This document shows positions 1 to 64,000 of a stretch of 64,000 bases of DNA, piece after piece. Position 1 is the first letter of the stretch. Each line of letters begins with the position of its first letter. Made by a program: the position numbers and the translations under genes. The notes under the pieces were generated by a model, which saw nothing but the letters and a program-made list of their open reading frames with translations, did no database searches and was not told the origin of the DNA. Origin of the DNA: Ceratodon purpureus (taxonomy: Eukaryota; Streptophyta; Bryopsida; Pseudoditrichales; Ditrichaceae); the NCBI GenBank assembly GCA_014871385.1, contig CM026426.1, positions 21,566,573 to 21,630,572 on the forward strand, read 5' to 3'.

Positions 1-3000
1 AGCAAGAACCATCGGAAATTTGCAAGCTCTAACTAGATGGGCATCAATATGTGCATCAACTGCTTTGTCACACAGTACATATGTCTTCTCTCCACGACCG
101 TACTTCTTGTAGTATTTTGCCCTGATCACAAAGTCTCCAACCCTGAATACGCCCCTCCATGGGCAAGTCATGGGTTCTGTTAAGACAAACTTCTTGGCTT
201 GACACTGTAGAATGTAGAATTCTACACCGTCTTCGTTCTCTTCCTCCGCTGGAATCATGAAGTTGTCACCAATGTCCACCAAGTCTTCCACCTCTTCTGA
301 AATGCCGTCATACACCCAATTTGTTTCCTCGTCAATTTCTTCAATTTGATGAGCCACGGCACTTGCACTCAATGGAGAGAGCCTCTGGACCTTCCACTCC
401 TGCACATGTGACAAGTTCTCACACTCAGTCCAATCACAGTCTATGCAAGGATTACAGAAGCAAGACAACTCACGAGTTCTAAGCATGGTAGGATCAGTCA
501 TAGAAAAGCCCATGATTGAGTAGAGACTCTTCGAGCCTGGCAAAGTGTTACACTTCACACTCTTGTCAGCATGATCACATTCTGTATCTCCAATCAACCA
601 GAATACTCGGGATAGAGGAGCAATTCTGGTATTAGCATATGAGCTGGGAACACGCTCTGTATACTTCTCCTCTAAGAACTCCACAACTTGAGATGCATTC
701 TGTAAGGGCCTCAAGGGATTCTGAATTTGTTCAGCAGCAAGTGCCCTCTTCACCACAGCCCCTGCCCCGTCCCATTCCCCCTTCCCATGAGCCGATTCAA
801 AGTAATTCCAACCCATCTTGCAGCCACCGGTGAGCGCAGGGTACCGAGCAACGAAATACATAGCTGTTGCACACTTAAACTGGGCACTGCATCCGTCACT
901 GTACACCCAATGCTCCTCTGGAGTCAACCCCGAATCTCTCAGCCAATCCCAATGCAACAGCAAACAGTGTTGCACAAACGCTAAATCGTGCGCCTTGTCG
1001 TCGGATATGTAGAAATGAGTTTGTTTCATGGTCTGCTCGCCTTCCTTCCACATCGTGATATGCACCAAGATAGTCACACTCGTACTGAAGTAGTACAAGC
1101 TCTGGACCTCGTTCTGGATAGCAAATGTATAGTTCTCCGCATAGTCAATATGCGATATGACAACTCCCTCAGGCACGTTCTTCATCATCAGTTGGCACTG
1201 CTCATCCTGCCATCGTGCTTTGAAGTTGTGGGTGATGAAAGTCGTTATGGTTTTCTCCATGTAGGAAAGGAATTCGTGGGCAACTGTCTCTATGAAAGCC
1301 TCCCGCAGCCGTTTCTTCACCTTTCCAGTCTGTGCATCTACTCCCACCTAGTAGTACTCAAAACACTTCCATTTCACAAGAGCCGTATTAGGTGCAGACA
1401 ACTCTAGAGGACATATAGGAAGGAGATGGAAACCACACTCAGAACAGTCGCCCATAAGGCACTCAAGTCTATGCCACACATCATATTCTCCTTTTGGACA
1501 CACACATGACTCCCACATCAATGTTATTCGCTTGAAAACATTCTCGTGTGCACAACAAACTCCCTCCGCATCGCCTGCACACACTTGACAGTCACAAACA
1601 CATGTCATCTGTGCATGTAGTCCTCTGGTCTTCTCTCTGAGGTTGCTTAATCCAACCTTCATCATGTCCATCTCGACATGATATATACAACAACATGTCT
1701 TCCGTTCCTTTAGTTTTCGCACCCACCACGGCTTCAACCTCTCAAAGGCTCTCTGCCGCACACTGCATTCTGGGTGGACTTCTTCAAATCGTAGGAAGAA
1801 TGTGTTCTGCAAAACACATACGTGAATACATCAGGTACAAAAGGTCTCTTAGGCTTAAGTCCATAAAGACAAATGGTACATTATTGTACTGAATGTAAAA
1901 AACCACTACCTCAAAGTACCAAAATGCATCGACACATACATTCAGAAGCATTGTGTACAATTCAAGCTGCTATAAGTACTTCGTGGAGAACCAACTTGTA
2001 CAATATGGCAGGGTTTTAAGAGTACTGTCGGTCTCTAAAATACTCAAAGTACTGAACGTGGTTAAAATTGTACATGGAAACTGATTAGTCCCAATTGTGA
2101 ATGCTAAATTAAGTAAACAATGTACATGCTCTAGTATATTCTTTATACAATACGTACATTGAAGGAACTTCTAATGTACATTTATAACTTTAAATCCCTA
2201 CTGATACAACACTAAGTAGTCTCATATACAAAGAGACAACGGACTTGATATCACAAAGTACTAAGGAATACGTTTAGAACCACTTCTGTACTCCTCATTC
2301 ATAGTGGTTAGTATTACAAACCGTTTAGAAGAATCAATGAATACGATAAGTACAACTAAACAAGTGATATTTCGCTCTAGAGAGACGACATAACAAGCTT
2401 AACTTACAAAGAGTACACCTCCCAGCTGCTCTATGGACCGGAGTAATCTAAGGACTTTTTTTTCCAACATTATATATCTAAGACTACAGACTAGATAGAA
2501 CACGCAGTACACCAGTTATAGGGCAAATCATGTCGAGTACTCTCTAATTTTTTACTACCTTCTTCGCACTATGATATATCAAAAGTACAAGGACTAAGCA
2601 TTCAGTTCTGCCAAAAAAAACATGAAATCTTTGTAGGATCTGACAACTTACCTGAGTCTCACAGAGATAATGTGTTGGATGCGGCTCGGCCCACTCTCTT
2701 TGGCCTACTCTGTGTTGCACAATGTCCTTCTTGTTGGGCGATACCTTGGTCTGACCATTCCACCAGGCCTCTATACACTGCTTCACATAGTCAGATAGAA
2801 CCCCTCTCTTCTTCCGATGGAGACGAAGACTACACACCGTGTCTGCTTGGTTGGGGGCATAAACCCTTCTACTCAAGGCGATACTGATGCTTGCTTGTGT
2901 TGTATCCAGAACACGTGACAAAGGCCTCACCCCGTCAACACCTAAACTAACAGCGGCATCCAACAAGGCACTCTTCCTTGCTAAGCTCTCGCTTGAGTTT

Positions 3001-3432
3001 GCCACCTTCACCAACTGCAACTCGTTCTTGAAGTTTTCAATAAAAGAATGAATGACCTTTGCTTCCTGTGGCCGAGCATAGTAAACAGGAAGCAAAGGCG
3101 AAATAGTGTTATGACGCATGACCCTCTCCATAACATCTCTCCTACTTGATGGACCGGGACAACTTCTCAACTCCTCAACTACATACTGTGCTATGCGAAG
3201 GGACATCCGATTTAACATCTTCAACATCTTCATCCGGCAACACCGAAGCTAAAACCAGGGTCTCCTCGTGTCTTTGTCTATCTCTAGCTCTTTGACGAGC
3301 CTTCCTTTCCCTGGCCGCATCTGTAATCGCTGCCTGCTGCTCTTCCCGCAAGCGAGCCTCAATCTGCCTAGCTGCAGGACCCGGTCGACTAATACCATGT
3401 CGTAACCGCTGTCTCTTAGCAGTGTTACCCAT
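1..3432 (-). pseudogene. DDE-type transposase-like gene, spliced, one in-frame TAG, runs off left edge
   Basis: Read on the minus strand, the proposed start is the ATG at 3432-3430. An exon ends at 2652 with donor GTAAGT, an 845-bp intron follows (2651-1807), and the next exon starts at 1806 after TTTTGCAG. The phase is kept across the splice (..HYLCETQ|NTFFLRF..). This second exon stays open to base 1, except for a TAG at 1348-1350, so the 3' end lies outside the window. Visible motifs are a CCC-YHVE block (about 1690), a Cys-rich CVCDCQVC patch, DYAENY (about 1150), YSDGCSAQFK (about 890) and HGKGEWDGAGAVVKR (about 800). The spaced acidic residues resemble an RNase H-fold transposase core. 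I know this arrangement from uncharacterised transposon-like proteins of non-seed plants and animals. The N-terminal segment (3432-3175) is in another frame from 3233-2652, so there is a frameshift or an unrecognised small intron near 3175-3233. The function is inferred from these motifs only. Confidence -1.
1807..2651 (-). other. Intron of DDE-like gene, strongly enriched in GTAC
   Basis: Bounded by GTAAGT and TTTTGCAG on the minus strand. By hand I count 19 GTAC tetramers between about 1877 and 2588, where roughly three are expected by chance. The flank at 4245-4825 holds about 12 more. The exons between are not enriched to this degree. Confidence -1.
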
Positions 3433-3618
3433 TGTTCTTATTCTAGTAGAAAACCACACGTCAAAAACCAAGCCACGCATGAGATATGAACACTGAAGCA
3501 GAGTACATAGTTGAGGAGTTGAGAAGTTAGCACGATTCAATAGTACTGCATGAGAAACAAAGCAGAATCACAGTGTCATGAGTCTAAGACGTAAACTCAC
3601 CCTTGAGCCTTTTCCTCT

Positions 3619-3966
3619 CTACTTCCTAATTGCAACTGATTCGCAAGAAGCAGTAGGAGATCCAACTGAAACCTTTCTGACCAAAACAGATGGTGATCGC
3701 TCAAAGCTGCCGCTGGAATACGAATACGAAATTGGACTCATGAATAGAGAACGCCTGGGGGACTCATCTACATTGTTGCACTTGCCAAGGTAGAAATCCT
3801 GATTCCCTTGTTTAGACACTAGGGTTTCTTCAACATATCCAGACTCAGATATCTCACTAAGTGAATGGTAACAACAAGATTCGAACTCACTAATCACCTC
3901 CTTTGTAAAGTAAGAAGTAATCAATCTCTGCACTAGAATTGTTTGGTGTGCCGTGGACCTTGACAT
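3619..3966 (-). CDS. Unrecognised serine-rich ORF upstream of the DDE-like gene
   Basis: An ATG-started 115-codon frame lies just upstream of, and on the same strand as, the DDE-like gene. Its C-terminal half is rich in Ser, Tyr, Arg and Val (..SYSYSSGSFERSPSVLVRK..). No domain is recognisable. A potential donor (GTGAGT) lies about 15 bp past the stop, so this could be a mis-framed 5' exon of the neighbouring gene, or a chance ORF. It is retained only as a weak candidate. Confidence -1.
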   Translation of the reverse strand: MSRSTAHQTILVQRLITSYFTKEVISEFESCCYHSLSEISESGYVEETLVSKQGNQDFYLGKCNNVDESPRRSLFMSPISYSYSSGSFERSPSVLVRKVSVGSPTASCESVAIRK

Positions 3967-4837
3967 TATTCGAAAGCAAAGAGGAAGCAGCTAAAAACTC
4001 ATGAACTCGATTTGTCTCGCAACACACAGTGTAAACTACAGCATTCAAACCGAAACCCTTGCACGCAGCATACACAAGGAACAGCAAAGTGAATCAAACA
4101 AGCAACAGTGTACTGCAGGCGGGATGAGGGGACATGAAAGAGAGAGACGATGACGTGGACAAAATCACAAGGTGGCGGCGTCTTCATGACACGGCGGCCG
4201 ACGTCAGAATAGGATTTGGCATCAAAACAAGGCAGTAGTTATTACACATTACGAGTACAATATATACTTCTAAGTACATCATGTACAATTAGCACACAGG
4301 AAGGCGTCGAGGGCCAAGTGACGGAAAAATGATTTTTACCATAATTTGAGAGAAGGCCATTCTAGAAATATGCCCAGCCGTCAAGAATCACAGACCCGAT
4401 GACAAAAAATTAACATTTTCTACTTCGTAAGCCGTTGTAACCGAAACCAGCATTTACTTCAAAGATTTGTGCAAATAAAGTAACGTACTTGTAAAATTGA
4501 CGACGAATCCCAGAGGACTGGTTCGTCTTATCTCCACTACAAAGAAAGAAAACAAAATTTGAACCTTTAATGTTTACAAAATTTGTACTTTTCTTAAATC
4601 TGAATACAGTGTGACTTTTCTACAGTACCCTACAATAGTACTTTTTTTTGGAGGTTAACTTTGTTTTTTAAGTGACTCGATAACGCACAAGAGACTTCAC
4701 ATATGTAGAACTAAGCAAAGCAAACCAAAAACCAGAAAAGAAACTTCTACGCTGAGGTAATACCAAGTACAAAGTAATGTACTCTTGACTATTGTACTGT
4801 GACTCAAAAAGTACATTGGTCTAGCGTACTTGAACCC

Positions 4838-5385
4838 TGTTGCCCGTTAAGTAATTTTAAGGTTCACTCGCAACAATGATAGTTGGATAGCTAGGGTTGA
4901 TCTCATTGACTTTTGGGTTTTATAGCCCCTATTTTATCATCCATGTAATGATAAAAATATATAAAACTCAAAGAATTAGGATGCAAAAAACTATTTATAC
5001 AAAATCATTTATCATAAAATAATCACTTGACCCAATCAATCAAATTAATTTTTCATTTTTAGAAAATTCCAAATGTAATAGTTAAATTTCAAAACGTTAA
5101 TTTATAAATATTTTTATTATAAAATTTATTGTTGAATTATTTAATTAAAATATTCAGTGAACAAAGCAAAAAATAAATAAAACAAAAATCAGTGAGTACT
5201 AAGGTTTTGGTTTCACTGTGGCATTGGGATCAAATTTTCATCACTGACTCAGTTTCCGTCAGTTTTTGGTACCTTACAGCTCCACCCATGTGGTCTAAAG
5301 TGAAGCGGAATCAGCCTATAAAAGCCCTCCCCACCCTGAATGACCCACTCCCAAACGACTACCTCTTGTGAGGGGATCACTGCAC
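4838..5385. repeat. Direct repeat copy 1 (about 550 bp) with a TATA-like box
   Basis: Starts at GTTGCCCGTTAAGTAATTTT and shares a long series of diverged blocks with 5797-6345 in the same orientation. Shared blocks include GTTGATCTCATT, TTTTATCATCCA and CAGTGAGTACTAAGG against GAGTGAGTTCTAAGG. Near its end lies CCTATAAAAGCCC (about 5316), a good TATA-box match. This could be an LTR-like or non-autonomous element. No coding capacity is seen. Confidence -1.
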
Positions 5386-5796
5386 CAAGAAACTTCTCCC
5401 TGGGAAAAAAAATAACTAGGATTCATGTTGAAGTAGTGATTCTAAAGAGAATGCTCCTGATTTGGGGAAGAGCATTTGGGAGTGTGCCACTCGGAGTGTG
5501 CATAGGCTGTCACTTGACAAGTTCTAATTCAGAAAATCACCCACAGTTAACTGTCAAGTGGGATGGAAACCAACATTCATGCCGTTTGAACAAGATATAC
5601 AGTTTTTGATCATGTGTTGTAACTGCTCCTGTTATTATGAAAAAAAATTAGGAAAATGATTCAAAAAAAAAAAAAAAAATTGAATTAAGAAAATGAATTA
5701 ATTGAATTAGAAAGATTATTTATTTATGAGGCCTTTCAAATCTATCAAGCGGAGCGAGAAGGGTTTGAATAAAGGCAATAGGTCCGGTAGAACTCG

Positions 5797-6345
5797 TTGC
5801 CCGTTAAGTCTTAAGGTTCACTCAAAACAACTATAGCGGGGTAGTTAGGGTTGATCTCATTAATTTTGGGTTTTACAGCCCTTATTTTATCATCCAAATA
5901 ATGTTAAAAATAAACAAAACTCAAAATTATCAAAATCAAAGAATATGATACAAAAACCATTTATATAAAATCATTTATCAATAAATATTCACTTGATCGA
6001 ATCAATGAATCAAATTAGTTTTTAAACCATAGAAAACAAAAAATATAATAGTCAAATATCTAAAGGTTGATTTGGAAATATTTAATAACTAAATTTATCA
6101 TAAAATTAAATTATTAGATTATTCAGTGTATAAAATTAAATTAAAAAAGAAGGAAATGAGTGAGTTCTAAGGATATGGCTTCACTACGGCAATGCTTCAC
6201 TGTAGCAATGTCAAATCACTTTTTTATCATTGACGCTCTTTCCGTCCCTTATAGTTTTGATGATGTGGCACCCATTTGCAGCAGAATCAGCCGGAATCAG
6301 TACCTGGACACCCTAAGTGACACACTCCGGAAGCACTACCTCCTG
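5797..6345. repeat. Direct repeat copy 2 (about 550 bp)
   Basis: Second copy of the unit at 4838-5385, about 960 bp downstream, starting GTTGCCCGTTAAGTCTTAAGG. By eye the two are roughly three-quarters identical with many small indels, so the duplication is old. The TATA-like box of copy 1 is not conserved here. A run of 17 A near 5670 lies between the copies. Confidence -1.
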
Positions 6346-6346
6346 A

Positions 6347-6930
6347 TTTGCATCAGTTACGTTAGTTCGCCAACTGCAAACTCAAGGACAGTACAGACAT
6401 AGCGGCGTCATTTTAGGCAGGTTTGTAGTGACCATCAGCTTGATATTTTATAGTTCGTGTGCAAATGAAATTTGTAATACCGTTCATCAATAGCAGCTTT
6501 GTTCATCAATACTCTTAGTTCTAAAAAAAAGAAACAAAAAAATTGGAAATTTTAAGGATGGCAAAACAAAAATGTAAGATATTAGTTTGTATGATATTTG
6601 TCTATTTTAAATTCATCCAAGGTTGTTTCTAAGAATCATGAAGAGATTGCTCCTAACTCACCTGAGCTACTTTGATTTGCCGACTACAAACTTGAGTCCA
6701 GTATATCCAATGCTATGTTCATTATATTGGTCAATCTTGATTTTATTGGCCATTTAAATAGTATGATTTCAATTCGTTTTCTTTCTTTTTTAGATTAGTG
6801 TAGCAGCTAATATAAACAAGATTGGCCAATTTAATGGATATGGCATTAGACATAGCAGCGTCATTTTGGGCAAGTTTGCAGCAACCATTAGCTTGATGTT
6901 TTAAAGTTCATCTAAAATTTGTAATATGTA
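6347..6930. repeat. Second pair of diverged direct repeats with nested MITE
   Basis: The block 6347-6483 (..CAACTGCAAACTCAAGGACAG.. GCGGCGTCATTTTAGGCAGG..) recurs at 6650-6930 (..CGACTACAAACTTGAGTCCAG.. GCAGCGTCATTTTGGGCAAG..). The second copy is split by about 140 bp of inverted-repeat sequence (the MITE below). The order of events is therefore duplication first, MITE insertion later. Confidence -1.
6706..6853. mobile_element. MITE-like insertion with about 45-bp terminal inverted repeats
   Basis: The left arm (CCAATGCTATGTTCATTATA, continuing TTGGTCAATCTTG) matches the reverse complement of the right arm (CTAATGCCATATCCATTAAA, continuing TTGGCCAATCTTG) with a few mismatches over about 45 bp. 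There is no coding capacity. It interrupts the second copy of the neighbouring direct repeat. The exact ends and target duplication are not certain. Confidence -1.
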
Positions 6931-8504
6931 GGTAGGTCTACGCGTGGAACTGACAAACGCTTAATTCGCGTTGGTTTCCAAAGTTTTTTATTTTTATTTT
7001 TTTTGTTACATGTATTTCTGGAGATTTTGTACGTGCCGTTGAATTCTTCAATGCTGACATTGATACTTTATTATGGATTTTTATATTAGAATTCAAAGGT
7101 GAGGATAATTTTGAAAATGAAGAAAATTTTAGTATTTGTTGAGATTTTTTTAATGTGGTGTAATTTTTTTATTTTTTTTGGTGATTAAATGTGCAACCTC
7201 ATTTATACAAGACTTTAACTTTTGAATTATGCTTGGTTAAGTATTTACATGTTTCTACTTTAAAAATTGAGGTAAAAGAATATTCTATTGATATCAACCT
7301 CAATTATTGGAAAAGACAATAAATTCTTGAACTATCTTTAAATAATGTTTCATTATAAAAAGTCTCATAATGAAGAAATCAAAAGGGGAAAATATGAAAA
7401 TAAGAATAAATTAAAAACGACCTTAGAGGGCAGCTTAAGCCATTAGAAACTAAGCCACTAAATAAATGGAAATAAAGTATGAGTTAGTCTAAAAAGGCTT
7501 CACTCCATATTCTTGTATTTACAAGCTACCATAGATGTTAAATGAAGTGAGAATTGTAAAGAAGCTCCAAAATTGAAAAGAAAAATAAATAGCCTATAAT
7601 GAAAAGTTGTCCAACTATAATATTCACCCAAGAATGTGTTGAGAACTTTGAGTCATTGTGTTTCTTCAAAAGGATTTAATTGGATTGAAGAATCAAAGCG
7701 CAAAAGTACTCATTATTTTTTTAAATCATGCAATTTAAAAAATCATAGACAAGTATATGTATTAATTATATTCTAGCTTGAAGTCTACATGAAGAAACTA
7801 ATTACAATGATTAATATAAGCTATACAACTTAAGATAAATGAGCTAGTCATGGAAATTAAAGAGTTTTACACAAGGTGATATATTAAAAAGTTTAAATTT
7901 TAAGGACTTGTAAAATGGAGTTTAAGAACTTTAGATATGTAGTAACTAATAGTTTATTGGAATCAATGGTCTTAATTCAATGGATGGTTTTAAGTCATCT
8001 TGGAATAAAATAAAGATTTGAAAAGAAAGAGTGATACATTTAATAAGTTGACATATCTTTCTTGAGAAGGTTCTAGCTTCTTTTATATATTAACATCTAA
8101 AGTTCTTTGAGATCATACTATAGTTACAACAAACTATTTTAAGCTCCAAAATCTTCATAATTTTCTATTTTTTTATCATATATACTTTTCACCACTGATT
8201 TGCCAATGGCAGATTTTTTTTTGAAGAATTTGAAGTTACATTGAAAACTTATGGGTTTCAAAAACAAAAAAAAAAATGCTCTAAATTTGGTCAGCCCTAC
8301 AACCAATCGTAATCTTCTATTTTTGGGCATACTACCCGTCATTTACAAGGGCAAAAAGGGATAAGAGTAATTTCCAAAGGGTGGGTATTTGCAATATAAG
8401 GAGCCCAATATTTTCTTATCCATACACATTGATGAAAGTTTCATCTAGTGGCCAATTCTCATCTGGCAAACGATTATTTTCAATAGGAGCAGTATTCATC
8501 CAAT
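6931..8504. other. AT-rich spacer, no feature seen
   Basis: AT-rich sequence with homopolymer tracts and no convincing ORF, motif or terminal repeat. It ends at the putative left terminus of CACTA-A. Confidence -1.
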
Positions 8505-9445
8505 CACTAGTAGGAATTCGAGAAATTAAGACTACAAAAAAGACGCTCATTCATGTCATTTCACACTCTGTGCGACAGAAAACGACGTGGAAAATTCTTG
8601 TCCATATGTCCTTGTCGTTAACTGCACTCTGTTGCTATGGGCATTTTTGGCCGCGAAGCTGCGAAAGCCCCGGCCGGCCCGAGATGAAACAGAGAAGAAC
8701 ATGTGTACATGTACGTCAATTGCAGAATGGAACCTCGAGAATTCGGCATTCAGCGCACAGCCTGTATGACCGCAGGACAAACATTTTGACGAAGAACGGG
8801 TTCGAACATAGATCCACGAATGTAAATCACTTATCTGCGTCACGGTACCGAACTTGGCGCCAGCTTCGTAACGCCTGCTCTACACGTGTCTTAGTGAACG
8901 CGAGTTATGGTTTTGTAGAACTGCTTGTTGTAAATGCTGTCTGTCCCTCCGATACTGCCATATGTGTGGTCCTTGAAATAACTTATTTACGACAGTAGAA
9001 ACCCAATAATTATGTATTTTTTGAAAAGTAAATTGTGTGCAGCAGAGTTCGACACACGTCGTATTGCGAACGGTAACATATTCAGTTCAAAAAAACGATT
9101 CAGGTATGCTTAAATACCTTTATATTATATAGTGTAACATGTACATATAGTACTGCGTATGTAGGTGAAATGTGTTGGAAACTACAAATTGGTACTACGC
9201 AGAAACAGTGCGTATAATCTCATCTAATGCTCCTCGACAGCCTTCATGTATTATTTAATAATGGAATTGATAGTCACACAGAATTGTAATTCCTGGTCCG
9301 CATCATTGACTGTGCTATTACGACGTGAATTCACAGACAAATTCTAAACATATTACGTCCTTGAGCTAAGTGGAAGGTTACTAGGAACGAAAATTTTGCA
9401 ATCTGTTTACTCTGCATTTCACCTAACAGATTTAAATTTAAAAAC

Positions 9446-12400
9446 TTACTCTATAATTGAGGTCAGTCCAGCATACCACAGCACACTTGAACCTCGTACG
9501 TCTTCCAGGTTGAATTGATCAGCATCTTCAACTGAGAACATGAGGGGAATGTCTTTGAAGATTTCCTCAACGTTAATTCGGACGTAGTCCTGAGGTACTG
9601 GACGAGTATGAAAATCACCGTGACCTGCAAATCCCATAATAGTTCCTGTCGCGACTTTTATATTTTTGTCCTCTGTGTCTCCTAACCATATTCTATCTCC
9701 AACTTGAAGCTGCATCACAGGAAAATCAAACTATTAACTTGGTATAAATCTATTTCACAAAGACAGTGATATGACCAGACTACGTCCTAGGTTCATGTCA
9801 TGTGAGTAATCTTGGTAGTTGAAGATGTGTTCAGGGTATACCTTCCTTTCTTCGACGCGTCTAATTCTCCTCTCCTTCTCTAGTGCATGCCTTATCTGCG
9901 TTACATTATGAAGACAATGTAAATAAATTATAATTAATTTCAAACACAAACGTCTGCGAACTAGAAGACATTTTCTGTATGTAAAAAAACAAAAAAATAA
10001 AAAAACGCAGATTCTCTTTCTTAACTCTGACGTTACTCTTTCCTTGATCACCCGTGTCCTATCAGCCATAATATACTTTAATATACAGCTTTACGCTTAT
10101 AGCACAGCAGTCTGTAGGACCACTTGTAAAACGTGAATTCACTTGAAGTTCGGAAGTTTAGTTCCCAACGAATATTATGTGGAATTTGAAATAAATTGCT
10201 ACAATCATGCAGCATCAATTTATGACAGTCATTGTGTTAGAATACAATTCCAGAAATTAAAAATAAATAAATTAATCCCTCTAAAATTAACGGTTCAATG
10301 CATTATGGCAGCAGTGACTTCTTTCCCATATACCTACCTTGATCCCGTTTGCACTGAGACACTATGCAAAACACACCTACCAGGGAATGCAACAACAGAT
10401 AAACTCAACCAAAACAAAGAATAGGAAAGAAAATTCAAGAAATTACATACTCTACCTACTACCCTGTGCATTACCATATGCTTGTGTTCCTTTAAATCGA
10501 TCACTTTAATCAGAAAAAAGGATCTCAACGATTCATATTAACAGTAGGTATATTAATGGTGAATCAAATCATTTGTTTCAAGTCACTCCCTTACCTTTGA
10601 TTCATTTACAGAACCCGACACTTCCAACATCGTGGTTTCATCCTGTGCACACGTTTCATAGGAACCCGTCAGAGAGCATACATGTCCTTCAGTATTTTGT
10701 TGTGATGACATAAAGGGAATGAATATAGCAGTCATTATAAGATGTTCATTCGAACTTACTCTGTTTACTATGCACTTGTACACTTCAAACCAATCATACG
10801 ATTGTTAATTCCTTACAATCGTCGACTGTTACAGGTCACAAGAATAATCCATTTCAAAATGTATATGACAATACAAGATCAATAACACTGACATGCAATA
10901 CCATACGTCTTCTATGCAACCAAGAAGGGACACAGAAGAAAATTTAATGTACCGAAACCTTTACTTTCCTTAATGTGAAATGCCGGAACATCAGTAAAAA
11001 AAGTACTTCAATTTTTTAAAATGTTACAAGTAGTGAAGAGGGCAACAACAGACATGAAACATTCTGCACTTGAAGTTACCTTATCATCGTCGGTAAATTC
11101 TCCATGACCGCGCTCTGATACTCGCAATTTTATAGTCCTCTTCTGTCACATTTCCAAAAAGAAGCACCCCTATTTAAAACGAGACTTTGTTTTGTGGCAA
11201 TATTCAGGAGACTACTTCAATGTTGTTCTTTCTTAAAATATTAGAAAAACAGTAAGCCATCAAACATTAATACCACACGTTACTCCTGAATTTCGGCATC
11301 ATCGACATACACTCCGCATCATCGGTTAGTACAGCATTCCTGTAAAGATATGTACTGCACTATCAACATAAGTGTTTGGATATAGTACGCAAACCCTGAC
11401 CAGCTGTATGTGTCGTCGCCGTAAGTTCAACAAAGTAAGCACACTTAGTTAGCTTACGGAAAACGAATCACCAAAATTTTGCATTTAACAATGTTCGTCA
11501 TCTGAACCTGAGCCTTGTTTTTCTTTACATTTTTTAAAATCAATTCGACTACAATAGTGTAACTGTGATGAGCAGTGAAGATCACCTGTGAATCTGGTCT
11601 CGTAGATGCTGACAATCCTTTATTTCCCCTACAATTTGGTAGATCTTCATCACCTGACTTGTGGCATAATTTGTCCCACCACACTTCGTTAAACTCTTCT
11701 TCTCCCGAACATGCATCAACGTTAGACACGTTCTGTGCTCCATTCCCGGATGTCTCCCCTCGTCTCTGCACATGACATTTTTCCGGAATATTTTCTTTCC
11801 TTGTATCTTTACCCAAAAAATTATTCAACACAGACAGTAGCATCTGTTGTAGTTGCGAATTACTCTTCATAACATCATGTAGTCTCTTATTATTCTCATC
11901 CAGTCTTCGATTCGTCTCCACTTGATTACGTTCCATTGACGATAATCTCCAAGTCTGCTGTTTCTCCATGATCTGTAAGAGAACCATACTGTTCTTAATA
12001 TCATTCATTTCTCAAGTGGTGCGTTATTGTTACAAAGGAATCTTCTTCGATTACTATTGACTTACATGTGAATAATATAAAAACTAAAAACTACCACTGA
12101 TTCAAATATGCTGACAATGGATTTAAAAATACGAGATTCACTAATTTTCAACAGAGTGTTTGTAATGAAGTGTGATAGAGTAATAGATTACGATAAATAG
12201 TAAAACAAACAGTGAGTAGACAGTCCTCCGAACGTTGAACATTACATTCGAAATCTGTTATCAGAACTTCTCTTACTACGTAACGAACCACAATCTAAAA
12301 AAAACCTGCAGTGGACATAAGTTTCTTGAGGATCATTGATGTGTCAGAATTCAAGAAAACGACATACGCTAAATCAATGTTCATTACCGCACTAGGAGGA

Positions 12401-14576
12401 TTTTCCTGCGATGCCTCAAGTTCCTCAGCCCGGTCTGCAACACCAGGCGAACTTGAATGAACGCTTTTCTGTACAGTATTCATTTTATACGTCAATCAGA
12501 GAAGAGCACACAAAACCAATAGTCATTACCTTGATGAACAATAATCTCAGTTCATAAATTTCTATGTATTTTAGTTTTCCAAAGATGTCAAAATTCATTA
12601 TGAAGAATAAAAATAAAAAAGGGTTCACCACCATGCTTTCAACCAAAGTGCAGAAACGTACCAACTGCGCATCCTTACGTGCATAGTCATGCCTACCTAC
12701 GCGCGGGGGTTGTAGCCAACTTTGCGACGGGTCTCTATCATTTTCTTTGACTTCTGTTTAGAAGATGGTGTGTCCCAGTATAGTTTCATCGACTCCCACT
12801 GGCTCTTACAGACTTTATCAGGTACTTTGTTCTTTCCACCAAATACCCTCTTCATTCTTTCACAGTCTCTACGCAACCAAGTTCTGATCGTTGTGTCGAA
12901 TGACCTCTCTGTCACTTGATGATCCAAGAATTCAAATTTTGAGAATATAGTTTCCCTTAACATCTTCCTTGAACTCTCCAGTTGGTCCTCGTATTTAATG
13001 ACACTCATGTCTAGCATACGCGGTGTCATATCACGTACAACTTCCTGCCATTCTAAGTGTCCCTTACATCCAGCGTCAATCAAGCCATTTGATCGTACAT
13101 GAACCGTATACGGCCTCAAACCTGCATCTTCTCGTCGCATGGACTCCTCCTCCACTTCTCTCTTTCTTGACCTGCGCATTCTTCGTTTCACAGAATCCTC
13201 TTTCAAAGAAGAGGACTTCGAGGGACCACCTTCGGTATCTTTCGTAGAATCAGTATTCGGATTCTCTACCGTGTTCGTCCCAGAATCCTATGCAGGTTTT
13301 TGAGACATCCAATTACCTGGTAACATCTCGTGCTGAAAACCAGGCATCATACCATACATACCTTGCATTTGATGACCAAGAGGGAAAGGTACCCATGCAA
13401 ATTCGCCTGGGGGTTGGAATTGATTTGGCGTTGGCATCGAATCTAGTTTATGAGCATGTCCTTCCTCCATGTGTGACATTGGTCTGCCCTCGTTGGATTG
13501 TGCATTTCTCATTCGGTTGCCTTGTCCTCTTCTCTCAGAATCTGCATTCGATTGTTTCTGTCTCTTATGACTTCCGCTGCCATCCTCCAAACCCCTGCTA
13601 ATTCCTCGTGCTGCCTTTAAGCCTGAGTTCACCAAAACTGTGCTCTTGTAAAGATAACATCGTCATACAGAATTTTGTCATAAAAAATCAAAGTACTCGC
13701 GAAGCAAAATGTAGATACCTTCATGGAGGATTCTGTAGACAGTTTTTGGCTTCGCATGTTTGTCTATTTCGTTTAATATTCACATCCGAGACCCGTGAAC
13801 CGGAAAACCTAATCTGAAGTTCTGTTTACTGATAAAAACATATCACACTACGTTGAATTCAAAAAACGTAGTGGTTTATTAGTGATTGCATTGGAACCAA
13901 CAACAAATTATCTCCATACAAGTTTACATAGTTCGATGGAGTTTGAAAAAAATGAAAAAATGTGTGTGAATATATAAAGTTACCGCGTTTCAAATGGCGT
14001 GGTAATTGTTCACTGTTGACCTCGCGATTCCTTGGACATTCACGAGTTTGATACGCATTGTCGGCAACTGATTTCTCTCGTTCAGCTTTCGTCTGTACTC
14101 TACTGCTGCGGCGTTTCTCTGTTGGTAAATTTTCCTTCTGTTTTGGTTTTCTTTTTTTATTGCAACTGCGAATGTCCGAATTTCTGCACAACACAACCAC
14201 CCACATGAAATGCATTCGCGGCTCTAACATTGGTCTCCCACATTTCAATCCGGGATTCTAAACACAGCTTTAAACCCTACTCATTCTTAAGGCACACACT
14301 TCGAGGTAATTAACCTAGGCTAACAATATCTAACCAGTAAACCTATCCGGTTGGCTAAATGAGAGCATGCACAGACTACTAAATTAGGGTTAATGGACAA
14401 GAAAGTATTCACAGATCATTGGCGGCCTTCTGAACAGCCTCTAAATGGGCCATATTCTCTGCAATCCTAGCCCTTCGCTCCATCTCGTATTCGTTCTCCT
14501 CTCCCCTTTCACTCTCGGCATATGAACTTTCCGAGCTTCCGTCGCTGCGTACATCATCATCTAATTCTCGAGACAT
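9446..14576 (-). pseudogene. CACTA ORF1-type protein with Transposase_24-like and DUF8039-like regions, multi-exon
   Basis: The start ATG is at 14576-14574 and opens an acidic then basic exon (MSRELDDDVRSDGSS.. YEMERRARIAENMAHLEA), a pattern typical of the N terminus of plant CACTA companion proteins. Likely exons follow at about 14190-13981 (basic, RRSSRV motif, donor GTAACTT), 13637-12697 (disordered Pro/Met/Gln-rich, then a WxxM..YW block like Transposase_24), about 11969-11586 (coiled coil, donor after ..RPDSQ), about 10783-10590, about 9905-9780, and 9716-9446 (VGDRIWLG..VATGTIMGF..VPQDYVRINV, DUF8039-like). An in-frame TAG at 13288-13290 interrupts the third exon, and another TAG sits at its 3' boundary (12697-12699) just before a GTAGGC donor. 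Known family members are thought to act with TNP2 in binding or mobilising the element. The small exons and the 3' end (a donor follows 9446) are uncertain. Confidence -1.
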
Positions 14577-16828
14577 GGTGACAGCAAGGGTTTGTATTAT
14601 TCTGAGCTTGGAGCGTTCTATGAATTGAACATTCCCTTTGACAGATTTGAGAAACTGGTCTAAGCAAAGCAGTGCATCTCAACAACGCCTACTCTCCACC
14701 AAATACGGCGGAACTACTATCTTCCAAAGGCAACTTACAACCAGGTCTCGTTTGAAATATGCGAGAAAGTGTTTAGGTTATCCTGAACACATGTAGGGAT
14801 ACTGAAGTTAGTCTCTTTTTAGAAACTTCTTCACTACACATTGTCTACTCCTCAATGTATTCGTTCTCTTCAGATTCGAAACTGATATGTAAACTTTTTT
14901 TTCTAGTTCTGTCGCATGAACCTTATCACTTTGTACTCAAGTTTAAGGGATACTGGTAGTTCAGAAGCTAATAGAGGTCAGAAAAAAGATTTCAGTATTG
15001 TAAAAAATTCACATATAGACTGGATTTGTGGAACGGAACCACGGCATAATTTGGTGAAGAGTGACTCATATTTACCTGTATGTTGCATATCATTGCAGGT
15101 AAATGTGACTACAATTTATGGAATAATTAAATTGAATTTCATTGTAAAGAATGTCATCTTGTGAGGAATTTGAAAATCTCTGCTGGAAAATCTTGATGTA
15201 ATTTTCTTATGCGCTGCCGCAATCAGATCCAATGTTTGTATTTCTTCATACTGTTTAAATTAGTAACATCTGCTAGGTATCGTCAAATGCATTAGATGAC
15301 AATTGAACTAATTTCATTAGTTGTCATTAGGTTATATACTATCATGTTGTTTCAGTGAACTAATTATTAATTTGATGTCGAAGAAAACAGAATTTCTGTA
15401 GTTAAGCAGTAATTACTTATACTACAAATGTTATAAATTTACAAGGATTAACAATCCAATAACCAATATTATTTTTATGCTAGTATATGAACATCACTCA
15501 TCAACATAACAAAATTAAATTCATCGATATTTTTCAGTTGTATTCAAGAACAGGACGTTCCTATTATTACAGTAAGTACATCTCATTTTGGACATGTTCT
15601 GGTTAAGCTAAGAGAATTCAGATATGTATTCAAAGTATTGGTACCCGAGCCATTAAAATAAAATAAAACAAAATAAAAAAATAAATAATGTCTAATCTTA
15701 TTTCCTGTTATTAAAACTAGTATTCTTCCTAGCACTTTATGCTCATTTTTAATTCTAAATGATGTGGTCGGTTATATTCCTATACATAGACTGTAATTGA
15801 GTTTGTCTCAAGATGACTAGGTATTTATTGTTAATTTTATTCTAAATTAAAATACTTTTTTAGGTTTTATGTCTACATTGATCATTTAATAGATTAATTT
15901 TTACAATTTTAGCTTTTTTAATTCATTTAACTTTTATTTATTTCTCATGTTCTTATTATTTGTTAAAAAATAAAAGTTTATACACAGCATAGTTGTAATG
16001 GAGGTTCTCTTCTCTTCTGTACAATCTTAGTATAATTTTGATTGATGGAATTGTTCCGTTTCCACAGTAATCTTGTGAAACATAGCCTGCTTGCACTCAT
16101 TTCTGGATTTTCGACCGAACTTCTGCTTTTAATTTTAATTCTATTTTACTTTAATTACTTTCTCGTTTTCATAAAGTAAAATTTTATTGAAAACATTATA
16201 AAAAGCACAGTCGCAATGATTGTTCACTCTTCACTGGGATTGTTATATATTTCTCGTCGACAGTCTTCTTCTTTGTGCTCAGTAAACCTTTGCTACATCG
16301 CCTACTTTAACTCATTTTATCAAGAGCATACGTTTTATGCCATTTTTCACATTTATGGTTCTGTTTCATTAAATTCAATCGTGGAACAAAGGCTGAATTC
16401 AATTTCACTTGGTGATAAAAAGACGTATTAAAAAGGTAAGAAGCATTCGACTTTCACATCTTAGCTTTTGTTTTTTGATTTTGACGTTATATGCACCAAT
16501 TAGAACTGTAAACTATAAATTATTCATTTTATAACCTCATTTTCCTTTTAAAAAAAAAAACCTCTTATAACTTTTATTATAATACTATTCTGTATTTCAT
16601 CACATTTCAGTGTCTCATGAATTATGTACTCAATTAAAAGAATTGAAATGTTTCTTCAAAAACGAAACTAATTCTGTGCTTACATACAAATTAATAGTTT
16701 CTGAATATGATTTATTATCTAATTCTCTCCGTTAGATTTGAGTAAAAAAAAAAAAAAAAAAAAAAAAAACCTCTTCTATGTTACTCTCTTGTCAAACAGC
16801 TGATTATTAAGTAACAAATTGATTGAAT
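14577..16828. other. AT-rich divergent intergenic region of CACTA-A
   Basis: About 2.2 kb between the divergent ORF1-type gene (-) and TNP2 gene (+). It probably contains both promoters and perhaps 5' exons or introns. A 28-nt A run lies at about 16744-16771. I could not single out a TATA box reliably because of the AT richness. Small ORFs here look like chance. Confidence -1.
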
Positions 16829-19800
16829 GCAGGATGACGACTAGATTACCACTTACAGATATGAGACGGATTGGAGCACGTGACAATAAATTATGGGTCC
16901 GTGACAAGGAGAGGGAAAATCTTTATGGATTAACCAGACTTCCATGCCCTTGTAAACGGCACAGGGGTGTCAGTATGCCTTATAAACTAGAGGAAATTGA
17001 AAAACATCTCCTCCGATGGGGCACATCATCTGATTGTAGAACATGTAGAGGACCACGCAATCCTGATTCATCTGATGACGAATGGGAAGCTGACGGTGCT
17101 GCAAAAGTTGCTGCAGCTACAAGGCGTGAGCAGGAACGTGACCCCGGAGTACAAGTACGGAATATGGTACAAGACATGTACCAACAGGTTCAACAAGTTG
17201 CTGAAACAAAGGAAAGAATTAATGAAATCACAATGTCAGCATTGGAAGTCTCTGATAGTATAACTGGAATAAACACCAATGAAGATGAAGTTGGGACAAG
17301 TACTGTTGATGGACAGTTTGAAGCAGATGCTAATCCTGAATTTCCCGAAGGTGATCAAAGAGCACATGATACTGATTTCGAACAATACCATGATGATGAC
17401 TCATCCCGCAACATATTGAACAACCCCCTGCGTCAGCAAAAATTGGTCAGAATTCACAGGACAATGTCAGAGCTGATATAGATGGTTCCCAGCTTGAAGA
17501 AGAGAGAATTAAAGATGCTCAAGCATTGGAGGACGCCATGATGTTACTATTCAATGGTTCAAAACATACAAAACTTGGTGCAACAATAATGATGATGAAC
17601 TTAGTTGCCACACACTCGGGAATTACGAAAAAAAGCAGCAGATGACATGTTGGCCACTTTTAAAAATCTCTTGCCGCCTGATAATTGTTTACCCGGATCC
17701 GTATATCAAGCAAAGACATTGACAAAACCTTTGGGGCTTAATTTCAAGAACATAGATGGTTGCATAAATGGATGCACACTATTTGACGGAGCAGATACGA
17801 AGGATTTAGACCGTTGCCCACATTGTCAAGCTGCAAGGTTTAAAGACATGTTCAACCGAACGAGGCCTCTAAAAGTACTTCGTCAATTTCAAATCACACC
17901 TAGGTTGCAACGTTTTTACCGAATCCCAACACTTTCAAAATTCTTGCAAAGGCACAAAGAAAATCAGAGCAGAGATGGAAAGGTTAGATACCCGGCAGAT
18001 TCCCAGGCTTGGAAAAAATTGGATAATATGGACCCCCAAATTTTTGACACAAACGGATTTGGGAGAGATGAACGAGACGTGCGAATTCAATGAATACAAC
18101 CGCATTTGGTTTTATGGGAGGGAGTTCCCGCATATGACGTGTTGAAGCCAGAAAAAGAACGTATATTTAAGCTACGAGCAGCAGTTTTGTATACAACTCA
18201 CGACTTCCCAAAATATGGAACCGTTTCTTAGAGGAAAATACATGTCAGACGAATACAACAAGTTTTTTGACGGTTTACCAGAAACGAGAGACGCTCCCAT
18301 TCCAAAAACGCCAACTCAGCAACGTGCGGCTTTGGCCGAATATACGGAATTTTTGAGGAAGAAGAGGGCCAGACAAGATGCAGGGACCGCAAGCAGAGAA
18401 CCTTCAAATAAAAAAAGGAAGACGTCAACTGTAGCAGGTGGAGGACGAAGTTCACATCAAACACATAATCATCCAAATTTATCACATGCACATAGTGGTG
18501 AAGCTGAACCAACTGATCCAAGCCACGCACGTAAACGAAGACAAATCACACCTGACCCATCCAAGATACATGGTATTAAGAGGGGGAGCATTTTTTATGA
18601 GTTGCCTTACTAGGAGGTGAGTGTCTCCTTGCATTTTGTTTTTTAGCTTCATGGCTCCATAGTTATATATAATTTAAAATACGTACATGAATGCAGTCAC
18701 AATTATTTGGTTTTGTTGCATAACTTAATCATGTCTGGGTTTGATGTGCAGCACTTAGAGATTCGTAATACATTGGACATTATGCACTGTGAGAAGAATT
18801 TTGCAGAAAATATTTTGAAAATAATATGTGGATGGAAGGAAAAAGACAGTGTGAGAGTGAGGAGAGATATGCAGAGAGAGGGCATTAGACCACATTTGTG
18901 GATGACAAGAGATCCTGGAAACCCTTCCAGGATGTTAAAACCGAAAGCCAATTATGTTCTCGCACCCGCAGAGTTCGATACATTTAATATCCGATTAGAG
19001 AACTTGAAAGTTCCATATGGGTATTGCTCGGAGATTGGTCAACATATCCGTCAGAAGAAATTTGGTGCTCTTAAATCACACGACTACCACATACTAATGC
19101 AATCATTATTACCGTTAGCTTTGAGGGGGCTAATGGAACCAAATACCAGATTGGCTATTATGAGAGCATCTCATGTGTTCAGGCGAATTTGTTGCAAAGT
19201 TTGGGATCCTGCATATGAAGAGAACTTGCAAGAGGACGTGGCCATCACAATGTGCCTTATGGAAATGACGTTTCCGCCTACTTTTTTTGACATAATGTCA
19301 CATCTTCCAATGCATTTGGTACAAGAGTTGTTTATATTGGGACCCGCATAAGTGCGATGGATGTATCCAATTGAAAGGACGATGATGACACTTAAAAATC
19401 ATGTCAAAAACCGTGCTCGACTGGAGGCATCCATTGCAAATGGGTATTTATTAGAAGAGACTATGGGATTCGCTACCTCATACATGCATGTATTTGACGT
19501 GGTTAGACAACGTGTGTGGGATGCCGATCCAGAAGATTGCGCCGAGTTTGAAGAGCTCAAGGGAGGTAGTACCGACCTACATCTCAGTAGAGCACAAAGA
19601 GATGCCATCCGCAAATTTGTGTTGAGGAATAACATACTCACTGCTCCATATTACAGGTATGCTGAAAAAGAGAATTTGAGATTTTGATGATGTAATAATG
19701 GGACGTCATTTGCTTCTGTGCATGTTTGCTATTACGTATTTTCCCAGAAAACTGACTTGAATATTTTTATAATTTAAGTAGAGTAAGTTCTCTTAAATTT

Positions 19801-20235
19801 ACAGAAAATGAATTTTTAATTTTCAGTTAGACTAGGACAAATTATTATTAGTTGGGCGTACACTGCTTCTACAAAAATCGAGTGTAAGGCGTTGTTATCA
19901 ATCAGTTCAGTTCCACTGTAAATTATGTACAGTTCTAGAAGTTTGGTGAAGTGGTCCTGTAAATGCAATGTCTTCTGATCATGGATATTTTTGTAGACTA
20001 GGTGAACAGTCAAAGTGAAGATTGTTAGGAACTTTAGTTAATTATTCGTCGAATATAAATCTGTCTTGTGCTTGTGATCTGTTAAGTTACTGTTTGTTGA
20101 TTACAAACTGAAACTGAGGTCTATAACGAAGATATTATCTGCTGAATCAGAAGTATGCTATCTATGTTATCATTCCACTCTTTTCGATATTCATAGATTT
20201 TCTCTTAAACATTTTTTAATTTTTTTTTTTTTTTT

Positions 20236-20267
<32 letters not shown>

Positions 20268-21467
20268 CAAAAACAAAAATTATAAACTGTCCGGCTGTAA
20301 TGTAGGCAGTAAAATCATATCTACTTTATATACATTGCGTACTGTAATGCGATATATCATTTTTAGATTGAGAACAGAGTCTCCGATGAGTATGCAATTA
20401 ATTTTAACCCAATGTTAGATTTTCTGATTGTTTAAACAAAAAGGGGATATGATCTATGATGTAGATGTATGTATGTTTGTTTTTATTTTTTTATTTTTTT
20501 TATTTTTCCTTTTTCTGACATCTGTTTATATCATAAAAAAATTAATATTTAAATTTGGTTTTGATATTTGAACCTTGAATGATTCAGGCAGTGGGAGGAG
20601 CTGTATGAATCCACAGCAGGAGAAGTTGGTCCTGTGGATGCTTGGGTTCAACGAACTATACATTCACTAGAATTGAACATGAATGACAGAGACGAAGCTG
20701 ACACTATATTACTATCAAATCCACCATCCATGACATGTAAACGTTATGCAAAAATGAAGGCATATGGAAATCATTGGAGAGTGGATGATGAAGCCAACAA
20801 GTCCTGGAAAACGTATGACAGCTGAGTGGCGTGCTTAGAGGCGAATGATCAATCCGCCGGCACAGGGTTGGACTACGTCGGAATTTTGGATGATATTCTT
20901 CTTTTAAACTACGGCGATATCAAAACCCCAGTTATTATTTTTTCTTGCACGTTGAAGAAACGTACAGACAATTTCGGGAATAGTACATACGTCCGGGATG
21001 GAGATGGTTTTCTTACTGTAAATTTTAGATACAACACACCTAGATCAGTAGATCTTTATGTATTTCCTAGTCAATGTACACAAGTCTTCTTCTCTGATGA
21101 TGATATGCATCCCTCTGGAACAGATTGGAAAGTAATATTACGGAAGGAGGCCAGATCCAGGAGGAAAATTGAAAAGGACGACGATGTTTTCATCACAACA
21201 AATGTTCAGTCCGCAGGCACTGTACCAAGTAGCACATTTATAAATCCTCCAACCGAGCCAGATCTAGCAAGTGCAATTGTTCTCAATGACACTGAGAATG
21301 CAATAGTACTCCAAAGTTTTGAATTGACGGAAAGGAGAAGGCCAGCGCAAGGAGTAGCAGTCCAACCTGTCCAAGCACATCGGAGGACCGTAATAAACAA
21401 AAAAAAGGTAAAAATAAAATTCCCGAGTAGTGTAAACTACAGGCAGGTTACTAATTCTCAGTATTAA
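16829..21467 (+). pseudogene. TNP2-like CACTA transposase (copy A), decayed
   Basis: Tnp2 family features appear in order. The N-terminal Cys patch (LPCPCKRHRG) is at about 16930. Next come LLPPDNCLP, the CPHCQAARF zinc-binding block, LRQFQITPRLQRFYRIP, RYPADSQAW, and FKLRAAVLYTTHDFP at about 18155. The exon ends at 18616 (FYELPY, then E after a TAG). A 135-bp intron (18617-18751) is followed by EIRNTLDIMHCEKN, SHDYHILMQ, FFDIMSHLPMHLV and RWMYPIERT. A 931-bp intron (19657-20587) precedes the DUF4216-like end (YVGILDDILLL.. QCTQVFFSDD). Damage: frameshifts near 17445 and 17625 (the latter at an A run), loss near 18093 of the segment that holds the conserved LATDGVNPF in copy B, and in-frame TAG (18611), TAA (19349) and TGA (20823). 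It lacks part of the catalytic region and is presumably inactive. Confidence -1.
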
Positions 21468-23245
21468 TTACTACGATGTTTTTATGCAGTAGAGTGCCAT
21501 TGAGTATCAGCTTGGACAATACTATATGCACATATAATTAAATTCACCCATGTCAGAACTCATGTTTGAATTGAATTAAAGTTAGTCTGAGAAAACCAGA
21601 GCCAACAATTGTAATGTGTTAATGAAGTAGCCAAATAAAGACATAAAACCAAATAAAATTAAAAATTAGAAAATTAAAACAGAAAAATAAATATATATAT
21701 AGAAAAAAATTAAAAAATAAATGGAAAATAGAGGAGGATAGACGTAGAGGTTCATAGACTGGATACCGACTCTGTTGTTTGTGTGACATGAATTGTCTTA
21801 TGTTATTAAAACATGATTGTGTTTGAGAATAAAAATGTAAAAAATTAAACATTCCTCGATTTCAACATACATATTCCTACTTGTACAAAGCAGACTAATC
21901 AGCTTCCTCTCAGACGACAAAATATATGAGGACAAAATTAAGTTTACCAGTGTTTCATATTTCAGTGTTCGTTTCTGTTATCTTTTGATTTCATTTTTCA
22001 ATGTTTTCGTAGAGATTCAATAATACTGCTATGAAAATCATTGCAACAGCATTGTAACATTTCATTCAGCAATAAAAAATCATGGCAATCCAATTTTTGA
22101 AACATTTTTTTTCCATTGATATTGTTTTTTTTATTGAAATTGTCATAAAGATGAATCATGTTTATTTGGAGAAGGTAAGGTTTATTTTATTTTTTATTTC
22201 TTTATGTTTTTTGAAGCTAGTAGAGAAGGTAAGGTTAATTCATGAAGAATGCTGAATACAGGGTCATATTATGATTTGTGTGGGAATTGGTCTAGAACCA
22301 TGGAAACATTAAGTGGTACAACAAAGTAGACAGAATCAACATCTAAATCTGACATTATTGTTGTAGTAAAAGATGGAAAAACGTAATCTACGATTGGTAG
22401 TAATCAAAATTAAGTACCAATGGATAAATCGACAATTCACACTTACAATGTATTTTATTCTGATATATTTTACTAGGAAATTAAAATGACTTTGTAGAGC
22501 AGTGATAACTCTATTGGGAAGCAACGATATTTGTGGTGATACTTTGATTCAGAATTCGCATACACTGTTGTTATCCTATTAACTTCACTTGTTGAAGATT
22601 TATTCGAATGAAAAGATTTTAGTTCATGAATGTATGGTCAATGCTTTGGTAAGCACTCGTAATGCCTATTTTCTTACAAGGATAATTTTTAATATTTAAA
22701 ATTGAATTCGCTTTCCCTATTTCCGGATTTATTTTTAATTCCTTTTCAAAACATGTTTCGAATACATGACAAATGAAGTAATCTTGTTAAAAAATGGAAG
22801 AAATCCATCTATTCCAACAGAAGATGATATTTCTTGATTAGATTTGAGTATGAAGTTTATGGATACACTTCCTTTAAAAAGTGACACAGGATATCTATCT
22901 GTGTGATAAGGGCCTGTTGTCTAAAGCATATACAAGAATAAACTTTGCTCTAACAATGTGTGTCACATGCACACAGCGTCTTTATTTTCAGACAAGGGGA
23001 ACTTAATTAGACATGTCAGAGACAAAGGTTCCTGATAACAGTTACTGAAAGGGATACCTTTACCATCAATTTTGAAATAACATGCAAGCAGCACTGGGCA
23101 TATAATGACCGGGAGGTTTTCACTGTTTTTGTTGTGTGGTATAGAGTGATGTCGGTGGCACGTACGCTGTTTTAGAATATATTACTTAGAATAACAATCT
23201 AGTGTTTGCGCTACCTACACATGTTGTCAGAGTGATTTTCTGTCG
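21468..23245. other. AT-rich stretch between TNP2-A and gene X
   Basis: No ORF with recognisable content. It may hold the 3' UTR of TNP2-A and 5' sequence or undetected exons of gene X. Confidence -1.
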
Positions 23246-23623
23246 ATGGCTGAAGAAGACATAGCCGGCCTGTCGGAGGTTAGGAATGTAACAGAAGGAA
23301 CTTCGTCGCAGAATTGTGATTGGGAAGAAAATGAGGGATTCAGCATTTCCAATAGTTCTCGTCCAACACCAGTGAATGTTTCAAAGGGGAGTTTGTTATC
23401 AGGGAAATTTTCATTTCGATCATGTGGTATATCCACTGATAGAAATGATAAACTGGAAGGGTTCAGTGATAGCATTGTGCGCCAGCTCACTCCAGGCACA
23501 TTGTCATCCGAGGGGGACCTTTGCTCCGCCACTTCTAAGAAACGGAAGCGTGAGGGCCCCAAATTTGAGTATTCTGAGGGGTTGTTTACTTCTTGTTCCC
23601 GTGACATTAATCCCGAACAGTAT

Positions 23624-23748
23624 TGATACCCGTTACCTAACCCTAATTAGGGTTCTACTGCTAAACCTAGTCGGATACTCATATATGTATATATTCTCCT
23701 ACTTTTGAATACATCGCCCTCTTGAGCTTCCGCTTATCCAAGTTAACA
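23624..23748 (+). repeat. copia 5' LTR
   Basis: 125 bp, TGATACCCG..GTTAACA. It contains a perfect 16-bp palindrome AACCCTAATTAGGGTT made of two inverted telo-box-like words, and a TATATAT stretch in mid LTR that could serve as a TATA box. Confidence -1.
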
Positions 23749-23760
23749 TGGTATCAGAGC
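23749..23760 (+). promoter_or_regulatory. Primer binding site (initiator tRNA-Met type)
   Basis: TGGTATCAGAGC directly follows the 5' LTR. This is the usual plant copia primer site complementary to the 3' end of initiator tRNA-Met. Confidence -1.
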
Positions 23761-23821
23761 GATTCTGACCAACACCACAGAATCGATACGTTAGCTTGTC
23801 ACACTTCAGTAGTTTTTCGAT

Positions 23822-26800
23822 ATGGATCCTACTTTCCATGATCTCTCAAATTCAGCTAAGCTAGAAGGCCAGAGCAATTACTTACTATGGAGCTATAGAG
23901 TTAAGATGCTCTTGATGTAGGAAAACTTGTGGAGATATATCTCACCTGCCCCCACTTCAAGCCCCGATGGAACAGATTCGAGCAGCGCAGACTCCGAATC
24001 CGCCACCACCTCAGTCATCGGAGCCGGTACTTCTAAGGGACCTGTCTGCGCCTCCAAGACGTCTGCTGGTGCACCTCCTAATGACGATGCAGAACGAAGG
24101 ATTCGTGCCTGCAGGATCATCACCTCAACGGTAAAGGACCATATCATTTTACACGTTCTTCATTTTACAGACCTTCTAGCTATTTGGACAAAATTAAAAA
24201 CCATGTATGATGTTCAAAGCCCTTCAAGGCGACTTTCCTTGAAAGAAAAACTGTATTCATTTAGAATGCATGAAGGGAAATCCCTAGATTCCCATCTCTA
24301 GGATACAAATTCGATTGTTACTCAGCTTGCTAGTCTAGGAGTCTCAATCCAGGATGAGGATTTGGTTGACCAAATGCTCTCAAGTCTTCCAAAAAGTTGG
24401 AATACTTTTAAGTCCATTCAGAAGAGTAGGGAAAGATCACCTAGCTTCTCAGAACTGCAAGGGCTTATGTTGCATGAAGAAAGCTATAAGCTTGCAAACA
24501 AACACCTAGAGTCCGAACAGATTATGTACCTGAGAGGGGGAGACCGTTACAATCGACCTCCTCCATTCCGTGACAACCGTGGACGCTTCAACAGAAGTCG
24601 CGATCGAGGCCGCTACCAGTCCTCACGCACTTGCCGCCTCTGTGGATGCACAGGTCATACAAAAGGTGACTACAACATCACGAAACTGGAGACTCAAATT
24701 CGTGACCTCCAAAGTCAATTATCACGACTGAAGGGACCCTCCAGTTCCTACGCAACTATTGACGAACCTGAGGACGACTTCGACGACGAAGACTAGGAAG
24801 CCGCATTAAACGCCTGTATGACAGTCTTCACCATAGACGAGGAACCCTGGTTCCTCGACAGTGGTGCAAGTTCTCACGTTACAGGAACACCGGGTCTTCT
24901 TTCTCATACTTCGTTCTCGCCCATAGTTAGCATCAGAACAGCTGCAGGGCAGACTTTACCTGTAGCAAACAAAGGAATTGTTCAATTCAGAGATTCTGCA
25001 GTAAAGAGTGTTCATGACGTTTTATATGTCCCAGGCGTAAAAACAAACTTACTATCTGTAGGTCGATTCGCAGGTTTAGGGCACACAATAGTCTTTACCT
25101 CTTCAAGTTGCATCATTTATGATATAGACTATCCTACCAAGGTATTCCTACAGGCACAAAGAGATAAACGGACCAAGTTTTACCGCCTGGAAGCTACGCC
25201 TATACTACCAACAAGACCTATTCTACTTACAAGTCACACTACCCCAGTTTCCATGGAAACTCTCGAACTGTGGCACAAAAGGTTAGCCCAAGTACATTAA
25301 CAAGGCCTGTACCTTTTAACCAACAAAGGCTTGGTCAATGGCATACCTCGTCTACCCTATCATAAAAGGCCCTGTACCAGCTGTGCGCTCGAAAAATCCC
25401 ACCGGCAAGTATTTCCCAAGCTCCGTTCTACTTTCTCAAGCGCACCTCTCGAACTGGTCCACAGCGATTTATACGGGCCGCTTCCAACTCCCACAAGACA
25501 CCACTGTGAGTACATCCTCACGTTCATAGATGATTTCTCACAAAAGACATGGATATATTTCCTTTCTCACAAGTCTCAGACTTTAAGTTTTTTCTCTCAA
25601 TTCAAACAACTCGTAAAGACTCCATCTAGAAAGATTAAAACTCCGAGAACAGACAGAGGGGAAGAGTACCTCTCTGATGAGTTCAAAAAATTCTGCGCAC
25701 TCCACGGAATTGCTCGCCAGCTTACTGATGGCTACAGTCCACAGTAGAACGGAGTCGTTGAGAGAAAGAACCGACATATTCTGGAGGGGATACGAAGTGT
25801 AGCTGCAGGAACCCAAATTCCGAGGTTCCTATGGGACTGAATCGCGAAGACAGTAAACTATATCCAGAATCGCCTTCCCCATCGTGCGCTCCACCTGCAA
25901 ACCCCCGAAGAAGTCTTCACAGGTCAGAAACCTAATCTCTCCCATCTTCGGATCATAGGTTGCTTAGCGTTTTTCCATATTCCAAAAGAAAAACGAACCA
26001 AATTAGATGCAAAGGCAATACCTACCTTGTTCCTTGGATATGATGAGCAATCCAAGGCGTACCGATGTTACAACCCCCAGACTCGGCAAATAGTAATCAG
26101 CAGAGATGTCGAATTCATGGAATCCAAATTCACATACGTGCCTGCTTCATCATCACATAGCCCCACTGAACCTTTAGACTCTTTAGATATTCTCTCTCCA
26201 TCAACATTACAATTACCAGAACCTGAGCCTACGAAAACAGTCAATACTTCCAGTTTAGACAACTTACCACCTGCTCACGAGCCGCTGTCTCCTTCTCCTC
26301 CGCAGTCTCCCATAGTACCTGTCCCTTCATCCACACAACCACCACACGTGGAATTAGAAAACACAATAGCTTTATTGAGAAGAAGTACTCGCCTGAGACC
26401 TCCAAATATAAAACTAGGCGATTACTACGTTTATATGACTGAAGATTATCCCGACTGCACCCCACTAGCGGAACCCTACTCTGCTCCACCTGCACAAGAC
26501 CACTCAACCAGTTCGGATCAGAACCCGACATTTACCCAAGCCATGCAGGATCCGCTCTCGCAGCAAGCCATGCAAGACGAAATGACTAGTATTTATTAGA
26601 ACAAAACCTGGCAGTTGGAAGACTTAGCTCCAGGAGTTCGACCAATTACCTGTCGATGGGTCTTCAGGACAAAGCCCGGAATAGGTACCTCACTGGACAT
26701 CAAGAAAGCGCGTCTCGTAGCTCGCGGATTCGAGCAGAAACAGGGATTAGACTACAAAGAGACCTTCGCGCCCGTCATTAAGTGGGTTACAATTAGAACC

Positions 26801-28117
26801 GTAGTGGCCGTGGCTGCTACAAAGAGATGGAACGTCCATCATATGGACGTTCGGACTGCTTTTCTCCATGGCGTCCTAAAGAAGGACTTTTACATGGTTC
26901 AACCTCCTGGATTCAAAATTCCTGGAAAAATGAACAAAGTTTGCAAACTGCTCAAGTCACTCTATGGATTGAAACAATCCCCGATGGCATGGTACGATAA
27001 GATTGACTCAAGCCTTCGCAGTGTAGGACTCAAGCGTAGTTCATTTGACCCTAATCTTTATTACCTTCACAAGGGAAAAGACACCCTGTTAGTACTCCTC
27101 TACGTGGATGACTTCTTTATTACAGGCAGTTGTATAAATCTCATTGGCTGGATAAAAACCTATCTCAGAACAGCTTTCGACATGACAGACCTTGGCACTA
27201 TTAGAAAATACCTAGGGATTACAATTGAATACTTACCCCACGGCATTTTTCTGCATCAAAGGGATTACGCTCTCTCAATCATCCAAGAATTTCTGCCCAC
27301 AGAATTCCATTCTGCTCGCGTCCCTCTTCCCGCAGGTCTCCTTCTTCTCTCCAACACAGGCACTCCTCCTGAAGATAGCACACGGTATTCTATGTTAGTG
27401 GGAAAACTAATTTTCTTGACTATAACTCGACCAAACCTATCCTACGCAGTTAATCGCATAGCATCTCATATGTCTTCTCCGCAGCAAGCTCACTTAGATG
27501 CCGCTCACAACATCCTCAAATATCTCAAACATAGCTATGATTATGGTATCCTATTCCATCACGACGTACCTTTAACCCTCGAAGGATTCACGAACGCAGA
27601 CTGAGGGAGTTGTCCAGAAACGCGCAGGTCAATTGGAGCATACCTCTTCAAAGCTGCTAGCGGACCTATCAGCTGGATGAGCAAACGCCAATTAACCATA
27701 TCCCGTTCTTCTACGGAATCCGAGTATAAAGCCTTATCCGATGGAGTCCAAGAGGCCGTCTGGATCTCCAGACTTCTAGTTGAACTCCAGGTACTCTCTC
27801 CATCACCAACATCGATTCATCCAACCAATTCAGAGATTAGAACCGAGTTAGAACCTAATCTCGTAATTCAATGCGACAACCAGTCTGCAATTAAACTTGC
27901 AAAAAACCCAGTGTTTCACGCTAGAAGCAAGCATATCGAAATTCATCATCACTTTATTCGTGAGAGAATGCTAGAGGGGGAAATTGGGTTACAATTCATC
28001 AGCACGTCTCAGCAGCCTGCTGATATCCTAACAAAGCCATTAGGTCGAATAAAATTCGAACACCACAGGAACGACCTAAACCTCTATAGCCTACAGTTCT
28101 TACAGGGTAGAAATTAG
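23822..28117 (+). pseudogene. copia gag-pol polyprotein, one frame with eight in-frame stops
   Basis: The ATG at 23822 and the TAG at 28115-28117 bound 1,431 codons in one frame with no indel. Order: gag; a zinc knuckle near 24631 whose last Cys is replaced by Tyr (CRLCGCTGHTKGDY); protease WFLDSGASSH (24845); integrase zinc-binding CTSCALEKSH (25376), LVHSDLYGP and YSPQ-stop-NGVVERKN; the copia FLGYDEQSKAY motif (26030); RT with ARLVARGFEQ, HMDVRTAFLHG and YVDDFFITG (27102); RNase H with SSTESEYKAL and ADILTKPL (28020). Stops: TAG 23918, 24299, 24794, 25745, 26597; TAA 25298; TGA 25838 and 27602. Several fall at normally conserved Gln or Trp positions, so each fits a single C-to-T or G-to-A transition. 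The element cannot make a full polyprotein unaided. Confidence -1.
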
Positions 28118-28122
28118 AGAAT

Positions 28123-28320
28123 CTAACCTCCTGCGATGTAGCATAACGCTTCCTCTAAACTTCCAAAGGATTTAAATTCTACTCCCGGGTACCTGTGCAC
28201 TTGCGACTTACAGCTACCCCAATCCCTAAAAATCCCAATACATCTCCCTTTTCTAACCGCATAGAACTTTCCCAAAACCCTTCGCTCGTCAGTATATGTG
28301 CTACGCTTCGGCTCAATCAT
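28123..28320 (-). CDS. Antisense small gene: RNase H1-type hybrid-binding (viroplasmin/Cauli_VI) domain
   Basis: 65 codons from ATG 28320-28318 to TAG 28125-28123. The protein contains FYAVRKGRCIGIFRDW.. CKSQVHRYPGVEFKSF.. EEALCYIAGG. This matches the N-terminal RNA/DNA hybrid-binding domain of eukaryotic RNase H1 (also called the viroplasmin or Cauli_VI domain): FYAVR-GR-G-F-W, C..QV..(Y/F)P, FK-F and EEA spacing. Family knowledge: this domain binds RNA:DNA hybrids or dsRNA. It is complete but unattached to a catalytic RNase H domain. It lies inside the copia element, convergent with pol, and the two stop codons are separated by 5 bp. The open frame extends upstream to 28494 without a better ATG. 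A possible acceptor (TATTCCTGTAG) lies at about 28354, so a spliced 5' exon is possible. Confidence -1.
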   Translation of the reverse strand: MIEPKRSTYTDERRVLGKFYAVRKGRCIGIFRDWGSCKSQVHRYPGVEFKSFGSLEEALCYIAGG

Positions 28321-28886
28321 CCCCAAGATCTCCCCAGCTTCATCAACCTGACTCCAACCTACAGGAATAGAAGACAACGCAAGTTGGAGCATCAGTGGAC
28401 AGGATACAAGAAACAAGCAATGGCCGCGAGACAAGCACAACAGAATACAACCACAAGCAAGGGCCGCGAAGACTGCGACCAAGAACAGAGACAATCACAT
28501 TTCAAAGTGGCCGAACGACTCTTATTAGCGCAGCACAAGCTCTATGACGGACATGGTGCACCCAACAAACGACGCACCAGCAAATGATCACGGGGCATGA
28601 ACACTCACCTACTACCGAGACGCGATGATGCCGAGCCCTCCCAGCAGAAATCTCCAACCCCGAGGGTTCCTCCATTTCAACTATCACCTCCTCGTTCCTC
28701 AATCGCCCGGCAAGTACATAATCTGCCGCCTCGCAGATAGCATTGCAGATACAACAACACAACGCCGCCACCGACCGGATCAGAGAAACAACGTGGTCAA
28801 CCCACGTCGCGCGACATTGATTGCCCCGACCGCGTACCGCCATAGTTAGGTGTAAATACAATCTGCAAAACTGCCGTTTTTGGCTT
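28321..28886. other. Extra copia segment between pol and 3' LTR
   Basis: About 570 bp upstream (antisense) of the hybrid-binding-domain gene. Long frames on both strands (28502-28861 minus, 28195-28587 plus) carry no recognised domain. It could be the promoter or 5' region of the antisense gene, or captured sequence. Confidence -1.
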
Positions 28887-28895
28887 GAAAGGGGG
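28887..28895 (+). promoter_or_regulatory. copia polypurine tract
   Basis: GAAAGGGGG lies three bases before the 3' LTR, the expected plus-strand primer for LTR retrotransposons. Confidence -1.
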
Positions 28896-28898
28896 TAT

Positions 28899-29023
28899 TG
28901 ATACCCGTTACCTAACCCTAATTAGGGTTCTACCGCTAAACCTAGTCGGCTACTCATTTATGTATATATTCTCCTACTCTCGAATACATCGCCCTCTTGA
29001 GCTTCCGCTTATCCAAGTTAACA
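28899..29023 (+). repeat. copia 3' LTR
   Basis: 125 bp matching the 5' LTR with five substitutions counted by eye, three of them T in the 5' copy against C in this copy. The telo-box palindrome is conserved. Confidence -1.
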
Positions 29024-29352
29024 CTGAAGGAACACAACCAGGTTCCAAAGATTTTGATGATGAAGAGAAGCAGAGAGAGTATGAGGACCACCTTAGGACT
29101 CTAATAGAATCTAGGGAAATTCTATACTCCAAACTGTCTTTTGAAGAGTTTTTGTGCCAGGTACCAACTGAAGATACCGAGTTTGGACCCGAAGATGATC
29201 TGGACAGCATATACGCTAAATGCATGAATCTCCCATATAATTGGAAGACGTGTATGCAAGAGTATCGATTGAAGTCAAATCGGTATTTGGAGGTGAAGGC
29301 TAGGAAGAAAATCAAATTTCCAGATCTTATTCCTCATAGTAGAAAGAAATGA

Positions 29353-31507
29353 TCAGATGTAGTTTTTGTCTTATTAAATATTTGTTATTTGCATTTGAAT
29401 GAATGTTCGTTTATTCCAGAGGTACCAGGAGTAGTGAATGAATGTAACAATGTGTTTGTTGAGAGTGTCATATTTACCTCAAGAATTCCGTTTCCAAACT
29501 GGGATGTAAAAGTATCTTTCTATTATGAATAAAGTATTACTTAATAATAATCAATTTCACATTTCAATGCATAATATAATTAACTGGACAATTTCAATGC
29601 AATCTAGTTGAATCGATTACATATAGACATTTATGTATATGCAAGTATATATCTATATTCATATACATATATCTATATGTTTGTATGTATATGAATAAGA
29701 GTATATGTATATACAAACCTATGCATTTGTTTTGTTTTTAATGTTACAACACATTAAGAGTATTATTATTTTCGTTTTTCTAATTGATCGTAAAATAATT
29801 TAGATGCACTCTATATTATCATGAAAAGAAATAAACGCAACCCACTAAGAATGATCATCCCTTTCTTTTGTTCTGTTTTGTTTCTTTTTTCTTTTTTTTT
29901 TCTTTTTTTTTTTTTTTCTTCTTTTTTTTTTCTCTTTTTTCGAATTCTCAAGAGCTGAATAATCCTTTTCTTTAGGAACGGATAGAAAAAATAAAAAAAT
30001 AAAAAGTTAATCCTGAGTGAGAAATTCACGTCCAAAATTAATTCGGGTTGTATTCAATAAGACTCTAAATGGAAGTGCATTAAAAGAATTAAAATATATT
30101 AAAATATACATTAAACTTAGGTTAATGGGTTTCTTTTTTTTTAAATTAGTCTAGTGTATGCACATAAGTCGTGTTTTGGTTCAGCTCACTTTCTCACTTC
30201 ATGTACAGTGAATACGGTAATTGTCAATATTTTTTTACATTTTTTTTAATTTATTGATGTTTTTTTTTTTTTTTTTTTTTTTTTTATTAAATAAAAAATT
30301 CAGTATTAAAGGTAGTTCATAGTACGAAACTTCAAAGTCTTATACAGAGTCATGCAATCCGGAGGTAGTTCAGACGTATTACAACTCTCCTTTTACCAAT
30401 TCATCGAGTATTCAAACGAATCATAGTTATGGAAATTGTCGAAAGTTTTTAATTTTCATTAAAGGAGAAGAGTATCCAAAGTATGGTAGTCCTCATTTAT
30501 AATCTTGTAATGAATATGAAAACATCACAGTTAAGGTACCAAACATACTGTTGAATTAATAAACATAAAACAAAAACTATGCCAGTTTATTAACGACAAC
30601 AGTGGTTCATTATGTTGCCTACGCTATTGTAACTTAAAATGGAAATCACTAAGCAAAATACAATTCTAACTTGCAAAAAATGTTCTTGTACTATACATAG
30701 ACGATATAAGTACTATAAATAGTAATACTTTTCTTTGTCGGAAATAATCTTTAAAGTATTGAACATCCATATGGTAGACATGATCCTCCATATGGTTGCA
30801 ACCTGAACAAGTCTAATTATCTTTAAGTAGTTGCTATCATTTAGGAGAATCATAGAGTATTAGAGATCCAAATTGATAGTAAGCTGAACATTGATTTTCC
30901 TTGTACCATAAAGACCCTATTAACCAGTAGACAATTAGAGTCATTCCTATACATCTATGCTATAAATAACATAGTTGATGTGCCGATTTAATAAAGCATC
31001 TATAAGAAAAAATATAACTTTTTTGACTAATCTTGTGAATTTTGATTTCCGTAGATATACTAAATATTATTTGAAGTATACTTATACGATTTGTTATTAT
31101 TTAGAATTTCTTGTATAGAATTGTTTAACTGTCTAAAAATGGTACACAAATTTCTTTACTACATACCAGTATTGTATGCCGATATGAATTTATTGCATGA
31201 AAATATAGTTATTCAGGTATGACGTCCAAATGTTTTAGATACTTGTTCATTACATTGAGAATCTGTGAATTGGTCAATAAATACAACTAAGGTCCACCAT
31301 TGTTCTATCTGCATCATCTATTTTTAGAATAAAAGTTTTAGTGGAATCTCCTTTAACTTTATGTTCTTACTTGAAATGCAAACCATTTTTCTACATATAA
31401 TTTATGTATATAGTTATTGTCCTTCTCAATGATCTAGCTGAAAATAATGTTTTTTTTTTTTTTTTTTAAATTTTTTCCTTGAAATTCATTGTACTCTTTT
31501 ACGAATT

Positions 31508-31575
<68 letters not shown>

Positions 31576-32089
31576 CATCAATAAATGTTTTTTAGGTTAT
31601 CCTATTCAATATGTTTTTCAATGACTTTATCATAAACCAAGTCATATGTTTATTAACACAAACAGTTTCTATCATTTTCGCCAACATCTTCTTCAACTTC
31701 ATTCTAAATTACCATTGATATCACTTTCTCCATTATCTGTCCTCGCCCGGGTTCGTGAAACAAGTCCTTCTGACACAACATTGCATTTTCGAAAAAAATA
31801 TTTAAAAAAATAAGAAATTATTTGAGAAAATAATTGTTAGTGCAAGTCACACAACACAGACTTGGTAGAATCATGATTATGATAAAACAGTACACATTTT
31901 CTAAACATCATCAGTCTCACTCCCAATAATAATGGTTCTCCACCAAGCTGTCGTAGTCGTCATAACGGAGAGTTAATAATGTATCATCTGTAATTAATTT
32001 CACTAGTAGTGAGTTACGAATTCTGTGAGTCTCACTAAACTTGGGATGTCTTTTGGGTCATTCCGAAACCTCTCTCTCTCACTTTTCCT
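29353..32089. other. AT-rich spacer inside CACTA-A
   Basis: Poly-T tracts, TATA-rich simple sequence and a (AT)31 microsatellite. No coding region is seen. The Lys-rich frame at about 29811-30035 (minus) is a product of a T/C-rich tract. Confidence -1.
31511..31572. repeat. (AT)n microsatellite
   Basis: 62 bp of uninterrupted AT dinucleotide, about 31 units. Confidence -1.
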
Positions 32090-32149
32090 TTGCACATTTT
32101 TCCTCGATTACCTCACTTTAATCAGTCTGAGGATCAGTTGCCGCATAGA

Positions 32150-34459
32150 ATGAGTTCCACCATGCTTCCTGCCGATACTGACAAGGATGATAAGATAAAG
32201 GTAGAGCCAAATGAGGCGCTCTCTCCTGTTCTTTTTTGTGTCCCACACGATGATTATGAACAGAGCCATCTCCCGATCTGGAAGGACGCTGCTGCTAGAA
32301 GGGGAGGACGGTATCAGCACATCAAAGACGCACCTAAACTCCTCTGCTGCTTAGAGAAATGGATTTCGAGGGCTCGTGAGTTTCAGAGAGTTTCAGGCCT
32401 ACAGTGTCCAGACTTCATTTCTGTGACCAAGTTGGTGAACCCGAGCTGGGAGGGAAAATGGACAGCGCATGCAATTCTCTCGTTTCAAGCTGCTGCCAAC
32501 GCCAGCGCAATATCACCCACCTCAAGCTCTAGCAGAAGATCCTCCTAGAGCGACTGCTGTTAACACTCCTCCGCCCCCTCCCGCATTTGCCTCAGATGTC
32601 ATTGTTGGTGAAACCCTCGCAGATGATCCTCCTCGAGCTACAACAGATGGCGGCTCTGCACCTCCGGCATTGGTACCCGTAGAACCTGAGAGTATGGCTC
32701 CCCACTCTGGACGTGAAGATGCTTCTCCGACACCTGTTCCTTGTCGCTATAAATGTCCCCGTGAATGTGCACAATCTCCCCTCCCTCAAGATGAGAACCC
32801 TCCCAATCGTCGAGTGCGCACAAACTTACCACCACCTCCGATCGGAGAGCGCAACTCTCCTCACACTCTTTGCACGGGAGCACCAACCTCACCGCAGGTA
32901 GAGCCTACTGCAACTGATTCTGTACGCGATGTTCTTCCTGTCGCCGGAGCATCCGCCAATGACCTTCTATTAGCTGAGCATCTCGAGGTGCCCCTTGCGG
33001 CTTTGAGGACCGTTGTGCCTCGCAAGTACGCTCCTCCACCAATCCCAGTAGTGCCCACGGTTTCCGTCGCTGAGAGATCCCCAGTGCCTCGCAAGTGTCT
33101 CAATCCTCAGACCCCAGTAGTAGCACATGTTACTGTTGCGGAGAGGTCATCTGTCCCTCACAAGAGTGTCAATCCTCCGACCCCAACAATGCCCGTCGTT
33201 GAAGTTGCGGAAGCTCGTTCGTCACGCCCACGCAAGTAAGTATAACAAAAACTCTTCTGTATTCATTTGATGTGTTTTTATGTCCAGTGTTTTCGAGTTC
33301 ATTTATGCTTTTAAAGAAGTTATTTGTTCTGTGGAGTTTTAATGTGAATTCACCAAACTGAATTTGATTTTTTTTAAATCAGTTTCCATATTGAAAATAA
33401 AATGTATTCGGACATATGTACTTGCATGCTTTCCATATCATGTAGGCAGAGTTTGGATGCGGGTCTCAAAGAGTAAAGAATTTTGCAGAAAATATTTAGA
33501 GTGTGCATCATGTTTAAGGAACTTATTTTTTTATATTACAATCTTGCGGATTTCTAGTCTGCTTGCAGTATTGTGTTTAGGTATTTAATTACCCTGTGAG
33601 TGTTATTACCCTCAATGTACTTGTGGTGATGTAGTCCGTGCCTTGAAATATGAAAAGGAATCATGTTTTCCAACAGGTCTTTTGGAGAATGGAAAGTCTT
33701 TAGAAGAGCTTGTTACTCCATTTAAAATTTATACATTAACTTTTCCTCTTGATTCCAGTTTAATGATAGAGTCTGTACCGTAATGTTTCAGCTGTGGGGT
33801 TTGATTTTGGACGTGGATCAACGCATTTGTTTTAGTGGTAGAGTTTTAAAATTCAGTCTTAGGCTACCATATTTGTTTGTTTTTTTTAGTTGTGGTTGGA
33901 ATTTATTTTCTCAGAGACATAGTTTTTTTATTTCTATATGCTATCAGTTGTTATGAGATAAGTGACATCTGGATTGTTGTTATACACAATATCTCACAAG
34001 CAGCGGATCCCTCCAAGGGTGCGAGCGGTGTTGGAAACCTTAAGAGCGAATGCGAATCAGACAACAACAAAAAACACTACTTCGGTAATGATGACGGTTT
34101 CTCGTAACCAACCTGCACCTCAACGACGTCAACGACAGATGCAGGTGTCGCGAGTTCGCAAGCTCACGAAGGCAAGTGCAATCCCAGGATGTGACATCTC
34201 TACATCTCGTCAAAAAGCAACAAGAAATGAACGCGGAGTCTTTCATACAGCACCGACCGTTCGTGTTCAGTACAACGATTTCATTGACGATGACTACAAC
34301 AAGCAATTTGATCACATCGTACTATCGTCCGGAACTGAAGTCACAGAGTACGATGATCCGGAGATTACGTCTACTAATCTACGTCTGCCGAAGCTTACAT
34401 CCGATCCGTCAACCACAGATAAAGCAAACAGGAAGGCAAAGAAGCTGGACAAAGCTTGA
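32150..34459 (+). pseudogene. Gene Y of CACTA-A, unknown Pro-rich protein with tandem repeats
   Basis: The probable start is the ATG at about 32150. An N-terminal segment (..DDYEQSHLPIWKDAAARRG.. LEKWISRAREFQ..) reads to about 32500, then the frame changes to a Pro/Ala-rich segment ending ..SSRPRK at 33233, where CGCAA|GTAAGT looks like a donor. A Gln/Arg-rich C-terminal exon follows from about 34000 (after CTCACAAGCAG) to TGA 34459 (..RRQRQMQVSRVRKLTK.. YDDPEITSTNLRLPKL..). The frame change at 32469-32548 is either a frameshift or a missed intron. My reading of the 33234-34000 junction does not keep phase cleanly. No domain is recognised. Two LA(E/D)DPPRAT words show that the second frame is the genuine one after 32500. 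Confidence -1.
33015..33221 (+). repeat. Three 69-bp in-frame tandem repeats in gene Y
   Basis: Units start at 33015, 33084 and 33153 (GTGCCTCGCAAG, GTGCCTCGCAAG, GTCCCTCACAAG). They encode VP(R/H)K..NPxTPVV..V.VAERS, 23 residues each, and the unit length of 3 x 23 keeps the frame. Confidence -1.
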
Positions 34460-36065
34460 AGCTAGACCCGCGTAAGAAATTCATGCGATTAACGTAGGCT
34501 GTGTTGGAATTTTGGATTCTTATGTCAACACTTGTCTGTCTGTTCTATTTGCTCGGGTTCTCTATGTCGTCATCTTTTCAGACATTACGCAGTTTTTGTT
34601 TTCACGGAAGCAAACTTAGGCTTTGTCGTTTTTTTATAATACTAATCCAAACTTTAAGACAATATGATTAGTAACTACGCTGAGTATCAGCACTTGAATA
34701 TTGTCTGTTGGAAACTATGGAGGATAAAAAATAGTGATACTAAACCAACTAACACTTTTAATACGTATTTCTTGTGTGGTTTTATAATCAAAACCTCGAC
34801 AAGAAGTTTTTACCTCCCATTGTTGTGTAACTTGCATTGCAATTGAAGTCAGAGTAGACATTGCATAGTAGTTCAAACAATGACTACAAATATTAGTACT
34901 GCAATGTCTATCAGTATGCAAACAGACAATTTATGAACTCTGCACTTGGTAATGGTCAGGGACGGACAAATGATCCTTCGAATCAATTGCCTATAAAAAG
35001 AGCAGTAATAATTGAACCGTTTTTATATTCACTGATGCTCACAGTAGTGTCTGACTGCATGGAAACAGTTATCTGCAATGACGGTGGATAAGAATACAAA
35101 GTTTTTTCCACGGATGCAGGTAAGTTCTTTCTCATACTCCTGGACTGATTGAATGAAACTTCTGTACAGAGTAAGGCAGACATAACATATCCATTATTTC
35201 GATTATGATCACTACTAGAGATGTAAGAAAAATGTGGCTACAATGAATGAAAGAAGATTCTGTGTTACAGAAAGACCAGTAGCAATTAACACTGAAATGC
35301 AATACTCACACGGTAGGTAAAATTAAGGTATTCATCTAGGCTCAATTAGAATACTTCAGTTCAATAGGTTCTATGCACACCGAAAAAACGTAGCCATATG
35401 TTTACAATTCAAAACCAGTCTTGAGTTAAAAAAATATATCAGTAGAAAGAAGGTGGTACTAACTGTTTCTCGAGGTGAATAGTAACACATTGAAACAAAA
35501 TTGGAAAAAATGCCATCATTGTGTATTCAAAATTATTCAGGACGTCTATAAACGTGAGTATTATAATGGAGATAAACATTTCACTAATGGGGATAAGCAT
35601 TTTACCATAGTTCCATGTACGGATGCCTAAAAATGAAGCTCTCCCTTGTAGGTGCTTCGGACTACTATTCAAAAACAATCGAAGCTTATATTCTCACTAC
35701 CAGAAGAGTCTCATGTTGAGTAAACCTAGGAGAAACTTGTAGCAGACATCGATGTTAAAACGGTGAGAAAGGTAGAATCGTAAGCTCAGAGTACTTTGTG
35801 CTTGAAGTCAAACTATATGTACACAGGGAACATACGAAGGAATACCTGAACATCGATTTAGGTTCTGTTTACTCGTAAGGCAGTGCGCACTCGTCCACCA
35901 AGCCGGTGTGTTTTATCTGAATATTGAGACCTATGTTTAGTACGCCACATTGCATGAAACTCCTCCGTTCTTTTTACTTTTCGAGAGATGAAGTGAAAAC
36001 GTAGTCGAAAGTAAAGTAATGGACAAAATAGATTACTGTTGCATAATCAGGTTCTCATAATGTCG
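34460..36065. other. Spacer between genes Y and Z
   Basis: AT-rich, and no supported coding exon. It may contain the 3' UTR of gene Y and later exons of gene Z (which reads leftwards). Confidence -1.
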
Positions 36066-36069
36066 TTAC

Positions 36070-36539
36070 CTCCTAGACGAGTAGTTCTTCATATTCCGCC
36101 GTGTCTCTCGCTCTGCTTGTCGCAGACCAATCAAGTAGATTTTATTCCAGAACCCTAGATCTCCTGAGCATTCAGTTCCACGTGTTGAATCGTGGCTGCT
36201 ACAGATGTCTTCAGAGAAGGAATTGCGGTCGGTGGACTGCAATTTGCTGAGGTCGGTGGCTCCCTTCTCTTCCGAGTAATCGTCTAGAACGATTGGATTT
36301 TCGGCTGCTGAACCTAGAATGGAAGTGTGAAGTCTCTGCTGACGAAGGTACTCAGAGCCGTGCAACCCGGAAGCGTCCCCAAGACTAAGAATCTCCCGCT
36401 GACAAAAGGAACTCCAGCGGAACTCGTTTGAGAATTCAATTAGACTTGCAAGATTTGGAACATCTGGGAGAACCAGATCGTGTTCTTCTTTGCGCAAATG
36501 GACTGCAGATAGCCATCTGAGGAAATCAGATTTCTCCAT
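36070..36539 (-). CDS. Gene Z of CACTA-A, first exon of an unknown protein
   Basis: The ATG at 36539-36537 opens about 156 codons. The exon probably ends at 36070 with GAG|GTAACG. The protein is mixed and acidic with conserved-looking Trp residues (SDFLRWLSAVHLRKEEHD.. FRWSSFCQREI.. DLGFWNKIYLIGLRQAERETRR). No family is recognised. Later exons to the left were not identified. It sits within the CACTA-A limits, antisense to gene Y, so it is either accessory cargo or part of a nested element. Confidence -1.
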
Positions 36540-38930
36540 GGACAGACCGCTCTATAACATGGATTCTGAAATTAGAAAAGGGACAGAGTTTACTGAGGAA
36601 CTAGAAGGAATTCGGCTACTTCGCTCTGAGAATGTGCAGGGAGTAATCCTATTCTATGGTAAAGTTTGTAACTGAGTCGAACTTCACAGTAGTTGCTTCA
36701 TATCAAGCACACTTGCAAAGAGTATGCAAACACTTCAGACAGCGGAGTTACCGAGACTGAAAGAGTAGATAATCATGGAAGCTAGGATCCATTCAGTAGG
36801 TGTAAATCAAAATTTCCTAGGTGTATGTTGTATACAAAATCTGAGATTGGACTAACTCTTATGTGAACCAAGATTTTATTGTGATCACATATGTGAGGAA
36901 GTTAAGTCACCGATCTTATAACCATGATTCAGATACGAGGTACTTGAAAATCTACATCAAATGTTCATATATGTGTACTGATTATCATCTGCTAGTGATC
37001 ACAAGTTATTCAGCCTAGTTGATCAACCAGTTGTTTGCTCCTCTAATAGGAAGGCCTTCTTTGTTTTTTAACTTACAAATTTTTATTTTTATTTTTTCTC
37101 TTTAATATGTGATAATTTCAATGATATATTTTTATTTTTATTTTTTTTGATAATTTTACCCTTCTTTAATTTCTTCATTGTGTACATTTCCATTACAATT
37201 ATCAAAGAAGTAATGAGTATCCTTTCAGCTGCAACTATGCAAAACTATGAAATTCTCTCTGTAATTCAGTGAATTAAATATTAACTGGTTACCTAATTTT
37301 AAGGATTGTTTTACAATGTTTTGAAATGCTTGTTTTTTAATATATAGAGCAGCATTCAAGAGTTATTGATCACTCGGAGTTTGTGCGCTTTATATTTTTG
37401 TTACCATGATAACAGGTATTTTCATTTCATTCTATTTTCTTGTAATTTCACGACTTTCATTTTTGATTTTTTTATTTTTAATTTTATTATTTATTTTTTT
37501 AAATTCTCGAGTTTTCATTTTTCATTTGTTATGTTATTTTAAAATTTAATATCCCCTGAGCATAGAGATAAATTTTATGGTCAATGGGTAGTTTAGCCAG
37601 AAGGATGTACACTTCTCACATAGTATGTTATGATTGTGTGTCTTCGATCAGAGAAGAGTACATCTTGACCTGCAATAGCCTACATGATATTTTATTCATA
37701 ATGAACAGTCGTGTATTTATTACCAAGTTAAACTTTACAATATATGATTAGTTCCCTTTGTCATTAACATGATTATGTTATTTAAATGTTTTTTTTATTT
37801 TTTTATTTTTTTATAACCTTTTTTTTTAAAAAAAATTGGTACAAACTACTAATTTATGAGATAAATAAGGTAAATAATAATTTGTATTTGTATAAAAATA
37901 ATATATATATATATATATAAAAAAAAAAGATTTAGTTCTAGGGAATAGAACAAGCACTCAGTCGTTATATGGTAATTGCAAATAATTATATTTGAATAGT
38001 AGGACAGATTGTGTCTACAGTAACTTAAATTTTGGAATTGCCCATAATCGTTGAGGAAGTTTTTATGTATTTCAGCAAAAATGAGTTATCAACTTCTCAG
38101 TCTTCATCTAGGGAAAAAAACAATGAATTAAAATTAAATATTTTCATTTGATTATGTGTTTTGGTTCATCTTTTACTATTTCTATTTTACTCAAGTTCTG
38201 ATGAGTTTAACTTTGAAAGAATACTTTTGAAAGTCCAGACATATAAATATCTATTTTCCAAAATAATACAAATTCATTATTCACAGGGGTCGACAGTCCT
38301 TCATTAATTGTTAGTTGTATTTCTTGACTATACTGTTTGAACAATTCATCAGAAAGTGATAGTCCCAATGATAATTATTTATGCGTCTACTTGGTTCTAC
38401 ACAAATGAATATTATTTTAATTATATGGAATTTCTAAACATTTCCAGAATGTTTTATCTGTGTGGAAGTGTAATTATCGAGCACACTAAACCCAAATATG
38501 CAATGACTCCGAAGACAGAAGCTTCCTGGCGGTGCATGAACAGGTACAAAGTGCACTGAAAATCTAAAACCTGATTTGAAAGACGTAGATACCACGCAGC
38601 AGCCGGCCCAGTTAGATTGTAGCCGTCCTCAATGTTCATTTCGGATGCATCTATGAAAAATCACAATCGCTACATCATGCACATTACGTACATCTGCTTG
38701 GATTGTTGTCGCAGGGAACATACCGCTGTTACTTTTGCTCAACATATTTCTCTCTCCCACGTCGCTTTTGCAAGCTGAACCCAAGAATTGATAAGTCAAC
38801 AACACATCACTGGCAGTTAGAGAACAATGGCTTCCAGGTGACAGACCGTCATTTCTTAAGTCACTTCGGACTGATTCCGGTCATAATGTCATTTAATGCA
38901 CCACCTCATTGGACACATTTTCTACTAGTG
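36540..38930. other. AT-rich right end of CACTA-A
   Basis: No gene seen. The last about 60 bp contain CCGTCATTT and TGTCATTT words and the terminus TTTTCTACTAGTG, followed by AAT. Confidence -1.
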
Positions 38931-38933
38931 AAT

Positions 38934-41900
38934 CAACAATTCTCATGTGAAAGGTAATTTTTATTCGACGTGTAATTTCTATCCATAGAGAAGTTTTCAT
39001 CTAGTTCACAGTCTTCACTGATGTACAAGTTTTTATCAGGCCAATGGTTTTCATCCGTCACTAATATATCTTTTTGCTTTTGTGACATGGTAGTGAGTCC
39101 ATCCATAGAACCCACATTTTTATAACTTGCCCTTTCAAAATTCTAAAAAATAATATTCTCATTGAACTTCAAAATTAGCAGAAATCCAAATTTTATTTTG
39201 ATTGCCTTGAAATTTCTTGTGGTTGTTTTCCTGTAGACAGAATACATCATGACCTAGATTTTCAATTGGACATGGAATCGTTAGTCTTTTGGATGTTTTG
39301 AATTTAAAGAATGTTGAATAATTATTGCACACCTTCATTAACCAAAAAGATGATTTTTCACCCTCTCTGAGCAGACATGGGGTTGAAACTTGGTGCATAA
39401 ACTTAAGTTCAATATCTACAAAAATTCATAACCCTCCATTGATAAGATGTCTTTGTAAAGTATACATTTTGGAGCATCAAAACTTGAGTACACAGTTTAG
39501 ACATTGTCAAAAAAAGATTTAACAATAAATTTTAACCCTATAATCTCTTCATTTGTATGGTGAATCATGCTCTCATTTGTTAAACACCTTTTTAAATAAG
39601 TTATGTTTAAGATCCTTAGTTTACAAATCTTATAAAGTGTCTAATTTCAAAAATTAGTGGGTTTCTAGTTGAAGGGATTTGTTTTTGATAAGTTTTGCTT
39701 CAAGAAGATATCAAAGAACTTTAGGGATTAAGCGAAGACAAAGAAAGGAAAACAAGACTTAAGCTCTAATGTATTCCAATTAGAAAGCCATTCTCATGTA
39801 AGCAACAAGCCTAAAGGAAAAGAAAGCAAGTCTTTTTTTTATTTTTTTTAACAAATTAGAAGGTAGACCTATGGTTATATTCTTAATGCTTAGGTTTTAC
39901 TATATTTAAAAGAAATCTTTAAGGGTCCATAACACATAGAATACTAGCAAGAGTATTAAAAAAAAAAAAAAAAAAAAACAATTTTCAATTATATGCATTT
40001 TTTCAACAATTTTCTATTCCAAATGCAAAGACAGCGTGCTAAAAATTTCTTCCATTGCAATCTAGTTTCTTTTCCATTTAAAATTTTTCAATAAATTTTC
40101 TTAACCACAAGAGCCATAGGGTTAAATTTTATTGAGTCTAGAATTGCAAATATGCTAGAAAACAAGTTTTTGTTGAATTTTTTTGTATACTAATGATATA
40201 ACATGACAATTTCACTATAATCATTTGTTGTTCTTATCACCATTTTCTAGTAAATCAACTTGCATTGATGTAAGATGTTTTGGTAATCAATACGGCTTAA
40301 TAAAGGTAGAATATTTTCAAAATCATATAATTTTAGTATTCATCAAAATATTATAAAAAATAAATTATATATATATAATATAATATAATTTAATATATGA
40401 AGTATGTGGTTTTGTGATGTATTGAATACAATACATTGCTTTAAATGAAATCATTATTTAGTTGGATGTTTAACGAATATATTTACAAAGAGGTGGCTGA
40501 ATTATTGAGCTTAGACTTTGAAACCACACACCAAAGGCTAGCTTTGCTTTGGTTCTTAGAAACTTTTAGAAATCCTTATACTGATTTGTTTATATCGTAA
40601 ATCATACTTCAACAAAATGCCCACTATTTTCTTATGCTGTAAGAGGCCACATGTTAGGTCCAGTTCACAGTTTTTCCTTTGAAGTGATATTTCCCAGAAT
40701 ATGAAGACAATATGTGTGTCCAGTGACCATTCAATATAAGCCACATGTTACACGAGTCTTACTTGAGTGGCCAACATGACGTTGAAATTCATTGGCTGAG
40801 TCCTGCAGACGGTCAAGCAATAGCCCATTCCAGGTACCCATCTTACCGGTCGATTCGCATTGAGAGGTCAATTAGCATTGAGAGGTCAATTATCTGAATA
40901 TTTGCGTTTCCCTCATGTTCCCGAGCTCATTGTATGCAAAATAAACAACTGTTGGATCTAAATCAATTTCCACCATTGTGCATAGCAAGGAGAGATTAAA
41001 ACACTACATTGATGAAATTGGTGTAATCAAGTCCACCATTACACAAATTCAGTGATTGCATAACAATAACCATCACCCACATTACACAAATCACCATTTC
41101 AACTCTGCCATTTGCACCAATGTAGTGTGTTTTAAGTCATTGCCAACACAGGCTGTTCAGTGGGATGATTTGGCCTTGCACTTCCGCCCAACCAGAACTC
41201 TTACCTGGCAAACCTTGATCGCGCACTCATAGCATACTTTACATGCAGCCATATGATGAGTTGCGAGTATGTCACTTTCGCAACAAGATTAATTCAATTT
41301 GAACCTCAGAAAGCGAAAGAGAAAATCACCCCATTGCTTCCTTTGTGCGTACCCTCCCAACCACATTATTCTAAGCTACCTCCAGTCCACATCTATTGAA
41401 TGCGAAAAAATCGTAGTTTAAAACAAGGGAGGCAAGGCAACCTCCGAGTCCACTGCGCTGTCCCACCCACTTTCTGGCCCATGCCAGCCACCCAACATGA
41501 TCAGCCGCGCTCAGAACTCAGTCCAGAATGCTCAACTCCGTGTTTTTTTGGAGTTTATTGCATGTTTATTTCGGAGTTCTATCATTGCCATTTGTGAATT
41601 CCCAGTTTATGATCCCAAAACGTTGGACAGGCATGGAACAGTAGTCGCTTAGTGTGAGGAAAGATGTGTTCACAATGGCGTCATCCTTGGCGAGTACTTC
41701 CCAATGCTCACACTTCTTATGACAGGCGTTGGACGTTGGACAGTAGGTGCAGTGTCATGATCTTAGAGGCGCTCTTTTCTTTGCTTCAAAAAAAAAGATC
41801 TTAGTGGCGCTCGTACCACCTCGTTGGTAAATCAACTGAGGGCGCCATTGTACTTAATGAGTTTGACACTGAACTAATGCGCACAGCTTGCAATCCCACT

Positions 41901-42211
41901 GTACGCGTACTTCCCAACAAATGAGCATGTAACTGCTGGATGAAAGGCGGCTTCTTGCTTCCATCATTGTACCCACGATGCATATCAAAGCCTGAGCGAG
42001 CTCCTGATGTGGTTCCCTCATTCTTCTCTATCTGCAACGGTCTAAAGCTGGACAGACTTATCAAGTAACTGATGTACTCCCCAAGCATGGGTAACTCCTT
42101 AATTGGCTACAGAACTGGCGAGCATGTTGAATTCTTTTTGGTTCTAACACAATCCCATGAAATCGGCAGAACCCATCTGCTCCACACTTAAGATGTCTGT
42201 AAACCCGTTTA
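38934..42211. other. AT-rich spacer with MITEs
   Basis: About 3.3 kb without a supported gene. It holds a MITE at 40996-41135, a two-unit tandem of GCATTGAGAGGTCAATTA at about 40859-40894, and a short direct repeat ATCTTAG(A/T)GGCGCTC at about 41759 and 41802. Confidence -1.
40996..41135. mobile_element. MITE-like element, about 140 bp
   Basis: The left end TTAAAACACTACATTG matches the reverse complement of the right end (TTAAAACACACTACATTG) apart from an AC indel, and the similarity continues into GGTG. The interior has two ATTACACAAAT words. No coding capacity. Confidence -1.
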
Positions 42212-42521
42212 TGGTAGAAGACCAAAAATGGCGCAAATTTCAGCCTCGTGAATCTACTGCGAAATTAGCAGTGCAAATAATTTTCATGCATGGGGAAACT
42301 AATTAAAAAGTTGGAGCAAGTGGAATCATCATTTTTGGATTCTTCTACAATTAGTTATGAATTTTGAAGATGGATTCATAGGTGTTTCTAAAATGGCGCA
42401 CACCCTATAATGTTTTCCATCAGTACATGGTACTGTTGGGTGGGGAAGCTATTATGTACCTCTGAGGGAAGATGCCTAGTGCGCCATTTTCGGCACTGCG
42501 CCATTTTTGGTTGTTCTACCA
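42212..42521. mobile_element. MITE, 310 bp, TA-flanked, about 25-bp TIRs
   Basis: The left end TGGTAGAAGACCAAAAATGG and the reverse complement of the right end TGGTAGAACAACCAAAAATG both run on into GCGCA. Both ends are flanked by TA (42210-42211, 42522-42523), consistent with a Tc1/mariner-type or similar non-autonomous element. Further ATGGCGC words occur inside. Confidence -1.
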
Positions 42522-42967
42522 TAAGTGGAACTTGAAAGATACAACGAAAATTACATTGCACGATTGAGATGATCCCTGTCCAATTACCTGTTGTACCAAC
42601 AACACAATAACCTGTAATCTAATATCCATCATAAAAGCACCAACAAGGTGTTGGATATTTAAAGTAGACATTACATCTAGGAGCAGAGTAATCAGCAAAA
42701 ATATATCAAGTTAAATACCAAAAATATATCTTGTTAAATACCATAGCAGAGAGAGCAGCTTCAGGATGCTTGATTTACTTACCAAAGACTTACTTTAAAC
42801 GTGATGGAGGTTCTGTTATGGCCAGCCAGACTGGAATTTCTTCAAGAAGAGTTAACGACAAACTAATGTGCCTCCTTGCAGCTGGGTAAACAACACTGCA
42901 ATGTTTTGAAATTTTATTTTTATTTTTATTTTTATTTTTTAGCAAGGAATTCCATTGCAAAAGTAGA

Positions 42968-45900
42968 TTACAAACCACAGAGGAAACCTCTGGGAAAAGT
43001 TACCAGAAGATCAGAGGACTCGAACAGGGCATAGGATTCCAAAGTAACCACTAAGCCAATTCTAACACAGATAATGTTTCTAGTGACCCATACAGCATCG
43101 AAACCGTCGAGGATGCTCTGAGCCTTCTCCGGGGTCTTGGCTTTTTTGTATTTGATTAACGTCTTGCGCCATTCTATTCTCCCATATTCCTGAAGGGAAT
43201 CCCAAAGGTAAGATCGGATCCTAGCTACTGACCAAATGTCACCTTCAAAAATGGCGTCGTTATGCAAGATCCAGCAGGTCCAGATTGCAATGCCTCTGAG
43301 GAGCTCCCAAATCCTAGCAATCCCCATTATCCTGATTCTAGTTCTCTTGCCGAGAAGGCACTGCTCTAACGGGAAGGAGGCTGGCATGCTCAGATCTCGG
43401 GTCCCTTTGTTTAACCAGTGGATGAAGAGGAAGGCAATTGTCCAAACCTTGCAAGATTGGGGGCACTGATAGAACCTGTGACAGTAATTTTCCACGCATG
43501 GAGTAATGCAGAGCGGGCAGTGAGGCTCGGCCAAGGGGTTATATTTGCTGCGCCATGTATTGGTTGCAATTGCCTGATGGCATAAGGACCAGAGAAAAGC
43601 TGCCTCTTACTGAGATCTGTTTTTCCAAATCTTCTTCCAGTCGATAGGAAAATTGACAGTCAATTCATGCCTCCACTTGGCTGGGATTGGAGTCTTGAGC
43701 TGCGTGCGGTCCATAAGGATTTCTTTCCCGGCTTTGGCGCTGTACATCGTAAGAGGGAGATTAATCTTCCACTTCCATAGGCAAGGGTCAAAGTGCGGTA
43801 ACCTCCCAACGATGCCGTAATAAAACCAGGAGTCGCCTTGGAGGGATTTGCGGGTCTGAGTGACTCTTACGAGTCGGAGCGGTCCTCTCCAGGACTTGGC
43901 CAGCGCAAGCAACTCGCAGCTGCAATCAGGAACTAACACCTTCGATTGGGAGCCTACAGAATATACAGGGTACTTCGGGGGATAAGGCGCAAGCAGTCTG
44001 CCATAGAGATGTTGGTTGGCAACCAAGCTCTGCCTGCTTGGATAACAAAGGCCGGGTCAGCGTCTAGGTCGGTGACGAATCCGCCTATCCATTCGCCTAA
44101 GATGGGGGCGGTCATATTCCGAGCAAGGGCAGAACTAAATTCCTGAATCATGTGAGACCAAAGATTATCGATCTCGGGAAGCTCATTAGGGGAGAGACCG
44201 AACTCCAGCGATTTCGGGACATTCCTGTCTTTATCCCAAAGGTCCTCCATCATTCTGAGACCACGGACAAACATGGAGAGGGCAGCCTAACGAGAGAATC
44301 CCCACGCACCTCCTTTGAATCCAGTACGCCACCAAATGGGAGTTTACCATACTTCGCCCTTGTTTGACGGAGGAGCCTCCTGAAGCCCCTTCTTCATTTT
44401 CTTCCAGGCCGCCTGCACCTTACTCCACGCCTTTGAGCCCGGTACAGGAGCGTGGTTCCAAATAAAACCCCATTGGACATGAGCAGGCTACTTACGGCCT
44501 TTTTCAGGGCTCAAGGTCCAGAGCTTGTTCCTAAGCATTACCTGCAAGTTAGACGAGCTCGGAGGTATGCAACCTAGACCCATTTACAAAGAAGGCTGGT
44601 AGCTCCTTCTTGCGGATCAATGAGGTTTAAGCCACCTGAGAATCTCCTAGCGCAACATTCTGACCAGTTCACCCTCGTACGAGCTGTGTTCGTGGCCCGC
44701 CCACAAGTAGGATCTCAGCATTGCCTTGATCCTGTTCACGGCCCTGATTGAAGCGCACCAGATGGACAAAAAATACCATAAGGATGATAGCAGCACCTGC
44801 TTGACAATCATAGCACGTCCAGCAAGGGAAAGTTTTGTGTTGCACCAATATGTGAGCTTGTTCCTGATTCTATCAACAAGGAAATCGTCTATGTTTTCTG
44901 TGTCAAGGTTGAGGCCAAATGGAGTACCGAGAAGCTTAGACAAATCCTTTTTCTCAGCCCACTGCCATCCAACATCATTGAGCCATGCTGGTTTGCCTCT
45001 AGAAGAACACCAATAAGCGTGGCTTTTCCTGCAATTTATTTCTAAACCAGAGGCTGCCTTGAACAGGTTCAAGATTTCGAGCAGGTTGGCAAAAGCATGT
45101 GGCTGACTTACTTCCAGAGAGATTGAAGTGTCGTCCGCGAATTGTGAAATCAGCTGCGTCTAATCTGAGTTTGGCAGCTTAATGCCTGAAATCCTCCCTT
45201 CGAGTTCGGCTTGTCTAAGCATGGTGTTAAGAACCTCGCCTGCGATGAGGAAGAGGAGGGGTGTCAGGGGACAACCCTAGCGAACGCCCCTCCTGATCGC
45301 AAAACTCTGCGATTGCTGCTTGTTCACCAGAACCGTTGCAGAAGCTCCCTCGAACAACAGTTTCGTGTAATTGATGAACCCGGGGCAAATCCCGAGCTTT
45401 TCCATACTAGCGAAGAGGAAAGGCCAGCTGACTTTGTCGAACGCTTTTTTGAAATCGACTTTTAGGAAGAGCAATGGCTGCTTGGTTCTCTTCGCAATGT
45501 CCAACGTCTCATGCGCCACGAAAACATTGTCAAGAATGAAACTGTTAGGCACAAAGGCAATTTGGTCGGAGCTAATAAGATCGGGAAGCAAGGGTTTCAA
45601 CCGAAGCTGCAGCGCCTTAGCAACGATCTTGTACGTAGCGTTAAGCAGTGTGATAGGACGCCAATTGCTCAAATCCTCCTTAGGTCCTGCTTTGTGGATG
45701 AGGGTAATCGCACCAAGGGTCATGGAGACCGGGAATCTACCTAGCCTGCGGGACGAGTTGATCATCTCCAGAAAGTCTTGCCCCAGGAGATCCCAGTGGT
45801 GTGTGAAGAATACAATGCTAACGTCGTCTGGACCTGGGGCTCTGTCTTTGGCGAGGGCCTTGGCTGCACTCATGAGCTCTTCGAAAGTGAATTCCCGGTC

Positions 45901-47270
45901 CAACCGCTGTCGCATGGAAGCAGGGAGTTTGGGGGACAAGCTCTCGAGGGCCTTCTCGATGGTGCCCGGCGCAGGGGCTCTAGGCTCATCGTAGAATTCC
46001 CCATAGAACTGCCGGCAGATATCTTGGAGGTCGCTGTCTTCGGTCTTTATGTCGCCATTGGAGTTTTGAAGCTTGGAAATTGTCCGAGTTCTCGGTTTCT
46101 CTCTTACCATCTGGAAGAAATCGCTATTGCAAGCGTCACCACGGTCTCTCCACTTGAGGCGGGATCTCAGACGCTGTCCATCAGATCTGAGCTTCTCCAA
46201 CTCAGCTAATTTTTCCTTTACGGAGGCCACCTCAACTTGCAGTTGGAAGGAACACGGACTCTGCTGCAGCTTTTCTTGGGCGCAGGCCATTTGATTGCTA
46301 GGGGCTTTCTCGGCTTCCCTGCGGGCCTCAGCTTTCTTCTTGGAGAAGTCACGATAAAAGTGCTAAACCTTCTTGAGTTTCGAGTAGTACGAAGCATTGG
46401 CAGGTTGGGCAGCCCAAATACGTCTTACCTCAAAACTTGATTCTTCAATGTGCCGAATGTTCATTTTCCACAAGCTTCTGCGAGAGTCAGCGTTTGCAAG
46501 AGACACCTGTAACATGACCGGCAGATGGTCAGACAGGGTGCAACCCCCGATGATCTTGTAATTTGAGACTTTCAGCTTGCTGAGGCCGACGGTACGAATG
46601 GGGGTGTAGAAGCGGTCGAGGCGGGCTAAAATCCTCTCCCCGTGCAATCTTCCATTATCCCACAAATACTTGAGATTGTGCCTCGGCAAGAATGTGTCTT
46701 CAATGTTGAGCGCCTCTTTGAGGCCATTCCAAATAATCCTCTCGTGGATGCTGACCAATCTGCCACATGCCGAGGATTTGTCGGAGATGGATTCAACCAT
46801 GTTGAAATCCCCTCCGACTATCTAGCTACAACTGGGAGGGATACCATCCGGGAGACAATTCCAAAGGTGTTGAGTGTCGTTGGAGCTGTACACATTTAAA
46901 ATGCCCGAAGAGCCCCTTGCGAGGTTGCTAAGCAAGACCCACTGTGCGCAACCCCGAAAGAGGCCCCTGAACTGCTAACATTTCTGTCAAGGTGGGTGCG
47001 TAGCAGCATGGCCGTGCCGCCACAGCCTGCACCAGAAGTGCGAACGTCATTGCCGCGGTTGTAACCCGGAGTGGCTTCTGTGAAAAAGTAAGTGGCTGAA
47101 GGGAACAGTTGACGACCAAGGATGGTCGCTTTGGCACCCGTGAGCTTGAGCTCTTGCAATAAAATGATGTCTGGAGCCGGCTGTAGGTTGTTGATGTAGT
47201 TCCGCAGTCTTGTCACCTTGGAGGGGTCGTTGAGACCCCTGACGTTTAGGAAATAGATCGTCAAATTCAT
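42968..47270 (-). pseudogene. LINE ORF2 (AP endonuclease, reverse transcriptase, zf-RVT)
   Basis: The ATG at 47270-47268 opens the endonuclease (LNVRGLNDPSK, IILLQELKL, GDFNMVES, RLDRFYTP, SDHLPVM). RT follows (RAPGPDDVSIVFF, NWRPITLLNATYKIVAKAL, FLKVDFKKAFDKVSW, RRGVR-stop-GCPLTPLLF, QFADDTSISLE at about 45150). The end is a zf-RVT-like CPLCITPCVENYCHRFYQCP at about 43515. From about 46890 to 44690 one frame is kept with four in-frame TAGs (46822, 46363, 45277, 45160). One of these falls at the conserved Gln of RQG. Frameshifts occur near 46900 and 44690 and further downstream. The catalytic FADD is intact, but the protein cannot be made whole. Confidence -1.
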
Positions 47271-48825
47271 GAGGCAGCGTTTTGAGGTGAGATTGGGGCT
47301 GATTGGGTCAGGTTTGCAGCAGCATCTAATCTCTTGTCCACAGCCTCCCATTTGGCTTTATAAGAGGCGGGAATCTTCATTGAATTAATTCTGGAGCTAG
47401 ACTCACTGCCGGAGTCATTGAGGTCAGGGAGGTTAGTTCTCCCAGCCTTGTTGGTGACGTCTAATAAAATGAAAGGGTCGCAGCCTGATCTCAAAGAAGA
47501 TGGGCCGGTATCAGCAGGTAGGGAGGGGTTGCAGGGCTCCGGCCCTGGATCAATAGGAGAATCGGGGCGCTGCGTGGGGTAATTCACTTAGTGCAGACTT
47601 GATGAAGAGGCACTATTTGTAGGAGACCGGGAACCTTGGTTTTTAATGGCTTCAATTTGACGGAATGCCTCCGCAGGAGGCGTTCAAGCAGAATGCACAG
47701 CCCACCCTCCTGATCGGGGATTCTGATCAAGGCGAAATGGGCTTGCTCAAGGGGGGAAATGATCAACTGTTTGGGGTTTGAGTTGCTCCGAGAAGGAGAG
47801 CTCTATTGAGAAGAACTCCTCGCGACTCTCTTGCTCCCCGGGTTGCGGCCGTATTGACCCGGGGACCAAACCATGGGGATACCCTCCTCATTCTCTTGGG
47901 GCCTCGCAAGAAGCTCCATGACCTGATTCGATGTGAGCATGGGCTGGTTAAAGGCAGCATTTTGCGGGGCAGCAGAGACTTGATTTCCCGCTGGAGCTTG
48001 AGGCGGTTTCTGAGCAGGCGGGTTTGGGGGTGCTTGGATTTCCTGGGCCTCACTGTTGTGAAACCGTCATCTGGATGGATTTGAGTCGCAGCCGAGGACT
48101 GGGCCATCTGCCTAGGCGGGGTGACGATGGCGATGGCAGCTGCCAGTGCAGGTGGCTGTTGCCGGATACCTGAGGCTCGCTCTTGAGCCCTCGGAGTCGG
48201 GCTTCCATTCAGATTCAGCTCCTCGCAATCAGCAACCTTATGGGTGAAGGACATACAGAACCTGCACCTAATGGGGCGTGATCATAGTTTAGGATGATTG
48301 TGTTCCTGTGGTTGCCTATCCCAAGAACTGAAAGGTCCGAAGGCCAGCCCAATGTAATGTCTAATCCAATGCATAATCTAGGGTCACGCAGAAATTTGTT
48401 TTGAGGGTCGGCTTGGTAAACAGGACCAAGAGAGGCGGCGATCAACCCTTCGACTGGCTTAAGTTCATGGGGGATCTTTGAAAGACTGATCCATGTTGGG
48501 AGTTTGAGACCAGAAGGGTAATCCGGGTTGAAGTTGGGTTCCCATTCCTGGAAGATACATTGACCCCAGGGAGTGGAAAACGGGGTTAGGGCGAAAACCC
48601 TTCTGGTGATCTGAACATTTGGGGTGGAGAGAAAGAGGAACCCCGCCCCATGTCCATCTTGAAGGAGACGGCATCGATTCCAAGCTTCCTGTTGATCATC
48701 TGTACCCAGCAGCGATTTTTACAAGGGCGAATTGTCGCCAAGATCTTACCTTGTTTTTTACCTGGCGAATTACCCTTCGAAAAAAAAAAATTAATTTGCA
48801 ACCTGTCGCCTCCCACCCCTGGCAC
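47267..48825 (-). pseudogene. LINE ORF1 (gag-like, DUF4283 plus zinc knuckle)
   Basis: A DUF4283-like region spans about 48750-48400 (RKLGIDAVSFKMDMG, then PTWISLSKIPHELKP..LIAASLGPVYQAD), spread over different frames. The CCHC knuckle CRFCMSFTHKVADC lies at about 48268-48227, in a different frame from the preceding NYDHAPL, so there is a 1-nt shift there. The Pro/Ala-rich tail contains further frame changes and ends SPQNAAS at TGA 47267-47269. This stop overlaps the ORF2 start as ATGA. Known role: an RNA-binding chaperone for the retrotransposition complex. Not translatable as it stands. Confidence -1.
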
Positions 48826-49301
48826 TCATGGCCCACGTCGCCTGCTCAGCCGCCAAGTCACAAGTCACTTCGCCCACCAGCGAGGTCTCAATCTCAGAGC
48901 AGTAGCCACCTTCTTCCTCATTTCACAAGTGGGGTCGCCACAGAAATACTATTCGGAGCCCTCCCTGCACAGAGCAGATCGCCAATTGCTTCCTTACTTA
49001 GCTTCTTTCTGAGCCAGCGTTGCCGCTTTAGCACTGCCGGATTCGCAATTTCAGGATCCGTTGTGGGCTTGGGTTTAGATCGAGGTGTTGCGAAGCAGGG
49101 ATTTGGGAGATAAGAGGGGGACAACATGGGGGAGTTTCTCATCTGTCTCGCACAATTGTTTTGGAGCTGCGATTTGAGTTGCAATTGCACTGCTTCGACT
49201 CCCCTTGTGCTGCAATTTGTGTTGCAATTTCATTTGTGTGCATGTTCCTTTCCTTGCTGTTACAGTGTTGGAAAATTTGTGGGTCGTTTTTTGTGGGTTT
49301 A

Positions 49302-51965
49302 ATGGGTCAGAGTTGCATGGAGAAGTTTCTGTGCGCAGGGAGGGTGTCGGAGGAGAGCGATGACTCGGGTTCGTGGAGCCCCGGCGCGGATGGTTCCCGA
49401 TTTGATCATGACGAGGAAGAGCTTGAGCGGGGGGATTTGTCCCCCCCTCCGGAGACGGCCACAGAGCAATGCAGTAACGATTTGCAGCATTCCCCCCTGC
49501 CGCAAGGCAGTGAGGGGAGTGACTGCATTGTCACGGGAGTGACGCCCCCCCCCTCCGCAGAAGCAGTGCTCCCCAATCGCTAATTCCGCCCCCCCCTCTG
49601 CCCGCATTCGTCCACGGTCCTCGTCTCGTGTCTCTTGCCGGACACAAGCGGCCATGCAGCGAATGATGCCTGCTGATACCGTCATTCTTGAAACTGTCGC
49701 AGGCTCCGAAGAGCATGAGAGGGCTCGGGTGCGCAGGCGTGGCTATGAAGCCAACCGCTGCTGGCAAGATGCGTGGGCTGCCCGCCTCCCCTGGGCTGAG
49801 AGCGTTATCAACAGTGAGGGGAAGGTGGTGCAAGTGCGTTGCGCTATCTGTAGTACGATCGAGGGGCGAGAGAAACTATTGGTTCCGAAGATTGACTCTC
49901 TCTGGAAACATGCAGGGCGTAGGAAAGCTACTGCTACCGTCGGGAAAGTTAAGGTGGGTGAGTATTTTTTTTATCTAATAACGCTCATGTGAAGAACGAG
50001 AAATCTTACTTTGCCCGGCAGGGCCTGTTCGGGGACACAATTGTGCAGATGGTGTCTCGTGACGCCATTATGGAGCGGAGGAGAAAGCTTGTGCAGTTTC
50101 GATCAGTTTTCTGGCTCTTGCGGCATGGGCACCCAATGACAGATTTCGAGAATTGTCGGGAGCTCTATGAGCAGCTGAACGTGCCGGACTGTCCTCGCAA
50201 TCAGTGGAGCTCCATGGCCGGGTGGGAGATGGCGGACTCAATTGGCCATGTCTTGGCAGATCACAGCAAGGAGGTGATCGGGAAAGCTAGATTCTTCAGC
50301 CTCTCGGCTGATGAGGTAACGTCAGTGGACGGGCAGTCTTGGCTGTCGATTCACTTGTACATTTGCATTGGATTTCGTCGGGTTTCAATTCTATTGGCTT
50401 TGTTGAGGTTGGTGGATGGGAATTCTGCAAATGCAGTGAGAGAGGCTGTCGAGACTATGGTCTCGCACCACACTGGCTTGAACCCTGAGCAGGTTGCCGA
50501 GAGGCTCATGTGCTTCGGCGCAGATGGTGTTGCAGTGTTTCAGGGGTGTAAGACAGGGGTGGGAGTGCAATTGAAGGAACATGTGGCGCCTTTTTTATTT
50601 GTGATACATTGCTTTGCTCATAGAACGAACCTGGCTGTTGAGCCACTGTCGAATTTGCCTTTGGTTAAAAAGTTGGAGGATTTGTGTCATGTTACTTACT
50701 CGTATTTCAGCCATAGCTCCAAACGACATCTTGAGTTCCAGAAACTTGCTGACGTGGTAGAAACAGAGGGTTTGGCAATACTTCGAAATGTGAAAACTAG
50801 GTGGATTTTTCTACTGGATCCGCTCAGGAGGCTCATGGGCGAGTATAAAACCCTCATTGTGAAAATGGGAGAAGATGCAGCTGTGAAAGAGCCAGCAATG
50901 ACTGAGAAGCAAATGGCTGCGCGAGATTCAGCCAGGCAGTGTTACGAAGCCCTCTGTGATGTTGGTACTTTGTTGTCTTTGCCGTGTCTCTTGCCCCTGC
51001 TTGAATCAGTAAATTCTCTTAAGAAATTTGCTCAAAGTCGCCATGTTTTTGTCTCTGATTACGTAGCTGCAGTGAAAAGTTGCATTGGAGAGCTGTACCG
51101 GCTCTATGATGACCCTGACACTGCCTTTCAGAGACCCGATTTCCAGATGTTTAGAGATATTTTGGACAACAAGTCCTATGCCATCACGCAGGAGTGGACC
51201 ACAGACCTGAATACAGGAGCTCAGTGCTTGGCATTCAAGATAGATGGCCACACATATTGTGCACACACCATGTGTGCTGCAACTGGGAAGAAGCTGCCGG
51301 TTACCGAGGCTGACCTTGAGCGGATCGTGGCCTCCATAAAGGGACAGTGCCGTGAGGCTGCACTGCAGCTTAGGGGCGACTTAGAGCTTCGATTCCCGAA
51401 TTGTGAACTAATGAATTCTCTTTCTGTGGTTTTCCCGCAGTTTTGGCTCCAGCCTAATGCCGATGAGCTCTTTCCTCTCCATATGGCCACTCTGAAGGCT
51501 CAGTACTGTGTGCCGAGATCAGTGAATTTGGGCACCAAAAAAGAGCCCAAGTTTCGGCAGGTTGATCCCCTGCTGGATGCTCGGACATTGCTTGTGCAGA
51601 CCTCGCTTTTCAAACTGACAATGAAGAGCAATTGTTCAGCAGCCATGGAGGAGCCTCGGGATTTTAATCCTTTGACCAAATTGTGGCGGACTGTTGGACA
51701 AAACAGTCTCATGTTGTCCCGGCTTTCGGAATGGATCAAAGTGGCAGAACTGGCAGTTACCGCAGTACTTGGAAGCGTGGAGGATGAGAGAACTTTTAGT
51801 ACTCTCTCCTTCATGAAATCGAAGCTACGTAATCGATTGGGGGGGCACCTTGATACCTGTGTTAAAGTGTATGTTCAGGATTTCTACACGCAGGAAACGT
51901 TCCCTTATCAGACCGCAATCAGTCACTGGAGGGATGGAAAAGTAAGAAGGGGTGCTACCATGTAA
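49302..51965 (+). pseudogene. hAT-superfamily transposase, nearly intact (two homopolymer frameshifts)
   Basis: The ATG at 49302 starts an acidic Ser/Pro-rich N terminus. A BED-like finger follows at about 49840-49925 (CAICSTIEGREKLLVPKIDSLWKHAG). The core is a 658-codon frame to TAA 51963-51965 with FFSLSADEVTSVDGQSWLSI, CFGADGVAVF, VIHCFAHRTNLAVE and TRWIFLLDPL. It ends with a hAT dimerisation region: LAVTAVLGSVEDERTFSTLS followed by FMKSKLRNRL (about 51750-51835). Frames change only at a run of nine C (49545-49553) and a run of eight T (49965-49972). Adding one T to the latter reads through smoothly. GC content is higher than in the neighbours. No stop codon lies inside the core. It is either a recently dead element or an assembly artefact at homopolymers. 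TIRs were not identified. Confidence -1.
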
Positions 51966-52058
51966 GGATTTCGAGAACCTCTGTTTCCATCATGACGGCA
52001 AGCTTTTGCAAGTCATGAATTTTTAAAAGAATTTTACTAACTTGTGGTGGGTGGGTGG

Positions 52059-52116
52059 GAGTGCTAGCTGCAATGGGCAGGGCTGCAAAGCCGGGGTTCA
52101 ATTCCCCCTAGCACTT
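52059..52116 (+). other. tRNA-like sequence (degenerate, short)
   Basis: GAGTGCT and AGCACTT can pair as an acceptor stem. TAGCTGCAATGG resembles an A box, and CGGGG-TTCAATT-CCCCC forms a T-arm with a good B box (GGTTCAATTCC). The total of 58 nt is too short for a functional tRNA (anticodon arm missing), so this is a tRNA remnant or SINE head rather than a tRNA gene. Confidence -1.
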
Positions 52117-52589
52117 GTTTGGAATTTCTCGGAATTGTGTATGTGGTTTATATATGTGTTTTATGTATGTTTATAATTCTGAATTCGCAACTGTTGCTTT
52201 GTTTGGAATTCTGAATTCGCCAAGTTTGCTGACTGTAGAGATGATAAGTAGCCAATATTTCAATTTTTTTATTACTTAGTCGCCAGGAGTCTGTACAGTT
52301 CTGTCATCGAAACAGTAATGTCATCGCCAAATCCACATCTCCAAAATTTAAAATATCGCCTTGTTTTCCTCTGAATTTTTACACTGTAGAGCCACTTCTA
52401 CCACACCTCAGAGTTACAGGAAGCGTCTCGCACCTCCCTGTGTGAAACTTAAAAAAATCCCTGGTACCCAGTCTACTAGGGCGCTCTGAGGGATTTTTCT
52501 TCCGATAAAACTAGCTATAACTGTAGTTTCCCGTAAGCGAGAAGCTTCCTTTTCTATGACAGAAGTGTCGAGTGGGGGTCCCTCCGTGA

Positions 52590-52930
52590 GACACCGGATA
52601 AGAAAGGATCTGTCTATTTCCCCCGGACGAGCGGTGCGTGGGGGTGGGTCGGAGGCCAGGCTCGGGGGTTGGAGAGGAGAGGGGGCAATCTCTGCCCCTA
52701 TTATTTGCCTTGAGTGGGGATCCTAGTGATCTCATTGGGACGTACTCGGGGTTAATTGGGGCCTACGGCCCCAAATTTATCAAAAAAAAAACCTAAAAAA
52801 AATCCCAGGACCCCAAAACGGGGAGGGGCAGCAAAATGGAGCTCACCGAGCCTAGCAACCGAACCTGCGGTTGTGGGTTGGTTGCACCGCTCGTCCGGGG
52901 AAAATAAAGAGACCCGATAAGAAAGCCATG
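52590..52930. repeat. GC-rich imperfect foldback
   Basis: Left arm ..CCCCGGACGAGCGGTGC (about 52619-52637) pairs with GCACCGCTCGTCCGGGG (about 52885-52901), and weaker pairing continues on both sides. The palindrome GGGGCCTACGGCCCC (about 52758) lies between the arms. No coding function is apparent. Confidence -1.
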
Positions 52931-53108
52931 GTAGTTCTTGCTAAAATGAGCCGGGAGTTTCTCTCCCTCTGTCGCTTGATACGGGTTAAACTTGCAAGTG
53001 TCACCGATTCTGTAGCACAGTATAGGACAAGCGACTGATGATTCTAAAGGTATCAAACATGGGGGAGATACCTGACCACGTTGGGTCTTCTGTCGTGGCC
53101 CGTGCCCT

Positions 53109-54411
53109 GGGGTCTCTCTAAATCCCCCTACGAGCGTTGCAGGGGGGCAGCCTTCCACACGGGCAGCGAGGCTCTCGGATGAGCCCCTGTCGAGCCCCTT
53201 CCACGGTTCTCATCCGCCGTTCTCCCCTTCCCGCCCATTCTGCCACCCCCTCTCTCCCTCCGAAGCTCCTCTCCCCGCACTCGCTTTCCCGCACCTGCCC
53301 TCTCCCCGCAGCGCCGCTCCGCTCCTCGCCCTCGCACTCTCCTCCTCAGCGCCGCTCCGCTCCGCTCCTCCCCCGCACCTCGCCCCTGCACCTCCCCCCT
53401 GCACCTCGCCCCTGCACCTTGCCCCTTGTACATGCTTCACCGCTCCTCGCCTCTGCACCTACTCTTCTGCTCCACCCCGAAGGCTCCCCGCAGCAACTCA
53501 AACACCCCATATTCTATACACACATAAAATTTTCAAGAGACTTGTGTTCATTCCACAAATTCAATAAACTGCGACAGAGTTAGATCAAGGCTCTTGTTTA
53601 CAACCGTAAATTGTTCTCCTTCAACTCAGCTTGACAGAAGTTTAATCATCTGCAAACATTTCACAGTTCCTCCGATATATTTACTTTGAAGATTCATTCA
53701 CGCAAGACTCTGCTCAGACGATGACCAGGCTCGTCTATCGATTGTTATGTGATTGTCAACTTGTGGACTTGTAATTTGTCTTCTCCGAATTCAACTTGCA
53801 GTATGTTGGTAAGGACCAAGTTGCATCTTCCAGTACTTGAAGGTGGTCTAGGTTGAATCATCTTTTCGGTGTTGTATGATCATCAGGTTTTCCATCAAAG
53901 AGGAAGAGCCTCAATCGATCAAGAGTCTGATGAAGTGGGTTGAGCTATGGAGTAGACTGGCGCTGTGATCTAGATACCACTTGCCACCATTAATGTCGAC
54001 TTTGCTCCGAGGTGGAGTTCGTGATTCTTGAAGAGAACAGGTTGGTAAGTAGCGGCTTCTTTCTAGAGGAAGAGAGCTTCGACGTTGGTGTTTTGGATGG
54101 TGGTGTGAGAAGCGGCGAGGAGCGGTGGTGCAGGGGCGAGGTGCAGGGGAGGAGCGGAGCGGAGCGGCGCTGAGGAGGAGAGTGCGAGGGCGAGGAGCGG
54201 AGCGGCGCTGCGGGGAAAGGGCAGGTGCGGGAAAGCGAGTGCGGGGAGAGGAGCTTCGGAGGGAGAGAGGGGGTGGCAGAATGGGCGGGAAGGGGAGAAC
54301 GGCGGATGAGAACCGTGGAAGGGGCTCGACAGGGGCTCATCCGAGAGCCTCGCTGCCCGTGTGGAAGGCTGCCCCCCTACAACGCTCGTAGGGGGGATTT
54401 AGAGAGACCCC
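53109..54411. repeat. Large GC-rich inverted repeat (arms about 300-350 bp, loop about 650 bp)
   Basis: Left arm 53109-53455 and right arm 54111-54411 are near-identical in inverted orientation. Both contain, for example, GGGGTCTCTCTAAATCC, ACGAGCGTTG, and the Cys/Arg/Pro-coding stretch that starts MSPCRAPSTVLIRRSP when read inward from either arm. The left arm has extra copies of a CCTCGCCCCTGCA unit. The intervening 53456-54110 is ordinary-GC single-copy sequence containing TGGTATCTAGATCAC on the minus strand, faintly like a retrotransposon primer site. Candidates are a foldback transposon or two inverted LTR or TIR fragments. Confidence -1.
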
Positions 54412-55517
54412 GTGCCCTGCACCTCTCAGCTCCAAGCGCTCGCCTCTCGCGCGTGTGGGCTGGCCCGGAGCTGCACAAGAAAGGACCTCCTTAAAAGTCC
54501 CCATAAGTTTGGGTCAGAGACTGTTAATCACCGCATTAGGGTTAGGGGCTAACTAATCTAAGTTTAGCTGGGGGTACGCGATGCTGCTTTAACAAATCCA
54601 AGCAGCAGTGCAGAAACTATCCCAGCATACAACCACCTAAATAAAGTCATTTGGCAATGAAATCTTTCATTTGCTTCAAAACAAAAATTAACACTAGTGG
54701 AAACCCTCTGTAACTACACCGAACGAAAACACCAGCAATCTCCTATGGTGTTCGTCTAATTTAATCTCTGAAAGCTTATTGGCTGTTACGAATTTTCGGT
54801 GTTCTGTAGTTTCCATCCCTGACATATGGAGACTGTTTGCGAGGGTAATTGCAAATTTGAGAAAGGGGAGCCAATCATATCGGTTTAGCTTTTCCTGGAT
54901 GTGTCAGAGGAGCCACTGCTGACCGCGTCCGATTTGGAAGTTACCTGCTTTACAAAAGACGGGTGATATTCGCGCTGAATTCACACGAAGGGAGTAATTC
55001 AACTACTACTTTTTCATCCGCGTGGTTTACTGGATGATAGCAGCTGCATCGTCGATGATATTCCAAAGGGATCTTTATTTTAGCTGCGGGTGGTAATCAT
55101 GGATTTCCTTACATCGGTGTGACAAGTTCTTAGGCGGGTATCAACTTCGACAGTTGATACTGCAGGGTGCAGTTATATCTACCGAATCAATTCAGATCTA
55201 CGAAAACCACTCGGGCATACAAAGTGCATATAAAGGTTTAGGGTCGCCTGTAGAGTTTGAGTTCGGAGGACTATGGCAACCAGTTCGAAATTTAAATGAG
55301 TCTGTTTCTCAAGGAAAAAAAAAAGCAGAGCACCGACTTGAACACTGGGTGTAAGAGTGCCATTTACGTAATACCGTAGAGTCTATGGCTCTAGCACAAA
55401 CTGCATTGCAGAAACTAAAGTACTCATTTCACTAGTGAACATCGAAATCCCTCTTTGAAAACATGAAATATGTACAACATTTCTGATCTGTCACTCACAT
55501 CTCATAGAGCATGGGAT

Positions 55518-57050
55518 CTACAAGTCCCGAAGGAGGCCTTCGAGGGCCTTCAGTTCTTCGAGATCCTCGTGAATCTTCTTTCGAGACTCGTTAGCCGCCG
55601 TCTCTGCTGCTCGAAATTCCTTACTGACTCGCGCCACCATAGTTGCTTGACTCTTAGACTTAAATTCCTAGCTAGACAGATTCTCTTCTGTGACCTGCAC
55701 ATTCTTCGCCCATGAATTTACGAGTGATTCGAAATTACGAATGTAGGGCTTCTGAGTGGGCTCTCCAGCTGATTTTACTGTCGGGAAATCTGTGAGAGCC
55801 GTTCGCAACACCTCGCAAGCTCGTTCATACTCTCCAAAGGCTTTGTTGTGCTCATTTTTTTTCTCCACGCATTTCCGAGTCACATACTTAGCACGGTCTT
55901 TCTCTTCAAATACCCGGTGATGTCTCTTCTTCAATGCCAGCGATTCCGTGTACAGGGCCTCCTTCAGTGAATAGCGTTTCTTCTGAATGATTGCGGCAAT
56001 GCCAGTTCGCACCTGCTTCAGACCCGAGAGTGCTCGTGCATTCACATTTTTGGTGCTGCAATTCGGATTGACGCAGGGCTGCTCGCGAGGCGGGGTCCAG
56101 GCGGTGTCGTTTCCCTCCTGCTCTACAGTCTCTGTGTCGGTCTCCTCCTGCTCCATTGTCTCTGTGTCGGTTCCGTCCTTGTTCATTGTCTCCCCAGCGT
56201 CGGTGGAGATCGCACGAGCAAGGGAACGCGGTGGAGGAATCACACCTCTTGGTATGTTGCGTCTCGGGCGCGGTGGCGGCGGATTTTCCACAGCGTCGGG
56301 TTGGTACGACAGTTCCTGAAACCAACGGCAGGGGACGAAAGTTCTTAAGTTCTGCATGCGCAATACTGCATGCTACAGTGTCATGCAGTACAACGTAAGT
56401 GACTGAAGGACTAGCGGGAACTACTGTTACAGAAATTAAAGATGCAATTCGGATAAAGCACTCAACGGATCGTCTATGGCAATCAGCAAAAACAGAGTCC
56501 ACCGCCATGGCCAATTCGAAGCCATGTAGGTTTTCACGGGTTCTACATGTTGTACCATGTTGCATGTTCCATACTGAGCCATGCGGAAAACACTTACCTC
56601 GAAGTCAAAGGCCGGAAGAACCATTGCGAGGTCAGGAAGAGGTGCAGTGAGCGCGAGGAATTCCGGAAACACCCGTGGAATCCCGGAGTGAGATTGGTGC
56701 GGGTGACACATCTTGTATCCGAACTCAGCCCAGCACACTTCTACGCCGAGAGCTTCTGCCATGAGGCCGCGTGCGAAGTGGAATGGAAGCACTCCGGAAA
56801 TAGGCCAGGGTTGTTGTAGGACTCGATTGTACAATGACCTTGCGTAGTATTCGTAGATGAAATCGCCGTGATTGTTGAACGTCCACCCGTTCGATGCCTT
56901 CGGACCCCAGAAACGAGCCATGGAACGGCGGCTCGGAAAGTACTCGGTAGGGGTGACACTAGGAACCACTCCCCTATGGCGGAGTTTCATGTAGCTGATG
57001 AACCACTCCAGAGAAGCGGGATCAGGAACATCGACGCGAAAGATAGGCAT
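55518..57050 (-). pseudogene. CACTA-B accessory gene, two exons, coiled-coil C terminus, one in-frame TAG
   Basis: ATG 57050-57048 opens exon 1 (151 codons to 56598: MPIFRVDVPDPASLEWFISY.. NGWTFNNHGDFIYEYYARSL.. VEVCWAEFG.. PAFDFE). The donor is GTAAGT and the acceptor TTTCAG, with a 282-bp intron (56597-56316) and phase 0. Exon 2 begins ELSYQPDAVENPPPPRPRR. It has Asp/Thr/Glu tandem words (DTETMEQEE, DTETVEQEG), a CVNPNCSTKN Cys pair and a long Lys/Glu-rich coiled coil. A TAG at 55670-55668 interrupts it, and the same frame then continues 49 codons of coiled coil (FRAAETAANESRKKIHEDLE..) to TAG 55520-55518. No known family is recognised. Its place downstream of TNP2 on the same strand is that of the TNP1/TNPA-type DNA-binding partner in CACTA elements, which is an inference from position. 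Confidence -1.
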
Positions 57051-59422
57051 GATGATCAGCAAGCAACCTCGGAACCCGAATGCGAAGCAGCACCTGCACA
57101 ACCAGAGACGAAGAGACGATGCAGGACTGGAGACAATCGCGAGGGTGAGCAAATGATAATGCGCAATTGCTGGGGAGGGGGATTATGCTGTAGGGATGTG
57201 TCCGCAGAAGTGGAGCTTTGGGCTTGGAAGAGACATGGTAGTAGCCATGCAGGATGTCCTGTCACAGCCGACCCACGATGAGGCTGGATTGTCAAATCAT
57301 AGCCACACTAATAACATAAAGCAAAAAATCCAATTAGTATTGAATGATGACGCAGATTGCGTTTCCCGGATTAGATTTAGTACGTCCTAGGCAGTCACAT
57401 CGGATAGGACACAGTTACTACAGGGTGGGTTAATTTCATAATTGCAAATACGTCAAATGTCTAATCTGCATGGAAGTGATTTCACACTTGAAATGAGGAC
57501 GAGTGGCATGATTAATACACATGGGGAATTTGCGTAGAAAAAATAATACCTAAGCTCCAGGGTTATGACTGATCGGCAAGTAAAGGAGACGGGTGTGCTT
57601 TGGGCTCCATATGCCAGAAAAGCGACCATTCCATGCTGCTGAGACAACGAATAATTTCTGTGAGAATTGGGAGAGATTTGAAACTGTAAAAAAAGTGAAT
57701 GATTGCTGCCTTCCTAATTCACTAACATCATAAGAATGTGCGCTTGCTGCTGTGGAACAGAGAACAACCAGATTACAAAAGCTGTTTATTTCGAGTTAAT
57801 ATTATTTCACAAGACAATCGCATGAATATTGAGTAACAGAATACAGAGCAATTGCAGTGTGTTAAAGGAGCCAACCTCGATGATTGCCGGTTGAGTCGTG
57901 TACATATTAACGAAATCACCGACGATATTATTGGACAAATAGAAAAGAGTCTGACGTATTGTTGAAGGAGAGCTCAAGAGAACATCTTCAAAAATATCTG
58001 CCCTCGAGTTTCATTTGAACAATGTCAGCACTCCTTACACCCAATACATTGTCTGCAGTGGGACCTCGAAGCTATTACATGACGTGGTGTTGTTCTACAG
58101 TAATGAAACTTCTCCTATGGACGCAAAATTGTGATAAACCCTGCCAAAGCTAACAACGCATACCAGGGAATGTCTACGAATCTGAATTGGATAGGAGTAC
58201 ATAGAGACTAACCTAGAAGATGAACTCCACATTTAATCCACATTTACTCAAACATATATGCTGAAATAAGTAACAATTGCCCACCATGAACAAGTCAACA
58301 CATGGCAGGTAATACGAGGGTCTGAGTGAAATGCTTGCTGCCTTACCATGAATCAAGAAATCGACCTGAATGGTCGGAGCTCACACTTGTATATTACAGT
58401 CGACTGCATCCCAAAAAAAAATAAAAAAAAATTACCGTCAGATTGCCCCTGTCCCAGTCCATTTCAATTAGCGAGGAACACGTGCTTGTGGCATATTTTG
58501 AAAGTCCAGGTCCAAAATAAACTAGGAAGTGAAAGATACAAAACTGAAACACCAAATTAGTACCACAGAGCCTCCAAAGTGCCTGTCTTCGTTCAGTTCG
58601 AAACATGTATCCCGTATATTTCTCTTGACCTCGAATTGGAGAAATTATCAAATTGCACGTTCTGGACCAAGGGAGAATGGGACTGTTTGGGGTATATAAT
58701 GTAACCACATTATCACCGCTCCTGCTAAGTCCACGCTTGTACCTGCGTAGAGGTGTAGGAACAGGTATTTAAATCGCCTGCAAAACTAACCTGTGATGAG
58801 CTCTGGAGCTCAAAATTTACAACAAGATTGAAAGGGAAATTTCTATTCCAATTCTTCCAAATAAAAATGAGTTTGGGGAACCAGCTATAAGCAAACACGC
58901 TATCGATGCATTTGGACAGGGACCTGGAGGAGGGAAATAACCGACGACAGTGAGGGGATTGACTTGCGTCTGCATACGATCAAAATCTAATCTTCAGGAG
59001 CTAGTACGCGAAATATTAATACCTTCACATATTCGTCACCTGCGCTGTTTTAAAGTTCCAAGGCTGCATACCAGAAGGGGATTCGATCAGGGAAAATACT
59101 AAGCCTATAACAGTATTTCAATGCCGGGATTTTCCATCGAACATTCAAACGAGATTAACCTGCGCATGCCCAGTTCCTAGCACAGACATTCAGCAGATGA
59201 GTTTGGCACATATATAGAGAGAGAGAAGTTTGTATGTGGTGAGATATTCGTACCTTAATACATCAGATTTGCGAATAAAAACTAAAATGTCCTCGATAAA
59301 ATTCAACGAGGTCCAAAAATTTCCACATGAAGAAAAGCAGATTCCCTCGAGACCCCTGGAAGGGTGAATTCCCGAACCCTCACTGGCTCACTGTCTGCAT
59401 TCATTGGTCCATCTGATCCGGT
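57051..59422. other. Spacer between CACTA-B genes
   Basis: About 2.4 kb between the 3' end of TNP2-B and the accessory gene. No supported exon was found. The accessory gene's promoter presumably lies here. Confidence -1.
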
Positions 59423-62400
59423 TCACTGCGCATAGTGAATGTCGTACTCGTCCTCATATTGAGTGTCATCGAGATGACGTTCATCTTCGGGGTGTTCAAC
59501 GCCGTAAATGATTGCATTGACGGCATCCGCTATGAACTCCTCTCCAGCATCCTCTGTATCCTCGTTCCGTCCAGCAGTAGACAAGGGAATGCCAAGTGAT
59601 CTCGAGCTCAATGAAGGCCTTGAAGAACCAGCTGCACCAAAGATAAATACATCCCGGTCTCCTTCAATACGTTTACTCCGTGGATCATGTCTTAAAACGA
59701 CTTTCCAGGAAGGATCCGTGGAGTCGTTCATGAAGAAAACCTGCGAAACAGATGCCGGGAACACATACGGGTTGTCCTTTTCACGGACTTCCCTGGATGC
59801 AAATTGCACTATCCAAAATCCTTGCGAATCCTTTTTCACCACTCTACGGCCCTGATCTATTGGTTTTATCCAAGAACCTTCCATTAGAACGCAATTTAAT
59901 CCCATATAAGTCACCAGGATGATATTTCTAAGTATGCCTACGTCTATCTCTGTGCATATAGATGTAGGGGGAATCGCAGCGATACCGCAATCGTAAGCGA
60001 CAGTGGACGGTGAATCCTCAGTGTTGCAAGTGTAGTGTGCCCCGTAAGCCCACATAGATGTGAAGGTCCACGCGTGCTCTGAGGGGGGGCAGTGAAGCGA
60101 TTGTAATTCTCGTGACACGGGAAACCCGTCCTCCTTGAGCATGCGCACGTGTGCGTTCAACCACTGCCCGAATTTTGGAAACGGTTCCTGCAGATGCGAG
60201 GGGTACATAATTTGAGAACGAGTTCTTCTTTCTGCAGTCCTCGCAAAAGCCGCTCTCTCCAGCTTATAGGCACGGCGTTGCTCCGTCCATTCACTGCCAC
60301 ACACAATTTGCGTTAATCCCGGAACATTACAAAAATTGTACATTCTCAATTGTAAATGACCGCATGGAAAACAATCAGCGTTTAGTTCAGTCTTACCCAA
60401 GCAACTCTTCGGTATGAGTACTGTGCTTGATCACGTATTCATGAATGGCGTCTGTCTCTCTCTCTGTAAGTCTCTTTGGTCTCGGCTTCCCTAGAAGAAT
60501 CTCCCCCGAGTCTCTGAGTTCCTCCTCGGCATCCCAAACCCTACTCTTCGTATGCTCATACAGGGAGAAATATTCGGTACAAAAACCTAAGGGTTCATCG
60601 ATCATATAGCCTGAGGCCATTCCAGCCTCTGGCTTAGATTTATCTCTTACGTAACGAGTGAGAACTCCGAGGTAGCGCTCCACGGAGTAACACCACCGTG
60701 CATGGACAGGCCCGCAAATTTCCAATTCATCAACGAGGTGGACAACTAAATGCGTCATAATATCAAAGAAACCTGGGGGGAAATGGACTTCAAGGAGGCA
60801 CAGAACCTCTGCTGCAAGAGTGCGAAGCGGATCTATGTCTGAGGTTCTAACAACTTTGGCGCATAGTCGTTGAAAAACATTTCCTAATCTGATGAGAGTT
60901 TCACGGACACCACGCGAGAGCAGATTTCTTACCGCAGAAGGTAGAATTTGTTGCAGAAGTACGTGATGGTCGTGGCTCTTTAGCCCTTGCAGTCTTTTTT
61001 CACCGATATGCTTCGTAAGTGTGCTGCTGTATCCACTGGGGACCTTCGTGCTAGTGACGAGTGAGATGAAAGTGTTCTTCTGGGAATCTGATAAGACATA
61101 AGGAGCCCTCGGCTTGACATACGTTCCCGCCGCATTCTGCCTCATGTGCAGGTTCGGCATCCTACCAGCTTCAGCCATATCCAGTCGAGTAGCGGGTGTG
61201 TCTTTATCGCCAAAAATATGCTTCAGAATATTATCCGAAACATTACGCTCGATGTGCATCACATCGAGCGTATTTCGAATAGGGAGTTCCTGCAACAGAG
61301 TGTACACTGAATCAGTAAAGTAGAACCATCCGTGAGGGGCTATCAACCGTTCGAGAAATATTGAATACCTGCAAATCATATTGGTCACAGCAACGACAGC
61401 AAATACATACTGTGACCGCGAATCCGTGCAGTACTCTGATTGATCGCTCATAATATTTTTGCTATATGGGGGTAGCATGTAAACGGCACTTGCTTCTGAA
61501 GCCGCCACTTCCATAGAAATTCGTTTAGTTATTTTCTATACAGCGACGGATAAAAAAACCCAGAAATGTAATGAATGGAAGCACATAACCACTCGCATGC
61601 AAGGATATCAGTTGAATAAATACAGCGTCAAGGGGTTCCTTACCTGATTTTCGCGACATTAAATTGAACCCTGCGTCTCTGCTAGACAAATTAAATGTCA
61701 GCTACACTAAGAACAATAACAAACTATGGTCTAAGCAGCGGATGCTTCGAAACGTACAGTTCAACCCAAACAGAAATTGTAATCCCGGTTCATAGTAATA
61801 GAGAACAGAACTTGCCTATAAAGCTGGTTGGCTCATCATCTATGCCGTATCAGATACATCTAACAAGCAGGCATATTCCCTCACGAATAAACTATATGAG
61901 AACCTCTTAACTTTGTTTAATTTCTCTTAATCTGCCTGAGTCAAGTCCACGCTGCATTACAGATCATACTGTCCGTGCGATTAGTACAACGCAGTAGTAA
62001 GTTCCGTTAATGAATGAGTCACGATGACTTGCTAAAAGAGTCAATTTAATCGTGGGAATTTTCTATTAATTTCATTGTAATGCTCACTTCGTTACCAAAC
62101 TTAATGTACACAAGAGTACTCTCTTTGAACACAGTGCACTCAGGTCTGAGTTTCGGGATGATTAACAATATAACAAGAACGCTTTGGACGTCTACAAGTG
62201 GGTCAGATACGTGATAACGAGATAACCACATGACACCCCACCCACTATGACCCACCACTCACACAGCCTGTAACTACATGTAGATGCAAGGACAGAAGGT
62301 ACGTCTGATTAGTCAATGGGACTGAATCTGTAACGATGACCCTTGTGCATGGATTTTAAACTTGAAACGTGCAAAGATGATAACGCATTATTACAGTAAG

Positions 62401-64000
62401 AGGAGGGGTGTTGGTACCTTCCAATAAGGTAACTCAAACAAACTCGATACCCTCTTGATGCCAAAGAGCCTCGCTGGATCAGAAGATGCTGGTGTAGCTC
62501 CGAGCTGCACCCACGACTGACGTAGTGTCCCCCACCGGATGATGTCCGCAGCGGTTGCTTTAACTGGAGCAGGGCGATGTTCCGCCACACCGTCAAATTC
62601 GGCACTTGCAGATCTCCAGGGATGTCCACAGGGCAAAAATCTTCGATGCTGGTTGTCGTAGACATTCTTGTGTAACGCCAGACTTCTCCTTGATATGGTA
62701 TTCTCGCCACAGATTGGACAGCCTCTATAACCCTTAGTCACACAGCCTGCTACTATTCCATATGCAGGAAAGTCATGCATTGTCCAAAGCAAAATTGCCT
62801 TCATGTTGAACCTTGGACTCCCCTGGTAAATCGCGGCATCATCTGTAGGCACCCCAGTATTCCAGAGTGTTTGAAGCTCTTCTAACAGAGGCTGGAGATA
62901 AGTGTCAAAGTTATCCCCAGTTACAGATTTCTTGCCTGGAATAATGAGGCTCAACATTACAAAGTGTTTCTTCGTAGTCATCCACGGTGGCAGGTTATAG
63001 TTCATTATTAACACGGGCCAGGTGCTCCAGGTTGACCGCTTCACTGAAAAGGGATTTACACCGTCTGTTGCTAGTCCTAGACGCAGGTTTCGTGGCTCAA
63101 AAGCGAACTCATCATGCCATTTCCAGTTAACAAATTTCCACTGATGTGAGTCAACTGCTCCTCGCATTATTCCATCCTCACTAGCATGCCTTTGGTGCCA
63201 AGTCATGTACGAAGCTTGCAAAGGCGTACTGTACATACGCTGCAACCTGGGAATGAGGGGGAAGTGCCTAAGTACCTTCACAGGAACACGTGACTTGCCA
63301 ACCTGCTTGTACCTCTCGGCATTGCAGTACGGACATCGGAGTAGGTCCTTGTACTGAGCTCCGCGAAATAAGATGCAGGTTCGAGGACTGGGACAGCAGT
63401 GAATGGTCTCATACCCGAGTCCAAGTTGTTTCAGCACTTTCGAGGCTTGATACTCATTTGTAGGGAGGGAATTCACGGTTGGCAGCAGGGACTTACTCAG
63501 AATGGCAAAAATCTCGTTCACGAGCTGGTTCGTCGCACCGTGAGTACGAAGACAGTTCAAGAGCAGCAAAGTTCCACCCAACTGTGTGAGGCCGGAACCC
63601 GCGAATAAAGGTGTGCGAGCACTGTCTTCAAGTATTTGCTGACGAGATGGTGGCAGATGCTCCATCGCAGGTAGGTCGTCATCGTCCATTTCTTCATCTC
63701 CCATGTGTACGTCTTGATTTTCTCCCCCCATGTCTTGATCGTCACGGTGTATTCCCAGTCCCCGTGGTCCGTCAACCGCGACACCCGCCTCCTCCTCCCT
63801 TTGTGCTGTCCCATGAAGTGACTCTCCTTGAACTGTATCATCTACGTTTCCAATATTCGCCACTAGCCCATCGTAGACATGGAAAGTGTGCTGAACTAAG
63901 CCGTCCATGTCCATCCCAACGTCCAAGGGTCGATTATTTCTACTGGATTCTCCTCCCCTGACACCGAATTCTGCCCTGATCTCGATATCCCACTCTAAAT
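59423..64000 (-). CDS. TNP2-like CACTA transposase (copy B), three exons, apparently intact, partial at right edge
   Basis: Exon 1 is open from the window edge (64000) to 62418 and ends ..LFELPYWK|GTACCA. Exon 2 is 61289-60397 (after TTGCAG). Exon 3 is 60293-59423 (after GGCAG), ending HYAQ and TGA. Both junctions keep frame (PYWK|ELPIRNTLDVMHIERN and ELLG|EWTEQRR). Tnp2 landmarks: LPTNEYQASKVLKQLGLGYE, RCPYCNAERYK, LRHFPLIPRLQRMY, MTWHQRHASEDG, LRLGLATDGVNPFS, YNLPPWMTTKKHF, DTYLQPLLEEL, LLWTMHDFPAYG, GCPICG, SHDHHVLLQQILP, FFDIMTHLVVHLVDELEICG and a DUF4216-like end (VFPASVSQVFFMNDSTD). About 1,115 codons are visible with no stop or frameshift, so this is the one potentially functional transposase in the window. 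The true start may lie beyond 64000; an in-frame ATG occurs at about 63914. Confidence -1.

What the first reader, a model, noticed from the sequence alone, without database searches (positions are those of the whole stretch)
28123..28320. A copia retrotransposon carries an antisense hybrid-binding-domain (viroplasmin-type) gene
Inside the LTRs, and convergent with gag-pol, lies a complete 65-codon gene whose product is a textbook RNase H1 N-terminal hybrid-binding domain (FYAVRKGR..GIF..W..CKSQV..YPG..FKSF..EEA). The pol and antisense stop codons are only 5 bp apart, so the arrangement looks integral rather than a random neighbour. Such a protein could bind the element's own RNA:DNA intermediates. 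I know of no copia family described with a stand-alone domain like this on the opposite strand.
Basis: partly seen in the sequence, partly recalled or inferred. Interest (0 to 1): 0.82.

Follow-up and report, generated by a model that had tools for sequence, protein, structure and literature searches.

The report
Antisense hybrid-binding gene in moss retrotransposons
A large group of jumping genes in what is probably a moss genome carries, on its opposite strand, a small and often intron-containing gene for a protein predicted to grip RNA-DNA hybrids, and natural selection has kept that gene's protein, so it is probably part of how these elements live.

Summary
The 65-codon frame is a true RNase H1 hybrid-binding domain (HBD; PF01693, 66.6 bits against a cut-off of 21), antisense between pol and the 3' LTR of a copia element. 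But it is not a complete gene: it is most of the second exon of a predicted two-exon, 156-aa gene (exon 1 28843-28609, intron 28608-28359, exon 2 28358-28123). All six closest copies keep both exons in frame and the GT and AG intron ends; the intron has 20 gap events, the exons 0 and 1. dN/dS is 0.15-0.44 in 14 of 15 pairs. Genome-wide, 86 of 93 scored copia pol ends at least 64% identical to this one have an HBD convergent beside them. Five of five pol ends fetched because none was listed also carry one. HBD and RT/RH distances match (Mantel r 0.79, 41 loci). A conserved hydrophobic segment precedes the HBD in 54 of 60 loci. One-off capture is refuted. The window's own copy is dead. Expression, function and other species are untested. 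Most likely it helps replication by binding RNA:DNA intermediates.

The parts
23624..23748 (+). 5' LTR (125 bp, TG...CA); the flanking 5-mers AGTAT / CTGAA give no target-site duplication
   Evidence: 5 mismatches to the 3' LTR
23749..23760 (+). primer binding site TGGTATCAGAGC; complementarity to the 3' end of initiator tRNA-Met is recalled
23825..28117 (+). gag-pol frame of copia type, dead copy (eight in-frame premature stops before the final one)
   Evidence: (PF07727 and PF22936 over cut-off; PF14223 and PF13456 below it)
28123..28358 (-). antisense exon 2: linker and hybrid-binding domain; stop codon 28123-28125
28359..28608 (-). predicted spliceosomal intron of 250 nt: donor TAG|GTGAGT, CTGAT branch-like motif 37 nt before the end, acceptor CTATTCCTGTAG|G
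   Evidence: GT and AG ends kept in 6 of 6 copies; 20 gap events against 0 and 1 in the exons
28609..28843 (-). antisense exon 1: ATG at 28843; conserved hydrophobic segment VVSLIRSVAALCCCICNAI
   Evidence: no Pfam match
28887..28895 (+). polypurine tract GAAAGGGGG; the antisense ATG lies 44 bp inside it, so an antisense promoter would have to lie in or next to the 3' LTR (inference)
   Evidence: sequence read directly
28899..29023 (+). 3' LTR; TATA-like string readable on both strands in 6 of 6 related 3' LTRs (TATATA is its own reverse complement, so this is weak)

Best explanation
It is a genuine accessory gene of a Ty1/copia lineage. It lies antisense between pol and the 3' LTR, is inherited with the element, and is held by purifying selection on its protein. 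In the window's family it has two exons and a spliceosomal intron; such an intron can survive retrotransposition because it is reversed relative to the genomic RNA. The protein (about 145-157 aa) has a short tail, a conserved hydrophobic segment, a variable linker and a C-terminal HBD that keeps the hybrid-contact residues. Shown by computation: domain, position, conservation, constraint, co-inheritance. Inferred: an antisense transcript starts in or near the 3' LTR and is spliced. Inferred: the protein is tethered by the hydrophobic segment, to a membrane or to other copies of itself, and binds RNA:DNA hybrids (and, more weakly, dsRNA) made during reverse transcription. There it would shield or organise the intermediates, as viroplasm proteins do.
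For: HBD identity. Six of six copies with this LTR carry it in the same place. Exons stay in frame and intron ends are kept, with indels in the intron. dN/dS 0.15-0.44 in 14 of 15 pairs, Fisher P at most 0.0011. A second, intronless subfamily gives 0.21-0.35 in 13 of 15 pairs, P at most 0.015. Of four pairs taken in parts, exon 1 is constrained in four and the HBD in three. 46 of 48 HBD places examined have a convergent copia RNase H region 11-384 bp away. 86 of 93 scored pol ends at 64% identity or more have an HBD listed, and none of the 150 scored has one on the same strand within 1.5 kb. Five of five pol ends fetched for lacking a listed HBD have one. RT/RH and HBD distances correlate, r 0.787, 0 of 2000 permutations as high, 41 loci. 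Hydrophobic segment in 54 of 60 loci, 16 of which seeded the model. Human-equivalent Y29 55/55, W43 56/56, F61 54/54; F58 is F or Y in 55 of 57; K59 is K or R in 51 of 54.
Against: No transcript or protein was seen; splicing is inferred. Splice weights were recalled, and 20 of 1382 overlapping control windows of real sequence scored as well as the window, against 5 of 2000 shuffles; the intron rests mainly on the six-copy alignment. In 16 of 60 loci hydrophobic segment and HBD share one frame (11 copia, 5 of the second family), so the intron is not universal. In six of 60 no hydrophobic segment was found. Copy L009 has a stop in exon 1. Pair L010/L012 gives dN/dS 0.82, not significant; so do two close pairs of the second subfamily at 0.55 and 0.59; pairs share branches. 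Third-position excess is weak: exon 1 P 0.024, exon 2 P 0.064. The gene also sits in a non-copia repeat family, so it need not be a replication factor of copia alone. The K60 equivalent is S in 47 of 54. The structure model has low confidence (pLDDT 50.1). No target-site duplication. No other plant genome could be searched.
Confidence: 0.8

Rival explanations
1. Self-limitation: the antisense RNA, or a protein that competes for hybrids, lowers the element's own transposition, in the spirit of Ty1 copy-number control.
For: Antisense position; Ty1 antisense RNAs can reduce retrotransposition (PMC12786077, passages). A hybrid-binding protein without a nuclease could block RNase H steps (inference).
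Against: Selection acts on the amino-acid sequence, so RNA alone does not explain it. Selfish elements would be expected to lose a purely inhibitory gene, yet 13 of 13 scored elements with pol open for at least 1400 aa, no internal stop and at least 64% identity keep an HBD (12 listed, the 13th; counted by hand).
Confidence: 0.2
2. Silencing suppressor: the protein binds dsRNA or R-loops formed by sense and antisense transcripts and shields the element from small-RNA silencing.
For: HBDs bind dsRNA more weakly than hybrid, but that of yeast binds dsRNA more tightly (PMC7657459, passages). An antisense gene, if transcribed, makes RNA complementary to the genomic RNA. Caulimovirus P6 carries the same domain and is a silencing suppressor (recalled).
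Against: No direct evidence. The hydrophobic segment is not explained by this.
Confidence: 0.25
3. One-off capture of a host RNase H1 exon by a single dead element.
For: The window copy is dead, and exon-like boundaries flank the HBD.
Against: Six LTR-bearing copies, 86 of 93 close pol ends and five of five sampled exceptions have it; constraint; matching RT/RH and HBD distances.
Confidence: 0.02
4. The HBD gene belongs originally to another repeat family and entered the copia lineage, or moves between families, as a shared passenger.
For: L036, L041 and L060-L063 share a non-copia repeat with the same 150-aa gene and no copia RT or RNase H match. A fungal Helitron is reported with a captured PF01693 gene (PMC4289320, passages).
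Against: Among 41 copia loci HBD distances follow RT/RH distances, so swapping within the lineage is rare. Where the gene began is open.
Confidence: 0.3

Closest known systems
Antisense additional ORFs (aORF-3R / eORF-3'R) of plant LTR retrotransposons: Grande gene23, RIRE2, Retand TRP28
   Same: Antisense between pol and 3' LTR, kept in most copies, nucleic-acid-related domain in Retand (PMC7264820, parts 1-2 of 3; PMC11963269, passages).
   Different: Retand is gypsy and its antisense domain is TRP28; Grande and RIRE2 are gypsy (recalled). Here the host is Ty1/copia, the domain is an RNase H1 HBD joined to a hydrophobic segment, the product is 145-157 aa, and it has an intron in the window's family. 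A survey that required ORFs of at least 250 codons (PMC6317226, passages) would not list it.
Hybrid-binding domain of eukaryotic RNase H1 (1qhk, 3bsu)
   Same: Sequence match E about 1e-10; hybrid-contact positions kept.
   Different: No RNase H catalytic domain follows. The HBD is at the C-terminus, behind a hydrophobic segment.
Caulimovirus P6 / viroplasmin
   Same: Same Pfam family (PF01693); an accessory protein of a reverse-transcribing element.
   Different: P6 is larger and virus-encoded in the sense direction (recalled). No other P6 region was found: exon 1 has no Pfam match.
Captured PF01693 gene (capE) in a Pleurotus ostreatus Helitron
   Same: The same domain carried by a mobile element (PMC4289320, passages).
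   Different: A fungal DNA element and one captured gene in one long copy; here a retrotransposon lineage keeps the gene in most scored copies, antisense and under constraint.
HTLV-1 HBZ, a spliced antisense gene read from the 3' LTR
   Same: An antisense promoter inside the 3' LTR is described for HTLV (PMC7264820, part 2); HBZ and its splicing are recalled. Likeness of plan only.
   Different: Unrelated protein and element; here transcription is not shown.

Membership tests
PF01693 hybrid-binding domain | profile score above the curated cut-off | tested here: met
   66.6 bits against 21; predicted spliced protein 65.1 bits
PF01693 hybrid-binding domain | conserved hybrid-contact residues (human Y29, W43, F58, K59; their role is recalled, numbering set by W43) | tested here: met
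   60 loci, gaps left out: Y 55/55, W 56/56, F or Y 55/57, K or R 51/54
PF01693 hybrid-binding domain | beta-beta-alpha-beta-alpha fold | tested here: inconclusive
   Predicted order E43-47, E50-55, H58-65, E71-74, H79-86 agrees, but mean pLDDT is 50.1
PF01693 hybrid-binding domain | binds RNA:DNA hybrid | not testable with these tools
   needs protein
Ty1/copia LTR retrotransposon | LTR pair, PBS, PPT and copia-type RT (RVT_2) | tested here: met
   (PF07727 E 4e-44)
Ty1/copia LTR retrotransposon | integrase before RT and RNase H after RT | tested here: inconclusive
   the RNase H region scores PF13456 at 15.3 bits, below its cut-off of 21.6; its naming rests on position and recalled motifs; integrase was not scanned
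Ty1/copia LTR retrotransposon | target-site duplication | tested here: not met
   flanking 5-mers AGTAT and CTGAA differ; old or recombined copy
Plant antisense aORF-3R | antisense between pol and 3' LTR, present in most copies, protein conserved | tested here: met
Plant antisense aORF-3R | own antisense transcript | not testable with these tools
   no RNA data
Retand TRP28 antisense gene | PF04195 domain | tested here: not met
   only PF01693 found; exon 1 has no match at E 10
RNase H1 enzyme | C-terminal catalytic RNase H domain in the same protein | tested here: not met
   the antisense frame ends soon after the HBD; Pfam lists only PF01693
Caulimovirus P6 | translational transactivation and inclusion-body formation (recalled) | not testable with these tools
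   needs an experiment

The most novel reading that the evidence does not exclude
An ancient, lineage-wide antisense gene, split by an intron in many families, gives moss copia elements their own tethered viroplasmin: a hydrophobic segment anchors or clusters a hybrid-binding domain, building a replication compartment around RNA:DNA intermediates. The same module has been exchanged with a non-copia repeat family.
Probability: 0.3. Interest if true: 0.92.

Novelty: new variant of a known kind. Interest (0 to 1): 0.82.

Why it matters
Antisense accessory genes of plant retrotransposons are known, but a review reports no clear similarity of their products to other proteins and no determined role (PMC7264820). 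Here the product has a domain with a well-studied ligand, RNA:DNA hybrid, which is the central intermediate of reverse transcription. That makes the role of an antisense retrotransposon gene directly testable. It also appears to show a spliceosomal intron carried inside a retrotransposon because it is reversed relative to the genomic RNA. And it suggests why such genes are missed: a main survey asked for ORFs of at least 250 codons (PMC6317226). The domain's name (viroplasmin) raises the question whether caulimovirus P6 and this gene reflect a shared need of reverse-transcribing elements in plants.

Tried and rejected
Rejected: (a) a 65-codon stand-alone gene, because alignment of six copies shows exon 1 and intron ends conserved upstream. 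(b) One-off capture. (c) My own first reading that copia elements below 64% RNase H identity lack the gene: only 11 of 57 had a listed HBD, but a profile found it in the three I fetched (L064-L066), so that figure is at least partly a sensitivity artefact; the other 43 were not tested, nor were 5 of the 7 unlisted at 64% or more. (d) That a CACTA element carries the second copy type: the neighbouring DUF4218 sequence has 2048 first-look candidates in the genome, so its nearness in L041 says little.

Led nowhere: IMG/VR scans with the HBD, RT, LTR and an alignment found no relative. Bacterial and phage HBDs are only distant cousins. A search for host RNase H with PF00075 listed 150 of 220 candidates; I did not sort element copies from a host gene, so the host RNase H1 was not identified. 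A PF01693 search of the whole genome was asked for ten times and never answered. A splice-model script needed a fixed motif and gave no model for many loci; one search replaced it, and its best-scoring GT-AG pair is not always the aligned one (for example L009, L010, L012). Several of its joins are weak (two separate-frame loci had none), and I count none as shown outside the six-copy alignment.

Full report
1. The observation. The minus-strand frame 28123-28320 exists as described and its ATG-initiated form reaches 28392. It is a hybrid-binding domain: PF01693 E 2.2e-18, 66.6 bits against a cut-off of 21; RNase H1 domains 1qhk and 3bsu at about 1e-10. It lies between LTRs 23624-23748 and 28899-29023 (5 mismatches in 125), after a PBS-like TGGTATCAGAGC and before a polypurine tract. 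The sense frame has copia-type RT (PF07727 E 4e-44) but eight premature stops. The two stop codons are 5 bp apart. The flanking 5-mers do not match, so no target-site duplication is seen.

2. Where we are. The window is G000:C6:21566573-21630572 of an unnamed 362,488,568-base assembly in which C6 is 110,524,308 bases, 30.5%. PMC13120521 (passages) gives Ceratodon purpureus 358 or 349.5 Mb with sex chromosomes of about 30% of the genome. I infer this moss, with C6 as its sex chromosome; no tool named it.

3. A longer gene. Reading the minus strand, I noticed a good acceptor before the HBD and a GTGAGT donor further upstream. A scan with recalled plant splice weights found that the highest-scoring donor (28608) and acceptor (28358) of the region join an ATG at 28843 in frame to the HBD: exon 1 28843-28609, intron 250 nt, exon 2 28358-28123, 156 aa. 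5 of 2000 dinucleotide shuffles did as well; 513 of them gave no model. As a harsher control, 20 of 1382 overlapping windows of real sequence did as well. By themselves these are only suggestive, since I had seen the sites first.

4. Other copies settle it. The LTR finds 14 places: six pairs, each with an HBD on the strand opposite to the element, plus an inverted pair at 71% on C5 that I did not examine. One pair, C6:63.74-63.75 Mb, spans 13 kb. In the six-copy alignment, exon 1 has no gap, exon 2 one gap of 3 nt, the intron 20 gap events of which 4 are multiples of three. The donor GTGAGT is invariant and AG is kept in all six. Mean pairwise identity is 77% in exon 1, 65% in the intron, 84% in exon 2. 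Five of six copies translate without internal stop; L009 has one in exon 1.

5. Selection. Nei-Gojobori dN/dS over the spliced frame is 0.15-0.44 in 14 of 15 pairs (Fisher P at most 0.0011); the closest pair, L010/L012, gives 0.82, not significant. In a second subfamily, where the gene is one uninterrupted frame, 13 of 15 pairs give 0.21-0.35 (P at most 0.015) and two close pairs 0.55 and 0.59, not significant. Taken in parts for four pairs, exon 1 is significant in four, the HBD in three and the linker in two. The RNase H end of pol is more constrained, 0.03-0.19 over six pairs. Pairs share branches and are not independent. Variable sites lean to third positions in exon 1 (P 0.024) and, short of significance, exon 2 (P 0.064), not in the intron (P 0.94).

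6. How widespread. The HBD query scored 150 places of 240 candidates. Of 48 places held as loci, 46 have a copia RNase H region convergent with the HBD, 11-384 bp away; L036 and L041 have none. From the other side, 150 copia RNase H ends were scored of 649 candidates. A convergent HBD is listed within 1.2 kb of 11 of 12 at 80% identity or more, 51 of 54 at 70-79, 24 of 27 at 64-69, 7 of 28 at 60-63 and 4 of 29 below; no HBD lies on the same strand within 1.5 kb. 97 of the 150 listed HBDs have a listed RNase H end; the other 53 do not, some being the second family of point 10. The low figures below 64% are at least partly a matter of sensitivity: I fetched five pol ends without a listed HBD, two from the upper bins (of 7) and three from the lower (of 46), and all five have one by profile on the antisense strand, L056 only a remnant. 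Among 13 scored elements with pol open for at least 1400 aa, no internal stop and at least 64% identity, 12 have a listed HBD, 11 of these without internal stop, and the 13th has one by profile (counted by hand). Over 41 loci, RT/RH and HBD distances correlate at r 0.787, 0 of 2000 permutations as high. The gene has therefore been inherited with pol for a long time.

7. The protein. Upstream of the HBD, on the same strand, a hydrophobic segment recurs (SVAAL-like core, Kyte-Doolittle maximum 2.04-2.37 over 19 residues in six proteins). A profile finds it in 54 of 60 loci, 16 of which supplied its seed; in 16 loci it shares one frame with the HBD (11 copia, 5 of the second family), in 38 it lies in a separate frame. 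It has no Pfam match. In the HBD, the human-equivalent positions Y29, W43 and F61 are invariant, F58 is F or Y in 55 of 57, K59 is K or R in 51 of 54, and K60 is S in 47 of 54. A single-sequence model has the expected strand and helix order at low confidence (pLDDT 50.1).

8. How it works. Shown here: domain, place, frame, constraint, co-inheritance. From the literature: HBDs bind RNA:DNA hybrid tightly and dsRNA more weakly, and the yeast one prefers dsRNA (PMC7657459, passages). Inferred: an antisense promoter in or near the 3' LTR, since the ATG lies 44 bp inside the polypurine tract; splicing; tethering by the hydrophobic segment; binding of reverse-transcription intermediates. I put the gene and its selection at about 0.95, hybrid binding as its biochemical activity at about 0.75, and a positive role in replication at about 0.45; silencing suppression and self-limitation are the main rivals. 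The 0.8 given with the best explanation is for the whole in its general form.

9. Against known things. [quoted passage not shown] PMC11963269, passages) with other domains. The broad survey of plant elements took extra ORFs of at least 250 codons and found no conserved domain common to most elements of one lineage (PMC6317226, passages); this gene is shorter and often split. PF01693 has been reported once in what I saw as a gene captured by a fungal Helitron (PMC4289320, passages). A moss expression study set antisense assemblies aside (PMC7466625, passages). None of my ten literature searches (listings) showed this gene; most subscription papers are not held.

10. Open. A second repeat family without copia RT or RNase H match carries the same gene as a 150-aa frame (L036, L041, L060-L063). 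Who gave it to whom, where the HBD came from, and whether other mosses have it cannot be told from one genome.

Noticed in passing
L036, L041, L060-L063: A dispersed non-copia repeat family carries the same hydrophobic-plus-HBD gene as a single 150-aa frame. Five of the six stretches also hold all or part of a second ORF that looks to me like a DNA methyltransferase (no Pfam match over cut-off), and five of six show GAGCGTA repeats at one end.
   Followed up: partly
23639-23654 and 28914-28929: Both LTRs contain the palindrome AACCCTAATTAGGGTT, two back-to-back telo-box-like motifs (name recalled); exact in 5 of 6 related 3' LTRs, one mismatch in the sixth.
   Followed up: partly
23246-23626 and 29020-29352: Open frames flanking the element on the same strand look like one host gene split by the insertion; neither has a Pfam match at E 0.1.
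   Followed up: no
53124-53395 and 54124-54395: A 272-nt inverted repeat, 99% complementary, arms 728 nt apart; possible foldback element.
   Followed up: no
G000:C6: 96 of 150 scored HBD places lie on contig C6, which is 30.5% of the assembly; copies look enriched on the putative sex chromosome.
   Followed up: no
L064-L066: The antisense gene of the more distant copia families carries a CPSC / CPNC-type cysteine pair before the HBD, not seen in the window family.
   Followed up: no
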